From: Bacteroidota bacterium
GTDB taxonomy: Bacteria > Bacteroidota > Bacteroidia > Chitinophagales > JADIYW01
Assembly (NCBI GenBank): GCA_028288625.1
Contig: JAQBNI010000090.1
Coordinates: 1 to 62,287 of the forward strand
Reading direction: 5' to 3'
Length of the DNA: 62,287 bases
In this document: piece after piece, positions 1 to 62,287 of the stretch
Layout: each line of letters starts with the position of its first letter
How positions within the stretch are numbered: position 1 is the stretch's first letter
Position numbers and translations under genes: made by a program
The notes under the pieces: generated by a model
Databases searched by the model: none
What the model saw: the letters and a program-made list of their open reading frames with translations, nothing else
What the model was told of the DNA's origin: nothing

Positions 1-962
1 TTTTGTGTGTCTTTTGCTGTACGCATCATTTCATCCAACGCATATCTTTCGGCAAAGGATCCCATCACGTTTAACACCAGCACACCGCTGAAAAGACCGA
101 CTACAACAAACAGTGGCGTTGCGATCGCTTTTATAAACGGGCTTTTAATATTGTGTCTTCCTCTTGCAAATACCCATACAGCCAATGCAGGTGCAAATGA
201 AAGAATGATATAAACTTTGATTACTATTAAAATATAAACATTGATCCCGACAAGAAATACATTCACAAGAATATTCTTTCTTTTAAATACAATATTATAA
301 ACGGAATTTACCAGTATTCCTAAAGCGCCTATGCAAAATGAATCTTTCATTAATCCCGTTCCCCAAAAGCATAATGAAGGAATAAACAGGCAGGAGAATG
401 CAATTTCTTTTTCAAGGTGCGGATAAAGTTCCTGGAACACTTTAAACAATCGCCAGCAGCCTACAAATGCATACAAAGTAAACATCGTTGAGATAACTAA
501 GAAACTGCTGAAACAAAAGTAGCTTAAAAACAATCCGATTCTGATGATGTTTGCCGTTGCGCCGTCAAACATGTAAACCCCGCAATCATACGCCTGGCTG
601 CATAACCACTTTCTCGATTCAAAATCTGTGGGATCAAAAACAACTTTGAAAAAGAGTTGCGGGTTCTGAAACAGAAGAGGCTTTAAATATAATATGTGGT
701 AAAAATATACAATTGTATCGCCTCCTTTATAATATAGGTCGTACATCAATGCAGTGAGAACGGTACATATCAGCCTAATATATAAAGCCCTTAAAAAATA
801 TTTTCCATAAATGGGATCTGCGCTTTTTGTTTTCGCATAATTTGTGAAAAACCGAATAACGATATAAGCAAAAATCGGAACAGTTATTATGTCAATGACA
901 AAAAATAACGGCTGGTGACGGTCGCGAACGAAATATGGAAATATTTCAAATAATAAAGTCAT
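1..962 (-). CDS. Wzy/EpsG-like polysaccharide membrane protein, 3' part cut off by window edge
   Basis: Reading the minus strand from the ATG at 962-960 gives 320 codons with no stop, running off the left edge. The product is a polytopic membrane protein with many hydrophobic segments. It has an N-terminal MTLLFEIFPYFVRDRHQP start and, about two thirds along, a segment reading FWGTGLMKDSF. Motifs of the form FWxSGxxKD are common in O-antigen/exopolysaccharide polymerase-like (EpsG/Wzy) membrane proteins of Bacteroidota; that family link is from memory of the motif, not from a search. It is divergent from the glycan operon starting at 1079, which fits a surface-polysaccharide role. It could also be another polytopic glycan protein. 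The gene is clearly real; the exact family is uncertain. Confidence 0.65.
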   Translation of the reverse strand, partial: MTLLFEIFPYFVRDRHQPLFFVIDIITVPIFAYIVIRFFTNYAKTKSADPIYGKYFLRALYIRLICTVLTALMYDLYYKGGDTIVYFYHILYLKPLLFQNPQLFFKVVFDPTDFESRKWLCSQAYDCGVYMFDGATANIIRIGLFLSYFCFSSFLVISTMFTLYAFVGCWRLFKVFQELYPHLEKEIAFSCLFIPSLCFWGTGLMKDSFCIGALGILVNSVYNIVFKRKNILVNVFLVGINVYILIVIKVYIILSFAPALAVWVFARGRHNIKSPFIKAIATPLFVVVGLFSGVLVLNVMGSFAERYALDEMMRTAKDTQ

Positions 963-1078
963 TCAATCACTATAAACTGAAAAATATTCTTTTTTACGGT
1001 TTACAAATTTATCGAATAAAAAGCATTAATGATAACTTTCTATGCCGTAGTTACAGGAGGTTTGGCATTTTGAAATAA

Positions 1079-2236
1079 ATGGATTATAGTGTAATTTTAC
1101 AGCACATGAGCGTAAATTTATTTGCTTATTTTAAAAACTTAAATGGATTGAGATTCATTGCAGCTTTCCTGGTGATTATCCATCACATCGAACAGTTCAA
1201 ACATTTATTTCAGTATCCAGGCTATGTTTATCACTCACAAATTGATTCATTGGGTGATATAGGTGTTATTATCTTCTTTGTTCTAAGTGGGTTCCTGATC
1301 ACATACATCTTATTAAAAGAAAAAGATATTAAGAAAGATATCGGGTTATTGTCTTTTTACATGAAAAGGATATTGAGGATATGGCCATTATATTTTTTAG
1401 TGATCATTCTGGGGTTGTTTGTTTTTAACCGAATTCCATTTTTCAGCCAGCATCCGATTTACAGCGACTTCTCCCGCGGTTATTCAACAAAGATCTTATT
1501 GTTCTTTTTAATTTTGCCGAATATTGTTATCCAGACTTATGGCATTACCCCGCTGATCGCACAGTCCTGGTCGATCGGAGTGGAAGAACAATTCTATCTT
1601 TTCTGGCCACTATTAATGAAAACATTCAGCAGGTCTTTGTACGTGATCATATTGGTATGGTTCTTTTCCATTTCTGCAACATTGTTAAGCTGGTATCTTC
1701 CTTCCCACCATCTTATTCATAGCCCCGTTGTATTAAAGTATTGTGATTTTATTAAATTATATTTATACAACTTTAAAATAAATTGTATGGCGATCGGAGG
1801 AATTGGTGCGCATATATTGTTTTATAACAACCGTACATTGCTTAATATTATCTATCACAAAATGACACAGATCACAGCTTATATTGCGGCAATAGTAATT
1901 CTCGCGATCGGCGTACCCACAACTACAGTGAACGAACAAATTATTAGTCTCGTAAGTATAGTGATCATCCTTAATTTATCTTCTAATACGCATTCGTTGC
2001 TCAGTTTAGAAAATAAGATCCTGAATTACCTGGGAAAAATTTCTTATGGCGTTTATATGTTTCACCCGCTTTGTATTTTTATTACCTTGAGGGTTTTATT
2101 CAGATCAAATTTGCTGCATAATAATGTTTTCGACAATGTATTTATTTATACGATATCCATCCTGCTGACGATATTGTTGTCCGCAGCATCATACCGCTTT
2201 TATGAAAGTAAATTCCTTAAGTTAAAACCAAGATAA
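1079..2236 (+). CDS. Membrane O-acyltransferase, acyltransferase_3 (OafA/YrhL) family
   Basis: 385-residue polytopic protein of the acyltransferase_3 family, which moves acetyl or other acyl groups onto sugars of surface glycans. The family signature is visible near the N-terminus: LNGLRFIAAFLVIIHH, with the conserved Arg and His pair, then FFVLSGFLITY. Further on, SWSIGVEEQFYLFWPLL is the typical second conserved block. Around ten hydrophobic segments follow, with the late GKISYGVYMFHP motif. The length is usual for single-domain members without the periplasmic SGNH domain. It is the first gene of a tight operon of sugar-modifying genes, and only 5 bases separate it from the next gene. An in-frame ATG nine codons in (1106) is an alternative start. 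The acceptor sugar cannot be told from sequence. Confidence 0.9.
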   Translation: MDYSVILQHMSVNLFAYFKNLNGLRFIAAFLVIIHHIEQFKHLFQYPGYVYHSQIDSLGDIGVIIFFVLSGFLITYILLKEKDIKKDIGLLSFYMKRILRIWPLYFLVIILGLFVFNRIPFFSQHPIYSDFSRGYSTKILLFFLILPNIVIQTYGITPLIAQSWSIGVEEQFYLFWPLLMKTFSRSLYVIILVWFFSISATLLSWYLPSHHLIHSPVVLKYCDFIKLYLYNFKINCMAIGGIGAHILFYNNRTLLNIIYHKMTQITAYIAAIVILAIGVPTTTVNEQIISLVSIVIILNLSSNTHSLLSLENKILNYLGKISYGVYMFHPLCIFITLRVLFRSNLLHNNVFDNVFIYTISILLTILLSAASYRFYESKFLKLKPR

Positions 2237-2241
2237 TTTTT

Positions 2242-3159
2242 ATGCTTCTTTCTGTTGTGTCGCCGGTATATAATGCAGAGATGCATATAAATGATTTTGT
2301 TACGGAAGTTGAAAAAAATATTTCTTCTATAACAAGTGATTATGAAATTATTTTAGTGGATGATTTCAGCCGTGATCATTCATGGCAAAAAATACTTGAA
2401 ATTTGTGCAGTGAATAATAAAGTAAAGGGAATAAAATTAAGCAGGAATTTCGGACAGCATTACGCAATTACGGCAGGACTCGACAGCACCACGGGAGAAA
2501 AGGTCGTGGTGATGGATTGCGATCTGCAGGATGATCCCACGCAAATAACGAATCTGTATAAAAAATGCCTCGAAGGATTTGATGTAGTGCTGGCAAGAAG
2601 AATAGATCGAAAGGATAATTTTACGAAAAAGATATCTTCCAAATTATTCTGGAAATCGCTTGGTTACTTAACAGGAACAGACATAGATCACACTATAGCT
2701 AACTTTGGTATTTACAGCAGGAATGTAATTGATGCGGTGTGCTCGCTGCGCGAATCTATTCGCTTTTTCCCGTCGATGATCTTGTGGGTTGGGTTCAGTA
2801 AAACAACGATTGATGTTGAACATAAAGAACGCAGATCGGGTAAAAGCGGGTATAATTATTCAAGAATGTTTAAGCTTGCGCTCGATGTAATGCTTGCATA
2901 TTCCGATAAGCCCATACGCATCGTCATCAAAACCGGTTTTGTAATTTCCTTCATCTCTTTGTTGTTAGGCATCTACTATTTTATATTAAATGTTACGCAC
3001 CGCATCATCGTTCCGGGGTATACAAGTATTATTATTTCCATCTGGTTTTTAGGGGGATTGATCATCCTGATCCTGGGTATTATCGGATTATATATCGGTA
3101 AAACATTTGAAGGGGTAAAGAACAGACCGATTTACATTGTAGAAAAGAAGATCAACTAA
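2242..3159 (+). CDS. Polyprenol-phosphate glycosyltransferase, GT2 (DPMS/GtrB/ArnC type)
   Basis: 305-residue GT2 enzyme. Residues 1-210 form the GT-A catalytic domain: VSPVYNAE at the start, LVDDFSRD near 39-45, and the metal-binding MDCDLQDDP around 91-99. After that come two transmembrane segments (about 225-250 and 262-290), the arrangement of GtrB, ArnC and bacterial dolichol-phosphate-mannose-synthase-like enzymes. These transfer a sugar from a nucleotide donor to undecaprenyl phosphate at the inner membrane, making a lipid-linked donor for a GT-C enzyme. Such a GT-C enzyme is encoded in the same operon (4974-6485), and a 4-amino-sugar aminotransferase and acetyltransferase lie between them. 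The stop overlaps the next ATG by one base. Sugar specificity is inferred from context only. Confidence 0.88.
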   Translation: MLLSVVSPVYNAEMHINDFVTEVEKNISSITSDYEIILVDDFSRDHSWQKILEICAVNNKVKGIKLSRNFGQHYAITAGLDSTTGEKVVVMDCDLQDDPTQITNLYKKCLEGFDVVLARRIDRKDNFTKKISSKLFWKSLGYLTGTDIDHTIANFGIYSRNVIDAVCSLRESIRFFPSMILWVGFSKTTIDVEHKERRSGKSGYNYSRMFKLALDVMLAYSDKPIRIVIKTGFVISFISLLLGIYYFILNVTHRIIVPGYTSIIISIWFLGGLIILILGIIGLYIGKTFEGVKNRPIYIVEKKIN

Positions 3160-3869
3160 TGAAGATATTGCCGGTGATATGGGATTCCGAATTTTTTGGT
3201 TTGAAGATCGGAAAAATAGATCCATCAGAATTTAATAAGGATGATTTTGAATCACAAAAAAATAATTTCGATCTCATTTATTTATTTGAATCTCCCGGCT
3301 CACCACTCAATAAAGATATTGTAGCTATCAATGCTCATCTTGTGGACGAAAAGAAAACATACGTTAAACAAGTTGACAGTAATATAAAGATGGATAAACA
3401 CATTAATGTCTATACATCATTAACGCCTGATCAAAACTTAACCCGGCTTTCTTTGCAAAGCGGTATTTATTCGAGGTTTAAGCTGGATAAGAATTTTGCG
3501 CCGGGTGCTTATGAAAAATTATACGGCGAATGGATCAAAAAATCGTGTAATAAATCGATGTCGCTTTGTGTATTGGTATATGGAAATGAAAATGATCCGC
3601 AAGGATTTATTACTATAGCTGAAAGAAACGGTGAAGCACAAATAGGATTAATTGCGGTAGATGATAGTTCGAGAGGTAAGGGCATCGGGAAAAAATTGAT
3701 CACTGCGGCGGAATATACAGCAGAAAATTATAACTTTGGTTCTCTTAAAGTTGTTACGCAGGGTGCAAACACGGATGCCTGCAAATTATACGAGAAATGC
3801 GGGTTCACTCTTGATCATGCAATAAACATATATCATTACTGGAACAAAGACAATGCACATACCCTTTAA
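3159..3869 (+). CDS. wecD: WecD-like GNAT sugar N-acetyltransferase
   Basis: 236 residues. The N-terminal WDSEFFGLKIGKI motif is typical of WecD/RffC-type TDP-fucosamine acetyltransferases. The C-terminal half is a GNAT fold with the acetyl-CoA loop SSRGKGIGKKL and the late GANTDACKLYEKCGF. WecD acetylates the 4-amino group of dTDP-4-amino-4,6-dideoxygalactose to give dTDP-Fuc4NAc. The next gene encodes the matching aminotransferase and overlaps this one by 17 bases, so the pair is almost certainly translated together. The overall layout, including YEKLYGEWIKKS before the GNAT core, resembles E. coli RffC in gene order and motif order. A related amino-sugar acetyltransferase with another hexose is possible. 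Confidence 0.78.
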   Translation: MKILPVIWDSEFFGLKIGKIDPSEFNKDDFESQKNNFDLIYLFESPGSPLNKDIVAINAHLVDEKKTYVKQVDSNIKMDKHINVYTSLTPDQNLTRLSLQSGIYSRFKLDKNFAPGAYEKLYGEWIKKSCNKSMSLCVLVYGNENDPQGFITIAERNGEAQIGLIAVDDSSRGKGIGKKLITAAEYTAENYNFGSLKVVTQGANTDACKLYEKCGFTLDHAINIYHYWNKDNAHTL

Positions 3870-4977
3870 TAAACCATCTATTTCAGGAAATGAAATGGCT
3901 TATATACAGCAAGCGGTAGAATCGGGAAAGATCTCCGGCGACGGCATGTTTACAAAAAAATGCCATAAATTTTTTGAAGAAAGATTCGGTTTTAAAAAAG
4001 CTTTATTAACTACTTCCTGCACGGATGCCCTGGAAATGGCAGCTATCCTGATCAATATCCGGGAAGGTGATGAAGTGATATTGCCTTCTTATACATTTGT
4101 TTCTACTGCAAATGCTTTCGTACTCAGAGGCGCAAAATTAATTTTTGCCGACAGCCGTAAAGATCATCCGGGCATGGATGAAGCGCTGATTGAATCGTTG
4201 ATCACAGAAAAGACAAAAGCGATCGTTGTTGTACATTATGCTGGTGTTGCCTGCGATATGGACATCATTATGCAGCTTGCTGAAAAACATAATCTCTACA
4301 TTATTGAAGATGCCGCGCAAGGTATCGACAGCTATTATAAAAATAAGCCATTGGGTAGTATAGGGCATTTAGCATCGTTCTCATTTCACGAAACAAAAAA
4401 TATTATTTCGGGCGAAGGTGGAATGCTTACCATCAACGATGAACAATTTAAAGAGCGCGCAGAAATAGTAAGAGAAAAAGGAACAAACAGGAGTAAATTT
4501 TTCAGAGGGGAGGTTGATAAATATAATTGGGTAGATATCGGATCTTCATATTTACCGTCAGATATAATCGCGGCATTTTTATATGCCCAGTTGGAAAACC
4601 TGGAGAAGATACAGGATAAGAGAAAGCTCATATGGGAAACGTATATGGAAGAGTTAAAGGTGTTGAAAGATGTAGTGCAGCTTCCTGTAATTCCTGATTA
4701 TGCCACTAACAACGCGCATATGTTTTACCTGGTTTGTAAAAATATTGAACAGCGCGATGCATTGATCAATTATCTTAAGGAAAAGAATATACACACCGTT
4801 TTCCATTATATAAGTCTGCACAATAGCCCTTTTTATAAAGATATACATGGCGACCGCAGGTTGCCTTTAAGTGATTTTTATTCTGAAGGATTGCTGCGGC
4901 TCCCGCTGTATTATGAATTGGAAATTGACCAGGTCAAAGCGGTTTCAAAAAGTATTTTATCTTTTTTTAAGGTATGA
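3853..4977 (+). CDS. wecE: dTDP-4-amino-4,6-dideoxygalactose transaminase (WecE/RffA)
   Basis: 374-residue PLP-dependent DegT/DnrJ/EryC1 aminotransferase. It follows enterobacterial WecE closely in block after block: IPFNKPSISGNEMAY at the N-terminus, GDEVILPSYTFVSTANAFVL around 72-91, VHYAGVACDMD near 127-137, IEDAAQG near 151-157, and the PLP lysine in FHETKN at about residue 182, followed by REKGTNRSKFFRGEVDKY. WecE converts dTDP-4-keto-6-deoxyglucose to the 4-amino-galacto sugar using glutamate. With the overlapping WecD-like gene it would supply dTDP-Fuc4NAc. The upstream TDP-glucose enzymes (RmlA, RmlB) are not in this window. The stop codon overlaps the next start as ATGA, indicating translational coupling. 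Confidence 0.92.
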   Translation: MHIPFNKPSISGNEMAYIQQAVESGKISGDGMFTKKCHKFFEERFGFKKALLTTSCTDALEMAAILINIREGDEVILPSYTFVSTANAFVLRGAKLIFADSRKDHPGMDEALIESLITEKTKAIVVVHYAGVACDMDIIMQLAEKHNLYIIEDAAQGIDSYYKNKPLGSIGHLASFSFHETKNIISGEGGMLTINDEQFKERAEIVREKGTNRSKFFRGEVDKYNWVDIGSSYLPSDIIAAFLYAQLENLEKIQDKRKLIWETYMEELKVLKDVVQLPVIPDYATNNAHMFYLVCKNIEQRDALINYLKEKNIHTVFHYISLHNSPFYKDIHGDRRLPLSDFYSEGLLRLPLYYELEIDQVKAVSKSILSFFKV

Positions 4978-6485
4978 AGAAAGAGCACCGTAAAATAGCG
5001 ATCTGTTTATTGATTATTTCTTTATGCTATACTTATCTCGTTAACTGTGTGAATATACACCACATAAAAAAAGAGAACCCCCAGAATCTTCAGAATAACG
5101 CACGCAGTCTTGTATACAATTCAACTATTTATTCTATAGATAATTACTGGTACGTAAATAATATTAAGAATTTTATTTCTTCAGGACGCTTTACTGTTGA
5201 CACGACAAAAAAGAATTATGAAGTAAGACGAACTCCCGTTTATCCAATATTTTACGGATTGCATTATATGGCATTCGGAGAAGAAAAGAGTTATTATTTC
5301 ATCAGGTTTACGCAGGCAATTATTCTTGCATTAGCTACAGTGTTTTTATTTTTCGCAGTTTTTAATTTCACTCAGAATAAATACATTTCTCTTGGGGCTG
5401 CCTTATTATACTGCCTTCAACCCGGGGTTGCCATCAGCGCATATTTCACAAATTCAGAATCATTAAGTTCTGAGCTGGTTTGTTTCCTGTTGTATTCACT
5501 GTCATTATGCAAACTGCAGCCGGAAAATAAAAAAAGATGGTTATTCTTCGGATTTCTTTTTGCACTTGGGGCATTATGCAGACCTACAGTTATATTCCTG
5601 GCGCCTTCCTGTTTGTTTGCTGTTTTATATTTTAACAGATGGGATTTAAAGAAAAGTATTTTTTCCGCAATATTATTTTGCTTTGGTGCAGCGGTATTGT
5701 TTTTGCCATGGACCATCAGGAATTATTTTGTTACTAATGGTGATGTTGTTCTTTTAGAAAAATATTACGGCGATCCGATGGATTATGGAATGCCGAATAT
5801 TTATTTGCGGAAGTGGATAGCCTGCTGGATAAATCCTGCAGATTATTCTTCGGAAAGGATCTCAAACACGATGCGCGCTAATATCGCATTAAACGAACCT
5901 GCTGCAAAAGAAGCGGTAGTTGATTCTTTGATCTCCGCCTTGCCTCCGAAAGCATACATCGGCAACCATAAGCCGGAAATCAGGAAAGCATATCTTGATA
6001 TTTATGAATTTTACCGCGTTAAGCATTTTGCACAGCAATCGAATACGGATTCTATCGAGACAGTTGCTTCAAACAACCTCCGTCAATTAAAAACAAATTT
6101 TATAAAAAGATCGCCGTTAGACTATTATATCATTACACCGATATTATTTGCGAAGAGCGTTATCTTCCAAAGCAATTCAACGTCATTAAGTTTTGTAGAT
6201 AATTATCACGGAGATTGCCTGAAGATCTTCATAAAAGGAATTTTGTATCTCATAAATGTATTATCCTTTCTCTCCGTTTTTTTCTTATTATTTTATTTGA
6301 GAAAGTATGCAGATATATACTGGCTGTCCGTTTTATATATTGCGTGCACTTTTTTTGTGATCATTTATATCCTTCAGTATTTCGAGAACCGGTACACGGT
6401 TCCGCTGTATCCTTTTATGTACACTTTGCTGTCAGTAAGTATTTATGAAATGTATGTGCTTGTGAGGAAGTGGTTAAACTTCTAA
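4974..6485 (+). CDS. GT-C family membrane glycosyltransferase (PMT/ArnT-like, GT39-type)
   Basis: 503-residue polytopic protein with a first transmembrane segment near residues 7-23 and about ten more. The loop reading RRTPVYPIFYG is the GT39/PMT-like motif after the first membrane span. Enzymes of this clan use polyprenyl-phosphate sugars at the periplasmic face and transfer them to lipid A, O-antigen, teichoic acids or proteins. The operon contains a GT2 that could make such a donor, and the start overlaps the wecE stop (ATGA). The C-terminal 100 residues are again membrane-spanning. Its last 12 bases overlap the convergent CBS gene. The acceptor is unknown; ArnT-like lipid A modification and protein or O-antigen glycosylation are all open. 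Confidence 0.8.
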   Translation: MKKEHRKIAICLLIISLCYTYLVNCVNIHHIKKENPQNLQNNARSLVYNSTIYSIDNYWYVNNIKNFISSGRFTVDTTKKNYEVRRTPVYPIFYGLHYMAFGEEKSYYFIRFTQAIILALATVFLFFAVFNFTQNKYISLGAALLYCLQPGVAISAYFTNSESLSSELVCFLLYSLSLCKLQPENKKRWLFFGFLFALGALCRPTVIFLAPSCLFAVLYFNRWDLKKSIFSAILFCFGAAVLFLPWTIRNYFVTNGDVVLLEKYYGDPMDYGMPNIYLRKWIACWINPADYSSERISNTMRANIALNEPAAKEAVVDSLISALPPKAYIGNHKPEIRKAYLDIYEFYRVKHFAQQSNTDSIETVASNNLRQLKTNFIKRSPLDYYIITPILFAKSVIFQSNSTSLSFVDNYHGDCLKIFIKGILYLINVLSFLSVFFLLFYLRKYADIYWLSVLYIACTFFVIIYILQYFENRYTVPLYPFMYTLLSVSIYEMYVLVRKWLNF

Positions 6486-7133
6486 GTATTTCATGAGGCT
6501 GTCAAAGCGCTCTTTTAGCTGAACTTCATATTCTGATTGATGAAGTACTGCAACTACTGTGTAGCGGTATCTTTCAAAGGCAAGCTGTATATCCTTCAGG
6601 TCATTTTTGTTGATCTTTAAAGATATTTGCATGTAATTCTGATTGACAGAACTCGCCATCATACAATGCAGGATCATTGCATTATTGGATTCAACAATCT
6701 TAGATATCTCCGTTAAAGAATAATCTTTCGTTTCAAGCTCTAAAACGATAATACCTCCGCTTGTTGTCAGCGAGGAATTTAATACCAGCGTATCCAGTAA
6801 TTTTTTTGCAGAAGTTATCCCGATGTATTCATTCTCTATATTCACGACGGGAAGGAAATAGGTAGAATATTGTATTGAATATTTTAATACATCAAAGAAG
6901 TGTGTTCCTTCTGTAATTTTTTGCTGTGAAAAATTTTCTTTTAGTCCGCTTATCGCTAATTCGTCATCACATTCCAGTAAAACTTTTTCACTAACTGTTC
7001 CGAGGAAAATATCATTTTCAACTACAGCAAGAGCGTCTGTTTTAAACTCTTCCATCAGGTTGAGTACATAAGCTACTGTATCCGTCGGGCGGATAAAAGG
7101 AATCGAAGTATCTATGCAATCCTGTGAAAACAA
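6474..7133 (-). CDS. CBS-pair and ACT-like small-molecule sensor protein
   Basis: 219-residue soluble protein. Residues 1-110 look like two CBS motifs (IPFIRPTDTVAYVLNLMEE, then FLGTVSEKVLL, and STYFLPVVNIENEYIGITS), the unit that binds adenosyl ligands. Residues 125-200 read as an ACT-like regulatory domain (GGIIVLELETKDYSLTEISKIVES). Proteins of this make-up are widespread in Bacteroidota, but I know of no firm assigned job. It converges on the GT-C gene and overlaps its 3' end by 12 bases, and it is probably transcribed alone. The function is likely ligand-responsive regulation; no partner is evident next to it. Confidence 0.75.
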   Translation of the reverse strand: MFSQDCIDTSIPFIRPTDTVAYVLNLMEEFKTDALAVVENDIFLGTVSEKVLLECDDELAISGLKENFSQQKITEGTHFFDVLKYSIQYSTYFLPVVNIENEYIGITSAKKLLDTLVLNSSLTTSGGIIVLELETKDYSLTEISKIVESNNAMILHCMMASSVNQNYMQISLKINKNDLKDIQLAFERYRYTVVAVLHQSEYEVQLKERFDSLMKYLEV

Positions 7134-7180
7134 GGTGTTGATTTTATGTAAATGTATAAAATAAATATATCCCCCGCAGG

Positions 7181-9655
7181 TTAAAAATTAAAGTTGAAGC
7201 CGAAAGTCATGATCCAGTTATAACTTTTAGGATTATCGCGGTGCGTAACGCGCCACATCACATCCCAGCGGATAAACTTCAATATATTCTCCAATCCAAA
7301 ACCCACTTCTATGTAAGGAACTTTTCCTAATTGATGAATAAAACTATTATTTAGTTGGTTCATCTCTAAATTATTTTTAGAAACATTGCCCCATACACCG
7401 CGTGTATGGATCACTTCCCGAAGTTTTAATTTTCTTATACCGGGAATTCTGTTAAGAAAAAATCCGTCAAAATGGTGAGAGAAATTCCATTGGATATATT
7501 GATCGCTGTAAAATTCATAATCATTCATTAAGTTGAACGCGGTATTGCTGAATGCAAATGTCTGGTTGCCGTCGTGCACTTCGGATAACAGGAAGGGTAC
7601 AGTACCAAACAGCTTTCCCGCCTGGAATTTCATTTCAAATCTTCCTATCGTATGTATAGGAATGATGTCAGAAAATGCAAGTGTAATTTTATGGTAGTTA
7701 AACTGGCTTCGAAATCCCTTTATGCCATACACATATTCCAGCTGTATCACGGGAATACTACTGCTGTTTATACTGCTGCGGAACAAAGAATTTTTGTCGA
7801 TGTATTTCTCGCCGATGGCAAACCTCGCCTGCCACACGAGTTCCGTTTCATTTAATTTATTCATCGTATCTACGCCTGATTCAGCATTTGGATACAAAAA
7901 ACGAAACGGCACCAGTCCTTGCCCGATCCTCCTGTTTTGAATCGTGAGGCTCATACTCATTCCTTGCTTATATTCTATCTCGTAGCTAAGCTTAGTAATA
8001 TCCAAATACAGCCAGCGTTCCAATGGTCTTCTCCTTAAAATAATTACATTTAAAATATTATCTGCATCCAGAAGGTCTGTTGTTCTCGACATCTTCCCAA
8101 TGTCATGCATAAAGGATGCACTGTAAATTTGCCGCGGGTGCTTATCCACCATAAATTGCACGCCGACCCCGCCTTTTACTTTTTTATCTCTCAGTCCATA
8201 TGCAATATTTCCACCAGCCTGCGCCCAGTTGCACATTTTCGAATTCGTGCGAATGCCCATGCCAAAGCGCCATCCTTCGAGCTTGTCATAACTCACTACA
8301 CTCACTATAGGACCAAACTCTACCGGACCTGCTTTTACATATCCGCTTAAAATAAAATTGATGATCTCCAGGTAAGTTTTATATGCCGGTACTGTCTTTA
8401 GCGTATCGATCATGTGGTACACCTTTGATTCATTTTTTGACAGTTGAATAAATCGTGAACTATCCCAGTATGCTGCGTCTTTTTTTATTTCTTTCTCATT
8501 GTATGTAACCTGCTCCTTCAATGAATTGATCACGGAATCATTATACGGACTGTTGATCTTAAAATTTTTATACAGCGCATTTTTTCTCGCAACTATAGCA
8601 GGCATCTTTTTCAGCGGAGCAAATTCAATTAATAAATGATCGGTGGTGATCATCCAGAATTTGTTATCGATAAATTCAAAATCCTGGTTTAATTCGATCC
8701 GTTTTATGAAATTGATATTCACGTGCGGCGCCATGCGCAGCTGTATACTTTTGATCGCATAACTGTTTTCAGAAACGATCATGCTGCCATAAAATGTATT
8801 GTCGCCCTTTGTCTTCGGTTCAAAGATCAGTTTGTAATGCACAACATTGTCCAGTACTAAAGTGTCAATCACTTTATAATGATAAAATGTTTTGCAGGAA
8901 TTTGCAATCGGACTGATAAATTGCTTATCCATGATGGTATAGGCATTGTCGTAAATGTTGATGTCCTGGTAAGTGGAGCCGAGAAATTCAGAAAGACTTG
9001 CATCCTCAACACCGGAGATCTTCGAAGCCTTGATGATCTCCCGTTTCTTATTCAGCTTTGTTGTGTAATAAAAATCAGAAATATTTTCCGAAAGCAGCAT
9101 CGGCAGGAATGGTTCATCTTCGGAAGTGCTGTCGATATTTTTGAAGATAAATTGAAAGGGTTTTAAAAGCTTCCGGTTCATGAATTTTTCGGAAAGGTTC
9201 TTTACATCCAGCTCGATCTTATTGTAAAATTCATAGCTGTAATTCTGCAGGTGTTTCTTATCGTTCTTATCCTTATTCTCCAGGATCTTTCGAATGAGGT
9301 AATCTTCAAGACTTTCCTTGCTCGCAACGATCACTGCTTCTGCGAGCATATTCGGGGATGCCTGCAATTCAAAATTGACATGCTGTTTTGCCTGTTTTTT
9401 TATCGGGAGCGTTTGTTCTGTATATCCAAGGTAAGCTGCAGTCAGCGAATCATTATAAGTCTTTAATTTCAGCTGGAAGTAACCCGTATCGTCAGTCGTA
9501 GCTCCGAGCGTTGTGCCTTTTATATAAATATTCGCATAACTGATAGGCGCTTTTGTTTTTGCATCAAAAACCTGTCCGTCGATGAAGACCTGGCTTTTAA
9601 CAGAAAGATGCCCTAAAAATAAAAGGAATAGTATATTTGCTTTTCTGAATTTCAC
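7181..9655 (-). CDS. DUF5686 outer-membrane protein with carboxypeptidase-like regulatory domain
   Basis: 824 residues. A signal peptide (LFLLFLGHLSVKSQ) is followed by a carboxypeptidase-regulatory-like beta sandwich (GQVFDAKTKAPISYANIYIKG and the TTDDTGYFQL turn) at about 25-100. Then comes the long DUF5686 region, ending in alternating-hydrophobicity strands and a terminal aromatic (FGFNFNF), as expected of an outer-membrane barrel. Members of this family are common and poorly characterised in Bacteroidota and resemble the core architecture of TonB-dependent receptors without the plug. The start codon is GTG (9655-9653); no in-frame ATG lies nearby upstream. It stands alone, between the CBS gene on the same strand and divergent xth. 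Function unknown. Confidence 0.85.
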   Translation of the reverse strand: MKFRKANILFLLFLGHLSVKSQVFIDGQVFDAKTKAPISYANIYIKGTTLGATTDDTGYFQLKLKTYNDSLTAAYLGYTEQTLPIKKQAKQHVNFELQASPNMLAEAVIVASKESLEDYLIRKILENKDKNDKKHLQNYSYEFYNKIELDVKNLSEKFMNRKLLKPFQFIFKNIDSTSEDEPFLPMLLSENISDFYYTTKLNKKREIIKASKISGVEDASLSEFLGSTYQDINIYDNAYTIMDKQFISPIANSCKTFYHYKVIDTLVLDNVVHYKLIFEPKTKGDNTFYGSMIVSENSYAIKSIQLRMAPHVNINFIKRIELNQDFEFIDNKFWMITTDHLLIEFAPLKKMPAIVARKNALYKNFKINSPYNDSVINSLKEQVTYNEKEIKKDAAYWDSSRFIQLSKNESKVYHMIDTLKTVPAYKTYLEIINFILSGYVKAGPVEFGPIVSVVSYDKLEGWRFGMGIRTNSKMCNWAQAGGNIAYGLRDKKVKGGVGVQFMVDKHPRQIYSASFMHDIGKMSRTTDLLDADNILNVIILRRRPLERWLYLDITKLSYEIEYKQGMSMSLTIQNRRIGQGLVPFRFLYPNAESGVDTMNKLNETELVWQARFAIGEKYIDKNSLFRSSINSSSIPVIQLEYVYGIKGFRSQFNYHKITLAFSDIIPIHTIGRFEMKFQAGKLFGTVPFLLSEVHDGNQTFAFSNTAFNLMNDYEFYSDQYIQWNFSHHFDGFFLNRIPGIRKLKLREVIHTRGVWGNVSKNNLEMNQLNNSFIHQLGKVPYIEVGFGLENILKFIRWDVMWRVTHRDNPKSYNWIMTFGFNFNF

Positions 9656-9709
9656 TAAATGGTGAAGTTAATCATTTCCGCAATTCTTTAAATCAGAACA
9701 CAATTTAAA

Positions 9710-10486
9710 ATGGACACTTTAGAAATAATTTCATACAATGTGAATGGCATCCGCGCTGCTATTTCAAAAGGATTGATCGATTGGATAAAACAAACAAACT
9801 ACGATGTTTACCTTTTCCAGGAAATTAAAGCGGACGAAGCCAGCATTCCTCACAAATTATTTGAAGATATCGGTTATAAGCAGTATTGGTTTTCTGCGCA
9901 AAAAAAAGGCTACAGCGGGGTCGGAATTTTAATTAAGAGAGAACATACCAATGTTGTAAAAGGAATGAATATTGAAAAATATGATTTTGAAGGAAGATTG
10001 ATAAGGGTCGATATCGGTGATATCACGATCGTTAACACATACTTTCCTTCCGGCTCAAGTGGCGAGATCAGGCAGGCTGTTAAAATGGAGTACCTGCCGG
10101 AATTCTTTGATTACATACATGAATTGAGAAAGGAAAGAAAGAAAATTATTATCTCCGGAGATTATAATATTTGCCATACTAACATTGATATCCATAATCC
10201 TGTGAGCAATAAAAAAACGTCCGGATTTTTACCGGAAGAACGCGAATGGTTAACCAAATATTTCGACAGCGGATTTATAGATACCTTCCGCCATTTATAT
10301 CCGGAAAAAAAAGATACTTACTCCTGGTGGAGTTCATTTGCAAACGCCCGCAACAACAATAAAGGGTGGCGCATCGATTACCATGCAGTTACAAAGGAAA
10401 TGAAAGAACAGTTAGTAGATGCGCAAATCTTTATGGATGTAAAGCACTCCGATCATTGCCCGGTTTACTTGAAAATTAAAGTGTGA
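9710..10486 (+). CDS. xth: Exodeoxyribonuclease III (AP endonuclease, ExoA/Xth family)
   Basis: 258-residue endonuclease/exonuclease/phosphatase-fold enzyme that incises DNA 5' of abasic sites and degrades 3' ends during base excision repair. The family's catalytic blocks are all present: SYNVNGIRAA at 8-17, the metal ligand Glu38 in LFQEIKADE, SGDYNICHTNID (Asp and Asn), RIDYHAV, and the final SDHCPV carrying the catalytic Asp-His. Length matches standard bacterial ExoA. The start at 9710 is the only good ATG. A TATATTTG box at 9632-9639 on this strand could be its -7 element, with a leader of about 70 bases. The preceding gene is divergent. Confidence 0.95.
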   Translation: MDTLEIISYNVNGIRAAISKGLIDWIKQTNYDVYLFQEIKADEASIPHKLFEDIGYKQYWFSAQKKGYSGVGILIKREHTNVVKGMNIEKYDFEGRLIRVDIGDITIVNTYFPSGSSGEIRQAVKMEYLPEFFDYIHELRKERKKIIISGDYNICHTNIDIHNPVSNKKTSGFLPEEREWLTKYFDSGFIDTFRHLYPEKKDTYSWWSSFANARNNNKGWRIDYHAVTKEMKEQLVDAQIFMDVKHSDHCPVYLKIKV

Positions 10487-10497
10487 TCTTTAATGCC

Positions 10498-10505
10498 TAC
10501 TTTTG
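10498..10505 (+). promoter_or_regulatory. Candidate Bacteroidota -7 box before the solute-binding protein gene
   Basis: TACTTTTG fits the TAnnTTTG -7 consensus and ends 13 bases before the ATG at 10519. No TTG at the ideal -33 spacing was seen, so this rests on the -7 box and its position alone. Confidence 0.45.
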
Positions 10506-10518
10506 CATGTAATTATTT

Positions 10519-12255
10519 ATGAGAAACTTCTTCATTTTATTTATTTCTATACTCACTTTATCCTGCGACCCGGGTGCAAAACGCGATTTTAAATTGCGCG
10601 AAGCTAAGGGGGGGAAATATTACGGAGGAACGTTTCGCTATAATGAAGAAGAATATTTCAAATCATTGTATCCATTAAATATTACTGAGGTTACAGCGCA
10701 TCGCTTATGCGAACAGATCTACGAAGGATTGGTGAAATTCGATGTCAATACCTTAGCTGTTATTCCATGTCTTGCAGAGAAATGGGAGATAGATCCTTCA
10801 GGCACAAAATATACTTTTCATTTGCGCAAGGGTATTTTTTTTCACGATGATCCCTGTTTTAAAAATGGGAAGGGAAGAGAAATGAATGCAGCTGATGTAA
10901 AGTTTTGTTTCGATAGATTGTGTTATCACAATCCGGCAGACAACCAGGGTTTCTGGATCTTCCAGGGAGTGGTAAAAGGTGCAAATGAATACGATTCAAT
11001 AACAGGAAAAAAGATATTACCTCCGGGCGGTGTGAGCGGAGTAAAGGTATTGGATGATTATACGGTAGAAGTGGAACTCGAAAGACCATATGCAGTTTTT
11101 CTCGCACGACTGGGATTGATCTTCGGGAAAATTTATCCGCATGAAGCGGTAGAAAAATATGGCGGAGAAATGCGAATCCATTGTGTGGGCACAGGACCGT
11201 TTTATCTCAAAGTGAACCAGGAAAACCAGGTTACTTTTTTGGCACGCAACCCGAATTACTGGGGAAAAGATAGCTTCGGAAATCAGTTGCCGTATTTAGA
11301 TGCTATACGCATTTCTTATATCAAGGAAAAAAAGAATGAACTCCTGGAGTTTTCAAAAGGGAACAGTGATCTCGTTTACCGCTTTCCATTAGAGATGATC
11401 GATGAGATCGTGGATTACAAACGCAACTTAAAGCCAAAATACGCGGAATTTCAATTGCAATTTATGCCGCAAATTTCCGTGCAGTATTATGGATTCCAGA
11501 ACCAGGGAAAAATTTTCAGCAATGCAAATTTGCGCAAGGCATTTTGTTACGCGATCGACAGGCAAAAATTGTGCGACTTTACTTTAAAAGGCACAGGCTT
11601 TCCTGCAATTTACGGAATGGTTCCGCCGGGAACTGGAACGTTTGATTCAAAAACAGTAAAAGGATTTTATTACGATGCTGCGAAAGCCCAGGATTACATG
11701 GTGAAGGCAGGATATCCGAAAGGAAATGGGTTTCCAAAAGTTACGTTGGAAATAAATTCGGGCGGAACGAGGAATTCGCAAGTTGCAGAAGCATTGAAAA
11801 AAATGATCGAAGAAACTTTAGGAATTCAAATTGATCTGCTTACGGTTCCATGGGCGCAACACACAGAAGCAGTTGAATCCGCGAAGACAGATTTTTACAG
11901 GCTCGGATGGCAGGCGGATTATCCGGACGCGGAAAATTTTCTGAATTTATTTCACAGTAAATATGTCCCGGCAGACATCAATCAAAAAACATATATCAAT
12001 TCATTCCGCTACAAGAGCAAGGCGTTCGATAATTATTTTGATGATGCCATCGCAACTGTTGATGAACAGCAACGGAATGTTTTGTATGCAAAAGCAGATC
12101 AGCAGGTGATGGATGATGCCGTTGTGCTCCCGATTTATTATGATATGGATTTTCGTTTGCTGCAGCCGAATGTGCGCAACTGCCCGCAAAACGCTATGGA
12201 ACAGCGGGATTTTTCTGAAGTTTATTTTGTACCGAAAGCCGCAAAAAAGAAATAA
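10519..12255 (+). CDS. Oligopeptide-binding lipoprotein, ABC solute-binding protein family 5
   Basis: 578 residues. The N-terminus is a lipoprotein signal with lipobox LTLSC (Cys16), so it is expected to be lipid-anchored. The rest is SBP_bac_5/DppA-OppA fold: LAEKWEIDPSGTKYTFHLRKGIFFHDDP, the NAADVKFCFDRL motif, GTGPFYL, RNPNYWG, and later NANLRKAFCYAIDRQKL. These bind peptides or related solutes for ABC uptake. No permease or ATPase gene is next to it, which is unusual for a complete importer but not rare in Bacteroidota. It is followed 68 bases later by the DUF4175 gene on the same strand. The substrate cannot be read from sequence. Confidence 0.9.
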   Translation: MRNFFILFISILTLSCDPGAKRDFKLREAKGGKYYGGTFRYNEEEYFKSLYPLNITEVTAHRLCEQIYEGLVKFDVNTLAVIPCLAEKWEIDPSGTKYTFHLRKGIFFHDDPCFKNGKGREMNAADVKFCFDRLCYHNPADNQGFWIFQGVVKGANEYDSITGKKILPPGGVSGVKVLDDYTVEVELERPYAVFLARLGLIFGKIYPHEAVEKYGGEMRIHCVGTGPFYLKVNQENQVTFLARNPNYWGKDSFGNQLPYLDAIRISYIKEKKNELLEFSKGNSDLVYRFPLEMIDEIVDYKRNLKPKYAEFQLQFMPQISVQYYGFQNQGKIFSNANLRKAFCYAIDRQKLCDFTLKGTGFPAIYGMVPPGTGTFDSKTVKGFYYDAAKAQDYMVKAGYPKGNGFPKVTLEINSGGTRNSQVAEALKKMIEETLGIQIDLLTVPWAQHTEAVESAKTDFYRLGWQADYPDAENFLNLFHSKYVPADINQKTYINSFRYKSKAFDNYFDDAIATVDEQQRNVLYAKADQQVMDDAVVLPIYYDMDFRLLQPNVRNCPQNAMEQRDFSEVYFVPKAAKKK

Positions 12256-12323
12256 TCGCGTTAAAATAAAATAACAATTTTTCATAGAGAAAAGATCAAC
12301 TATTCCCTATTTTTATTAGCTCT

Positions 12324-15300
12324 ATGGAAACTAACTACCAACTCCTCATCCTTAAGCTCGACGGTTTTATCAGGAAATTTTACCTGAATAAACTGGTGCG
12401 CGGAGTTTTATTGTTTTCAGGTTTGTTGCTGGGTTTTTATTTATTCATTTCTTTGTTTGAATACCAGCTTTATTTTTCTACTTCCATCAGGAAAATTTTA
12501 TTAGCAGCCTTTTTGCTTACAGCAGTTTCCGGTTTATACTTGTGGGTGATCGATCCTTTGATTCATTATTTAAAATTAGGACGGCAGATTTCGCATGAAC
12601 AGGCGGCAACAATTATCGGCAGTCATTTTGAAAATGTAAAAGACCGGCTTTTAAATATTCTGCAATTAAGACAGCAGTCGCAGAATGTTTACAATAAAGA
12701 ATTGATCGAAGCAAGTATCAACCAGAAAACGGAATCCATAAAGCTCGTTCCCTTTTCCAACGCTATCAATTTAAATGATAACAGGAAGTATTTAAAATAT
12801 GCGCTTCCACCTTTGTTTATTATTTTATTCCTGTTGATCGCTGCACCGAATATTTTAAAAGAAAGCAACACGAGATTATTAAATCCTGATAAGGTTTTTG
12901 CAAAAAAAGCGCCGTTTGATTTTATCCTCGAAAATAAGAATTTGAAGATGTTGCAATACCAGGACATTGAGATCAAATTAAGTATTAAAGGAAAAACATT
13001 GCCGAACGAAGTATTTATTGACGAAGACGGGAAGAATTATAAAATGGAAAAAACCGCGCCGGATAAATTTTCATACCGGTTTGCGAATGTGCAAAAGGAT
13101 ATAAAATTTTATTTCTCTGCGAACGATTATAACAGCGATGAACATTCCATTCGCGTGCTTAAAAAACCGATGATCGCGAATTTCATTACCAATTTAATTT
13201 ACCCTGGATATACAGGAAAGAAAAATGAATCCGTAAAAAATACCGGCGACCTCGTGGTTCCTGCAGGCACCAGCATTAACTGGAATTTTGAAACATCAGG
13301 TACAGATGATGTCAAAATTATTATGGATGGACAAACCTTCAACACGAATAAAAATGCGAAAGATAAATTCTCGTTTTCAAAAAGAATTATTAGAGATACA
13401 CGCTACACCATTTTAGTTTCGAACAGCGAAGTTTCGAAAGGAGATTCCGTTTCATTTACGATCTCCGCTACACCGGATAATTTTCCAAGTATAAATGTGG
13501 AACAGGTTAAGGATTCTACTCAAAAAGATTTTGCAATTTTCCTCGGTGCAGTTTCCGATGATTATGGTTTATCGAGGTTGGAATTTCATTACGCAATAAC
13601 AGATGAAAAAGGCGCGGTCACGGAAGCAAAAAAACAACAGCTTCCGCTTTCCAATAAATCTATTTCCGATTTTAATTTCCAGGTTGATTTTTCAAAATAC
13701 ACAGTTCACCCGGGAGATAAAATGGATTATTATTTTGAGATATGGGATAACGATGGCGTCACCGGTCCTAAATCCACAAAATCGCAATCGTTTGTATATG
13801 ATAAGCCAACAGTGAAGGAACTGGAAAAACAAGAGTTTGAAAATAATGAAGATATCAAGGACGATCTCAGTGCGGCGCAGGCAGACGCGCAGAAATTAGC
13901 AGCGCAGATCAAGGAAATGAAAGAAAAGATATTGAGCAAGAATGCGCTTTCATGGGAGGATAAAAAACAGCTGGAGCAGATTCAAAAGAAGCACGATGAG
14001 TTAAGCGAAGAACTGAAACAGATAAAAGATAAGTATGAGGAGAACCTGAAAAACCAGGAAGAGTTTAAGAAGCCTGATCCTGATATTTTGCAGAAACAGG
14101 AAAAGCTGCAGGAGATAATGAATGATGTGATGAGCGATGAGATGAAAGATCTCATGAAGCAGATCGAAGACATCCTGCAAAAAATGGAGCAGAAAAATAC
14201 TTTCGAGAATCTCGATAAAATGGAATTGAGCAACCACGATCTGAAATCGGAACTCGATAAAATGAAGGATCTTTTTAAGCAACTCGAAGTAGAACAAAAA
14301 GCGCAGGAGACAATCGATAAGTTGAATGCATTGTCGCAGGAACAGGATAAATTAAGTCAGCAGACAAAGGACAACGCGCAGCCGCAGGAGCAACTGCAGC
14401 AAAAGCAGGAAGAGTTAAATAAAAAAATGGACGATGTAAAAGAAGACCTGAAGAAACTGGATAAGCTGAATAAAGAGAACGATAGCAAGCTGGATACAAA
14501 AGCTAACGAAGAACAAAGCGAAGACATCAAAAAAGAGATGGAGAAAAGCAGCGATGAGCTTCAGCAAAAACAAAATGACAAAGCTTCGAAATCGCAAAAG
14601 TCTTCTTCGCAAAAAATGCAAAAGATGGCGCAGAAAATGAAAACTGATCTCGACAAGATGCAGATGGATCAGAATGCGGAAGACATCCAGATGATACGCC
14701 AGTTATTAGAAAACCTTGTGAAATTATCTTTCGACCAGGAACAGCTGATGAAGGAATTGGAGAAAACGGAAACAGAAAGTCCGAAGTATGTGCAGATCAT
14801 GCAAAAGCAATATGATCTTCGGGATGATGCAAAAATGATCGGCGATAGTTTGCAAAGTTTGGGCAAGCGCCAGTTTCAGCTGCAGACTTTTATTTCCGAT
14901 GAAATGTACAAGCTGAACCGCGAAATGAAAAAATCACTGGATAACCTGGAATCGAGAAATAAACCCACAACAGGCGTTGCACAGCAGATGGTGATGACCT
15001 CTGCAAATAACCTGGCGCTGATGCTCGCAGAATCGCTGGATAATATGCAGCAACAGCAAAAGAGTATGAAACAAGGAAGTGGGTCGTGCACCAAGCCGGG
15101 TGGGAAGGGCGAGAAACCCAACATGAGTGAGATGCAGAAAAAACTCGGCGAACAATTGGGTAAAATGCAGGAAAGCATGAAGGATGGCAAAGATCCCAAG
15201 AAAATGGGCAAGGATTTCGCCGATGCTGTTCAAAAACAAGCTGCTATCCGGGAAGCGCTTCGCCAGATGAAAGAAAAAATGAGCCAGCAACAAAAAGATG

Positions 15301-15623
15301 GGTCGGGAGTCGATGAGATGATGAAGAAGATGGATGATATCGAGAAGGATCTTACTATCAAAAAACTTTCCCCGGAAACTTTAAAACGGCATAAGGAAAT
15401 AGAAACCAGGCTGTTGGATTTTGAAAAAGCCCAACGTGAACAGGACCAGGACGAAAAGCGACAGTCCAAGACAGGCATAGATGTTCCCCGTAAATTGCCG
15501 GCAAACCTCGAAGATTATCTTCAAAAGCGCAAATCGGCGTTGGAATTATACCAAACGGTGCCGCCGAACCTGAAGCCTTTTTATAAAAATTTAGTAGAGA
15601 AGTACTTGCGACTTGTTAACTAA
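12324..15623 (+). CDS. DUF4175 family membrane protein with long coiled coil
   Basis: 1099 residues. Three hydrophobic segments lie at the N-terminus (about 27-45, 58-76 and 155-174). Between about 180 and 495 there are beta-rich, Ig-like stretches. From about 500 to 950 the chain is extraordinarily rich in Lys, Glu, Gln, Asp and Met (runs such as LQQKQEELNKKMDDVKEDL), predicting long coiled coils or extended helices, and a further charged helical segment ends near EDYLQKRKSALELYQTVPP. This is the DUF4175 architecture found in Bacteroidota; the function is unknown and an envelope scaffold role is a guess. Many overlapping minus-strand frames here are only a by-product of the biased codons. 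Confidence 0.88.
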   Translation: METNYQLLILKLDGFIRKFYLNKLVRGVLLFSGLLLGFYLFISLFEYQLYFSTSIRKILLAAFLLTAVSGLYLWVIDPLIHYLKLGRQISHEQAATIIGSHFENVKDRLLNILQLRQQSQNVYNKELIEASINQKTESIKLVPFSNAINLNDNRKYLKYALPPLFIILFLLIAAPNILKESNTRLLNPDKVFAKKAPFDFILENKNLKMLQYQDIEIKLSIKGKTLPNEVFIDEDGKNYKMEKTAPDKFSYRFANVQKDIKFYFSANDYNSDEHSIRVLKKPMIANFITNLIYPGYTGKKNESVKNTGDLVVPAGTSINWNFETSGTDDVKIIMDGQTFNTNKNAKDKFSFSKRIIRDTRYTILVSNSEVSKGDSVSFTISATPDNFPSINVEQVKDSTQKDFAIFLGAVSDDYGLSRLEFHYAITDEKGAVTEAKKQQLPLSNKSISDFNFQVDFSKYTVHPGDKMDYYFEIWDNDGVTGPKSTKSQSFVYDKPTVKELEKQEFENNEDIKDDLSAAQADAQKLAAQIKEMKEKILSKNALSWEDKKQLEQIQKKHDELSEELKQIKDKYEENLKNQEEFKKPDPDILQKQEKLQEIMNDVMSDEMKDLMKQIEDILQKMEQKNTFENLDKMELSNHDLKSELDKMKDLFKQLEVEQKAQETIDKLNALSQEQDKLSQQTKDNAQPQEQLQQKQEELNKKMDDVKEDLKKLDKLNKENDSKLDTKANEEQSEDIKKEMEKSSDELQQKQNDKASKSQKSSSQKMQKMAQKMKTDLDKMQMDQNAEDIQMIRQLLENLVKLSFDQEQLMKELEKTETESPKYVQIMQKQYDLRDDAKMIGDSLQSLGKRQFQLQTFISDEMYKLNREMKKSLDNLESRNKPTTGVAQQMVMTSANNLALMLAESLDNMQQQQKSMKQGSGSCTKPGGKGEKPNMSEMQKKLGEQLGKMQESMKDGKDPKKMGKDFADAVQKQAAIREALRQMKEKMSQQQKDGSGVDEMMKKMDDIEKDLTIKKLSPETLKRHKEIETRLLDFEKAQREQDQDEKRQSKTGIDVPRKLPANLEDYLQKRKSALELYQTVPPNLKPFYKNLVEKYLRLVN

Positions 15624-15725
15624 TTGTTTAAACTTGCGTATATATAATACCTGCTACAAGAAATCAGGCCATTTTTTCCTAAGTCTCCCAACTAAAAACC
15701 TCTTTAAGTAATCTAATATATTGGT

Positions 15726-16136
15726 ATGAAAGAGGTAATCCGCTTAAAAATTAAGTCCCGTTTAGAAAATATTGCCAAAGTTGAATCAATGATCGAATCG
15801 TTGCGAGAGCAGTTTGATATCAACGATGAACAGTATGGCAACATGTTATTGGCTTCTGTTGAGGCAGTTACGAATGCTATTGAGCATGGAAATAACCTGG
15901 ATGCTAAAAAAGAAGTGAATATTGAAGCCTATAAATCCAAGGATGAATTCAAGCTGTCCATCCGGGATGAAGGCGCTGGTTTTAATCCCGACAGGTTGCC
16001 GGATCCTACAACTCCGGAATTTCGCGAACAGCCTGATGGTCGCGGCGTCTACCTGATGAAGAAATTAGCCGATAAGGTTTTTTTCCGCGATGGCGGTTCA
16101 TGCGTTGAAATGCGTTTCAGCCTTTCATTAGATTAA
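15726..16136 (+). CDS. RsbW-like ATP-binding protein (anti-sigma regulatory kinase family)
   Basis: 136-residue HATPase_c_2 protein. N box: LLASVEAVTNAIEHGN (Glu and Asn for Mg-ATP) near residues 39-54. G1 box: IRDEGAGFNP near 79-88. G2 box: GRGVYLMKKLAD near 104-115. It is the size of RsbW/SpoIIAB serine kinases, which bind and inactivate sigma factors or phosphorylate STAS antagonists. No STAS protein, PP2C phosphatase or sigma factor is next to it, so its partner is encoded elsewhere. It lies 102 bases after the DUF4175 gene, and its downstream neighbour is ybeY, 59 bases away. Confidence 0.88.
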   Translation: MKEVIRLKIKSRLENIAKVESMIESLREQFDINDEQYGNMLLASVEAVTNAIEHGNNLDAKKEVNIEAYKSKDEFKLSIRDEGAGFNPDRLPDPTTPEFREQPDGRGVYLMKKLADKVFFRDGGSCVEMRFSLSLD

Positions 16137-16176
16137 TCAATCCGTTTTCTTATGCTTTCGCAAAATACTTAAATGA

Positions 16177-16184
16177 TATTTTTG
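16177..16184 (+). promoter_or_regulatory. Candidate -7 box before ybeY
   Basis: TATTTTTG matches TAnnTTTG and ends 11 bases before the ATG at 16196. Its place supports the ATG at 16196 over a TTG two codons upstream. No clear -33 TTG was found. Confidence 0.4.
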
Positions 16185-16195
16185 CATTTTTGATC

Positions 16196-16642
16196 ATGGC
16201 AATTTCCTTTAATTTTCAAGACGTACAAAAACCGGTTTTTTTTAAAGCGGGAAAGATAAAGTCGTGGTTAAAAAATATTGCGGAAAAAGAAAATTTTGTT
16301 TTGAAAGAGCTGCACTATATTTTTTTGGACGATATAGCCATCCTGAAAATCAATGTTGATTATTTAGGTCACGATACTTATACGGATATCATCACGTTTG
16401 ATAATTCTGAAAAACAGGGAAATATGGAAGGCGATATTTTTATTTCACTGGAAAGAGTGGAGGCGAACGCGAAAAAATACAAAGTTTCTTTAGAGCATGA
16501 ATTGCATCGCGTGATGGCGCATGGCTTGCTGCATTTATGCGGATATAAGGATAAGAAGAAAAAAGATATTGAAGTGATGCGTAAAAAAGAAGAAGAATAT
16601 CTGCAACTTTATTATCGTCATCGCGAGCGAAACGAAGTGTAG
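16196..16642 (+). CDS. ybeY: Endoribonuclease YbeY, 16S rRNA maturation
   Basis: 148-residue UPF0054 metalloprotein, needed for 16S rRNA 3'-end processing and ribosome quality control. The family blocks DYLGHDTYTDIITF and GDIFISLERV are present, and the zinc motif reads MAHGLLHLCGYKDKKK. The first two His ligands are there; the third position of the usual HGxLHLxGYDH motif is not His here (Lys-Asp follow Tyr), a variation I believe is usual in Bacteroidota. The ATG at 16196 is preferred because a TTG two codons earlier gives only two extra residues. The last eight codons (RHRERNEV) and the stop lie inside a palindromic repeat (16616-16699), so the C-terminal tail is probably borrowed from a repeat insertion. 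Confidence 0.93.
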   Translation: MAISFNFQDVQKPVFFKAGKIKSWLKNIAEKENFVLKELHYIFLDDIAILKINVDYLGHDTYTDIITFDNSEKQGNMEGDIFISLERVEANAKKYKVSLEHELHRVMAHGLLHLCGYKDKKKKDIEVMRKKEEEYLQLYYRHRERNEV

Positions 16643-16699
16643 CGTGGCGATCTGTTGAATTCGACGGATTACGACGGTCGTTCCTCCCTCGTAATGACG
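16616..16699. repeat. Palindrome-ended dispersed repeat supplying the ybeY C-terminus
   Basis: An 84-base element whose ends are inverted: CGTCATCGCGAG at 16616-16627 and CTCGTAATGACG at 16688-16699, 10 of 12 bases complementary. The inside holds GCGAAACGAAGTG and GGCGATCTG, which resemble the widespread GTCATTGCGAGxxxCGAAxCAATCTG dispersed repeat seen in many bacterial genomes (from memory). It begins inside ybeY and provides its last eight codons and TAG stop, then ends three bases before the convergent small gene at 16703. Only one copy is in the window. Confidence 0.7.
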
Positions 16700-16702
16700 A
16701 AA

Positions 16703-16909
16703 TTATTTTTCCCTGCTGAAAGAAGTTTTTTCTATTTCATCGCTGCTTATATAATCAGAAGAAGAAGGATCTTTCTCAACAATATCGCGATGCCATTCTT
16801 CCACTTTTAATTTTTCATCTTCCTTTAAAATAGAAATATTCAGCTTTTGAATCAGCGATTCAAATTCTTTTACCTTATCATCCGGGATGGAAACTGTGAC
16901 TTTTTTCAT
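16703..16909 (-). CDS. Small antitoxin-like protein without adjacent toxin
   Basis: 68-residue charged protein. It opens with KKVTVSIPDDKVKEFESLIQKL, the beta strand plus helix typical of DNA-binding or partner-binding N-termini of small antitoxin-like proteins in Bacteroidota. The tail is acidic and disordered (KDPSSSDYISSDEIEK), as in antitoxins that wrap around a toxin. No toxin frame of RelE, HigB or PIN type lies on either side; downstream is the ybeY-end repeat. It may be an orphan antitoxin left after loss of its partner, or an unrelated small protein. The assignment rests on composition and pattern, not on a recognised family. Confidence 0.5.
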   Translation of the reverse strand: MKKVTVSIPDDKVKEFESLIQKLNISILKEDEKLKVEEWHRDIVEKDPSSSDYISSDEIEKTSFSREK

Positions 16910-16962
16910 AGAATAAAATTAATAAACTTTTTAGACTTTCGACAGCGGATTTTATGACTTTG

Positions 16963-16985
16963 CTGTCGGATGTTTTATCCGACAG
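16963..16985. repeat. Perfect 9-bp hairpin upstream of the antitoxin-like gene
   Basis: CTGTCGGAT and ATCCGACAG are perfect inverted repeats with a five-base GTTTT loop. A third related word, ACATCCGACGGCAG, lies near 17020-17033, and GACAGCGGAT lies at 16941-16950, so the GTCGGAT word recurs within 100 bases. There is no T-run on either side, so it is not a plain terminator. Confidence 0.6.
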
Positions 16986-17054
16986 AATATAAGAGAATAA
17001 AAAATTTCATTGGATAGAACATCCGACGGCAGAGGTGCATTTTTCAGACTTTGC

Positions 17055-17087
17055 AGTGATTCGATCGCTTTAAGCGATGGAATCACT
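17055..17087. repeat. 33-base near-perfect palindrome over a stop codon
   Basis: AGTGATTC (17055-17062) pairs with GAATCACT (17080-17087), and ATCGCTT (17064-17070) with AAGCGAT (17072-17078), with a single G-G mismatch in the arm. It spans the stop and last codons of the thioesterase gene, encoding its NSDSIA tail. No T-run follows on the minus strand, so termination by it is doubtful. Confidence 0.65.
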
Positions 17088-17492
17088 GTTAGCATTCGCT
17101 AAACTCACCAGCGCAACAGCAACCATCTTTTCTTCGCCATTCTTTATCGCAAAAACTTCCGACTGACAAACCGTGATCATTTCCCCCGGTTTCAATACTT
17201 TTGATCTCGAAATTAATTTTTCTCCTCCTGCAGGTCGCAGTAAATTAATTTTAAATTCAGTTGTTAGTACAGTAATATTTTCTCCTGCTACCGTTGCAGA
17301 AGCACATCCTGCTGCATGATCGGCAAGTGTTGCCACTACGCCTGCATGTACAAAATTATTTTGCTGCAAGTGTTTAGGTAGAATGATTAATTGAATTTCA
17401 CAAAAACCTTTTTCAAGTTTTACCAGTTCGCAACCTAGTTCGCGAATGAAATTCGCTTTATCAAAAATGTGTCTGAATTTTTCGATGTCCAT
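17070..17492 (-). CDS. PaaI-family hotdog-fold acyl-CoA thioesterase
   Basis: 140 residues from ATG 17492 (MDIEKFRHIFDKANF). The hotdog-fold signature is clear: NNFVHAGVVATLADHAAGCASAT, with the HAG-x-x-x-x-L-x-D motif used by PaaI-type thioesterases, then VLTTEFKINLLRPAGGEKL. These cleave acyl- or phenylacetyl-CoA esters. A longer frame reaches 17558 but would overlap the upstream gene by 65 bases; the chosen ATG follows that gene's stop by one base and fits the family length. It is co-directional with, and probably in one operon with, the lipase gene. Its 3' end lies in a palindrome (17055-17087). Confidence 0.85.
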   Translation of the reverse strand: MDIEKFRHIFDKANFIRELGCELVKLEKGFCEIQLIILPKHLQQNNFVHAGVVATLADHAAGCASATVAGENITVLTTEFKINLLRPAGGEKLISRSKVLKPGEMITVCQSEVFAIKNGEEKMVAVALVSLANANSDSIA

Positions 17493-17493
17493 C

Positions 17494-18789
17494 TTATTCA
17501 AATAACGCAACAGAAATTCCTTCATCTGCCGATGGCCAGTTGCGCAGGTGTAAAACATGTCCGTTTAAATTTACGGAAATGGTTTGCGGTGTTAGTGCCG
17601 GAAAATAAAGATCGGCGCCGGCGAGACCTCCTATTGCTGAAAACAAAGGAATACTTGTTGTATCGGTTTGATGGTTATTGTTATTGTCGTACATAAAGAT
17701 CGCAACGGTATTATTTTGTGGATCCGTAAATGTATTGCTGTTGAGAGATACACCGTTCACCTGCAGATCATCTCTTCCCAGCCACAAAGCTTTTTGTGCG
17801 TCGAGATAAATAATTTCTGACTGCGCATTGTTTTTTGGGATTACGCCGAACGCCAGTGCAAGAAGGCTTGCCGGCGGGGGATACGTGCGCAGGTATACCA
17901 GGTGATCAGAATGCTTAAAGGGTTCGCGGTAATAATGTATCGGACGATCATTCGGCTGTGTTGTGGAAACGCGGAATTCATAATATGCAGTCGGATCAGC
18001 ATCCATCGGTCCCCAGTATCCTGCCGCTGTTGTAAGGAAAGTTTTATCGGGTGTATTGGAAATGCGAAAGCCGGTAACAGGATCAACCTTATACACTTGC
18101 ACTGTAGCATTTGCAGCCGCAACATTTTCTATAAGACTTACGGCGCGCCCTGACAACACCACTTCTGATTCATCTGATATGCTTAATGTAGCCGGATCTT
18201 TTCCTGTAAACATTTTGAACAATGCCGTAAACGATTCCACGCAAGACGATGCTTCATTGTGATCGCGGTTATTTAAGATGAGATTGATAGCGCCGGGAAT
18301 CGAATCGCCGTTTGTAACAACGTAATCCGTATTCGACCAGATATTCAATGTTGGAATATTTGCTGCAGGCAAAGCAGCATGTGAAGGAAGATACGGGCAA
18401 AGCATGGCGAGATGTGCAACGTTTGCTGCATTATCCGGCTTCGTGCAATAATTATAAACCAGTTGCCCGCCCAGTGAATGTCCCACAAGATTCACTTTTG
18501 AAATACCTGTCTTCTGTATCACATCTTTGACAAATGCTTCGAGATAAGAAGTAACATTTGGCGCATCCGGCGGCAATGTATTCCAGTCGAATGCAAATAT
18601 TTTTTGTTTTGGATAATCATTAGTGGTAAACAGCTTCGACATTAATTCATATGAATCTCCGCTGCCGGTGTAACCATGCACAAAAATAATCGGGAGATAA
18701 TTATCAGTATTGGCTATGGTTTCTCTTTTGCAGGAAGAGATGATAGAAAGGATGAGAACTATAAATAGTATGCGTGAAGTTTTTATCAT
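17494..18789 (-). CDS. Secreted alpha/beta-hydrolase lipase (lipoprotein)
   Basis: 431 residues from ATG 18789. Signal peptide with lipobox ISSC (Cys20) predicts a lipoprotein. Then IIFVHGYTGSGDSY (oxyanion loop, His38-Gly) and VGHSLGGQ with nucleophile Ser105 show a lipase/esterase alpha/beta hydrolase. Residues from about 205 on appear to form beta-rich domains (GRAVSLIENVAAANATVQVYKVDP resembles a carboxypeptidase-regulatory-like repeat), as seen in some secreted lipases of Actinobacteria and Bacteroidota. A frame two codons longer begins with TTG and is not preferred. It sits 1 base before the thioesterase start, so acyl-ester release followed by acyl-CoA handling is a plausible but unproven link. 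The substrate is unknown. Confidence 0.82.
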   Translation of the reverse strand: MIKTSRILFIVLILSIISSCKRETIANTDNYLPIIFVHGYTGSGDSYELMSKLFTTNDYPKQKIFAFDWNTLPPDAPNVTSYLEAFVKDVIQKTGISKVNLVGHSLGGQLVYNYCTKPDNAANVAHLAMLCPYLPSHAALPAANIPTLNIWSNTDYVVTNGDSIPGAINLILNNRDHNEASSCVESFTALFKMFTGKDPATLSISDESEVVLSGRAVSLIENVAAANATVQVYKVDPVTGFRISNTPDKTFLTTAAGYWGPMDADPTAYYEFRVSTTQPNDRPIHYYREPFKHSDHLVYLRTYPPPASLLALAFGVIPKNNAQSEIIYLDAQKALWLGRDDLQVNGVSLNSNTFTDPQNNTVAIFMYDNNNNHQTDTTSIPLFSAIGGLAGADLYFPALTPQTISVNLNGHVLHLRNWPSADEGISVALFE

Positions 18790-18884
18790 AAACAAATGTA
18801 ATTAATAGAAAGGAGTAGTTCAAGCCCTCTGCATTAATAAGAATATTAATATATTTACATGAATGCTTAAATATTAAAATACCA

Positions 18885-20915
18885 ATGGAAAAAAGGACAA
18901 TTGAAGACGTAAAATATTTATTTAAACGATGTAAGGAGGAAAATAAACCCAAGCCCATCATATTTTTAGGTGCAGGGATTTCGGTCTCCGCGGGAATTCC
19001 TTTAGCGAATCAGATAATTGAAAAGATTTTTGAAACATATAGTGAAAAACCACAAATTAAAAGATTAATTGCTGAGAATATTAATAATTATTATCAAATT
19101 ATGCGTGCTTTATCAGCGGATGAAAGAAGAGATTTATTTTATAGCTATATCACAGATGAAAATGTAAAAATAAATGTAGCAAATATTTATTTAGCTCAAT
19201 TACTAAAGGAAAATTACATCGATTATGTTTTTACTGTTAATTTTGATGATTTATTTTTAAAAGCTTGTTCACTTTTTAATTTTTTACCTCCCGTTTATGA
19301 TATTTCCAATTTGCAAGGGTACACGACAACAAATTTTCAAGAAAAATCAATTACATATTTACATGGTCAGTACTATGGACAATGGCTATTAAATTCCGAA
19401 GAAGAAATTAAAAAGGTTAAAGAGGCTATTAATGATTTATTTAATAGGGTATGCCATAAAAGGCCATGGATTATTATCGGATACAGTGGCCAAGATGAGG
19501 TTTTTGATGAATTGGCAAAATTCCAGAATTTTGATAACGAATTATATTGGATAGGATTTAATGATGTTGAACCTTCAGAAAAAGTAACAAATAAATTACT
19601 TGACATACCAAATAAGAGTGCTTACTGGGTTTCGGGATATGATGCAGATTCTTTCTTTCTTAAACTACATGCTGAACTAGGACTAGAAACTCCAGGATTA
19701 TTTAATAAACCTTTCTCTTTTTTGCTTTCCATGATAAATAATATAAAGGAAATAGAGAATAGCGAGAAAAAATTACACAAAGAATTATTTCAGAATGCAA
19801 AAGAAAGGATAACTATAAGTACAAAGTGGATTCATGTTGCCATTAAAACCATAGAAAATGAAGATTCTATTGAGAGATTTAAGCAAGAAATTATAGATGC
19901 AATGCTAAAGGACGATTTTAGCGAAAATAAAGCCTTTCATTTTATTACAAAGATTAAAGAGCCTAATTTTAGTAATGCCAATATAGAACTTGCTTCCTAT
20001 TTTAGTGAATGGGGATGCCAAATTTCTGAGCTAGGTAAATCAAAAAACGATGAAAACTTATATCTGAAAAGCTTTGAAAAATTTGAGAAGGCTGCAGAAT
20101 TAAACCCTCTAGATGATTCTGTCTTTTATAATTGGGGAACTGTTATTACTGAATTAGCAAAACTCACCGATAGTGTAACCCTATATTTCGAATGCTTTGA
20201 AAAGTTTAAGAAAGCCACAGAATTAAATCCTACAGATCCCTCTGCCTTTTATAATTGGGGAACAGGCATTTCTAGATTAGCGAAAATGAAAGACGATGAA
20301 AATTTATATTTCGAATGCTTTGAAAAGTTTAAGAAAGCCACAGAATTAAATCCTAAGGAAGGCCTATATCTATATAATTGGGGAACTGCCATTGCTCAAT
20401 TAGCAGGATTAAAAGGTGATGAAAATTTATATAATGAAAGTTTTGAGAAATTCGAAAAGGCAACAAAATTAAACCCGAAGGATGGTGATGCATTTGAAAA
20501 TTGGGGAGTAGCTATATCTGATTTAGCGACACTAAAAGAAGATAAGAATCTATTTAAAAAAAGTTTTGAGAAATTCGAAAAAGCAGGAAAATTAAAGTCT
20601 AAGGATGGTCAGACATTTGTCAATTGGGGTACTGCACTAATAAATTCATCATATTTATATACTTATAAAGAGCGGGAAGATATACTAATGGTAGCACTTG
20701 AGAAATCTCAGATTGCTTATAAGATGACAGGGGATTCTTATAATTTGGCTTGCACATATTCTCTTCTTGGAATAAAAGAGAAAGCTTTACAGCATTTAAA
20801 AGAAACCCTCGATAAAAATCATACTTCTGTAAATGAAGTCATTTATGATAGGGATTGGGACCTTTATACTGAAGATCCTGACTTCAAGGAAATTATTAAA
20901 CAGTTTGAAAAATAA
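18885..20915 (+). CDS. SIR2-domain protein with C-terminal TPR-like repeats, candidate anti-phage NADase
   Basis: 676 residues. Residues 1-268 form a SIR2-like domain: NAD loop GAGISVSAGIP at 29-39, catalytic-type Asn119 in FTVNFDD, His160 in YLHGQ, and GYSGQDE at 199-205. Spacing of Asn and His is very like that of the NADase ThsA of the Thoeris system. Residues 270-355 are a helical linker. From about 356 come one degenerate and five regular 41-residue TPR-like units (starting at 397, 438, 479, 520 and 561) with a recurring xNWGTxIxxLA. SIR2 effectors with repeat sensors are known defence NADases that act by abortive infection. The gene is alone, far more AT-rich than its flanks and in a separate orientation context, which suggests transfer. 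A housekeeping role is possible but less likely. Confidence 0.88.
   Translation: MEKRTIEDVKYLFKRCKEENKPKPIIFLGAGISVSAGIPLANQIIEKIFETYSEKPQIKRLIAENINNYYQIMRALSADERRDLFYSYITDENVKINVANIYLAQLLKENYIDYVFTVNFDDLFLKACSLFNFLPPVYDISNLQGYTTTNFQEKSITYLHGQYYGQWLLNSEEEIKKVKEAINDLFNRVCHKRPWIIIGYSGQDEVFDELAKFQNFDNELYWIGFNDVEPSEKVTNKLLDIPNKSAYWVSGYDADSFFLKLHAELGLETPGLFNKPFSFLLSMINNIKEIENSEKKLHKELFQNAKERITISTKWIHVAIKTIENEDSIERFKQEIIDAMLKDDFSENKAFHFITKIKEPNFSNANIELASYFSEWGCQISELGKSKNDENLYLKSFEKFEKAAELNPLDDSVFYNWGTVITELAKLTDSVTLYFECFEKFKKATELNPTDPSAFYNWGTGISRLAKMKDDENLYFECFEKFKKATELNPKEGLYLYNWGTAIAQLAGLKGDENLYNESFEKFEKATKLNPKDGDAFENWGVAISDLATLKEDKNLFKKSFEKFEKAGKLKSKDGQTFVNWGTALINSSYLYTYKEREDILMVALEKSQIAYKMTGDSYNLACTYSLLGIKEKALQHLKETLDKNHTSVNEVIYDRDWDLYTEDPDFKEIIKQFEK
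20073..20687 (+). repeat. Five 123-bp tandem units inside the SIR2-TPR gene
   Basis: Units begin at 20073, 20196, 20319, 20442 and 20565 and encode 41-residue TPR-like repeats. Units 2 and 3 share an uninterrupted identical stretch of about 51 bases (20182-20232 against 20305-20355), including the GAATGCTTTGAAAAG word. Such DNA-level identity points to recent duplication or gene conversion between repeats, which would let repeat number vary. Confidence 0.85.
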
Positions 20916-20981
20916 GTAAATAATTAACTTATCAAATTAAATTAATCCGAAGATTGTATTCTGGCCTAATCTTTTTAACGA

Positions 20982-23012
20982 TTAAACCTCTGCCGCCAAC
21001 CTCGCTGCCTGGTTGATTGCATGCTTTGCATCCAGCTCGCGTGCTTCATATGCTCCGCCGATCACGTGCACGGTTTTGCCTGCATCTCTTAAAGGTTGTT
21101 CAAGCTCGCGCAGTGAAGTTTGTCCCGCGCAGATCACCACATTATCACACGCCATCATCTGCGGCATTTTATTTTTATCGATATAATGCAATCCTTCATC
21201 ATCAATTTTTACATATTCCACGCCAGGGATCATTTTCACTTTCTTCATTTTTAAAGTGGTGCGATGTATCCATCCTGTTGTTTTACCCAGCTTGGCGCCA
21301 ACTTTTCCGTCTGTTCTCTGGAACATGCTGACTTCCCGCGCAGGAATTTCCATTTTCGGTTTTACTCCTGCCACGCCGCCGCGCACTGTATTTGTTGCAT
21401 CAATGCCCCATTCCTTCAGCCATTCATCTTTGTCCATCGTCGGACTTTCGCCTTGCTGTGATAAAAATTCACTCACATCAAAACCAATTCCCCCTGCACC
21501 AATCACGGCTACTTTTTTTCCAACCTGCTTTTCATTTTTTAAAACATCTATATAACTTAAAACTTTTGGATGATCGATACCAGGAATAGAAATTTGTCTC
21601 GGTAAAATTCCTGTTGCAATTACGACTTCATCAAATGCTTTCAACTCTTCTGTTGTTGCATGCTTGTTGAGCTGCACATCCACATTATATTTCTCCAGTT
21701 GTTTTTTATAGTAACGAAGCGTTTCATGAAATTCTTCCTTGCCCGGAATTTTTTTCGCCATGTTGAATTGTCCGCCTATTTCTTTTTCACCCTCAAATAA
21801 AGTTATTGCATGTCCCCGTTCCGCAGCAATAGACGCAAACGCCATACCTGCAGGCCCGGCGCCAACTACTGCAATTTTCTTTTTATTTATTGTGGGAATA
21901 TAATTCAATTCTGTTTCATGACAAGCCCTCGGATTCACTAAACACGACGACACTTTATTTTTAAATGTATGATCTAGGCAAGCCTGGTTGCATGCAATGC
22001 AGGTGTTGATCTCATCCGAGCGATCTTCCCGTGCTTTCTTCACCCAGTTTTCATCCGCTAAAAAAGGTCGCGCCATAGAAACCATATCCGCGCAGCCATC
22101 GGCTAAAACCTGTTCCGCAACGTCCGGCATGTTTATCCTGTTGGAAGTACAAAGCGGAATCGAAATTTCAGATTTTAATTTCTTCGTCACCCACGCAAAA
22201 CCAGCGCGCGGCACAGACGTTGCAATTGTGGGAATGCGCGCTTCATGCCAGCCAATACCAGTGTTTATGATTGTTGCACCGGCTTTTTCTATTTCTTTTG
22301 CTAACTGAACAACTTCTTCCCAATTGCTGCCATCTTCAATCAGATCCAGCATTGACAAGCGGTAAATAATAATAAAATCTTTTCCCACTTTTTCACGGGC
22401 TTGTCGCACAATTTCTATTGGAAATTTTATCCTGTTTTCATAACTGCCGCCGTATTCATCGGTGCGTTTGTTGGTATGATTTACGATAAATTGATTGATC
22501 ATGTATCCTTCACTTCCCATAATTTCAACGCCATCATATCCCGCATCTCTTGCCAATGCAGCACAGTCTGCAAAATCCTTAATGGTCCGCCGAACGCCCC
22601 ATGTTGAAAGGGCTCGCGGCTTAAACGGAGTTATCGGAGATTGAATGCGCGATGGTGCAACATTCAGCGGATGATAGCCATATCTGCCTGCGTGTAATAC
22701 CTGCATCGCAATTTTTCCACCATTTGAATGTACAGCTTCGGTGATCAGCTTGTGTTTTTTTACGTGCGAGCTGTTTGTCATTCTTTCCGCGAAAGGCTTG
22801 AGCCATCCTTCCCAGTTTGGCGCCATACCTCCGGTAACGATCAAGCCTGCTTCACCCTTTGCGCGCTCCGCATAAAATGCAGCGAGCCGCTGAAACCCGT
22901 TTTTCTCTTCTTCAAGATTTGTGTGCATGCTGCCCATGAGCACACGGTTGCGGAGTTTCGTAAATCCCAAATCCAATTCTGATAATAAATTTGGATATTT
23001 GTTTGATGACAT
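20982..23012 (-). CDS. 2,4-dienoyl-CoA reductase / NADH:flavin oxidoreductase (FadH type)
   Basis: 676 residues, the length of FadH and related Old Yellow Enzyme fusion proteins. The N-terminal half is the FMN-binding TIM barrel (MGSMHTNLEE, QVLHAGRYG, VNHTNKRTDEYGGSYENR). A four-cysteine cluster, CIACNQACLDHTF then SCLVNPRAC, binds 4Fe-4S near residue 335-370. The C-terminal half is the pyridine-nucleotide/FAD part, with GAGPAGMAFA and GAGGIGFD as the two dinucleotide motifs. FadH reduces 2,4-dienoyl-CoA during breakdown of unsaturated fatty acids; relatives reduce other enones, so the substrate is inferred. It is a single gene facing the SIR2 gene convergently. Confidence 0.92.
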   Translation of the reverse strand: MSSNKYPNLLSELDLGFTKLRNRVLMGSMHTNLEEEKNGFQRLAAFYAERAKGEAGLIVTGGMAPNWEGWLKPFAERMTNSSHVKKHKLITEAVHSNGGKIAMQVLHAGRYGYHPLNVAPSRIQSPITPFKPRALSTWGVRRTIKDFADCAALARDAGYDGVEIMGSEGYMINQFIVNHTNKRTDEYGGSYENRIKFPIEIVRQAREKVGKDFIIIYRLSMLDLIEDGSNWEEVVQLAKEIEKAGATIINTGIGWHEARIPTIATSVPRAGFAWVTKKLKSEISIPLCTSNRINMPDVAEQVLADGCADMVSMARPFLADENWVKKAREDRSDEINTCIACNQACLDHTFKNKVSSCLVNPRACHETELNYIPTINKKKIAVVGAGPAGMAFASIAAERGHAITLFEGEKEIGGQFNMAKKIPGKEEFHETLRYYKKQLEKYNVDVQLNKHATTEELKAFDEVVIATGILPRQISIPGIDHPKVLSYIDVLKNEKQVGKKVAVIGAGGIGFDVSEFLSQQGESPTMDKDEWLKEWGIDATNTVRGGVAGVKPKMEIPAREVSMFQRTDGKVGAKLGKTTGWIHRTTLKMKKVKMIPGVEYVKIDDEGLHYIDKNKMPQMMACDNVVICAGQTSLRELEQPLRDAGKTVHVIGGAYEARELDAKHAINQAARLAAEV

Positions 23013-23154
23013 TTGTATCTTTATTTTTACTAAGATAGAAATTTAGAGCTGATTTTACCTCCTCTTGATCTTCTCCTGAATCAGGAGGAGAAAATAAGTG
23101 GCGGTTCAACAAAAACTTGTAAAATAAGCCATTGTAAAAAGGGCAAAAAAGTGA

Positions 23155-23601
23155 ATGATGTTAAATGTAATTGAGAACTTAAAAAAAACAATAGAGAACT
23201 ATAATTTCTTGCTTGTTAAGGTCAATGAAGAAGCTTTCACCAAAAAACCGGGTCCTGCGAAATGGAGCAAGAAAGAAGAATTAGGTCATCTCATTGATTC
23301 CGCACAAAATAATATCCAGCGATTTATCCGCGTGCAATACGAGCATGTTCATATTTTGTATCACCCCGATAACTGGGTTTTTTTTAATGACTACCAGCAC
23401 GCAAATCTTAAAGAGATGGTTATTCTCTGGCATTTGCTGAACAAGCAGATCTGCAACATCCTGCAAAGAATGGAACCCGAGGTTTATGAAAAGATGATCG
23501 ATATCGGTCATGAAATGCCCAATCAGAAAACCACGTTATTTATTGCAGAAGATTATGTGCTGCATATGCGACATCATTTAGAAAATATTTTTTCTCATTA
23601 A
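23155..23601 (+). CDS. DinB/YfiT-like four-helix-bundle protein
   Basis: 148 residues. DinB superfamily: GPAKWSKKEELGHLIDSAQNN, a later HxxxL-type motif, and a closing HMRHHLENI that carries the second set of metal-binding His. The pattern of three His residues (HLIDS, then HMRHH) suggests a divalent-metal-binding site, as in many DinB and mycothiol-transferase-like proteins whose substrates are unknown. Its TAA stop overlaps the ATG of the next gene by one base. Two adjacent ATG codons exist at the start (23155 and 23158). A 142-base gap with a CTCCT/AGGAG inverted pair separates it from divergent fadH. Confidence 0.82.
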   Translation: MMLNVIENLKKTIENYNFLLVKVNEEAFTKKPGPAKWSKKEELGHLIDSAQNNIQRFIRVQYEHVHILYHPDNWVFFNDYQHANLKEMVILWHLLNKQICNILQRMEPEVYEKMIDIGHEMPNQKTTLFIAEDYVLHMRHHLENIFSH

Positions 23602-24374
23602 TGCCAAACGAATTACGCATAGCATTGGTGCAAACTGATCTGATCTGGAAAGATAAAGAAGCTAATCTTATTAATTTTGACGAACAAATATCTTCGCTGG
23701 AAAATATTGACTTAATTATTCTCCCGGAACTTTTTAATACAGCATTCTGCATAGATGATATGAGTCTTGCAGAAAATGAATTCGGTGATACCATACAATG
23801 GATGCAGCAAATTTCGCAACAAAAAAACAGCGCAATATGCGGAAGCATTTTATTTGTTGAAGATGATCTTTATTACAATCGCTTTTTATTCGTAAAACCC
23901 GATGGAAACTTTTCTCACTATAATAAACATCATTTGTTTAGTTTGGTAGGAGAAGATAAACTCCTTACAAAAGGAAAAGAAAAGATTGTTGTGAATTATA
24001 AAGAATGGAATATACAGCCGTTTGTTTGCTATGATCTTCGTTTTCCCGCGTGGTGTCAGAATGACGATGATACGGATCTGCAATTATACGTGGCAAACTG
24101 GCCGGCAAAAAGAATACATCACTGGAAAAATTTGCTGCAGGCGCGTGCAATTGAAAACCAATGCTATGTTGCAGGTGTTAATCGTATTGGAAAGGATAAT
24201 TACGATAACAACCACACCGGTTACAGCGCGGTTTATGATTTTACGGGGAAGAATATTGCGGTTATTGATAATGTGGCTGGCACGGAAATTGTTAAACTTT
24301 CAAAAGCAGAGCTTAAAAATCACAGGGAACGTTACCCGTTCTGGAAAGATAGAGATACTTTTGAGAAGTCGTAA
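23601..24374 (+). CDS. yafV: Omega-amidase, nitrilase superfamily (YafV/NIT2-like)
   Basis: 257-residue carbon-nitrogen hydrolase. Catalytic triad blocks: Glu in ILPELFNTAF, Lys in HYNKHHLF, and Cys in FVCYDLRFPAW. YafV-type omega-amidases hydrolyse alpha-keto-glutaramate and 2-oxosuccinamate, removing waste of amidotransferases and of methionine salvage. The start overlaps the DinB stop (TAATG), so the two are coupled. Its stop codon TAA (24372-24374) falls in the first copy of an AGTCGTAAG short-word repeat that fills the gap to the next gene. NIT2 itself is close, so the symbol is provisional. Confidence 0.86.
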   Translation: MPNELRIALVQTDLIWKDKEANLINFDEQISSLENIDLIILPELFNTAFCIDDMSLAENEFGDTIQWMQQISQQKNSAICGSILFVEDDLYYNRFLFVKPDGNFSHYNKHHLFSLVGEDKLLTKGKEKIVVNYKEWNIQPFVCYDLRFPAWCQNDDDTDLQLYVANWPAKRIHHWKNLLQARAIENQCYVAGVNRIGKDNYDNNHTGYSAVYDFTGKNIAVIDNVAGTEIVKLSKAELKNHRERYPFWKDRDTFEKS

Positions 24375-24399
24375 GTCGTAAGTGATAAGTCGTAAGAAG
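24366..24399. repeat. AGTCGTAAG short-word repeat overlapping the yafV stop
   Basis: Three AGTCGTAAG-like copies in about 34 bases, with GTGATA between two of them. The first copy contains the TAA stop of yafV. The reverse-complement words ACTTACGAC recur at 51896-51925. Confidence 0.65.
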
Positions 24400-24407
24400 G
24401 AGATACA

Positions 24408-24758
24408 ATGGAAAATATAGAGATTGACATACAATATAATGAAAAGGAATGGCAGGATGCGCTTTCCATTTTGGAAAAGCGTTTTGATAAAAAACCGGAT
24501 CTGCAATCTATTATGTTTTTAGTAGGTCATCGTGAACTGGGAAAACTGCAGACAAAATTTTCTAAAGAACAGAAACAGGATCTTATACATGTAGGCGTTT
24601 GTACCTTACTCGCGAAAGCAAATTATTATGTTTTCACAGGAATGGATAATGATGGCTGGCCGCATTTTGATTACAACAGGAGTCAGCCGAAATTAACCGC
24701 GGAGCAACAAGAAAAATTGTTGAAGAAAATGATCATAGAATATATCAGAAATTTATAG
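24408..24758 (+). CDS. Hypothetical protein, 116 residues, Bacteroidota-type
   Basis: A small, acidic, soluble protein with no signal peptide (MENIEIDIQYNEKEWQDAL). It contains FLVGHRELGKLQTKFSKEQKQDLIHVGVCTLL, a stretch that looks like a helical core with the conserved His-Arg-Glu, and GWPHFDYN before a helical tail. I do not recognise a characterised family. It sits 34 bases after yafV and 28 before the cyclophilin gene on the same strand, probably in that transcription unit. GGAG at 24398-24401 lies 6 bases before the ATG and could serve as a weak ribosome site. Function unknown. Confidence 0.75.
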   Translation: MENIEIDIQYNEKEWQDALSILEKRFDKKPDLQSIMFLVGHRELGKLQTKFSKEQKQDLIHVGVCTLLAKANYYVFTGMDNDGWPHFDYNRSQPKLTAEQQEKLLKKMIIEYIRNL

Positions 24759-24785
24759 TTAACCCGATTTTTAAAATTATCAAGT

Positions 24786-25532
24786 ATGAAGAAAATTATT
24801 TTTATCCTTTTGACACTATTTGCGGCATTCACTATGTTTGCAAAAAACGCTAATGGAGAGGGCAATGGAAAAACTGCAAAATCAAAACCTCCAAAAACCA
24901 CGACTGAAAAAAAAGATTCACCACCAATTAAAGTCAATTCAAAAATGGACACTTCAAAATATGTTGTCATTTCTACCGATTACGGCGATATCCGTATACG
25001 CTTGTACGATGAAACGCCGCTGCACCGCGATAACTTTGTGAAGCTTGCAAAACAAGGCTTCTTTGACTCCACTTTATTTCATCGCATCATTCCATCCTTT
25101 ATGATACAAGGCGGCGATCCGGATTCTAAAAAAGCTGCTGCAGGTCAGCCGTTGGGCAGTGGAGATGTGGGTTACCGCGTTCCTGCCGAGTTCAACAAAA
25201 ACCTGATCCATAAGCGCGGAGTACTTGCTGCAGCGAGAGATGGAAATCCGCAAAAGGCTTCATCCGGCTGCCAGTTCTACATCACGCAGGGAAGAAAATA
25301 TTCGGAAGAAGAATTGCAGCAATTTATTTCCAGGAAAGGAAATATCTGGACGGAAGACCAAAAGAAGATCTACAAAGAGATCGGCGGTACTCCTATGCTC
25401 GACCAGGATTATACTGTTTTCGGTGAAGTGGTTTCCGGTATTGAAACCGTAGACAAAATTCTACAGGAACCACGTGACGGCAACGACAGACCATACAAAG
25501 ATATCCGTATGAAAGTACGTGTAGAAGAATAA
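24786..25532 (+). CDS. Secreted cyclophilin-type peptidyl-prolyl isomerase
   Basis: 248 residues. The N-terminus is a signal peptide (LLTLFAAFTMFAKNANG), so it should act in the periplasm or outer envelope. Cyclophilin core: DIRIRLYDETPLHRDNFV, then LFHRIIPSFMIQGGDP with the catalytic Arg and the Phe-Met-Gln block, ASSGCQFYIT, and a final VFGEVVSGIETVDKI. A 20-residue insertion rich in acidic and Lys residues precedes the VFGEV strand. These proteins speed cis-trans isomerisation of prolyl bonds in exported proteins. It ends 1 base before the DUF1572 gene, so the pair is likely co-transcribed. Confidence 0.92.
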   Translation: MKKIIFILLTLFAAFTMFAKNANGEGNGKTAKSKPPKTTTEKKDSPPIKVNSKMDTSKYVVISTDYGDIRIRLYDETPLHRDNFVKLAKQGFFDSTLFHRIIPSFMIQGGDPDSKKAAAGQPLGSGDVGYRVPAEFNKNLIHKRGVLAAARDGNPQKASSGCQFYITQGRKYSEEELQQFISRKGNIWTEDQKKIYKEIGGTPMLDQDYTVFGEVVSGIETVDKILQEPRDGNDRPYKDIRMKVRVEE

Positions 25533-25533
25533 T

Positions 25534-26088
25534 ATGGAGGAAGATCATCTCTCCGGCATAAGAAAGCTTTTCGCTTATTATAAACGTTTAGGCGAAGAAG
25601 CAATGGCGCAGGTAGCTGACGAGAAATTATTTTTTCAACCCACAGAAGATTCAAATTCTATTGCAATTATTGTACAACATCTTTCCGGGAATATGCTTTC
25701 ACACTGGACGGATTTTTTGAATAGTGATGGTGAAAAAGAATGGCGAAAAAGAGATGAAGAATTTGAAACGCATATAAATACGAAGGAGGAATTAACGGCA
25801 GCGTGGGAACTCGGGTGGCAATGCTTGTTTGATGCGATCAACCCGCTCACATCTTCGGATCTTAAAAAGATCGTTTACATCCGTAATGAAGGGCATACCG
25901 TTTCAGAAGCGATCAACCGTCAGCTTGCACATTATGCGTATCACGTAGGGCAGATCATATTTTTGGCGAAGATGCTTGCAGAGGATCAATGGAAAAGCTT
26001 ATCAATCCCAAAAAATAAATCAAAAGATTATAACACGAATAAATTTTCACAGGAAAAAGGCAATTCTTTTTTTACAGATAAAGTATAA
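25534..26088 (+). CDS. DUF1572/DinB-superfamily protein
   Basis: 184 residues, a second DinB-fold protein in the segment. The metal-type His pattern appears as IIVQHLSGNM near residue 48 and LAHYAYHVGQI near 131-141, the usual spacing in this superfamily. The domain is helical throughout. DUF1572 members in Bacteroidota are thought to bind a divalent metal, but no reaction is established. The start at 25534 follows the cyclophilin stop by one base. The C-terminal 40 residues are low in conserved features, rich in Lys and Asn. Confidence 0.82.
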   Translation: MEEDHLSGIRKLFAYYKRLGEEAMAQVADEKLFFQPTEDSNSIAIIVQHLSGNMLSHWTDFLNSDGEKEWRKRDEEFETHINTKEELTAAWELGWQCLFDAINPLTSSDLKKIVYIRNEGHTVSEAINRQLAHYAYHVGQIIFLAKMLAEDQWKSLSIPKNKSKDYNTNKFSQEKGNSFFTDKV

Positions 26089-26114
26089 TTTATATCTTAC
26101 ATAAAATTCAGTCT

Positions 26115-26549
26115 ATGAAAACGCATAAAAAGAAAATTATTGTAATGCTGCTCATGTTGGTTTCTGTTATGATCATGAGCTTTAAAGCCGCTACTGAAGA
26201 CAAACAACCGCAGAAATTTCAGAATTTAAAAGTGCTTCCGAAAAACATTTCGCATGATGACCTGATTGCTGTGATGAGGAATTACTGCACAGCGCTGGGG
26301 GTGAAATGCGGGCAGTGCCATGCAAAAGCTGCAGGTAGCGATAAGCTGGATTTTGTATCCGATGCAGTAGAAGATAAAGCTGTTGCAAGAAAAATGATCA
26401 AGATGGCGAATGCCATTAATAAAAAATATTTCAGTGCAAATGCCGGAACGATTGCATGTATGACTTGTCACAACGGGAAATTAGATCCGGGTAAATCATC
26501 AGCACAAGCGATTCCAAAATCACCTGCTGATTCTTCAAAGCGCCAGTAA
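26115..26549 (+). CDS. Small di-haem c-type cytochrome, photosynthetic-reaction-centre cytochrome-like
   Basis: 144 residues. A signal peptide (LLMLVSVMIMSF) is followed by FQNLKVLPKNISHDDLIAVM and two CxxCH haem sites: CGQCH at 65-69 and CMTCH at 115-119. The lead-in to the first haem site matches the CytoC_RC pattern used for reaction-centre-type cytochromes, which also occur in non-photosynthetic Bacteroidota as small electron carriers. The C-terminus is Pro/Ser/Lys-rich. It should act in the periplasm. The redox partner is not in the window. It converges on the Tim44-like gene with a 4-base gap. Confidence 0.88.
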   Translation: MKTHKKKIIVMLLMLVSVMIMSFKAATEDKQPQKFQNLKVLPKNISHDDLIAVMRNYCTALGVKCGQCHAKAAGSDKLDFVSDAVEDKAVARKMIKMANAINKKYFSANAGTIACMTCHNGKLDPGKSSAQAIPKSPADSSKRQ

Positions 26550-26553
26550 CCGG

Positions 26554-28368
26554 TTAAATTGTTTTTACCTTATCGAGTAATGCTTTTTCTTCGGAAGAAA
26601 TGGAGTTGTCAATATTCGCAGCTTTTTCCATGAGCGAAATTATCTTTTGTTTTTGTTTTGCGTCCTGCGGCATGCGAACGACGAGCTTGTTTGTTTGTGC
26701 AAGCATGAGAAATCCCTGTATTTTATTCAGATCGTAATTCCATTTTTTAGCAAGCATGTTGATGTATTGCTTTTCCTCTTCCGTGATCCTTCCATCTGCG
26801 GAAACCATCATTAATACATTGTTCAGCGCATAATCTCGAACGGAAAACAGATCATCCAGTTCATCAATATTTTTGTTGATCGTCAGTGTCGTTCCACTCG
26901 CCTTTTTGAAATCTTCATATTCTGCAGCAGACATCCAGTCGCTGATGATCCATTCGAATTTCGTACTGTTGAGCTGTGCATGGCAATAAGAACATTGAGT
27001 ATCGATCGTATCTTTTACTGGCGCTCCGCAGTTTGGACAGCTGTGTGCATACAGCGATCCCTGTGGTTTTACAGCGCCTGCATCGCGGCTCATGATCAAT
27101 ATTTCGTTATATGAAAAAACAACAGAGTCGAACGCAGGACTGCCGTCGGTATTTTTTATTTGCTGTGAAGAACGCTTCAGTGCGATCACAATATTATCTT
27201 TTCCATTCTCGCGGAAATAATCAAAGGAAGTCACATGATTTAAATACAAGCGGTTGAATACAAACCGCGGTTGAGTTTTTATCTGCTGCTGAAGCTTATC
27301 AAACAATTTATCGGAAACAAATCTTCGAGTGATCTCCGGTTTTTTTAATGCAAGGGCTGTCATCATTTGCATGTAACCGTTGCTTGCTTTATCTTCCAAA
27401 AGCTGCAAAGAAAAATCCTGTTTCTCGCCGATCTGTTCCCTGATCTGTTTTGAAAATTTCCCCTGCTTTTCGTATTTCGAATTGGAATTATAATAATCAT
27501 CCGGCTGTGTGATCTCCGTTAAGATCCAGTCGTAATCACCTAAATAAGTTATGGTAGAACAGTAAGGACATTTAGCAGTTTCCCCGCCGTTGTTCGGAAG
27601 ATCGCCTCCGCAATTCGGGCAATTATTGGTGTGATAAAGGTCTTTTTCTTTAACGCCCGATTTTTTTATGAACGACCAGAACTCCAGCGCCTGCAAGGGT
27701 CCGCCATCATTCAATTGCGTATATTTATTGGAAGTGAAGGCATCGTACATCGAATATTGAATACCAACATGAATGATATCGTAATTTCCATCGCTTTCTA
27801 CATCATCTAAAAAGATCTGTTGAATTTGGATATCAGAAACTTCATTTACCTGTTCGATTTGCTTCATCATGATGAACTGTGTATTGAAGCGCTGGTACAC
27901 GCCATCGGAGATCCATTTTCTAACTGCAGAGAGATCCTGCAGCATCCATGCATCCTGGATATTCATAAACGCTGTACGCACTTTTTGCTTGAAGTTTTCT
28001 TTATTGAAATCCGGGTTTCTTTTAAAAAGATCATCGGGAATATTATCGGTCTTATTTGCGATACTATTTGTTGCATCGCCTGAAGTATAATTTGGAATAT
28101 CATTTAACCCGCTTATATTCTGATATTTTTTTGAAGCGCGATAGATCACGTAAATGATCACGACTAATACGATAATGTTGAGTGGGAACGGGAGCATAAA
28201 GATCAGCCGCAATAAGAAGTAAACTATATAAAATATTCCGCCGCCATCGCCGCCACCACCACCGCTGTGTCCGCCTCCGGCGCCTCCTGCTGATGCAAGC
28301 ACTGTGGCAGAAAAAATAATAAGGATAAGGAATGATAGAAATTTCTTCGTCAGCACGCAATACTTCAT
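26554..28368 (-). CDS. Tim44-like, double zinc-ribbon, TerB-domain membrane protein
   Basis: 604 residues. Signal-type segment, then a Gly-rich linker (about 27-44), a transmembrane helix (about 60-77), and two Tim44-like modules each followed by a zinc ribbon: Cys250/253/267/270 and Cys444/447/459/462. Residues 510-604 look like TerB (SADGRITEEEKQYINMLAKK). Tim44-like domains fold as NTF2-like cups that hold membrane or hydrophobic ligands. The combination is known from Bacteroidota proteins of unknown function. The repeat of module plus ribbon suggests internal duplication. It is a single gene, convergent with the cytochrome gene. Confidence 0.85.
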   Translation of the reverse strand: MKYCVLTKKFLSFLILIIFSATVLASAGGAGGGHSGGGGGDGGGIFYIVYFLLRLIFMLPFPLNIIVLVVIIYVIYRASKKYQNISGLNDIPNYTSGDATNSIANKTDNIPDDLFKRNPDFNKENFKQKVRTAFMNIQDAWMLQDLSAVRKWISDGVYQRFNTQFIMMKQIEQVNEVSDIQIQQIFLDDVESDGNYDIIHVGIQYSMYDAFTSNKYTQLNDGGPLQALEFWSFIKKSGVKEKDLYHTNNCPNCGGDLPNNGGETAKCPYCSTITYLGDYDWILTEITQPDDYYNSNSKYEKQGKFSKQIREQIGEKQDFSLQLLEDKASNGYMQMMTALALKKPEITRRFVSDKLFDKLQQQIKTQPRFVFNRLYLNHVTSFDYFRENGKDNIVIALKRSSQQIKNTDGSPAFDSVVFSYNEILIMSRDAGAVKPQGSLYAHSCPNCGAPVKDTIDTQCSYCHAQLNSTKFEWIISDWMSAAEYEDFKKASGTTLTINKNIDELDDLFSVRDYALNNVLMMVSADGRITEEEKQYINMLAKKWNYDLNKIQGFLMLAQTNKLVVRMPQDAKQKQKIISLMEKAANIDNSISSEEKALLDKVKTI

Positions 28369-28428
28369 AAACAGCTTTGAAGCGTAAATATAATTAAATG
28401 AAAATAAGTTCCTGATGATGATAGGTTA

Positions 28429-29001
28429 TCAAAGCTTAAGCACAAACCGCCATGGAAGCGCGGCATCTTCTGCGGCATAGTCGATGCCGATACGCGGCGT
28501 AGCTTCTATTTGATCTTCTTTGATCTTTATTTTAGATTTCTCGATCCAGATCTTCGTGCCCGATAATTCCAATCCATAATGCTGACGATTAATGCCTAAT
28601 GCGGCGCATACTTTTCCGGGACCGTTGCATAAATTTTTATCGACCTTATCTTTTTTTCGCCTGATTAAAATATCTTCTATCCCGATCGTAGGTTGTATGG
28701 CGCGGATCAATACAGCCTGTGCGAAATCTTTTTTACCTGTCACTACATTAAAGAGATGATGCATGCCGTAACAAAAATAAACGTACGACAACCCTCCTTT
28801 TTCAAACATAATTTTTGTGCGATCCGTTTTTCTTTTGTTGTAAGCATGAGATCCTTTTTCGATCTCGCTGTAAGCTTCGGTTTCTGTGATAATTCCTCCT
28901 GTCCGTATGCCGTCTATTTCAGTGATCAATACTTTTCCCAGCAGATCTTTTGCAAGATGCACTACATCTTCATTATGGTAATATTTTTCCGGGAGTTTCA
29001 T
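28429..29001 (-). CDS. mpg: DNA-3-methyladenine glycosylase (AAG/Mpg family)
   Basis: 190 residues, the compact size of the bacterial MPG family. Blocks: LAKDLLGKVLITEIDG, the catalytic acidic region TETEAYSEIEKGSHAYNKRKTDRTKIMFEKG, VYFCYGMHHLFNVVTG, and NGPGKVCAALGI. It excises alkylated purines (3-methyladenine, hypoxanthine) in base excision repair. The AP-site enzyme needed next is encoded at 9710-10486. Divergent from the methyltransferase gene at 29096; the gap contains ACTTATAACTT-like words. Confidence 0.93.
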   Translation of the reverse strand: MKLPEKYYHNEDVVHLAKDLLGKVLITEIDGIRTGGIITETEAYSEIEKGSHAYNKRKTDRTKIMFEKGGLSYVYFCYGMHHLFNVVTGKKDFAQAVLIRAIQPTIGIEDILIRRKKDKVDKNLCNGPGKVCAALGINRQHYGLELSGTKIWIEKSKIKIKEDQIEATPRIGIDYAAEDAALPWRFVLKL

Positions 29002-29095
29002 TTACTTACAAAATAACAGAATTTATTCAACACATGTTTTTCAGACTTCACGTAAAACCTTATAACTTATAACTTTTATCCGATAACTTTACGCC

Positions 29096-29800
29096 ATGCC
29101 GAAAGGAAAACTATACCTCATTCCAACAATCATATCAGAAAATGCATGGCACACTATTCCGCCGTATATCAAAGAAATAATTATAGACACTGATTTTTAC
29201 ATTGTAGAAAATATAAAAACTGCGAGGCGCTTTATTAAGGGAATTCATAAAGAAAAAAATATTGATGAATGTGAATTCATGGAGCTGGACAAACATCATA
29301 ACTATCAATTTGATGAATCTTTTTTAAATGTAATATTTGAAGGAAAGAATATCGGGCTGCTTTCAGAAGCCGGAACACCATGTATTGCTGATCCCGGGAA
29401 CAAAATTGTAAAAATTGCACATGAGCTTGAAATCGATGTAATTCCTTTAACCGGTCCGACTTCTATCTTGCTGGCTTTAATGGGAAGCGGCTTTAACGGT
29501 CAGCAGTTTACATTCAACGGATATCTCCCTATCGAACCAAAAGATCTGAAGAATAAAATCTTACAAATGGAAACCCTGGCAAGAAAAGGAGTGACGCAAA
29601 TTTTCATGGATACGCCATATCGAAATATAAAATTATATGAAGAGTTGCTGCGCACATTAAAGTTCGATTCCATGCTGTGTATTGCGTGCAACCTGACGGC
29701 GAAGGATGAATTTATTAAAACTTTACCAATGGCGGAATGGAAGAATCGAAAACCCGATATCAATAAAAAACCTTGTATCTTTGTTTTGGGCGGAGCTTAA
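29096..29800 (+). CDS. RsmI-like tetrapyrrole-methylase-fold methyltransferase
   Basis: 234 residues. TP-methylase fold: GKLYLIPTIISENAWHTIPPY at the start, GLLSEAGTPCIADPG with the SAM-binding AGTPCIADPG loop, then PLTGPTSILLALMGSGFNGQQFTFNGYLP. This is the layout of RsmI (16S rRNA C1402 ribose methyltransferase), but the Bacteroidota genome usually has RsmI elsewhere and a second paralogue of this type, so the exact target is open. The gene is followed by DUF3109 with a 19-base gap. Motif TAACTTTA at 29083-29090 sits where a -7 box would be. Confidence 0.84.
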   Translation: MPKGKLYLIPTIISENAWHTIPPYIKEIIIDTDFYIVENIKTARRFIKGIHKEKNIDECEFMELDKHHNYQFDESFLNVIFEGKNIGLLSEAGTPCIADPGNKIVKIAHELEIDVIPLTGPTSILLALMGSGFNGQQFTFNGYLPIEPKDLKNKILQMETLARKGVTQIFMDTPYRNIKLYEELLRTLKFDSMLCIACNLTAKDEFIKTLPMAEWKNRKPDINKKPCIFVLGGA

Positions 29801-29819
29801 TTTTCTAACGTTTATTCCA

Positions 29820-30389
29820 ATGATCTTAATTGACGACATATTAGTGAGTGATGATGTTGTAAAAAAACAATTCGTCTGCAATCTTACAAAATGCAAGGGC
29901 GTTTGTTGCGTGGAAGGCGATAGCGGCGCGCCGGTTGAAGAAGCGGAAACAAAGATCCTTACAGAAATATTTCCTGCAATAAGAAAATACCTAACCCCCG
30001 AAGGCGTTAAAGCTATAGAAAAACAAGGCGCTTTCGTCGATGAGCCGGATGACGAGTATACCGCTTATGCTACCCCATTGATCAACGGCGCTGCATGTGC
30101 GTATGTAAATTACGAAAAAGACGGCGTTATTAGTTGCGGTATTGAGAAGGCATGGAAGGAAGGCGCGACTACATTCCGGAAACCTATCAGCTGTCATTTA
30201 TATCCTATCAGAATAAAACCGATGGAAACAGTAACTGCAGTGAATTATGATGTATGGAATATCTGCAGCGATGCGTGCACACTTGGGAAAAAATTGAAAG
30301 TCCCTGTGTATGCTTTTTTGAAAGATGCATTGGTCAGGAAATTCGGACAGGAATTTTATGACACTTTAGACCAAGTCGCCAAAAAATAA
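29820..30389 (+). CDS. DUF3109 cysteine-rich protein (putative metal-binding)
   Basis: 189 residues from ATG 29820. N-terminal CNLTKCKGVCCVEGD, mid-chain ISCGIEKAW, ISCHLYPIRI and the ICSDACTLG motif give about nine cysteines in conserved places, consistent with a Zn or Fe-S site like the CxxxCxxCC (YkgJ-type) proteins. A longer frame starts at 29706 inside the upstream gene and is rejected, because the first motif of the family begins MILIDDILVSDD. The name DUF3109 is from memory of this pattern. No reaction is known. It follows the methyltransferase gene directly and may be co-transcribed. Confidence 0.82.
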   Translation: MILIDDILVSDDVVKKQFVCNLTKCKGVCCVEGDSGAPVEEAETKILTEIFPAIRKYLTPEGVKAIEKQGAFVDEPDDEYTAYATPLINGAACAYVNYEKDGVISCGIEKAWKEGATTFRKPISCHLYPIRIKPMETVTAVNYDVWNICSDACTLGKKLKVPVYAFLKDALVRKFGQEFYDTLDQVAKK

Positions 30390-30485
30390 TTACATATTCC
30401 TGAAGGCACTCATTCCCACCACAAATCCAATGATTGCAAGCGCATAAAATACCAGCACGATGATCGTAATGATTCCGTAGTATAG
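30390..30485 (-). pseudogene. Leftover 3' end of a duplicated DUF5362-like gene
   Basis: On the minus strand, from about 30485 to the TAA at 30390-30392, the frame reads LYYGIITIIVLVFYALAII and then GFVVGMSAFRNM. The intact neighbour at 30518-30997 ends with a matching ILTIIMLVYYGLNLLVFLVA, so [IL]TII[MV]LV[YF]Y[GA]L is repeated. No start or N-terminal part belongs to this fragment; it looks like the tail of a second copy whose body was lost. The alternative is an ancestral C-terminus displaced by a frameshift. Confidence 0.5.
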
Positions 30486-30517
30486 GAAACACAAATAAAG
30501 GCTAAAGTGCAGGCCAG

Positions 30518-30997
30518 TTAAAATATGTCAAAGACGGATTTCATAATGCTATCGCCCGCCACGAGAAATACCAGCAAATTTAATCCATAATATACAAGCA
30601 TGATGATCGTAAGTATTCCAATGGTATGAATTGCGGATCTTAGTCGCTTCAATGCAAGTTCCAAATCTGTTTCATCATTTGTCTCAATCGCCTGTTTTAC
30701 TTTTTTTGAAAATTGAAATAGCCGGAAAGCAGCGTATATAAAAAAAATACCCAATACTGCAAAAAGAAAATCACCTATTATAGAAGCACTCGCTATTATC
30801 AATGCCGTGGCAAAATTTGGAAATACAGTTATAAAAAAACCACTTTGCATTACAGCGGTATCAATTGAAAATATAATTCCAACGACAGATAGAAATTTTA
30901 TCCAGTTGGCGGTTTGCTTTAAATATTTTTTTGATAAAGAATTTAAAATCAGGACTGATGAAGCCGAATGACTACTTGGTAAATGTTCGTTTTCCAT
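30518..30997 (-). CDS. DUF5362-like membrane protein
   Basis: 159 residues, mostly hydrophobic: SVVGIIFSIDTAVMQSG, AVLGIFFIYAAFRLFQFSKK and a C-terminal ILTIIMLVYYGLNLLVFLVAG. About four transmembrane segments with a Lys/Glu-rich cytosolic loop between the second and third (SKKVKQAIETNDETDLELALKR). Similar small proteins in Bacteroidota are listed as DUF5362; function is unknown. A tail-like duplicate follows (30390-30485). The gene is upstream of, and co-directional with, the DUF3109-facing edge but on the opposite strand from that gene. The family name is a pattern-based guess. Confidence 0.72.
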   Translation of the reverse strand: MENEHLPSSHSASSVLILNSLSKKYLKQTANWIKFLSVVGIIFSIDTAVMQSGFFITVFPNFATALIIASASIIGDFLFAVLGIFFIYAAFRLFQFSKKVKQAIETNDETDLELALKRLRSAIHTIGILTIIMLVYYGLNLLVFLVAGDSIMKSVFDIF

Positions 30998-31032
30998 AGG
31001 TTTGGTTTTATATATAAATATAAGAAAACAAG

Positions 31033-31730
31033 TTATAAAGTGCCGAGCGCGATGCGGATCATGTCGTTAAAGGAGGTTTGTCTTTCATCAGCAGTGCAGG
31101 ATTCAGCCGTACACAAACTATCACTGATGGTCAATATAGCTAGCGCCTTAACGCCATATTTTGCTGCAATAGTGTATAATGTGGAGGTTCCATTTCTACG
31201 CAAAGCACGCCGTATGCCGCCCATTTTTTGTAGAAGAGCGGCTCTTCTTCATAGAATTCGTCGGAGGAAAGTACGTTGCCGGTTTTCACAGGAATGTTGA
31301 GTTGTTGTGCTGCTTTATGTGCTTTTAATAAAAGATCGAAGTCTGCAGCCGGTGCAAAATCTGCTCCGGGAAACTTGTTGCGGTTCATTGAAGAATTTGT
31401 ACTTGCTGAAAGCGCCATTACCACATCTTTTACTTTTATATACTCCTGGAATGAACCCGCGGTACCAATGCGTATCATATTCTTTACGCCGTATTCCCTG
31501 ATCAATTCATTTACATATATGGAAACGGATGGCGCGCCCATGCCTGTTCCCTGTACAGAAACACGAATTCCATTGTAGTAGCCTGTGTAGCCATACATTC
31601 CTCTCACTTCGTTGTAACAAAACGCATCCTGTAAAAAATTTTCCGCAACATATTTAGCACGCAACGGATCACCCGGCAGTAAAATTGTTTCTGCAATGTC
31701 TCCTTGTTTTGCGCCGATATGAATACTCAT
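31033..31730 (-). pseudogene. deoD: Purine nucleoside phosphorylase DeoD, interrupted by a one-base frameshift
   Basis: The first 180 residues from ATG 31730 match Deo[50 protein letters not shown], and LCVEME. After Glu the frame goes wrong ([10 protein letters not shown] then stop at 31140). Restoring one A near 31188-31189 makes the chain continue as [24 protein letters not shown] and then [18 protein letters not shown] to a stop at 31033, the expected DeoD end with its catalytic Asp in ISDS. DeoD splits purine (deoxy)nucleosides with phosphate. It overlaps deoC by an ATGA. The event may be a real inactivation or a sequencing error in an A run. Confidence 0.87.
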
Positions 31731-32407
31731 TGTTCTTGGTTATGGATTTTTTTTTCTTCATTGACGATCTGTATGCCATTGCTCGTTCCGATTCTCGTTG
31801 CCCCGGCTTTAATAAACATCAAAGCAGTCTTGTAATCTTTTATTCCGCCGCTTGCTTTTATTAGTATTTTATTTTGCGTGATATTTTTCATGAGCAGAAT
31901 ATCTTCTATTGTTGCACCGCCGCTTCCAAAGCCCGTAGAAGTTTTTACAAAATCAGCTTCTGCATTACACACTAACTGTGTAGCAATTTTCTTTTCATCG
32001 CCGGTGAGGTAGCAGGTTTCAATGATCACTTTTAAAATATTATGCCCGATCGCTTCCTTCATCTTTTTAATTTCATATTCTACTTCCACGTATTTTTTTG
32101 ACCGTAAAGATCCAACATTGATGACCATATCAATTTCATGTGCGCCATTTTTTACTGCATTCTCCGCTTCATTTATTTTTGAGAGCGAATCCATAGCACC
32201 TAAAGGAAAACCTGCTACTGATGCGATCTTTACGTCATGGTTATCAAGCGTGCTTAATACGTTCCGGCAGGTATCTACATAACAGCTATTGACACACACT
32301 GCGTAAAAATTATATTTAACAGCATCCCTACACAATTGAATAATTTCTTCTTCTGTTGCAACCGGTTTTAGTAAGGTATGGTCGATATATTGTGAGATGC
32401 TCATCAT
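31727..32407 (-). CDS. deoC: Deoxyribose-phosphate aldolase
   Basis: 226 residues from ATG 32407 (next ATG 32404 is equally good; a TTG frame to 32419 is not). Core: [27 protein letters not shown], the catalytic Lys in [10 protein letters not shown], and the Schiff-base Lys in [20 protein letters not shown], then [14 protein letters not shown]. It splits deoxyribose-5-phosphate into acetaldehyde and glyceraldehyde-3-phosphate, the step after DeoD-type phosphorolysis. The stop overlaps deoD's start, so the pair forms a nucleoside-salvage operon. Divergent from nadB. Confidence 0.95.
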
Positions 32408-32476
32408 GCTGTTGATCAAACTTACATAAAAAACATAAAAATCTGATATCTATTCTTACTACTCATATCTAAGTAT

Positions 32477-32484
32477 TACTTTTG
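32477..32484 (+). promoter_or_regulatory. Candidate -7 box right before nadB
   Basis: TACTTTTG ends four bases before the ATG of nadB, so transcription would start within or just before the start codon and the mRNA would be leaderless or nearly so. No -33 TTG was found at the right distance. Confidence 0.5.
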
Positions 32485-32488
32485 TAGT

Positions 32489-34084
32489 ATGACGGATATT
32501 TTAGTAATAGGATCAGGTATTGCAGGGTTGAGTTTCGCTTTAAAAACTGCGCAGCAATTCCCGGATAAAAAGATCATGATCTTTACCAAGGCGAATGAGG
32601 ATGAAAGCAATACCAAGTATGCGCAGGGCGGTATTGCAGTGGTAACAGATTTCCTGAAAGATAATTATGAGAAGCATATAGAAGACACGTTGATTGCCGG
32701 TGATGGATTGTGCAACAGGGAAGTTGTTGAAATTGTGATCCGCGAAGGTCGCGAACGTGTGAATGAGTTAATTGCGTGGGGAACCCAATTCGATAAAGAC
32801 AACGAAGGAGATTATAAGCTCGGAAAGGAAGGAGGGCATTCCGAATTCCGCGTACTGCATCATAAAGACGTTACAGGAATGGAAATTGAACGCGCATTGT
32901 TAACAAAGGTACATCAGTCAAAAAATATAGAAATATCACAGCATCATTTTGTGATTGACCTGTTGACGCAGCATCACCTTGGAAAAATAATTACACGCGT
33001 TACGCCAAACATACAATGTTATGGTGCGTATGTATTGAATTTAAAAACAAACAAGATCGAGAAGTTTGAAAGCAAGGTGGTGATCCTTGCAACCGGGGGT
33101 TTCGGACAAATTTACCGCGCAACAACCAACCCGGATATCGCAACCGGCGACGGCATTGCGATGGTGTATCGTGCCAAAGGCAGGGTGGCGAATTTAGAGT
33201 TTGTGCAATTTCATCCGACTGCATTATATGAGCCCGGAGTAAGTCCGAATTTTCTGATCACGGAAGCTGTGCGCGGCGATGGGGGCATATTGAAAACAAA
33301 ACAAGGCAAGGAATTTATGTCGCAGTATGATAGTCGTGGATCACTTGCGCCGCGGGATATTGTTGCGCGCGCGATCGACAATGAAATGAAGAAAAGCGGG
33401 GAAGATCATATGTACCTGGATTGCCGCCACATGGATAAGGATAATTTCCTTCACCACTTTCCGAATATTTATGAGAAGTGTAAATCCATGGGGATAGATG
33501 TTTTTAAAGATATGATCCCTGTAGTGCCCGCGGCACATTATTCGTGCGGCGGAATTCATGTGGATACTTACGGTCGCACATCAATAAAAAATTTATATGC
33601 CTGCGGAGAATGCAGTCATACCGGTTTGCATGGCGCGAACCGGCTTGCAAGTAATTCACTACTCGAAGCTGTAGTGTTTGCGCACAGGATCTTTTTAGAC
33701 GTTTGTGATAAATTAAATGCAATTAAATTTTCTGAGGAAGAATTTCCGGAATGGAATGCAGCAGGTACAAGCGATCCGAAAGAAATGATCGTGATCACGC
33801 AAAGTATACGCGAGCTGAAAGATATTATGAGCAACTACGTTGGAATAGTGCGGAACAATGGTCGTTTAAAACGCGCGCAGGAACGCCAGTATTTATTGTT
33901 TAAGGAAACGGAAGAGTTATACGAAACTACAACGATATCACCGCAGTTGCTGGAGTTGAGAAATATGATAACGATCGGTTACCTTGTCACGCGAAGTGCA
34001 ATGCTTCGAAAAGAAAGCCGTGGTTTGCACTACACTACGGATTATCCTGAACACAGCAGGGAAGCTGAACAAACAATGCTTTAA
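32489..34084 (+). CDS. nadB: L-aspartate oxidase
   Basis: 531 residues. FAD loop DILVIGSGIAGLSFALKTA at 3-21; KYAQGGIAVV; EGGHSEFRVLHHKDVTG (substrate region); VQFHPTALYEPG; AAHYSCGGIHVDTYGRTS; and the CGECSHTGLHGANRLASNSLLEA block near the C-terminal domain. NadB oxidises L-aspartate to iminoaspartate, the first step of de novo NAD synthesis. nadA and nadC are not in the window. A strong TACTTTTG box stands directly upstream of the start. The 3' end runs into an AT-rich tract of short repeated words shared with the convergent PKD gene. Confidence 0.95.
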   Translation: MTDILVIGSGIAGLSFALKTAQQFPDKKIMIFTKANEDESNTKYAQGGIAVVTDFLKDNYEKHIEDTLIAGDGLCNREVVEIVIREGRERVNELIAWGTQFDKDNEGDYKLGKEGGHSEFRVLHHKDVTGMEIERALLTKVHQSKNIEISQHHFVIDLLTQHHLGKIITRVTPNIQCYGAYVLNLKTNKIEKFESKVVILATGGFGQIYRATTNPDIATGDGIAMVYRAKGRVANLEFVQFHPTALYEPGVSPNFLITEAVRGDGGILKTKQGKEFMSQYDSRGSLAPRDIVARAIDNEMKKSGEDHMYLDCRHMDKDNFLHHFPNIYEKCKSMGIDVFKDMIPVVPAAHYSCGGIHVDTYGRTSIKNLYACGECSHTGLHGANRLASNSLLEAVVFAHRIFLDVCDKLNAIKFSEEEFPEWNAAGTSDPKEMIVITQSIRELKDIMSNYVGIVRNNGRLKRAQERQYLLFKETEELYETTTISPQLLELRNMITIGYLVTRSAMLRKESRGLHYTTDYPEHSREAEQTML

Positions 34085-34134
34085 GAATGAGATAATTAGT
34101 TGATAAGTTGAGGTTATAAAAATTCATCATCTAA
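34085..34134. repeat. Short-word tract between the nadB and PKD-protein stops
   Basis: About 50 bases of GATAATTAGTTGATAAGTTGAGG-like words. It begins directly after the nadB stop and ends at the stop of the convergent gene. It resembles the other short-word tracts of this window, such as the one after carB. Confidence 0.5.
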
Positions 34135-37100
34135 TTACCTAATCAACACAATCACTCCTTTGATTGAAAAATTTGTCTTATCCTTTTTTATTCCGGAAGC
34201 ATAATATACATAGCTATCTACAAGACATGGCTGCCCTTTATATGTGCCGTCCCATCCCTTGTTGAAATCACTTGTTTCAAATAATAATTCTCCCCAGCGA
34301 TCGTATACTCTCAGATCGTAAGAAAGAATGTTTTTAGGAATGAGATTAAAGAAATCATTTAAATTATCATTGTTCGGAGAAAATCCGTTTGGAGAAAAAA
34401 CATCACAGTTCAGGATCACACGAATGGAATCAAATCCTTTACATCCCGCTTTATAACCTGTAAATATCACAGGAGAAATATTTCCATCGATAGTAGTAGG
34501 ATTCGTAGTTGATCCCGTACTCCAGAACACGCTGTCGAAATCACCTGTTGCTTCAATCGTTCTTATTTCATCGGGACACATCACTATACTTTCATCCAAT
34601 GTTACTGAAGGCAACGGCTTAGTAGTAAACTTATATACTATGCTATCCTGCCCGCAACGGTTATCAGAAGTTAGTTTTATCGTTTGCGGTCCGGCAGTGT
34701 TGTAAGTGTATGTTGCAACAGAATCGCTCTTTGCGCTTGCACCATTTAATGTCCACGTATAAGTTGTATTAAAACCTCCCGAAGATTGGTTTGTATATTG
34801 CGCGGTGCTGTGAATACAAATATCTGCAGGAACAGGCGTAACTACGAGCATCACCGTATCATCCATATTTACCGTAGCATTCAGCGTATCAAAACATCCG
34901 GCATTCGACTTCCCGATCAACTGAATATTCTTTGGTCCGAAAACCGAATAAGCATGTGAAGGATCCTTTATAGCCGCAGTTGTTCCGTCACCAAAATTCC
35001 AATTGTAATTTGTTATAGTGCCGGAATTTATAGTGGAGGTATTATTAAAGACTACAGGTGTACGCAAACAAATAAAAGTATTATTAAATCCAAGTATAAA
35101 TTTTTGCGCGATGATATTGATGGTGTCTTCCGCATTGCAGCCATCGAGATAAACATTTATTTTATAAGGGTTGATAGTGCCGTCTACCGTTACATTGGAT
35201 GCAGTAGATCCGTTGATCCACCGGATAGAATCATACAAGCCCGGGTTTACAGTAAGCACTGTAGTTTGACTCTTGCATAATGTAGTATCTCTTCCGAGAT
35301 CAATAGCCGGGCGCGGACGTATCTGTATGCTTTTCGTTAATGAATCTGTATAACATCTATTCGTAACTTTTAATTTTACAGGATAAGTTCCGGTGCCCAA
35401 AAAAGTATGCGATGCATTTTTTGTATTAACAACCGCGCTTTCAATATTCCATGTATTCTGGTTGTTTGCGCCGCCCGTTGTGAGATCCACAAACTGCACT
35501 GTCTTTCGCTGGCAGGATACCACCTCAGCAGTAGTAAAATCAACATGCTGCACCGTATCCATCTTAACCGTTTTTATAACAGTATCCTTACATCCGATGT
35601 CCGACGTTGCAATAAGTTGTATCGCGTAATTATTAAACACGGTGTAAGTATGTGTAGGGTTCTTGATATTAAGATCTGTATTTCCGTCTCCGTAGTTCCA
35701 GTCAAATGTAGTTAAGGTGCCGCTGTTTACGGTAGACGTATTATTAAACGTGACCGGTTTATTATAGCACAGAAAATTATTTGTAAAGTTTGGAGTGATC
35801 GTTTGTACACTCGCATTGATCGTATCTTTTCCTGCACATGTACCTTTATACACTGTTACAATGATCGGTGATTTCTTCCCGTCAATATTTATGGATGCAG
35901 TAGTTTCATTTGTATTCCATCTTATAGAATCAAATGTTCCGGTAGCTGTAATTGTTTTTGTGGATTTATTACACACCAGCACATCGGGACCTAAATTAAC
36001 TGCAGGGTTCGCGCTAATTGTAATTGTAGATCTTAAAGTATCATTACCGCAGCGGTTTGTCGAAATTAATAAAACAGGAAAAATTCCCGAGGTATTAAAT
36101 GTTGCACTTGTTGAGGTTTGATTAATAACCGGTGCGCCGTTGTTAATGATCCACCTGTAACCTGTTGCATTTCCGCCTGTGGAAGTATTGGTAAATGTAA
36201 CAACAGTTCCAACACATAATTGCTGGGGAGCAGTTGTATAACTCAGTTTTACGGTATCATCCATTTTTATTTTCTTGGTGATGGTATCCTTGCAGCCAAA
36301 ATTAGAAGTGACAATATGCTGAATAGAAAAAGAATCAAAAGTAGTATAGAGATGCGAAGGATTTTTTATAGAATCGATGCCGCCATCCCCAAAGTTCCAG
36401 TTGTATTTTGTAATGGTTCCTAAAGAAATTGTGGACGCATCTGTAAAGAGTGTATTATGCCGGTAGCATAAATTATTGGAAGAAAAATCCGCTCTTGGTT
36501 TCGCATAAACTGTAACGAGTGTATCCTTTTGTACAAGGCAGCCTTTCGCAGTTCCTACAAACAAGCTTACATTAAAATTTCCCGGGTTCGGATAAATATG
36601 AGATGCATTTTTAGTAAGCGCGGAATCCGTACTGGTAAACTTCCATTTCCAGCTATCGATGTCGTTATATGCCGATACGGAAGAATCTTTAAACAATAAA
36701 GCATTGCCCTGGCAGTTCGGAGTATACGTTGGTCTTATTAGCAAAGGATCATAAACTCTTACATAAACATAGCCGCTGTCGAGGCATGGCTTTCCTCTTT
36801 CAATAGTTAATTGAACCCTGTATAAGCCTGTGTCGGGGAAGGTATAAATAGGAGAACCGACCAGCGAGGTATCTCTCAGGGTTGTGGGATCGCCGAAATT
36901 CCAGTAGTAGGTAATATTTGTACTGCCCGGATTGGTAAACTGCACAGATTTCCCGTTGCAAACGATGTATGTGGAATCGTTGAGTTTTACGGAAGCTTTT
37001 TTCGGATCGTCCGGAGGCATCGGATGCGCTTCCTTAATGGCGCAATTCTCCACCTTCACTTGAAAATCCCTGATCGTTTCACTTAAAAATGTAGCACCCC

Positions 37101-37914
37101 GGTATTCTTTTACACATACACCGATGGTAAATAACCCCGTTGTTTTAGGTATCCCCGAAATTTTTCCGGTGATGGAATCTATACTGATAGGGCTGTTAAT
37201 TCCAAACGGTTGAATCGCGGAATATCCCGCATTATAAGTAACGTTAGGAAAAGGTGGATCTGTAAATGGTCCGCTTGATGGCGGACTCGGATTGAACTGG
37301 TCGCCTGCTGTATAAGGTGCGCATAAGAAATAGCGAAGTTTGTCGCCATTCACGTCACTGGCTGTAAAATCAATATCCATCGTAGAGTTGATACAAACAA
37401 AATTTGTAGGATCCGAATTGAACACCGGTGAATTATTGCAAGCCTGCATTGCTTGTTTGGTGAGGTTTACAAATATTGCCGTTCCGAATTCATCAGAATT
37501 ATAAACGTTTGCCACTCCGCCATTCCGGCAGCATCTTTCATAAGCAATCGTATATCCTTTGGTGTTGATGGGCAAGGTTGTTGTAAACACATATTTTGCT
37601 ACTCCTGTACAAAATGGCGGGATATTGTCGATACAGCCGGCTGACGTAGGAACCAGGTTGTGTTCAGAAATCGGATCTTCCGTCGGATTATCGACAAGAG
37701 AATTATCATCCAGGTTAAAGACCTCAAAATAGGCGGGTCTGTCAAAATCAGGCGCGGTTGCATCAAGGCAGTCCTTGTACACCAGCATGGTAAATCTGTA
37801 TTTATTCGCGCCCAAACACTCATAGGTCATGTTGCCCCCTTCGATATGTCTCGAATATGCAAAATGACCAATAAATAAAAAAGGAACCAAAAATAATAGA
37901 GTTCTCTTCATCAC
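34135..37914 (-). CDS. Giant secreted PKD-repeat protein with CHU_C (type IX, type B) sorting domain
   Basis: 1259 residues. Signal peptide (LFLVPFLFIGHFAYS), then a RHIEGGNMTYECLG beta-rich N-domain typical of this family. PKD-like domains run from about 315 to 1170. The section 477-1170 is three near-equal super-repeats of 233 residues, marked by WNFGDG or WNYGDG at 506, 739 and 972, a TNRC or DNRC motif near 620, 852 and 1085, and a DSI or DSV pair near 662, 895 and 1127. The final 1171-1259 is the gliding-motility-associated CHU_C domain (FSPNGFSPNNDNLND, then VYDRWGELLFET), which directs export and attachment by the type IX system. Likely an adhesin or cell-surface protein. Confidence 0.93.
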   Translation of the reverse strand: MMKRTLLFLVPFLFIGHFAYSRHIEGGNMTYECLGANKYRFTMLVYKDCLDATAPDFDRPAYFEVFNLDDNSLVDNPTEDPISEHNLVPTSAGCIDNIPPFCTGVAKYVFTTTLPINTKGYTIAYERCCRNGGVANVYNSDEFGTAIFVNLTKQAMQACNNSPVFNSDPTNFVCINSTMDIDFTASDVNGDKLRYFLCAPYTAGDQFNPSPPSSGPFTDPPFPNVTYNAGYSAIQPFGINSPISIDSITGKISGIPKTTGLFTIGVCVKEYRGATFLSETIRDFQVKVENCAIKEAHPMPPDDPKKASVKLNDSTYIVCNGKSVQFTNPGSTNITYYWNFGDPTTLRDTSLVGSPIYTFPDTGLYRVQLTIERGKPCLDSGYVYVRVYDPLLIRPTYTPNCQGNALLFKDSSVSAYNDIDSWKWKFTSTDSALTKNASHIYPNPGNFNVSLFVGTAKGCLVQKDTLVTVYAKPRADFSSNNLCYRHNTLFTDASTISLGTITKYNWNFGDGGIDSIKNPSHLYTTFDSFSIQHIVTSNFGCKDTITKKIKMDDTVKLSYTTAPQQLCVGTVVTFTNTSTGGNATGYRWIINNGAPVINQTSTSATFNTSGIFPVLLISTNRCGNDTLRSTITISANPAVNLGPDVLVCNKSTKTITATGTFDSIRWNTNETTASINIDGKKSPIIVTVYKGTCAGKDTINASVQTITPNFTNNFLCYNKPVTFNNTSTVNSGTLTTFDWNYGDGNTDLNIKNPTHTYTVFNNYAIQLIATSDIGCKDTVIKTVKMDTVQHVDFTTAEVVSCQRKTVQFVDLTTGGANNQNTWNIESAVVNTKNASHTFLGTGTYPVKLKVTNRCYTDSLTKSIQIRPRPAIDLGRDTTLCKSQTTVLTVNPGLYDSIRWINGSTASNVTVDGTINPYKINVYLDGCNAEDTINIIAQKFILGFNNTFICLRTPVVFNNTSTINSGTITNYNWNFGDGTTAAIKDPSHAYSVFGPKNIQLIGKSNAGCFDTLNATVNMDDTVMLVVTPVPADICIHSTAQYTNQSSGGFNTTYTWTLNGASAKSDSVATYTYNTAGPQTIKLTSDNRCGQDSIVYKFTTKPLPSVTLDESIVMCPDEIRTIEATGDFDSVFWSTGSTTNPTTIDGNISPVIFTGYKAGCKGFDSIRVILNCDVFSPNGFSPNNDNLNDFFNLIPKNILSYDLRVYDRWGELLFETSDFNKGWDGTYKGQPCLVDSYVYYASGIKKDKTNFSIKGVIVLIR

Positions 37915-38000
37915 TCAAAAATACTAATTTATTTACATTGATTTTGTTCCTCTTAACCTAATAAAATGTTATCAAATATTGATTAGTTGCCTGTACAATC

Positions 38001-38031
38001 CTTGCATCTGAAATCTATTTTTCTATCTTTG
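38001..38031 (+). promoter_or_regulatory. Bacteroidota-type promoter of carB
   Basis: CTTG at 38001-38004 and TATCTTTG at 38024-38031 with exactly 19 bases between the TTG and the TA, an ideal fit to the TTG-N19-TAnnTTTG pattern. It ends 15 bases before the ATG at 38047, and thereby rejects a longer carB reading from 37987. Confidence 0.7.
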
Positions 38032-38046
38032 TCAAACTTTCCCAAA

Positions 38047-40863
<2,817 letters not shown>

Positions 40864-41153
40864 ATCAATTTGAAGATTTGAAAATCAGATAATTTGAAAA
40901 TGGATTGTTTCAGATAATATTAATGCCCTTAAAAATCACTTAGCCGAATGTTAGATCAGGTTTTAACATTATAATTCCAATTATCTTATAAGAAAGATCT
41001 ATATTTATAAGTAAAGTCTTTTTATTGGACCGGCCAGGAAAAGTGATAGATATACAAAAAATTATCCTGCAATAGTTTTGTATAAACATTTATTAAGGCT
41101 GATGTATTTGTGAAGATTGTAACAATAGTTCTGTATATGTTGTAAATTTAAGT
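40864..41153. other. Gene-free 290-base gap with short-word repeat
   Basis: Starts with a TTTGAAGATTTGAAAATC-like tract of the TTTGAAAAT word (about 40870-40905), then plain AT-rich sequence. No gene, tRNA or strong hairpin was seen. The ATG of the lipoprotein at 41154 has no clear ribosome site. Confidence 0.55.
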
Positions 41154-41747
41154 ATGAGATACGCTTTCATTTTTTCCATCGTCGTTTTGCTTTTTTCCTG
41201 TACAAAAGAAACTAAGGATAAATCACAATTTGAACAACGGGATCAGGACGCTGGGAAAATTGCGTTTCAGTATGAATACATTAATTTTGCATGGGGTTAC
41301 GCGCATTATACGTGGTTTGTTGATACCAATGGCGTAGTTCGATACTACCGTACTAATATTCGATACCACCAGACTAGTGATCGATATGAGACCTGGAAGA
41401 GCACTGATAGTGCAGGTTATATCTCGACTTCAGATCTTCAATTCAACTATGCACTCTGTTATACAATTTATAGACTTGATTCTTCAGAAGTAAGACAAAA
41501 ATCTAAATTGATTTCATTGGTTGATGAAACTACTCTTACTGATTCGATAAATGCGATGGCGGACGCAGGTGCTGCCGTTTTATACTGTTATATATGGGAT
41601 CCGTCAAAACAAAAATATAAACGGCTACTTCTTAAACAGGAAGGGGATTGGGACCGTAGTAATTTAAACGCAAACGCTATGGTATTATCACACTGGCTAA
41701 TTAACAAAGGCGAACAAGAAATCAAACAATTCTTTTGGTACTATTGA
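41154..41747 (+). CDS. Putative lipoprotein, 197 residues
   Basis: N-terminal FIFSIVVLLFSCTKETKD gives a lipobox (LFSC) and a short charged linker. The mature part is rich in Tyr and Trp (YAHYTWFVDTNGVVRYYRTNIRYH) and contains a middle SDLQFNYALCYTIYRL segment, suggesting beta strands. No known family recognised. It is a single gene followed by a clear hairpin terminator. The product is probably an outer-membrane or periplasmic lipoprotein. Confidence 0.75.
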   Translation: MRYAFIFSIVVLLFSCTKETKDKSQFEQRDQDAGKIAFQYEYINFAWGYAHYTWFVDTNGVVRYYRTNIRYHQTSDRYETWKSTDSAGYISTSDLQFNYALCYTIYRLDSSEVRQKSKLISLVDETTLTDSINAMADAGAAVLYCYIWDPSKQKYKRLLLKQEGDWDRSNLNANAMVLSHWLINKGEQEIKQFFWYY

Positions 41748-41768
41748 TATAACAATTAAAAATAAAAA

Positions 41769-41798
41769 AAGGCATCCGATAAGAGATGCCTTCTGTTT
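41769..41798. terminator. Rho-independent terminator, probably bidirectional
   Basis: AAGGCATC (41769-41776) pairs with GATGCCTT (41785-41792), followed by CTGTTTTTT. An A-run stands on the other side, so it can end the lipoprotein gene and the convergent SPFH gene alike. Confidence 0.8.
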
Positions 41799-41813
41799 TT
41801 TATAAAAAACTTT

Positions 41814-42773
41814 TTAAGATTCCGTTCCCGGTTTTTTCGGATTATTTCTTTTCGGATCCATCAGTTTATTCATCGCCATCATTTCCTGCATTGTCTTTTG
41901 CATATTCTCGCTGGAGCCATCGAGGAAGATCACGTTGCCTTGTCCGTACTCGGCAAAATTCTTAATGGCTTCCGTCCACATCGAAAATAAAATAACCGAA
42001 GTATCTAAATTCGCCTGCTCCATTTCTTTTGCAGCCTGACTCATACCCTTGGCAACTTCTTCGCGGAATAAAGCCACACCTTGTCCGCGCAATTGTGCCG
42101 CTAAACGTTCTGCTTCCGCAGCAATTTTAATCGCATTACCATCTGCTTCAGCAGCCCTTGTTTTCTTGATCAATAAAGCTTGACCTTCGTTTTCAGCTGC
42201 AGCTTTTAAATTGCTCGATGCAACAACTTGTGCCATCGATTTGATGATCGCTTCATCAAATGTAATGTCATTCAATTGAAGATCGATCAAATGATAACCC
42301 CACGCTTCGAGGGTCTGATCGATTTGTCCTTTTACATCTTCAACGATCTCCTTGCGGAGTGATAAAACTTCCGATTGTTTCTTGGTAGCGACGAAGCCGC
42401 GTATCGTTCCTTCAATGGTGCGCACTAATGCTTGCATTAGATTCCTGTCATCGATAAATTTAAAAGCAACATTTTTTATACTTTCTTCATTGGTATTGAT
42501 CACCGCATACAACAGCATCGCTTTAAAATAAACATTTGCCTGGTCGATCGTAATTGCCTGGAATTCCAGTTCGACTGAACGGTTCTGGACAGAGATCCTT
42601 TTATAGATAGCTTCAATAAAAGGGATTTTGAAATTTAATCCCGGTCCCATGATCCTGCGGTATTTTCCGAAGACCGTAACCACTGCAACCATTCCCTGTT
42701 GTACAGTGACGAAAGAAAGAAATAATCCTAAAATGACGAGGACCAATAAAACAGTTGAAAAAACACTTCCCAT
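41814..42773 (-). CDS. SPFH-domain (stomatin/prohibitin-like) membrane protein
   Basis: 319 residues. N-terminal transmembrane anchor (VLLVLVILGLFLSFV), then the band-7 domain: TVQQGMVAVVTVFGKYRRIMGPGLNFKIPFIE, ISVQNRSVELEFQAITIDQANVYFKAM, and DDRNLMQALVRTIEGTIRGF. From about 185 to 250 there is a long Ala/Glu/Lys helix (LKAAAENEGQALLIKKTRAAEADG), then a tail rich in Met and Gln. These form large oligomeric rings in lipid microdomains, often with NfeD or protease partners; none is adjacent here. It is transcribed alone. Confidence 0.9.
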   Translation of the reverse strand: MGSVFSTVLLVLVILGLFLSFVTVQQGMVAVVTVFGKYRRIMGPGLNFKIPFIEAIYKRISVQNRSVELEFQAITIDQANVYFKAMLLYAVINTNEESIKNVAFKFIDDRNLMQALVRTIEGTIRGFVATKKQSEVLSLRKEIVEDVKGQIDQTLEAWGYHLIDLQLNDITFDEAIIKSMAQVVASSNLKAAAENEGQALLIKKTRAAEADGNAIKIAAEAERLAAQLRGQGVALFREEVAKGMSQAAKEMEQANLDTSVILFSMWTEAIKNFAEYGQGNVIFLDGSSENMQKTMQEMMAMNKLMDPKRNNPKKPGTES

Positions 42774-42874
42774 AATTATGATTTTAGTTGATTGAATAAA
42801 CAGAAAACGATAGTTGTGCTGCTAAAGTTCCTTGTACGTATTTTTTTTAAAGGTAATGTATTAAGGTGATGATA

Positions 42875-44095
42875 TTAATAACTGACAGGAAAGCCATCAA
42901 AATTATTCAGAAATTGCTGCATGGTCATTTTACGTCCGACGGGTGCATACGCATCCATATAGGTTTGTGCCTGTATATTTTTCAGGTTCAATAAATTTGT
43001 CAGGTTGATGTTGGAAGATAGGTCTGGAACGTTATTCATGCTATAAGGAAATGCATGATTTGTAAGCAGGTTACGGTAGACGATCAATCCTTTTACATTA
43101 TTCTTTAATTCCGGCGGTAAAACAATGTAGTTTAATCCCGCTGCCTTTGTACGAAGCGCCGCATCTTCATCACCAATCACAATATTTACGAAACCATCGG
43201 AAGAAGCAATATTAAAGCTTACATCAGTAGTAGTGGAGTAAGTATAAGTTTTTGCATCGCATAAGCAGATCGAGAAATATCGTACATCCGATGTGCCGTT
43301 TTGTGAATTGTTGACAGAAAATGTTGGCGCCTTAAAACGACACATGATCACTTGTTTTTTATTGAAAGTGATGGGCGTAAACAAATAAAAATTATCCTTA
43401 TTCGGATATAAGAAAACGCCGGAAAATTTATAGAAGTAAACATCCTTCGGGGCTTCCAGCAATCCGCCAAGATTCAACAGTGTAGAGATCTTTTGATATT
43501 TTAATTTGAATTGCGCATCGAAATTTGTGCTGACCGGTGGAGGTGTTGCAACAGTTTTACCGGTGGTAATATCAAAGCCTTCAATGGTTGGCAGCGGCAC
43601 ATTTGCGTAATTGTTTTGCTGAGGAATATAATAGCGCAATATGATTCCGATGTTTTCATATTTATCATCATACAGCATTGTGTTTGTGAATGCAGAAGAG
43701 TCGATGGTGTTCGGGCAAATATTTACGGTATAACTCCTATTTGTAACCGAAGGGTTTGTAGCTGGACGAAAAGGATTTTCACTTCCCGCATCCGGCTGTA
43801 TATTCATGTCAAGTATATTTGCAATCGTACTGAGCGTATTGTTATCGTACACATTAAAACTCATGTAGCGTGCGTAGCCGTACTGTCCTTTTATGCGGAT
43901 GCCGGTTTTCTCGCCTTTAAGCCTTGTAAAAGAATATAAAAAATAATTGACGTTGGAATCCGGCAGTAACGGAAGTGTTTTATTGCTGCCGATATTTTCT
44001 GTCCAGTATTGAACTGCTGTCACCTCGCCGCTTTTCTCGCAGGAAATAAATATGCATAAAAGAAGAACTCCGGAAATGGAATGCCAATATTTCAT
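42875..44095 (-). CDS. Putative lipoprotein of unknown function, 406 residues
   Basis: From ATG 44095 (a TTG two codons before is not preferred), MKYWHSISGVLLLCIFISCEKSG has lipobox ISCE. Then a repeated-strand mature part with FTRLKGEKTGIRIKGQYGYARYMSFNVYD near residue 55-80 and a region rich in Pro and Asn (PPPVSTNFDAQF). YARYMSFNVYD recalls a motif in DUF1214-like proteins, but the rest does not match, so I do not name a family. It lies between the SPFH gene and a terminator; no operon partner was found. Confidence 0.72.
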   Translation of the reverse strand: MKYWHSISGVLLLCIFISCEKSGEVTAVQYWTENIGSNKTLPLLPDSNVNYFLYSFTRLKGEKTGIRIKGQYGYARYMSFNVYDNNTLSTIANILDMNIQPDAGSENPFRPATNPSVTNRSYTVNICPNTIDSSAFTNTMLYDDKYENIGIILRYYIPQQNNYANVPLPTIEGFDITTGKTVATPPPVSTNFDAQFKLKYQKISTLLNLGGLLEAPKDVYFYKFSGVFLYPNKDNFYLFTPITFNKKQVIMCRFKAPTFSVNNSQNGTSDVRYFSICLCDAKTYTYSTTTDVSFNIASSDGFVNIVIGDEDAALRTKAAGLNYIVLPPELKNNVKGLIVYRNLLTNHAFPYSMNNVPDLSSNINLTNLLNLKNIQAQTYMDAYAPVGRKMTMQQFLNNFDGFPVSY

Positions 44096-44159
44096 ACCCA
44101 AAAGTTAATCATATTTTATAAAATTTTATACAAATGGAAGCTAACTTTTAAGCATAAAA

Positions 44160-44184
44160 AAGCCGCCTTATAAAAAGGCGGCTT
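44160..44184 (-). terminator. Terminator after the 200-residue secreted protein gene
   Basis: AAGCCGCCTT (44160-44169) and AAGGCGGCTT (44175-44184) form a 10-bp stem with a 5-base loop. On the minus strand the stem is followed by TTTTATGC, so it ends the gene 44204-44806. Confidence 0.82.
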
Positions 44185-44203
44185 CTTATTATTAGAAATA
44201 AAT

Positions 44204-44806
44204 TTATTTCGCTTTCGTGATAAATTTCCCTAAAGTTTTTCCTGCTAAAGCATATGCTTCCTGAAGTCTAACGCCGGTATCGAAATCAAAGCCTCCGTAT
44301 CCGTTACCTTTAACATTTGTCTCTGTAACTCTTGCAACCGATTTTCCCGCCTTATCTTTAATGGTAAGATCCACATCAATTACTGCAGGTTTTCTTGCAA
44401 TTGCAATGTTAAAACCCGGTTCGGTTTTCAAAGTTTTTACAACCATTGTATAATCTGCATCACCGGATGGAACAAATTTGGTTTGTGTTTCTTCACCATA
44501 TTTATTGGCAAGCTCAAAAAATTTAGGCTCAAATCTTTTTGCCCTGTCTGCCTTCCATGCTTCTGCCCATTTGTCGCCCCTGCCCGGTTCCTTCGCGTTA
44601 TATTCCGCTTTCTTCTTTGCGATGTAATCATTTTCATTTCTGAAAGCTCCGACAGATGTACCATCGTACACAAATTGGACGAGAACCGTTTTGCCTTTAA
44701 TAGGCGCAAGGCTTCCGTTCACCACTGCTACTTTCGGACCACCTGCAAAGGTAAACAGCGTTACTGTCATAATTAATGAGGTCAATAAAAATTTTAATTT
44801 TCTCAT
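44204..44806 (-). CDS. Secreted protein, 200 residues, hypothetical
   Basis: Signal peptide (FLLTSLIMTVTLFTFAGG), mature part with the strand-like VAVVNGSLAPIKGKTVLVQF and TEPGFNIAIARKPAVIDVDLTIKDKAG. A helical middle is charged (KKKAEYNAKEPGRGDKW). It resembles small periplasmic or outer-surface proteins common in Bacteroidota; no family name is offered. A terminator stands just after its stop. The gene on the other side is separated by a 131-base AT-rich gap. Confidence 0.75.
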   Translation of the reverse strand: MRKLKFLLTSLIMTVTLFTFAGGPKVAVVNGSLAPIKGKTVLVQFVYDGTSVGAFRNENDYIAKKKAEYNAKEPGRGDKWAEAWKADRAKRFEPKFFELANKYGEETQTKFVPSGDADYTMVVKTLKTEPGFNIAIARKPAVIDVDLTIKDKAGKSVARVTETNVKGNGYGGFDFDTGVRLQEAYALAGKTLGKFITKAK

Positions 44807-44937
44807 GTTTGTTTTTTTTTAAATTATAGATTAGTAAAATTAATAATTAAATCTTATTTACATAAATTAAACCCATAATTTTGCAATTATAGACAATAGT
44901 CAAGTTTTTCAGGACAAATCAATTGCTTGCCGCAGTT

Positions 44938-45789
44938 TTATTTCTTCTTTTTCCCGAAGACGCCTCCAAGATCGAGGTTCATTCTGAAATAAGGACGCAA
45001 CCTCGAAAATGTAACCTCTTTGTTTCCATAAACAATATCACTTGTCACCGGGTCTTGTGTGTACCCTATATCGAGCCGGTTTGCCTTATATTTCCATAAC
45101 CCGACAGATAATGACCAATCCAAAACGATCGGCTCAAAGTTATTCTGCCATCCCATGGTCAGGAAGAAATAAATGCTGTTTACCTTCTCCTTCATTTTGT
45201 CGTTTGGCAACCTGTTTCCACTTGCATTTACTTTTTGTACTTTATAATTCCTGATCGCATATTCAAACACGGGAGATAAATAGAATCCATCGAAATCGTC
45301 TGCATCACCGGCTACATAAAAACGCGGCGCTATAGATGCACATATGCCAACACCTGCTTTTCTGAATTGATAGGAACTATACTCGTCCGGTGCATCATAT
45401 TCATCAGGACCATTCCAATTGCTGCTTGTTTGAATATTGGAAGAGCGGAATAGTCCGCCATTCATATAAAGTTCCCCTACAAAATCTCTCGTTGCTAAAC
45501 CTAATCCGCCTTGTACCGTGAGCCAGTTCGTCAAATAACGCTCGTAATAAAACTGTACTTCTCCGTATGCCGGTCCAAATAATCCCACCTTAGCATTGTT
45601 TTTTGGAAAGCTTCTTTTTTTCTTTTCTTTCTTCCCGTTCGGTGTAGTTGTAACGTACCCGTGATTGCCATCATCATCAAAAATAATAACAGTTGTCTTC
45701 ATAGAATCCGGCATTTTTGTTTGAGACTGACTAAACGATAACGCAGCTTTTAATAAAAGTGTTAAAAGTGAAATAATGATTTTACGCAT
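44938..45789 (-). CDS. Probable outer-membrane beta-barrel protein, 283 residues
   Basis: A signal-like N-terminus (IISLLTLLLKAALSFSQS) is followed by amphipathic strands with aromatic girdles: VGLFGPAYGEVQFYYERYL, WLTVQGGLGLATRDFVGELY, GVGICASIAPRFYVAGDA, and a final RLRPYFRMNLDLGGVFGKKKK. The pattern of alternating residues suggests an 8-10-strand barrel. The C-terminus is Lys-rich, not aromatic, which is unusual for BAM substrates. It is divergent from the 543-residue gene. Confidence 0.72.
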   Translation of the reverse strand: MRKIIISLLTLLLKAALSFSQSQTKMPDSMKTTVIIFDDDGNHGYVTTTPNGKKEKKKRSFPKNNAKVGLFGPAYGEVQFYYERYLTNWLTVQGGLGLATRDFVGELYMNGGLFRSSNIQTSSNWNGPDEYDAPDEYSSYQFRKAGVGICASIAPRFYVAGDADDFDGFYLSPVFEYAIRNYKVQKVNASGNRLPNDKMKEKVNSIYFFLTMGWQNNFEPIVLDWSLSVGLWKYKANRLDIGYTQDPVTSDIVYGNKEVTFSRLRPYFRMNLDLGGVFGKKKK

Positions 45790-45814
45790 AATTATTTATT
45801 CGAAACCAAAGTAA

Positions 45815-45822
45815 TATATTTG
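45815..45822 (+). promoter_or_regulatory. Candidate -7 box before the 543-residue secreted protein
   Basis: TATATTTG matches the -7 consensus and ends 31 bases before the ATG at 45854. No clear -33 TTG was found. Confidence 0.4.
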
Positions 45823-45853
45823 CAGCAATACAAACAAAGAAATAAAAAAATTT

Positions 45854-47485
45854 ATGAAAAGATTTTTCTTGCTGCTCACCTTTGTGCAAGTTGTTGCATT
45901 TGCGCAAAATATAAAACTAACCTGGAGTCCTGAAATTGACAACAAAAAAAGGGTCTACATCAATGATATTATTCATACCGATAATACCGGCATATATTAT
46001 ACTACTATTGAAAAGAAAGGAGGAATGTTTGGATATTACAAGCCTGCAACCTTTAAATCGGTAGATAAAATATCTTCTAATTTTGCTCCTGTCTTCAGTA
46101 AGGAGTTTACAGCCTTTGATAAAGACTTTGCAGTCCAGGATATTTATTACGCGAAAAATAATTTTCTTATTTTCTTAAGCAGGCACGAAAAGAAATCGGA
46201 TGAAACAAAATATTATGTCGCAAACATGGATATGAATGGCAGCGTTGGAACGGCAAAAGAATATTTTACCGCCAACAGTGCAACATTTGCTGAAGCGGCA
46301 AGCAATTCTTTTTCCTATTCATATGATAGCACTAAATTTCTTATACTTTCAGAAAGAGGCTATGTTCCCTATGGTGGATGGGGAGCTTACAGGCACGGCA
46401 ATAAAGCACAAAAGGAAGACGAAAAAGAAATTATTACCGTATTGAACAGCGATGGAACAAAAGCCTGGCAGAAAGCTATCGTCATTGAAAATAAAGAAGA
46501 CAGGGATATTTATATTTCCCAGCAAGCAGTAGCTCCCAACGGAGACGCTTTCTTTCTCCTGAAAGAATACAAGGATGATAAAAGAAGAGAAACCATACGG
46601 GATGAAAGCGGTAAAAAAGTGCCGGGTTATAAATACAGACTTTTGAAAGTGAGCAATAACGGAAATACTTTAAAATACTATGACATTAACTTAGGAAATT
46701 TGTATCTGAATTCTGCGGACATAAAAATAAATACACAAACTAACAATCTGATCTGTTCAGGATTTTATAACGACCAGGACAATGAAGTACTGAAAGGTTT
46801 ATTTTATTTAGAAATAGATAACACCGGAAATATCATTAAGAAAAACAATAAAGATTTTCCTGATGATTTTATTGCGGAATTTAAAAAGCATAAGGAAACA
46901 ACAAAAGACAGAAAAAATAATCCCGACAAAGATGATGGTCTTTCAAAAAGTTTCCGTGTAGATAAAGTGTATACGCGTCCGGATGGCGGCGCATTCTTGT
47001 TATCCGAATTTTATTATTCTTACCGGGTTTGCACTACAAGTTCAAATGGAATGACTACCTGCCATGTACACTACATCAGCAATGATATTTTAGTAGTCAA
47101 TATTGGCGCAGACGGAAAGATTGATTGGTTTCATCGAATTCCTAAACGTCAGCATGAAGTTGATTTCTACAACTTTTCTTCTTACGTCAGCACGGTGTAT
47201 AATAATAAGCTCTATATTTTATTTAATGATAACCCGAAGAACGAGGATAATGAAGATGATGAAAAATCAGCCAATACGGTACGGTTTAAAAAATCTGTAT
47301 GTATGATCCATGCAATCGATAAAGATGAAAAAGTTACGAAACAGGAATTATTTAAAAACGATGATATTGAAACTGTACTGCGTCCCACAAGCAGCCGGGT
47401 AATGAATGACAACGTCATTATTCTCTATGCAGAAAAGTTTCGCGATAATGATGTTAAACTGGGAAAGATAGTGATCGACAAATAA
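45854..47485 (+). CDS. Secreted protein of unknown function, 543 residues
   Basis: Signal peptide (FFLLLTFVQVVAFAQ), then a chain of Tyr- and Asp-rich strands: FKSVDKISSNFAPVFSKEFTAFDKDFAV, AVAPNGDAFFLLKEYKDDKRRETIRDESG, and a repeated KVYTRPDGGAFLLSEFYYSY. The spacing of PxGDAFFL or PDGGAFLL units suggests a beta-propeller, which is inference. Near residue 395 is a Cys pair (VCTTSSNGMTTCHVH). The C-terminus does not look like a CHU_C or barrel signal. A strong terminator follows the stop. No recognised family. Confidence 0.75.
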   Translation: MKRFFLLLTFVQVVAFAQNIKLTWSPEIDNKKRVYINDIIHTDNTGIYYTTIEKKGGMFGYYKPATFKSVDKISSNFAPVFSKEFTAFDKDFAVQDIYYAKNNFLIFLSRHEKKSDETKYYVANMDMNGSVGTAKEYFTANSATFAEAASNSFSYSYDSTKFLILSERGYVPYGGWGAYRHGNKAQKEDEKEIITVLNSDGTKAWQKAIVIENKEDRDIYISQQAVAPNGDAFFLLKEYKDDKRRETIRDESGKKVPGYKYRLLKVSNNGNTLKYYDINLGNLYLNSADIKINTQTNNLICSGFYNDQDNEVLKGLFYLEIDNTGNIIKKNNKDFPDDFIAEFKKHKETTKDRKNNPDKDDGLSKSFRVDKVYTRPDGGAFLLSEFYYSYRVCTTSSNGMTTCHVHYISNDILVVNIGADGKIDWFHRIPKRQHEVDFYNFSSYVSTVYNNKLYILFNDNPKNEDNEDDEKSANTVRFKKSVCMIHAIDKDEKVTKQELFKNDDIETVLRPTSSRVMNDNVIILYAEKFRDNDVKLGKIVIDK

Positions 47486-47504
47486 TAATTATTTTTTAAA
47501 TATT

Positions 47505-47535
47505 AAAGCACGATCCCCGGATCGTGCTTTTTTAT
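47505..47535 (+). terminator. Rho-independent terminator of the 543-residue gene
   Basis: AAAGCACGATCC and GGATCGTGCTTT form a 12-bp stem with a 2-base loop (47505-47530), followed by a TTTTT run. Confidence 0.9.
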
Positions 47536-47579
47536 TTCCTAATTTGATCTATTGTATATACAATTAATATTTTCCATTG

Positions 47580-47587
47580 TACTTTTG
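47580..47587 (+). promoter_or_regulatory. Candidate -7 box directly before the ABC exporter start
   Basis: TACTTTTG ends four bases before ATG 47592, so the mRNA would be nearly leaderless. This position argues against a TTG start at 47577, which would lie upstream of the box. Confidence 0.5.
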
Positions 47588-47591
47588 CAAT

Positions 47592-49418
47592 ATGAAAATT
47601 CTGCTTTATTACCTCAAAAAATATAAATGGCTGGTTGTATTAACTTTTTTACTCGCCATTATCAACCAATGTTTTTCTTTATTGGATCCATATATATTTG
47701 GAAAGATATTTGACAATTTTGCCACGCATCCGCATACTAAAATAAATGCAGCAAAACTGGCTGTACCAAGAACGCAAGGTGAATTTCTAACCGGTGTTTT
47801 ATTTCTGATAGGATGTGCCATTACGGTTGCAATGATCAGCCGTATTGCAAAGGCTTTCCAGGATTATTTTATGAATGTAGTGATCCAGCGCTTCGGCGCC
47901 GATGTGTACACGGATGGATTGAAACATGCACTGCAATTGCCATTCCAGGAATTTGAAGATCAGCGAAGCGGCGAAACATTAAACATACTTCAGAAAGTCC
48001 GCCTTGATTCGGAAAAATTCATGCAGAATTTTATTAACGTGCTTTTCGTCGCTGTGATCGGGATCGTATTTGTAATTATCTATTCCACTTTCGTGTATCC
48101 AAAGTTGATCCTGATGTACTTCATATCCTCTTTTGTTTTGGGTTTCTCCATTAATATTCTATCCAGGAAAATAAAACTGGTACAGGCGAAGATCACGCGC
48201 CAAACAAATGTATTAGCGGGCGCCACGACAGAAAGTTTAAGAAATATTGAATTGATAAAAAGTCTTGGGTTAACGAACCAGGAAATTAACCGGCTGAATG
48301 ATACCACCACAAAGATTCTGCACCTCGAGCTTACAAAGGTAAAACAGATACGAAGCATTGCTTTTATACAGGGAACATTAGTGAATTCTCTGCGCCAAAT
48401 AATTATGTTTATTATTTTATTCCTGATCTTCAAAAGCCACCTTACTGCGGGACAATTAATTACACTTCAATTTTATTCCTTCTTCATTTTTAACCCATTG
48501 CAGGAAATGGGAAATGTAATTATGAGTTACCGTGAAGCCGAAGCTTCTTTGAATAATTTTGAAAAGCTGATGCATACGCCCGTCGAGATCAAACCGCCGG
48601 ATGCCATTAAGTTGAATGCGATCGATTCCTTGTTTTTTGAAGATGTGGGATTCCAGCATCGCACTGCAAAGACAAGAGCTGTTGAAGACATTACTTTTAA
48701 AGCAGCTAAGGGCGATACCATTGCATTTGTTGGTCCTTCCGGCTCGGGAAAAACAACGTTGGTAAAATTATTGGTTGGATTGTATGCGCCGCTTGAAGGA
48801 AAAATTCTATACAATAATATCGATTCTAAAAAAATTGATATCGATGAATTGCGTTCGCAGATCGGGTTTGTTACGCAGGATACACAACTGTTTGCAGGCA
48901 CGATAAAAGAAAATTTATTATTCGTGAATCCAGCAGCAACGGATGAAGAAATAATTGATGTATTAAACAAGGCTTCATGCCAGAGTTTACTCGCGAGAAG
49001 TGAAGCGGGAATTGATACAGTGATCGGGGAAGGTGGAATGAAAGTTTCCGGCGGCGAAAAACAACGCCTGTCTATTGCAAGAGCGTTGCTGAGAAAACCA
49101 AAATTAATTGTGTTTGATGAAGCAACATCTTCACTCGATTCTATTACGGAAGATGACATCACCCAAACTATAAAAACTATAGTGGCGAAAAAAGATCACA
49201 TCACCGTGATGATCGCGCATCGCTTGTCCACCATTATGCATGCGGATAGAATTTATGTTTTGGAAAAAGGAAGAATTATTGAAACCGGCAATCATTATGA
49301 ATTATTGGAAGAGAAAGGATTGTATTATGCTATGTGGCGCCAGCAGATCGGCGAAAGAAAAGCGATACCCACGGTGCCTGCGGAACAAATTCCAAATGAA
49401 GAATCTATAGTTAATTAA
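47592..49418 (+). CDS. ABC exporter, MsbA-like half-transporter
   Basis: 608 residues from ATG 47592. N-terminal part has six membrane helices (LTFLLAIINQCFSLLDPYIFG, FLIGCAITVAMISRIAKAF, IGIVFVIIYSTFVYPKLIL and others). C-terminal ATPase: Walker A VGPSGSGKTTLVKLLVGLY, Q-loop GFVTQDTQL, signature VSGGEKQRLSIARALL, Walker B LIVFDEATSSLD and the switch His in IAHRLST. Homodimers of this type flip lipids or export peptides and drugs. The substrate is unknown; no paired gene is adjacent. Following it are a small membrane protein and yqeY. Confidence 0.9.
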   Translation: MKILLYYLKKYKWLVVLTFLLAIINQCFSLLDPYIFGKIFDNFATHPHTKINAAKLAVPRTQGEFLTGVLFLIGCAITVAMISRIAKAFQDYFMNVVIQRFGADVYTDGLKHALQLPFQEFEDQRSGETLNILQKVRLDSEKFMQNFINVLFVAVIGIVFVIIYSTFVYPKLILMYFISSFVLGFSINILSRKIKLVQAKITRQTNVLAGATTESLRNIELIKSLGLTNQEINRLNDTTTKILHLELTKVKQIRSIAFIQGTLVNSLRQIIMFIILFLIFKSHLTAGQLITLQFYSFFIFNPLQEMGNVIMSYREAEASLNNFEKLMHTPVEIKPPDAIKLNAIDSLFFEDVGFQHRTAKTRAVEDITFKAAKGDTIAFVGPSGSGKTTLVKLLVGLYAPLEGKILYNNIDSKKIDIDELRSQIGFVTQDTQLFAGTIKENLLFVNPAATDEEIIDVLNKASCQSLLARSEAGIDTVIGEGGMKVSGGEKQRLSIARALLRKPKLIVFDEATSSLDSITEDDITQTIKTIVAKKDHITVMIAHRLSTIMHADRIYVLEKGRIIETGNHYELLEEKGLYYAMWRQQIGERKAIPTVPAEQIPNEESIVN

Positions 49419-49488
49419 TAACAGTTTTTTAGCAGCGGTGAAACTTATTTTTCCTGACCTTTGTTATTCAGATTCATAAATTATAAAG

Positions 49489-49701
49489 ATGTTACGCTTA
49501 CTCGAATATATTATTTTCATTTTACTGGCTTACAGGATCATCAAAGCCTTAATGAGCGACCATAAACCGGAAAGGACTACGCAACCCCGTGAAAGACAAA
49601 CGATGGATTTCACACATCAGCAAGAGCAGCCATCACCTCCTATTTCACAAAGCTCAAAATTCAATTCTGCTGAGCCTATCGATTACGAAGAAGTGAAGTA
49701 G
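49489..49701 (+). CDS. Small membrane protein, 70 residues (DUF4834-like)
   Basis: One transmembrane helix near the N-terminus (LEYIIFILLAYRIIKAL), then a hydrophilic tail rich in Gln, Pro and Ser ending in EPIDYEEVK. The closing DYEEVK or DYEEIK tail with a short N-terminal helix is the pattern I associate with DUF4834 proteins of Bacteroidota. It is short, but the codon use and the position 70 bases after the exporter stop favour a real gene. Function unknown. Confidence 0.62.
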   Translation: MLRLLEYIIFILLAYRIIKALMSDHKPERTTQPRERQTMDFTHQQEQPSPPISQSSKFNSAEPIDYEEVK

Positions 49702-49765
49702 TTGCAGTGTGCAACGATTCAGCAGGCAATCTATTGGTACTAATTTCTCCCTTCTCTTTTTTTAT

Positions 49766-49773
49766 TATATTTG
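49766..49773 (+). promoter_or_regulatory. Candidate -7 box before yqeY
   Basis: TATATTTG matches the -7 consensus, 33 bases before the ATG at 49807. A TTG lies at 49734, but at 29 bases the spacing is too long, so this rests on the -7 box. Confidence 0.4.
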
Positions 49774-49806
49774 TCAACTATTAATTTGCAAATGTAAACT
49801 AACACA

Positions 49807-50256
49807 ATGAGCTTAGATCAAAACATCAACAACGAATTGAAAGACGCAATGCTTTCAAAAAATGAAGTAAAGCTTCGCACGATCAAATCTATAAAAGCAG
49901 CTTTTATTATTGCAAAAACAGAGAAAGGCTCTAACGGCGAAATATCTCCTGAACAGGAAATAAAGATCCTGCAAAAATTATACAACCAGCGCAAAGAATC
50001 ATACGATATCTTTTCAAAAGAGAACCGTCCCGAATTGGCTGCAAAGGAAAAGGAAGAGATGGAAGTCATTCAATCTTACCTGCCTGCGCAAATGAGTGAC
50101 GATGATTTGAAAAATATTGTACAAGCTACAATCGCAGAAACCGGTGCGTCTTCTATAAAAGATATGGGGAAAGTGATTGGTTCGGTAAGTAAGAAAGTAG
50201 CTGGACAAGCAGAAGGCGCCCGCATCTCCAGCTTAGTTAAGGAATTGCTGGCATAA
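49807..50256 (+). CDS. YqeY-family (GatB/YqeY domain) protein
   Basis: 149 residues. Family blocks: LKDAMLSKNEVKLRTIKSIKAAF at the N-terminus, IKILQKLYNQRKESYDIF, EVIQSYLPAQMSDDDLKNIV, and the closing MGKVIGSVSKKVAGQAEGARIS. The domain is shared with the tail of GatB, the tRNA-dependent amidotransferase subunit; free-standing YqeY may bind tRNA, but its role is unproven. Its TAA stop and the next ATG share one base (TAATG), so translation of the HAD gene is coupled to it. Confidence 0.92.
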   Translation: MSLDQNINNELKDAMLSKNEVKLRTIKSIKAAFIIAKTEKGSNGEISPEQEIKILQKLYNQRKESYDIFSKENRPELAAKEKEEMEVIQSYLPAQMSDDDLKNIVQATIAETGASSIKDMGKVIGSVSKKVAGQAEGARISSLVKELLA

Positions 50257-50909
50257 TGCAGGATATCCAACATTTTATTTTCGATCTTGATGGCACTATC
50301 ACGCACCCACAGCCCGGTATCATCGGCGGTTATCATTACATGTTTAAAAAGTTAGGTGTGGAAGATAAGCCTGATGAAGAACTGATCCCGGTGATCGGTC
50401 CGCCTTTAAAATATGTTCTATCGCACATCTTTAATTTTTCTCCCGAGAATGTTGACTTGGGATTTAAATACTACCGCGAATATTATTATGAAAAAGGCGG
50501 GATGTACGAAGCCACTATTTTTGATGGCATGAAAGATCTTTTTGAATGTTTGAAACAAAGAAAAAAAATGCTACACGTTGCCACCAACAAATCTTACCAG
50601 GTAGATAAGATACTGGAACATTTTAATGTGCTGCAATATTTTTCATCGATTGAATTTTATAACGAAGAAAAAAATGTGATCAGCAAGGAAAGGATGATCG
50701 AAAATATTATTGAAAGTGAAAATGTAACGGATAAACATTCGGTTGTCATGATTGGCGACAGGAAACACGATCTGCTTGCAGCGAAAAACGTGGGTATAAC
50801 AGCTGTTGGTGTTTTGTATGGCTTCGGATCAAAAGAAGAATTAGAAAACTGCAATCCTGATCATATTGTGAAGAACGTTGCTGAATTGCGGGCATTGTTG
50901 TGCCCGTGA
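50256..50909 (+). CDS. HAD-superfamily phosphatase (phosphoglycolate-phosphatase-like)
   Basis: 217 residues. HAD motif I HFIFDLDGTITH with nucleophile Asp10 and Asp12; cap domain from about 16 to 80 (helical, GYHYMFKKLGVED, FKYYREYYYEKGG); motif II VATNKSY; motif III lysine and motif IV VVMIGDRKHDLLAAKNVGI. This is the subfamily IA pattern (Gph/PGPase/beta-phosphoglucomutase). The substrate cannot be read; 2-phosphoglycolate, nucleotides or sugar phosphates are possible. It is translationally coupled to yqeY and converges on a tiny lipoprotein gene that starts its stop one base later. Confidence 0.87.
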   Translation: MQDIQHFIFDLDGTITHPQPGIIGGYHYMFKKLGVEDKPDEELIPVIGPPLKYVLSHIFNFSPENVDLGFKYYREYYYEKGGMYEATIFDGMKDLFECLKQRKKMLHVATNKSYQVDKILEHFNVLQYFSSIEFYNEEKNVISKERMIENIIESENVTDKHSVVMIGDRKHDLLAAKNVGITAVGVLYGFGSKEELENCNPDHIVKNVAELRALLCP

Positions 50910-51104
50910 TTATTCCAGCCTGCAGCTTTGTGAATAATTGCTCATCGCGGTACATTGTGCCGAACCGCTGGTATCCGGAAATGTTTGATTGCTCACCACA
51001 GTTCCGCTCACCACATCACGGCAAATACATGTTACTGTTGTTGATTCGCTTTTCCTGCAGGAAACCGCGAGCATCATCATCGCTGTAATAAGCATCTTGT
51101 CCAT
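50910..51104 (-). CDS. Tiny cysteine-containing lipoprotein, 64 residues
   Basis: MLITAMMMLAVSCRKSES carries a lipobox (LAVSC) at Cys16, so the mature chain is only about 49 residues. It has four more cysteines (TCICRD, then a later QC and SC), likely two disulfides in the envelope. No family recognised. The stop is directly next to the HAD stop. The 69-base gap to the next gene holds a TATATCTTA word. Confidence rests on the good signal and lipobox. Confidence 0.6.
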   Translation of the reverse strand: MDKMLITAMMMLAVSCRKSESTTVTCICRDVVSGTVVSNQTFPDTSGSAQCTAMSNYSQSCRLE

Positions 51105-51173
51105 ACCGCTCTAACAACTTTAATTTATAAATGTTTTTAAGACTGATTATATATCTTAGTAGAAATAAATTCC

Positions 51174-51632
51174 ATGAAAAAGTTCATCCTGATAATTATT
51201 TTTTGCTGTGTGATGAAAATTGCGTTCACTAAAAATGATAATGCAAAAGAAGTAGAGAAATTGAAACAGACAGAACTTGCATTCAGTAAAATGTGCGGGG
51301 AAAAAGGAATGAAGGAATCATTTATTTTTTATGCAGATAAAGATGTGATCAAACCAAGTGAAGACAAATTTCCTGTCATCGGAAAAGATTCTTTGATCGC
51401 TTCTTTTTCGAGAAGAAAGAAAGAAACGTTTAAACTGGAATGGTATCCGACAAGGGTGGAGGTGAGCAAATCCGCTGATCTCGCCTACACATTCGGCAAC
51501 TGGATCCTAACAACTGATGATGGCAAGAAAAGCTACGGCAATTATGTAACCTTTTGGAAAAAACAGGAAGATGGTTCGTGGAAATATGTTTTAGATACAG
51601 GTAATTCCACACCTGATCCTGTGCAGAAGTGA
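51174..51632 (+). CDS. Secreted DUF4440/SnoaL-like (NTF2-fold) protein
   Basis: 152 residues. Signal peptide (FILIIIFCCVMKIAF), then the DUF4440 pattern: ELAFSKMCGEKGMKESFIFYADKD, PVIGKDSLIASFSR, LEWYPTRVEVSKSADLAYTFGNWILTT and a closing YVTFWKKQEDGSWKYVLDTGN. NTF2-fold cup, binding an unknown ligand. The chain ends PDPVQK; its TGA stop at 51630-51632 is the first triplet of an AAGTGA repeat tract that covers the next 290 bases. Confidence 0.83.
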   Translation: MKKFILIIIFCCVMKIAFTKNDNAKEVEKLKQTELAFSKMCGEKGMKESFIFYADKDVIKPSEDKFPVIGKDSLIASFSRRKKETFKLEWYPTRVEVSKSADLAYTFGNWILTTDDGKKSYGNYVTFWKKQEDGSWKYVLDTGNSTPDPVQK

Positions 51633-51925
51633 AAGTGAGAGTGAAAATGAAAGTGAACTTCATAAGTCGTTAGACCGCTAAGCAGGATATAAGGCTTGGC
51701 AAGCGGTCAGTACGACTTAATTAAAAAAAAAGTAAAATGAAAGTAAGAATGAAGATGAAAAATCTTACGGCTTGCCCGTTTTGGTCGCCTGACCAAAACA
51801 TCAGCATCTAATTATAATCAATATTGTTGGTCAGGCGACCAACAAAGGCATGGAGAAGTGAAGTTGAGAATGAGAATGAAAATGAAAGTGAAAAAATCTT
51901 ACGACTTACGACTTATAACTTACGA
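51630..51925. repeat. Gene-free tract of short words and three hairpins
   Basis: Opens with (AAGTGA)n-like words, closes with AATGAGAATGAAAATGAAAG and ACTTACGACTTACGAC words. Between lie hairpins: (a) 51664-51718, AAGTCGT with ACGACTT outside and GACCGCT with AGCGGTC inside; (b) 51778-51799, GTTTTGGTC-GCCT-GACCAAAAC, a 9-bp stem; (c) 51824-51845, TTGTTGGTC-AGGC-GACCAACAA, again 9 bp. Loops of b and c (GCCT and AGGC) are complementary, so b and c are near-mirror copies, 24 bases apart. No T-run was seen; no gene or tRNA. Confidence 0.75.
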
Positions 51926-52870
51926 CTAAATATTACACAACAACTCTAAATTTTGTCCCTTGAGTTGTTTCTTCGTAAGCTCGTAATTTTGTGTAAAGCC
52001 TAAAATATAACCTCCGCCGCCGGCGCCGCAGAGTTTTAAATAATATTCGCCGCTGTCCAATCCGCGCTTCCACATCTTATTAAATAATTTCGGGATCATC
52101 GGTTTGAAATGTTCGAACTGGAATTTCGACAACAACTTCATGTAAGCAAACAACGTTTCTTTATCACCGTCTAAAAAAGCCTGGATGCAGTTGTTGGCAA
52201 ACGGCTTCAGTTGTTTATCGATAAACTCGCGGAAGCTGGGTTCTTCCATGCGTTCCATATAATATTTTACAAGCGGTTCAGTGCTCCGCGATATGCCTGT
52301 ATCAATGAGGAATATTGCGCCCTTACCGCTGTTGTTTAATTCTACCTTCACCGGCTCTACACCATTCTTCCCGTTGATCAGCAATGGTAAATTCATGTAA
52401 CAGATCAACGGATCAACACCCGAGCTTTTTCCATGGAAGTAAGATTCCATTTTTGCAAACACCGATTTTAATTCTAATATGGATTTCTTTGTCGGCATGC
52501 TGTTGATGTCGATCTTATTCTTTGAATATTTTCCGTACACTGCAGCAACTAATGCGCCGCTGCTTCCCACGCCAAAACCTTGCGGAATGGAAGACTGGAA
52601 ATACATGCCGTTGGCAATATCATTCTTAAAGGAAACAATATCAAAATCAATATTTAATTTTTTTGTATCGAGAAGATCCTGCAGGTAATTGGCGAAGTCG
52701 GATAAATGCTCATTCGACTCGGAAACAAACTGCTCGTTCATTTCATTCACATCAAAAGTCAGCTTTCCTTTAAATTCATCATACGGCAAAGTTAAACCCA
52801 TGGAATCCTGGATAATGCTGTATTCCCCAAAGAGTAGAATTTTAGAATTGAATGATGGTTCGTTTTTCAT
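51926..52870 (-). CDS. Mevalonate kinase-like GHMP kinase
   Basis: 314 residues from ATG 52870 (a TTG frame to 52894 is not preferred). GHMP motifs: NSKILLFGEYSIIQDSMGL at the start, the ATP loop PQGFGVGSSGALVAA, and the late CGAGGGGYILGF. The first motif is that of Bacteroidota mevalonate kinase. It phosphorylates mevalonate at C5. The diphosphomevalonate decarboxylase gene lies directly upstream on the same strand, with 28 bases between, so the two form part of a mevalonate-pathway operon. The TAG stop adjoins a tract of AGTCGTAAG words. Confidence 0.85.
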   Translation of the reverse strand: MKNEPSFNSKILLFGEYSIIQDSMGLTLPYDEFKGKLTFDVNEMNEQFVSESNEHLSDFANYLQDLLDTKKLNIDFDIVSFKNDIANGMYFQSSIPQGFGVGSSGALVAAVYGKYSKNKIDINSMPTKKSILELKSVFAKMESYFHGKSSGVDPLICYMNLPLLINGKNGVEPVKVELNNSGKGAIFLIDTGISRSTEPLVKYYMERMEEPSFREFIDKQLKPFANNCIQAFLDGDKETLFAYMKLLSKFQFEHFKPMIPKLFNKMWKRGLDSGEYYLKLCGAGGGGYILGFTQNYELTKKQLKGQNLELLCNI

Positions 52871-52898
52871 GTATGTTAGTGTCGTGTGCGACAACTTC

Positions 52899-53969
52899 TC
52901 ATTTTATCTTCACCGGACCTTTTCCAACCTCATCATATATCACTTTTCCTTCTTCACAGTAATGCAACAACTCCTGCCGGATAAAGGTTTCTACTTCAGT
53001 TGCCGCCTCAGCCGGGTATAGTAAATGGATGTTCGGACCGGCATCTAAAGTAAAGCACAAAGGTACGGCTTTTTTTGCACGGTAGGATTTGATCAAATCA
53101 ATAATTTTAAGGGTATCCGGGAGCATCAACATGTACGATGGCGAGGAAGCCATCATCATTGCATGTAAGGTAAGTGCTTCATTTTCAACTACATCACCAA
53201 ATTTTATTAGATCTCCGGACTTTAAAGAAGCTATCAACCCGGTCATACTCGTTTCTGCCTGTTTATACCTGCTGTCTGCAAAAGGATGGTCGTTCATCAG
53301 CGAATGACCGGCACGGCTGGATACTGATTTCTCCTCGTCCGATACAATTAAGATGGCATCCTTATAGCTTTTAAATACATTATCCATTTCCGTAAACGCA
53401 ACTGCATGCTCGTTGCTTGATAAAGGAATAGACCGGTGTTTCCCCCAGGCTGCCATAAAAGGAAAGACAGAACGGCATGCGCTGCCGGAACCGAGTCGCG
53501 CAATTGTACTCGCTTTTTCAAAAAATTGATCCGGAGTCATTCCCCCTTGCAGTGTATGTTCAATATCTGTTAAGCACATCGCTAACGCTGCCATGGAAGA
53601 AGCCGAACTTGCAATGCCGGTAGAATGCGGGAATGAATTATAGCTATGGATTTCTAAAGAGAAATGAATTAAAAAAGGGAAGTGAGAAATGATGCTGTTA
53701 AGAAATACGCGGATCTTTTCTTCAAACTTCGGATTTTCTTTCCCTTCAAAAAAAAATTTAAAATCGGAATGTTCCTTATCTGCAAATAAACCATGATCTC
53801 TCGGGAAATATCTTATGGAAGTTTCTGTGAAAGCATTTTTTAAAGTAAAGCTGATGGAAGCATTGCGCGGCAACTGGTTGCCGTATTTCCCCCAGTATTT
53901 TATTAATGCAATGTTGGAAGGACAGCGCCATGAAACTTCACCCTCTGTATTTTTAAATGGATTAGCCAT
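52899..53969 (-). CDS. mvaD: Diphosphomevalonate decarboxylase
   Basis: 356 residues. Blocks: VSWRCPSNIALIKYWGKYG at the start, HSTGIASSASSMAALAMCLTDIE for the phosphate loop, LGSGSACRSVFPFMAAWG with its catalytic region, and LDAGPNIHLLYP near the end, carrying the conserved Asp. It turns mevalonate diphosphate into isopentenyl diphosphate using ATP. With the kinase gene it shows that isoprenoids are made by the mevalonate route. The first gene of the pair; upstream is a terminator of the previous minus-strand gene. Confidence 0.95.
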   Translation of the reverse strand: MANPFKNTEGEVSWRCPSNIALIKYWGKYGNQLPRNASISFTLKNAFTETSIRYFPRDHGLFADKEHSDFKFFFEGKENPKFEEKIRVFLNSIISHFPFLIHFSLEIHSYNSFPHSTGIASSASSMAALAMCLTDIEHTLQGGMTPDQFFEKASTIARLGSGSACRSVFPFMAAWGKHRSIPLSSNEHAVAFTEMDNVFKSYKDAILIVSDEEKSVSSRAGHSLMNDHPFADSRYKQAETSMTGLIASLKSGDLIKFGDVVENEALTLHAMMMASSPSYMLMLPDTLKIIDLIKSYRAKKAVPLCFTLDAGPNIHLLYPAEAATEVETFIRQELLHYCEEGKVIYDEVGKGPVKIK

Positions 53970-53988
53970 CGATCACAAAAGTAGTCAT

Positions 53989-54016
53989 AAAAAATTCCCG
54001 CAGCAAAGGCGGGAAT
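53989..54016 (-). terminator. Terminator of the beta-barrel gene 54037-54801
   Basis: ATTCCCGC (53994-54001) and GCGGGAAT (54009-54016) form an 8-bp stem with a 7-base loop. On the minus strand it is followed by a TTTTTT run. It separates the barrel gene from mvaD. Confidence 0.82.
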
Positions 54017-54036
54017 AAGTATATAGTGGTTTGATA

Positions 54037-54801
54037 TTACAATCCGTTGATGGAAAGACCAAATACAATAGGCTTCATACCCGGTCCTTTATTTGCTACA
54101 AATGAGTTGGACAAGGAATAGTATGCAAACAAATTAAACATACCGTATCCACCCCGCAGGTACACACCGTAACGCAGCTTGTTCATGTTCGCCACCTTAA
54201 TATCTTTGAATGTTACATTCTCGCCGCTGTTATCCAGCGATTCGCCTTTGTATTTCCATTTGCTTCCGATAAGAAATCCAAATTTAAACCCGGCAGCAAG
54301 CTTCCACGACCAACCTGTTTTTTTATTTGGAGTAGAACGAAAACGAAACTCAATTGGTATATCGAGATACGTCATATTTAATTTGGATTTTTTAGAACTT
54401 ATAGAATCGCCGAGCGGATAAAAGCGCGTGATACTATCGTGATGCCAGCTCACTCCAAATGATTTGAAATAATAATTCTCTGATGCAAAACCAATTCCCG
54501 GCGCGATACTGAAATGCGGATTTTTTTTCTTTTTATCCAACACCAGGTCATACATGAAGTATACATTAATGCCTCGTGAAAATCCGCTTACTTTAAAATT
54601 ATCAGGCACGGTAATGCCGCCGTCTTTTTTGATGATCGCGTTCATTAAGCAAAAATCTATCACTAAACGATCCTTTGATTTGCTGATCTTTTTCTTGATG
54701 TTGTAGGAAATGCCTCTTGGCGCTGCAAGTGAACTATCCTGTCCCAAAGCAACAACCATTGAACAAAATAAAAAGACCGCACTAATTGCTAATTTTCGCA
54801 T
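54037..54801 (-). CDS. Probable outer-membrane beta-barrel protein (PorT-like), 254 residues
   Basis: Signal peptide (ISAVFLFCSMVVALGQ). Mature part has a chain of barrel strands: GINVYFMYDLVLDKK, FSIAPGIGFASENYYFKSFGVSW, LNMTYLDIPIEFRFRST, GWSWKLAAGFKFGFLIGSKWKYKG, and RYGVYLRGGYGMFNLFAYYSLSNSFV. Pattern and size fit the outer-membrane beta-barrel family that includes PorT of the type IX secretion system; PorT identity is not proven. It is a lone transcription unit with its own terminator, next to a palindrome-containing gap. Confidence 0.78.
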   Translation of the reverse strand: MRKLAISAVFLFCSMVVALGQDSSLAAPRGISYNIKKKISKSKDRLVIDFCLMNAIIKKDGGITVPDNFKVSGFSRGINVYFMYDLVLDKKKKNPHFSIAPGIGFASENYYFKSFGVSWHHDSITRFYPLGDSISSKKSKLNMTYLDIPIEFRFRSTPNKKTGWSWKLAAGFKFGFLIGSKWKYKGESLDNSGENVTFKDIKVANMNKLRYGVYLRGGYGMFNLFAYYSLSNSFVANKGPGMKPIVFGLSINGL

Positions 54802-54903
54802 ATATCAAATTTCTCATTTAAAAATAGATTGCAAAAATAAGATTATTATCCTATGTAAGTGTGAATTAACCTTTATTAATTAAAAGATGATGAGAGGAGA
54901 GAA

Positions 54904-54977
54904 TTTAGATACTAGAGATGAAACATGGGATGACGGCAATCCTCTCATATCCCATATTCTCATATCTAACATCTAAA
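54904..54977. repeat. 74-base imperfect palindrome over the Wzi-like gene's stop
   Basis: TTTAGAT (54904) pairs with ATCTAAA (54971-54977), AGAGATGA with TCATATCT (one mismatch), and ATGGGAT with ATCCCAT. The right arm covers the stop codon of the Wzi-like gene (54973-54975). Short words like ATGAGA and CATATC dominate, as in the other tracts of this window. Confidence 0.65.
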
Positions 54978-56682
54978 ATAAGATGGGCAGGTCGTAATAG
55001 CGGTTGAAGATGCTTGTAGCAAAGCTGATCATGAAGGAATTGCTTTTTAAAGTATTCGTGGTTCCCACATATTTTGAAGTATATTTTCTGAATTGCACTT
55101 TTGCTTCGATCACCATGTTTAATTTGGGATTGATAATATATCCAACTCTTATATCATGATCGACAACTTTGTAACCAAACCCGTTTTGAATTTTGACATT
55201 TGTAAGTGTTGTTGCAGTGGATGCAATATCTAAAATATTGTTGCCGTAATTTTGATTCAGTGAAGTATCCGTTGCTGATAATATGTACGACATCTTATAA
55301 GAAGCATAGAAACGCTTGTACTGGTAATTCAACATGATCAATAACTCATTGAAATTTGCGCCCATCGGATGTGCGAGCGATTGGTTGTAATGCGCGTAGC
55401 CGATCGAGCTGTCTTCACCCTGGTAAGTGTATGGACGAACACTGTTGTATTCTACCTGGAAATTTAAATTTTTAATTCCGCCCACATCAAAATATTTTGC
55501 ACCTGCCTGCCATCCTGTTCTGCGGTCCGACGTGTTTTTCTTTCCCCAGTGATTGATGAGGAATTGTCCGTACAGCACAATGTATTTCGGCAGCGTTACT
55601 TTCGCGTTTAAGCCGTAAACTTTTGTTGTATTCGGATCGAGTTTCTTCTGGAATGCACGCACGCCGATCACCGGATTTAAAAAATTATAATCGAAGAAAT
55701 TATTTCCTTTGTTAGTTGTTCTTCTCCACGTAATACCTTCAAATATGCCTATTTGCAGAAACTTAGCTGCATCAACACTCAGGTAATTGAACGTTGCGAG
55801 CTTGCGCGGATAACCGAATCCGAAATCATTAAATCCTTTTAAATTATCGATCAGCTCTGCATAAATACTTGTGTATTTGATACGCCATACATTTGCGGTG
55901 AGTTGTATATATGGATATGTGTAAGAGTTATCAGATAAAAATAAAGACCGGTAACCATCGCCGATAAAATGTTTTCCGTTTCCAAGCTGGATATTAAATT
56001 GCTTCACCGGTGAATAAGAAACATACGCCATGATGCTGGAAAAATCCAATCCGCTTTTTCCGCGGTTGCGAATATTTCCTTCACCTGGCACTGCGCCCGT
56101 TTGTGCGTTATAAATATTTATATAGACAGGAAATTTTCCAACGGTATTCAGGAACGAAGTATAGATTGTAACTTTTTTCCCTATATCAACACGCATTTCC
56201 ATGCCTTTAAGATTGTAGCTCAATAATTTTTTTGCCGAGAGATCATAACCGAATCCGATATTGAAAATCGGATTTAAAACAACATAAACTTTTCGCGGCG
56301 TGTATGCTTTATCGTAAATATTATCTTCATAATAAACACCGTCCTTTGCTAAGATCTTTCCGTAATGTTTTACATAACCATGCTCGTCAAATTCCAGAAG
56401 ATTTTCATATCCAATCACGTTAACAAGCTTACTAAACCAATTAGTATGCGGCACTCTCTGAAAATGCTGAACGGTATCAGGAAATACAAATTGATAAACT
56501 TCTGATGCATTATACGGCTTAACAGCAGTGTGAAAAGAAGCCTTATCCCAGCTGTTTAAAGACTTCTCATAATTAAGGATCATATTCCGGTTAAGCGGAA
56601 GGTTTTCCTGCTGCGCAAAGGCAGCTAAAGAAAAAGAGAGTAACAAAAAAAAGAGTAGATTTTTAGAATGCATTTTCTTCAC
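54973..56682 (-). CDS. Wzi-like/RemB-like outer-membrane capsule protein
   Basis: 569 residues. Signal peptide (LLFFLLLSFSLAAFAQ). The long barrel-like part contains IQLGNGKHFIGDGYRSLFLSDN near residue 230, which is the capsule-assembly Wzi pattern (WGPGxxGSLLLSDN), then YPYIQLTANVWRIKYTS. C-terminal SFMISFATSIFNRYYDLPILF ends in Phe as barrel proteins do. Wzi attaches capsule to the outer membrane. In Flavobacteria, RemB of the gliding apparatus is related. It starts 20 bases inside the end of the WcaJ-type gene, so they form an operon for surface polysaccharide. Confidence 0.82.
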   Translation of the reverse strand: MKKMHSKNLLFFLLLSFSLAAFAQQENLPLNRNMILNYEKSLNSWDKASFHTAVKPYNASEVYQFVFPDTVQHFQRVPHTNWFSKLVNVIGYENLLEFDEHGYVKHYGKILAKDGVYYEDNIYDKAYTPRKVYVVLNPIFNIGFGYDLSAKKLLSYNLKGMEMRVDIGKKVTIYTSFLNTVGKFPVYINIYNAQTGAVPGEGNIRNRGKSGLDFSSIMAYVSYSPVKQFNIQLGNGKHFIGDGYRSLFLSDNSYTYPYIQLTANVWRIKYTSIYAELIDNLKGFNDFGFGYPRKLATFNYLSVDAAKFLQIGIFEGITWRRTTNKGNNFFDYNFLNPVIGVRAFQKKLDPNTTKVYGLNAKVTLPKYIVLYGQFLINHWGKKNTSDRRTGWQAGAKYFDVGGIKNLNFQVEYNSVRPYTYQGEDSSIGYAHYNQSLAHPMGANFNELLIMLNYQYKRFYASYKMSYILSATDTSLNQNYGNNILDIASTATTLTNVKIQNGFGYKVVDHDIRVGYIINPKLNMVIEAKVQFRKYTSKYVGTTNTLKSNSFMISFATSIFNRYYDLPILF

Positions 56683-58081
56683 CTCGGATCATATTGATAA
56701 TGGTCATTAGAATAATTTTGACATCCAGCCCGAAACTCCAGTTTTCGATATACCATACATCTGCGCGAACTCTTCCCTCCATATCGTTTACATCCTTTGT
56801 TTCGCCGCGATAGCCGTTTACCTGCGCCCATCCCGTGATGCCCGGTTTTACTAAATGCCGAACCATAAATTTATCAATAATTTTCGAATATTCTTCTGTA
56901 TGCTTTAACATATGTGGTCGCGGACCAATGACAGACATTTGCCCGAGGAACACATTAAAGAATTGTGGTAATTCATCGAGGTTTGTTTGCCGCAATAATT
57001 TTCCGATAGGTGTAATGCGGCGGTCGCCCTTTGTTGCCTGCTTGTGATGTGCATCTCCGTTCACATACATCGTTCTGAATTTTATTACTTCGAATGATTT
57101 ATTCTTGATGCCTGAACGCTTCTGCACAAAAAATACAGGTCCTTTCGAAGTGATGCGGATAATAAAAGCAATTAGCGGAATGAACCACCATAATAAAAAT
57201 ACAAAAACCAAAATGGAGAAACCGAGATCGAATAATCTTTTGATCACGCGGTTTACAATATTTTCCAGCGGCTCACTTCGCAATGTCATTACCGGAATTT
57301 GTCCGTAATAATCTATTTCTACTTTATTGAGATGATGCGTTAAAAAACGGGAGAGATCCGGAACAATTTTTACACGGATCAGATTTTCATCACCGAATTT
57401 TATGAGGTCTTTTATTTTGTCTTCTTCCTGGTAGGGCAACGCGCAAAACATTTCATCTATCTGGTGTCCTACTGCATATGTCTTCGCTTCGTCAATAGTT
57501 CCTAAAATATGTTTTTGAGTAGGCTTGTCATATTGCTTCGGATCATCATCATAGAAGCCTAAAAACTGGTAACCATATTCTATTTTATGCTCGAGCATAT
57601 TTTTAAATTCCTTTGCAGTCTCGCCTGCGCCTATGATCATTACCTTCCTGTTGTTAAACCCCCGTGCACGGTAAATGCGTACGATCTTTATAAAACCAAA
57701 ACGCCAGATCGTTGTCAATACGAGAGATGAAATATAGGTGACGAGTAATACTTCGCGCGATAATTTAAAGGTCTGGTTGTAATCTTTAAAAATAACGATG
57801 TAGGAGAACGACAATACGATCTCTAAAAAAAACAATTTTAATAAGGCTGATAAGAGTGTAAAGAAACGCGTGTTCCTGTACATATCGAATGTTCCGGAAA
57901 GCTGTGCGGCGAATAAATAAATAACATTGAGGTAGATCCACAACTGTAAATATTTGGTGTCAAACATTTGCCTGTAGCTCCAAAAACCAAAGATGTGCCC
58001 GATGAGGTAGGAGATATTGAGGATGATCAAATCGCCGAGCGCATGGATTAATACATATACATTAGTAAGTCTTCTCTTCAC
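56663..58081 (-). CDS. Polyprenyl-phosphate hexose-1-phosphate transferase (WcaJ/WbaP type)
   Basis: 472 residues. Four or five N-terminal membrane helices (YVLIHALGDLIILNISYLIGH, LQLWIYLNVIYLFAAQ and others), a central CoA-binding-like domain (NRKVMIIGAGETAKEF), and the C-terminal catalytic domain with VIKFRTMYVNGDAH, TPIGKLLRQTNLDELPQFFNV and MSVIGPRPHM. These load the first sugar phosphate onto undecaprenyl phosphate and so start exopolysaccharide or capsule repeat units. It is the first gene of its operon with the Wzi-like gene, and the coding ends overlap by 20 bases. Confidence 0.92.
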   Translation of the reverse strand: MKRRLTNVYVLIHALGDLIILNISYLIGHIFGFWSYRQMFDTKYLQLWIYLNVIYLFAAQLSGTFDMYRNTRFFTLLSALLKLFFLEIVLSFSYIVIFKDYNQTFKLSREVLLVTYISSLVLTTIWRFGFIKIVRIYRARGFNNRKVMIIGAGETAKEFKNMLEHKIEYGYQFLGFYDDDPKQYDKPTQKHILGTIDEAKTYAVGHQIDEMFCALPYQEEDKIKDLIKFGDENLIRVKIVPDLSRFLTHHLNKVEIDYYGQIPVMTLRSEPLENIVNRVIKRLFDLGFSILVFVFLLWWFIPLIAFIIRITSKGPVFFVQKRSGIKNKSFEVIKFRTMYVNGDAHHKQATKGDRRITPIGKLLRQTNLDELPQFFNVFLGQMSVIGPRPHMLKHTEEYSKIIDKFMVRHLVKPGITGWAQVNGYRGETKDVNDMEGRVRADVWYIENWSFGLDVKIILMTIINMIRGEENAF

Positions 58082-58440
58082 GAATTCTAAAAATTATCAG
58101 CGTGGTAAAATTTCGTATCTATACTCGCCTGTGTTTACTGTTATTGTTGCTATTATCGACTAATAGGTTGCAAAAATAATATAATCTTTTTATGCATGCG
58201 CTAAATAACCGACTTCTCTCTTTATTAGCTGTAAGTTACAACACATTTTTTGAAAAATCTGAAACAAATAGAATGGATAGTTTGCAATATTTACTTTTCA
58301 TTAATTATAAGTAACTATTTATCATACCTATACAGGTTTTTGTGTATTATGTGCATATTTTTTAGGCACGATTTTATGGAATTTGCTTCATTTCGGTATC
58401 TTAATAGTATAAATTTGTTCACAGAAATTCACAACACATT
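58082..58440. promoter_or_regulatory. 359-base gap with recA promoter region
   Basis: Between divergent wcaJ-type and recA genes. TAAATTTG at 58410-58417 is a -7 candidate 23 bases before the recA ATG, with a TTTCG at 58391 in place of a -33 TTG. No LexA-like palindrome was found. A 64-codon frame (58250-58444) overlaps recA's start and is judged noise. Confidence 0.5.
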
Positions 58441-59436
58441 ATGAGTAAAGACGACAAGGCAAAAGCCCTTCAATTGACATTGGAGAAATTAGATAAGCAA
58501 TACGGAAAAGGCACCGTAATGAAATTAGGCGATAACAGCATCGTGCAGGCAGAAGTGATCTCTACAGGTTCGCTAGGTCTGGATCTTGCATTAGGAATTG
58601 GCGGTCTGCCGCGCGGAAGAATTATCGAAATTTACGGACCGGAATCATCGGGTAAAACGACGTTAGCAATACACGCGATCGCACAAACACAAAAGCTCGG
58701 CGGGATCTGTGCTATTATTGATGCAGAGCACGCATTCGATAAAAAATATGCTGAAGCATTAGGTGTAGATACAGACAATTTATACATCACTCAGCCTGAT
58801 GATGGAGAGCAAGCGTTGGATATCGCAGAGCAGCTGATACGTTCCGCTGCTGTTGATCTTGTGGTGATCGACTCTGTTGCAGCATTAGTGCCGCGAAGTG
58901 AGATCGAAGGAGAAATGGGCGACAGCAAGATGGGCTTACATGCAAGGTTAATGAGCCAGGCGATGAGGAAACTCACAGGCGCGATCAGTAAAACGGCATG
59001 CAGCTGTATCTTCATCAACCAGCTTCGCGATAAGATCGGTGTGATGTTCGGCAGCCCGGAAACAACCACCGGTGGTAATGCTTTAAAATTTTATGCTTCC
59101 ATCCGTTTGGATATCCGCCGCGCCGGACAAATAAAAGATAAAGAAAATAATGTGATCGGCAACCAGACAAAAGTGAAAGTGGTGAAGAACAAGCTTGCAC
59201 CTCCTTTTAAAGTTGCTGAATTCGATATTTTCTTTGGCAAGGGGATTTCTAAAGAAGGTGAAGTGGTAGATATGGCAGCTGATATGGGTGTCCTGCAGAA
59301 AAGCGGCGCATGGTATAGCTATGAAGGACAAAAAGTCGGGCAGGGACGCGACCAGGTAAAACAATTGTTCCTGGATAATCCCGGCATGATGGATGAGATC
59401 GAAGGAAAGATCAAGGCGAAATTAATTCCGGCTTAA
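58441..59436 (+). CDS. recA: Recombinase RecA
   Basis: 331 residues. Walker [10 protein letters not shown] at 66-74, [37 protein letters not shown], the L2-region [24 protein letters not shown], and the C-terminal core. RecA forms filaments on single-stranded DNA, pairs homologous DNA and triggers SOS-type cleavage. It is slightly shorter than E. coli RecA (353), as the acidic C-terminal tail is reduced. Its start is fixed by the ATG at 58441 that opens the SKDDKAKAL segment. A rho-independent terminator follows it. Confidence 0.97.
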
Positions 59437-59454
59437 AAAAAATAACAGATAATG

Positions 59455-59480
59455 AATCCCGCGCAATGCGGGATTTTTTA
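59455..59480 (+). terminator. Rho-independent terminator of recA
   Basis: AATCCCGC (59455-59462) and GCGGGATT (59468-59475) form an 8-bp stem with a GCAAT loop, followed by TTTT and then ATTTG. Confidence 0.88.
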
Positions 59481-59551
59481 TTTGTCTAAAAGCAAGGACA
59501 ATTTTATTTCAATATAACCGTTTCCTATATATTATAATTTGTTAAATAAAA

Positions 59552-59914
59552 ATGAAAAGATATATTCTTATCTCCGTTGTCCTTATTCTTATTTCCTGCA
59601 GTAAAATTAAAAACAAGGAGAAATTGTATGATGGAACTGTAGTTGGACTAGCAGGCGGATGCTTTTTATATCCGGGTCAGTTTCCTTACCGCATCAGGTT
59701 TGATGATGTTTCACAATTAGAAGAAGATCATCCTATACGGGTTTATTCAAACTTTGACACTTGTTGCGCTGCTCTTATTCCAGATGAATACAAGATAATT
59801 GGTAAAAAAATAAAATTTGCATTTAGAAAGAGAAATGCTGATGAAGAATTTACTTGCGATGCAAGTGTTTCCTATTATCAGGCAATCATTACAGAAATAT
59901 CCGCTACCCAATAA
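59552..59914 (+). CDS. Small lipoprotein, 120 residues
   Basis: LISVVLILISCSKIKNKEKL shows a lipobox (LISC). The mature part holds GTVVGLAGGCFLYPGQFPYRIRF and DTCCAALIPDEYKIIGKKIKFAFRKR, with three cysteines spaced to form a disulfide. No recognised family. It stands alone between recA's terminator and the DUF445 gene; the next start is 94 bases away. Confidence 0.7.
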   Translation: MKRYILISVVLILISCSKIKNKEKLYDGTVVGLAGGCFLYPGQFPYRIRFDDVSQLEEDHPIRVYSNFDTCCAALIPDEYKIIGKKIKFAFRKRNADEEFTCDASVSYYQAIITEISATQ

Positions 59915-60008
59915 TAAATCAACTACACGTCTCACGATGTTCTCATTCTTTGACTAAAATCCTTTTTTAATTTAGAATTCCGATATTCGTATTTTATCTC
60001 TATAATTT

Positions 60009-61256
60009 ATGGAATTCATTCACAATGTAATTACAGACTTTAAGGCGCATTGGTTATTGTATATATCAATGCCGGTCATTGCATCCATCATCGGTTATCT
60101 TACAAAGATCGTCGCGATAAAGATGATGTTTAACCCGTTGGAATTTGTAGGCATCAAACCTTTTTTTGGCTGGCAGGGAATTATCCCGCGCAAGGCTGAA
60201 ATTATGAGCGGCATTGCATGTGATACACTGACATCGAGATTAATTAAACCGAAAGAAATTTTTGCAAGGTTAGATCCCGATCGCGTCGCGCACGAACTCG
60301 AGAAGCCAATGCTACCTATCGTTGAGCAGATCACGCACGAAGTGATGAGCCATTACCAGCCGGGCTTGTGGGAATCCATTCCTGAGAATGTAAAAAAAAT
60401 GCTGATCAAAAGAATTCAGCAGGAATCGCCTGCAATGGTTCGACAGCTCATGCAGCAAACAAAGGACAACCTCGATGAAGTGTTTGATCTGAAAGAAATG
60501 GTGATCACCAATCTCACAAAAGATAAAAGGTTACTCAATAAAATATTTTTAGAATCGGGAAAGGAAGAATTTAAATTCATTCAGAATTCAGGAATATATT
60601 TTGGCTTCCTGATTGGGCTTGTGCAAATGGTTGCGTGGCTGCTGACACACAACGTGATCATCATGCCGATCTTCGGTTTATTTACAGGCTGGTTCACAGA
60701 CTGGCTGGCTTTAAAAATGATCTTTCTTCCGCAGCAACCGAGGAGGTATTTAGGAATATTTAAATGGCATGGATTATTTTTCAAAAGACAAAAAGAAGTT
60801 TCTGCGGCTTACGGCGCACTGATCGCGCAGGAAGTATTGACGCCATCTAACATGATCGAATCCATTTTGAAAGGGAAATTATCCGACAATTTATTCAACA
60901 TGATCCAGAAGAATGTACAGCAAATGGTGGATGAACAAGCAGGCGCATTAAAGCCGATCGTGGTTCTTACTGTGGGTTCCGCAAAATATAAAGCGATGAA
61001 GGAAGCCATCACACAAAAAATGATATTGCAATTGCCGATTGCCTTAAAGCACATTGAAGCGTACGCGGAAGATGCAATGGATATTAAAAATACATTGGTC
61101 AGCAAGATGCAGGAACTGACGCCCGCTGAATTTGAAGGGGTGCTGCGCCCTGCATTTAAACAGGATGAATGGATATTGATCACCGTGGGTGCTGTACTTG
61201 GATTTCTTGTAGGGGAATTGCAGGTGGTATTAATGGAACATTTCGTCATGCATTAA
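60009..61256 (+). CDS. DUF445 family membrane protein
   Basis: 415 residues. The N-terminal segment GYLTKIVAIKMMFNPLEF and, in the middle, GWFTDWLALKMIFLPQQP are two copies of the same G-x-x-T-[DK]-x-x-A-[IL]-K-M-[MI]-F-x-P motif, each followed by a W-x-G-[IL]-[IF] stretch, so the protein is an internal duplication. Membrane spans lie near residues 13-29, 195-235 and at the C-terminus (EWILITVGAVLGFLVGELQ). DUF445 proteins are widespread, membrane-bound and uncharacterised; YheB/YjiN-type names are used. It ends 164 bases before leuA. Confidence 0.88.
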   Translation: MEFIHNVITDFKAHWLLYISMPVIASIIGYLTKIVAIKMMFNPLEFVGIKPFFGWQGIIPRKAEIMSGIACDTLTSRLIKPKEIFARLDPDRVAHELEKPMLPIVEQITHEVMSHYQPGLWESIPENVKKMLIKRIQQESPAMVRQLMQQTKDNLDEVFDLKEMVITNLTKDKRLLNKIFLESGKEEFKFIQNSGIYFGFLIGLVQMVAWLLTHNVIIMPIFGLFTGWFTDWLALKMIFLPQQPRRYLGIFKWHGLFFKRQKEVSAAYGALIAQEVLTPSNMIESILKGKLSDNLFNMIQKNVQQMVDEQAGALKPIVVLTVGSAKYKAMKEAITQKMILQLPIALKHIEAYAEDAMDIKNTLVSKMQELTPAEFEGVLRPAFKQDEWILITVGAVLGFLVGELQVVLMEHFVMH

Positions 61257-61420
61257 AAGCTTTTCATTTAAAGTATTGTTAATCTACTTCTAACTTTCCA
61301 AACTTATTATTTCTCTAACTTTAATTGATTCAATTATTTGCTGAATTTATTTCGGCTTTAATTTCCACCAAAACTACTTTTTGATTTACGAACTGGTCGG
61401 TGGAAGCATATTCTATAAAA

Positions 61421-62287
61421 ATGGACAATAAGATTTTCATATTTGATACCACTCTGAGAGACGGCGAACAAGTGCCGGGCTGCCAGCTGAACACCGTAGA
61501 AAAAATTGAAGTGGCATTAGCGCTGGAAGCGTTAGGAGTGGATGTCCTGGAAGCCGGATTTCCAATTTCGTCTCCTGTTGATTTTAAATCTGTTGTTGAA
61601 ATTTGTAAGAATATACACGGACCAACCATCTGTGCATTAACACGTGCAGTAGAGAAAGATATAGAATGTGCAGCTGAAGCGTTGAAGTTTGCGAAGCGCG
61701 GTCGTATTCACACAGGCATCGGAAGTTCTGACATTCACATCAAAAATAAATTAAAAACTACGCGTGAAGCGATTTTGGAAAAAGCGACGTGGGCAACAAA
61801 GTATGCTAGAAAATTCGTGGAGGATGTTGAATTCTTTTGCGAAGATGCAGGTCGCGCTGATCTGGAATTTCTTGCGCGCATGGTGGAAACAGTTATTGCT
61901 GCCGGCGCAACCGTTGTAAATATTCCTGATACTACAGGTTATTGTTTGCCGGAACAATACGGTGCGAAGATCGCTTACCTGATGAACAATGTTCCGAACA
62001 TTGATAAAGCCGTGATCTCCGTTCATTGTCATAATGATTTGGGTATGGCGACTGCAAATTCTATTGCAGGATTGATGAGCGGCGCACGACAAGTGGAAGT
62101 TACTATGAATGGAATTGGGGAACGCGCAGGAAATACTTCGTTGGAAGAAATTGCGATGATCCTGAAATCGCATAAAGAAAATCTTAAATTCGAATGCGGC
62201 ATCAACATTAAAAAATTATATCCCACTTCAAGATTGATCACGCGTTTAATGCGCAGGCCGGTTCAGCCGAATAAAGCGATCGTTGGA
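61421..62287 (+). CDS. leuA: 2-Isopropylmalate synthase, 5' part, cut by window edge
   Basis: 289 codons from ATG 61421 to the right edge without a stop. [19 protein letters not shown] has the HMGL-like metal and acyl-CoA motif (Arg13, Asp14), then [17 protein letters not shown], and [15 protein letters not shown] with the zinc-binding His-x-His. [15 protein letters not shown] completes the catalytic barrel. LeuA condenses 2-oxoisovalerate with acetyl-CoA in leucine synthesis. The C-terminal regulatory part is beyond the window, so citramalate or homocitrate synthase cannot be ruled out, but motif order favours leuA. Confidence 0.9.

Follow-up and report, generated by a model that had tools for sequence, protein, structure and literature searches.

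The window, a stretch of 62,287 nucleotides that makes up one entire contig of a 161-contig, 3.7 Mb assembly, carries near its start a run of five plus-strand genes with a minus-strand gene on either side:

3..962, minus strand: divergent flanking membrane protein, truncated by the contig end, without a family match
1079..2236, plus strand: acyltransferase-3 membrane protein, first gene of the run, 385 aa (PF01757, 89.8 bits)
2242..3159, plus strand: GT2 of the ArnC/GtrB type, 305 aa (PF00535)
3159..3869, plus strand: WecD-like GNAT, 236 aa (Acetyltransf_1)
3853..4977, plus strand: WecE aminotransferase, 374 aa (NF008687, TIGR02379)
4974..6485, plus strand: GT-C membrane glycosyltransferase, 503 aa (PMT_2)
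6474..7133, minus strand: flanking CBS-domain protein, convergent with the GT-C gene and overlapping its end

The four plus-strand genes at 2242–6485, described earlier as overlapping or abutting, were confirmed by coordinates and families as GT2, WecD-like GNAT, WecE and GT-C. Their junctions are −1 bp (GT2/GNAT), −17 bp (GNAT/WecE) and −4 bp (WecE/GT-C), and none of the four contains an internal stop. The acyltransferase-3 gene, which the preliminary description did not include, ends 5 bp before the GT2 start and belongs to the same run, all five genes of which are intact and closely packed. Promoter-like and terminator-like sites within the run were at or below shuffled expectation. Repeats in the run are short and of low copy number, as counted without a chance estimate.

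The GT2 is predicted from its sequence to be a polyprenyl-phosphate glycosyltransferase of the ArnC/GtrB type. It contains DxD, NFGQH and ANFGIY motifs and hydrophobic C-terminal segments, and has the features that mark the GtrB/ArnC superfamily, namely DxD, Px(Y/F), (F/Y)G(Q/K), the Arg sites and C-terminal membrane segments. It gave near full-length matches to solved GtrB and ArnC chains and is 31% identical to E. coli K-12 ArnC over almost the whole length (BLAST); its score against the ArnC model NF007986, 169 bits, lies below the cut-off of 529. The Asp in the GDFR stretch of GtrB, taken here as Asp157 in the motif list in the available text of PMC9927302, is replaced by Asn in the window GT2.

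The aminotransferase scored above both curated WecE cut-offs (NF008687, 584 bits against 375; TIGR02379, 546 against 435) and far below that of the ArnB model (242 bits against 631). By BLAST it is 56% identical to WecE and 32% identical to ArnB of E. coli K-12, and Lys182 lies in an HETKN motif that is the same in the solved WecE chain 4piw. The protein is thus a predicted TDP-4-keto-6-deoxyglucose 4-aminotransferase, probably with a galacto-configured product. A plasmid search with WecE found no relatives at 60% identity or more. The GNAT aligned with the WecD model NF008212 over nearly its full length at 96 bits (cut-off 219), scored 56 bits against TIGR02382 (cut-off 195) and is 25% identical to E. 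coli K-12 WecD over almost the whole length (BLAST). Because it stays under the WecD cut-offs it is named WecD-like only; it is the predicted N-acetyltransferase of TDP-Fuc4N. RmlA and RmlB equivalogs are present in the window genome, outside the run. The TDP-Fuc4N route suggested in the preliminary description therefore gains support from the WecE scores, from RmlA and RmlB, and from rmlA and rmlB genes lying within some related operons.

The GT-C matched Pfam PMT_2 at 39.4 bits, above the cut-off of 26.1. BLAST against E. coli K-12 ArnT gave chance-level matches only (E 1.5 and 6.5). Asp56 is unchanged in 15 of 15 aligned rows and fell on the DE site of ArnT in a profile alignment over columns 55–252, a weak match (E 0.0027, probability 11%). 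A search of solved structures with the GT-C sequence alone returned no match and one with its profile returned a single match at chance level; a single-sequence structure prediction (mean pLDDT 43) was too poor for a fold search. Of the earlier gene assignments, the GT2 type, WecE, the WecD-like protein and PMT_2 membership hold; by BLAST the GT-C is not an ArnT. In a search of 396 genomes from the order, close relatives of the GT-C turned up in the genus alone, and the next match, in G387, scored 254 bits. In G004 and G005 the GT-C comes directly after an SDR and a short GT2, so it is not bound to a WecE-made sugar.

The CBS-domain gene marks a conserved chromosomal site in the genus, at which the gene set is unstable. 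The four-gene order GT2-GNAT-WecE-GT-C is the same in G003; WecE alone remains in G001, WecE and GT-C are at the site with no GT2 there in G006, and G002 and G005 have GT-C at the site and WecE elsewhere. The acyltransferase-3 gene is missing from the corresponding place in G003 and G004. In relatives, a UDP-glucose-dehydrogenase-like gene and an SDR come after the divergent flanking membrane protein. The UDP-pentose substrate suggested by this pair was rejected as the leading reading, as the aminotransferase scores far better as WecE than as ArnB. The differing contents in G001, G002, G005 and G006, together with a GT-C just 38–46% identical within the genus compared with 70–79% for a flanking gene, would fit a decaying or shuffled glycan-variation site whose leftover genes do not make up a single pathway any more. 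We consider this very improbable, since the five window genes are intact and closely packed, G003 retains the four-gene order and the trio of GT2, N-modifier and WecE is kept in distant genomes.

Recurrence was examined by a GTDB locus scan with nine GT2 queries from WecE neighbourhoods and two short patterns, one of them containing NFGQ; the best 80 loci were kept, and linkage is therefore measured inside this GT2 clade. By tblastn, 63 of the best 80 loci have WecE no more than 4 kb from the GT2, 60 of them with both genes on the same strand; leaving out three loci on contigs of query rows (L093, L120, L158) gives 60 of 77. Extending the flanks to up to 7 kb gave WecE in 66 of the 80 and none in 14; nine of the 17 loci with no WecE within 4 kb extend 4 kb or more to either side. 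An ORF-based count of the best loci listed gave 62 of 79, L131 having been lost in ORF picking. Among the matches listed, linked loci occur mostly in Bacteroidota and also in Bacillota, Pseudomonadota and Campylobacterota.

The third gene of the trio varies. At the 63 linked loci among the best 80, a GNAT was found in 43, a hexapeptide protein in seven and a formyltransferase-like protein in four, so that one of these three kinds is present in 54 and two together in none, in a search limited to GNATs, hexapeptide proteins (one query) and formyltransferases. L160 has another hexapeptide protein, and L139 also a WbqC protein, within 4 kb on the opposite strand. A methyltransferase occupies the slot at two linked loci, L142 and L159 being the only ones examined for it, and a WbqC protein at one; six of the 63 have no recognised N-modifier, their neighbours having been scanned in part. 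The labels are spread over the GT2 tree. The ArnA formyltransferase triad is Asn-His-Asp; in the alignment the formyltransferase-like slot proteins miss its Asn, and formylation is therefore not asserted for them. Across many genomes the pairing of GT2 with WecE stays constant, and the N-modifier and the membrane end-user vary.

Two operons show the module with its sugar-nucleotide genes: rmlB-rmlA-rmlC-rmlD-GT2-GNAT-WecE-PMT in Flavobacterium beibuense (L172) and rmlA-rmlB-GT2-GNAT-ArnF-like-WecE-DUF6044 in Thalassobacillus devorans (L166). Some relatives have EamA/SMR proteins for which ArnE or ArnF is the top NCBIfam model, below the cut-offs; L136 has two EamA proteins, one with ArnE as best match, and a match to the L136 EamA protein was not found in the window genome by a search run without a positive control. 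Pfam, applied to 38 of the 55 membrane proteins listed next to the module (the other 17 being farther off), assigned seven to PMT_2, three to DUF6044, three to Acyl_transf_3 and one to YfhO, the remainder being some unrelated families and many proteins without a family; given this mixed result, a GT-C is not claimed for every locus. The neighbour names xth, TonB-like, peptide-binding, bioB and UDP-xylose-synthase-like were assigned by eye. A wecF-like glycosyltransferase, named in the preliminary description as an observation that would count against it, was found neither in the genome (PF07429; control positive in E. coli alone of 14) nor in the flanks, up to 7 kb, of the best 80 loci.

With the genes, their families and order, their recurrence and the presence of rmlA and rmlB observed, we infer, at a probability of roughly two in three, that the run is an export-side glycosylation system for WecE-made 4-amino-4,6-dideoxygalactose; the reactions, carrier, direction and acceptor are proposed as follows. 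RmlA and RmlB, encoded elsewhere in the genome, would provide TDP-4-keto-6-deoxyglucose, which WecE would aminate to TDP-Fuc4N and the WecD-like GNAT would N-acylate, most likely to TDP-Fuc4NAc. The GT2 would transfer the sugar to polyprenyl phosphate at the cytoplasmic face, a flippase (none found here) would turn the polyprenyl-linked sugar over, and the GT-C would attach it, outside the membrane, to what is most likely LPS or a surface polysaccharide. O-acylation of this sugar or of the acceptor is a possible role of the acyltransferase-3 protein.

The GT2 could instead load an ordinary UDP-sugar (glucose or HexNAc) for the GT-C, as GtrB does, with TDP-Fuc4NAc from WecE and the GNAT going into O-antigen or capsule assembled separately in the cytoplasm; the genes would be neighbours merely because surface-glycan genes cluster. 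GtrB is indeed the closest solved structure to the GT2, the GT-C is found with another donor cassette too, and WecE has other uses: 60 genomes hold 33 WecE loci, of which 17 lack such a GT2 within 8 kb, some lying near contig ends. We nevertheless judge this arrangement unlikely, given the 63 linked loci among the best 80 and, at 54 of them, a single N-modifier out of the three kinds searched. Distant GT2s are seldom linked to WecE (10 of 141): in the 60-genome control WecE lay within 8 kb of six of eight GT2s sharing 43% identity or more with that of the window, of three of 26 at 35–42% and of seven of 115 below 35%. In a tree of 82 of the 120 collected GT2 rows, some of which duplicate the same protein, 47 of 61 rows in one part were WecE-linked and none of 20 in the part holding YfdH and 19 paralogs. 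Rows L213–L242 were called not linked on 1.5 kb flanks, so that a single protein, present as L220 and L056, bears two labels. The stretch N[FY]GQH is common to the GT2 and ArnC and missing from YfdH and three paralogs aligned, with the caveat that one scan pattern itself demanded NFGQ. Between rmlA and the membrane protein, L166 has no second cytoplasmic glycosyltransferase.

As for the acceptor of an export-side system, a 4-amino sugar on lipid A would be a Bacteroidota counterpart to Ara4N addition, altering surface charge. The Arn-like order of activities and the ArnE/ArnF-like proteins of some relatives are in keeping with this, and the six partly scanned linked loci lacking a recognised N-modifier could yield a free amine. 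The window GNAT, however, would cap the amine, the GT-C is not ArnT by BLAST and its close relatives are genus-bound. The same module is also present in Bacillota, a phylum without lipid A, so lipid A cannot be the general acceptor; we regard lipid A addition as improbable here.

With odds slightly under even, the export-side module may represent a large class of polyprenyl-phosphate 4-amino-4,6-dideoxygalactose donors in which an exchangeable slot gene (GNAT, hexapeptide acyltransferase, formyltransferase-like, methyltransferase, WbqC or none) sets the N-substituent and an exchangeable GT-C the acceptor, so that single-gene swaps vary surface glycans. WbqC-family proteins could then be amino-sugar modifiers, and slot swapping leads to testable predictions for several unassigned enzymes, DUF6044 and WbqC proteins included, and for sugars in Bacteroidota glycans. 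TDP-Fuc4N is known mainly as a precursor of enterobacterial common antigen and O-antigen; on this reading it would also serve as the donor when acceptors outside the membrane are glycosylated, in a phylum well represented in gut, marine and soil habitats. The available text of a survey from 2020 that covered 12,939 sequenced prokaryotes places Fuc4NAc in Gammaproteobacteria only (PMC7725333), a range that would then be extended by cassettes with WecE in other phyla.

The cassette is akin in function to the Arn and three-component systems and falls under the definition of neither. With Arn (Pmr), which adds Ara4N to lipid A (E. coli arnBCADTEF), it shares the set of activities proposed earlier (C4-aminotransferase, N-modifier, polyprenyl-phosphate GT2 and GT-C), and some relatives share ArnE/ArnF-like proteins. 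The likeness is one of function: no ArnD match was found in the flanks (up to 7 kb) of the best 80 loci, BLAST does not make the GT-C an ArnT, and among solved structures the GT2 scored closer to GtrB than to ArnC. The cassette also has a WecE-family aminotransferase in place of ArnB, a separate acetyltransferase in place of ArnA and a different gene order. Francisella Flm adds galactosamine to lipid A by way of an N-acetylated amino sugar on polyprenyl phosphate, with an ArnT-like enzyme, and unlike the cassette uses a UDP-GalNAc donor and a deacetylase. Three-component Gtr systems (GtrA, GtrB and a Gtr GT-C) resemble the cassette in their GtrB-like GT2 and variable GT-C, and in a small EamA/SMR protein found within 4 kb in 15 of the best 80 loci; the cassette differs in making its own sugar nucleotide, in a GT2 apart from YfdH in the tree, and in GtrA, no gene of whose family (PF04138; control positive in seven of 14 genomes) was found in the window genome. 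The wecD-wecE-wecF genes of enterobacterial common antigen share WecD followed by WecE and the same predicted sugar nucleotide, whereas no WecF match was found in the window genome or in the flanks (up to 7 kb) of the best 80 loci, and the sugar of the cassette would go to polyprenyl monophosphate. According to the available text of PMC11127046, the three-component pentofuranose pathway of Citrobacter, whose carrier-loading enzyme has no similarity to GtrB, uses a different sugar and has in common with the cassette a polyprenyl-phosphate donor, a small flippase and an outside-acting GT-C.

The run at window positions 2242–6485 consists of four intact, overlapping plus-strand genes, and the set named in the preliminary description was confirmed as a polyprenyl-phosphate-type GT2, a WecD-related GNAT, a WecE aminotransferase and a PMT_2-type GT-C. 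An acyltransferase-3 membrane gene, 5 bp upstream of the GT2, forms the start of the run. WecE scores 584 bits against a family-model cut-off of 375 and is 56% identical to E. coli WecE versus 32% to ArnB; judged by sequence, its assignment is secure. The similarity of the GNAT to WecD spans almost the whole protein, yet its score stays under the WecD cut-off, as does that of the GT2 under the ArnC cut-off. In alignment, the GT2 has metal and carrier motifs as in GtrB (motif list from PMC9927302) and an N[FY]GQH stretch as in ArnC, with Asn at the position of the GDFR Asp found in GtrB and YfdH. Asp56 of the GT-C is invariant in 15 aligned rows and is placed on the ArnT DE site by a weak profile match.

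GTDB genomes were scanned with nine aligned GT2s as query, and the best 80 named loci were analysed, with WecE called by tblastn at 45% identity or more. WecE lies within 4 kb of the GT2 in 63 of these loci (same strand in 60) and in the available flanks of 66. Excluding three loci that are contigs of query rows, the 4-kb count is 60/77; where 4 kb is available to either side (57 loci), WecE is linked in 48. The best 80 loci are chiefly from Bacteroidota; outside that phylum, linkage is seen in Thalassobacillus, Halobacillus, a Marithrix and two bins, one zetaproteobacterial and one campylobacterotal. At the locus in a record titled Deltaproteobacteria, tblastn found no WecE. Flanks of up to 7 kb contain no WecF or ArnD match at any of the 80 loci, and EamA/SMR matches lie within 4 kb at 15. 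The gene set of the preliminary description is judged real and meaningful. Its wider form, a GT2–WecE pair with an exchangeable N-modifier and an exchangeable membrane end-user, is well supported by linkage; the chemistry of the module is predicted.

A control covered 60 related genomes, with 149 GT2 matches set against 33 WecE loci (at least 48% identity). WecE lies within 8 kb of 6/8 GT2s that share 43% identity or more with the window GT2, of 3/26 at 35–42% and of 7/115 below 35%. Taken from the WecE side, 16 of the 33 loci lie close to such a GT2 and the other 17 do not, which shows that WecE is also put to other uses. In a GT2 tree of 82 rows, WecE-linked rows make up 47/61 of one part and 0/20 of the part holding YfdH and 19 paralogs; the placement of ArnC, on a long branch, is unsure. 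The linkage label changes 10 times on this tree versus a shuffled mean of 26.6. The motif [AGS]NFG[ILVM]Y occurs in 72/79 linked rows versus 13/39 unlinked rows (copies included), these 13 being 49–58% identical to the window GT2.

Among the 63 linked loci from the best 80, the N-modifier is a WecD-like GNAT in 43, a hexapeptide protein in 7 and formyltransferase-like in 4, and no locus has two of these together. The remaining nine include two in which a methyltransferase, and one in which a WbqC protein, separates GT2 from WecE; six gave no match to the kinds of N-modifier searched for. In a quickly built tree of 85 rows, the hexapeptide label changes 6 times for 7 rows and the formyltransferase-like label 4 times for 4 rows, much as shuffled labels do; replacement of the N-modifier therefore looks frequent.

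Less usual genes of the module across loci (L numbers)
L171:6374–7072, L056:2733–3425, L070:3263–3973: WbqC-family proteins (PF08889) near clade GT2s; that of L171 occupies the N-modifier slot, with GT2 on one side and WecE on the other
L142:7914–8576, L159:7914–8588: methyltransferase-domain protein in the slot; the listed ORF overlaps GT2 and WecE
L060:5021–5905, minus strand: formyltransferase-like gene between GT2 and WecE, on the opposite strand; its protein lacks the Asn of the catalytic triad
L166:9960–11801: DUF6044 membrane protein (741 bits) ending an rmlAB-GT2-GNAT-SMR-WecE operon, Bacillota

Complete operons are found in relatives. Flavobacterium beibuense has rmlB, rmlA, rmlC, rmlD (all above cut-off), GT2, GNAT, WecE and PMT in this order, neighbouring genes lying −14 to +15 bp apart. 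The Thalassobacillus devorans operon (L166) runs rmlA, rmlB, GT2, GNAT, a small protein (best model ArnF, 54 bits, cut-off 99), WecE and the DUF6044 protein, starting 277 bp past a gene that we take to resemble bioB. No rmlC or rmlD was seen from rmlA to the membrane protein, so the RmlB product would be left for WecE. A Halobacillus locus has rmlA, rmlB, GNAT, SMR and WecE arranged likewise. DUF6044 matched 3 of 38 membrane proteins scanned, and the term was not found in the open-access literature searched. In L136, two EamA proteins are flanked by GNAT and WecE; the best model for one is ArnE (33 bits, cut-off 92).

The site was compared in seven congeners (G001–G007).

Genes at and around the site
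Window 3–962, minus strand: divergent membrane protein, no Pfam match; beside the site in G001, G003, G004 and G006
Window 6474–7133, minus strand: CBS-domain gene, convergent with GT-C
L206:26–1840 and L207:4746–6565: alternative donor set, SDR and short GT2, before the same GT-C in two congeners

The CBS gene and the genes behind it, which we take to be TonB-like, xth and peptide-binding, are present in all seven; the content between the flanks differs. A nucleotide-sugar dehydrogenase and an SDR lie next to the 3–962 counterparts in several of the four congeners. The four-gene order expected in relatives was found in G003 and not in G001, G002, G005 or G006. In G004 the set GT2-WecD-WecE stands at the end of one contig; at the end of another lies GT-C, adjoining CBS and preceded by the SDR and short GT2, a pair that also precedes GT-C in G005. 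In G007, WecE-GT-C extends as far as a contig end. G006 has WecE-GT-C at the site and a clade GT2 (54%) on a different contig; it carries the divergent membrane gene twice, on separate contigs, and may be a mixed bin. WecE stands alone in G001; in G002 and G005, GT-C is at the site and WecE elsewhere. Given these contents, several congeners pair GT-C with a GT2 from this superfamily, though its partner is not in every case the WecE set. Such a pattern agrees with GT-C using sugars linked to polyprenyl and argues against a specificity fixed on Fuc4NAc.

The window genome encodes the precursor supply: RmlA (contig C10) scores 476 bits, cut-off 361, and RmlB (contig C1) 469 bits, cut-off 365. A flippase is the gap in the pathway: no GtrA-family protein was found in this genome, nor any match to one relative's EamA protein in a search run without a positive control.

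Elsewhere in the window, at 18885–20915 on the plus strand, where G+C is about 0.30, lies a gene for a protein of 676 aa that combines a SIR2-like domain (PF13289, above cut-off) with 123-bp TPR-type repeats. PADLOC matched its N-terminal part to pAgo, SIR2-bearing Aga and PDC-S65 models. It is possibly a stand-alone defence gene.

In the simplest account, with every substrate assignment putative, WecE would convert TDP-4-keto-6-deoxyglucose to TDP-Fuc4N, the slot enzyme would modify its amino group, the GT2 would load the modified sugar onto polyprenyl phosphate and, after flipping across the membrane, the GT-C would transfer it on the outer side. Lipid A, one of the acceptors proposed earlier, cannot serve in all carriers because Bacillota carry the module. 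PMC7725333 confines Fuc4NAc to Gammaproteobacteria; a reference title in PMC11065906 places it in the O-polysaccharide of Cellulophaga pacifica, which belongs to the Bacteroidota, so the sugar as such is known there. The open-access titles and abstracts searched contain no description of polyprenyl-phosphate-linked Fuc4NAc or such a cassette.

Among known systems, the enterobacterial common antigen branch (wecD-wecE-wecF) is marked by WecF, which is absent here: PF07429 was not found in the window genome, and the E. coli control was positive. The module would work like three-component glycosylation, but the genome has no GtrA. As for Arn, by sequence the cluster lacks ArnB and ArnD and has no recognised ArnT, but the module would operate alike; what stands of the Arn-like reading is this way of working.
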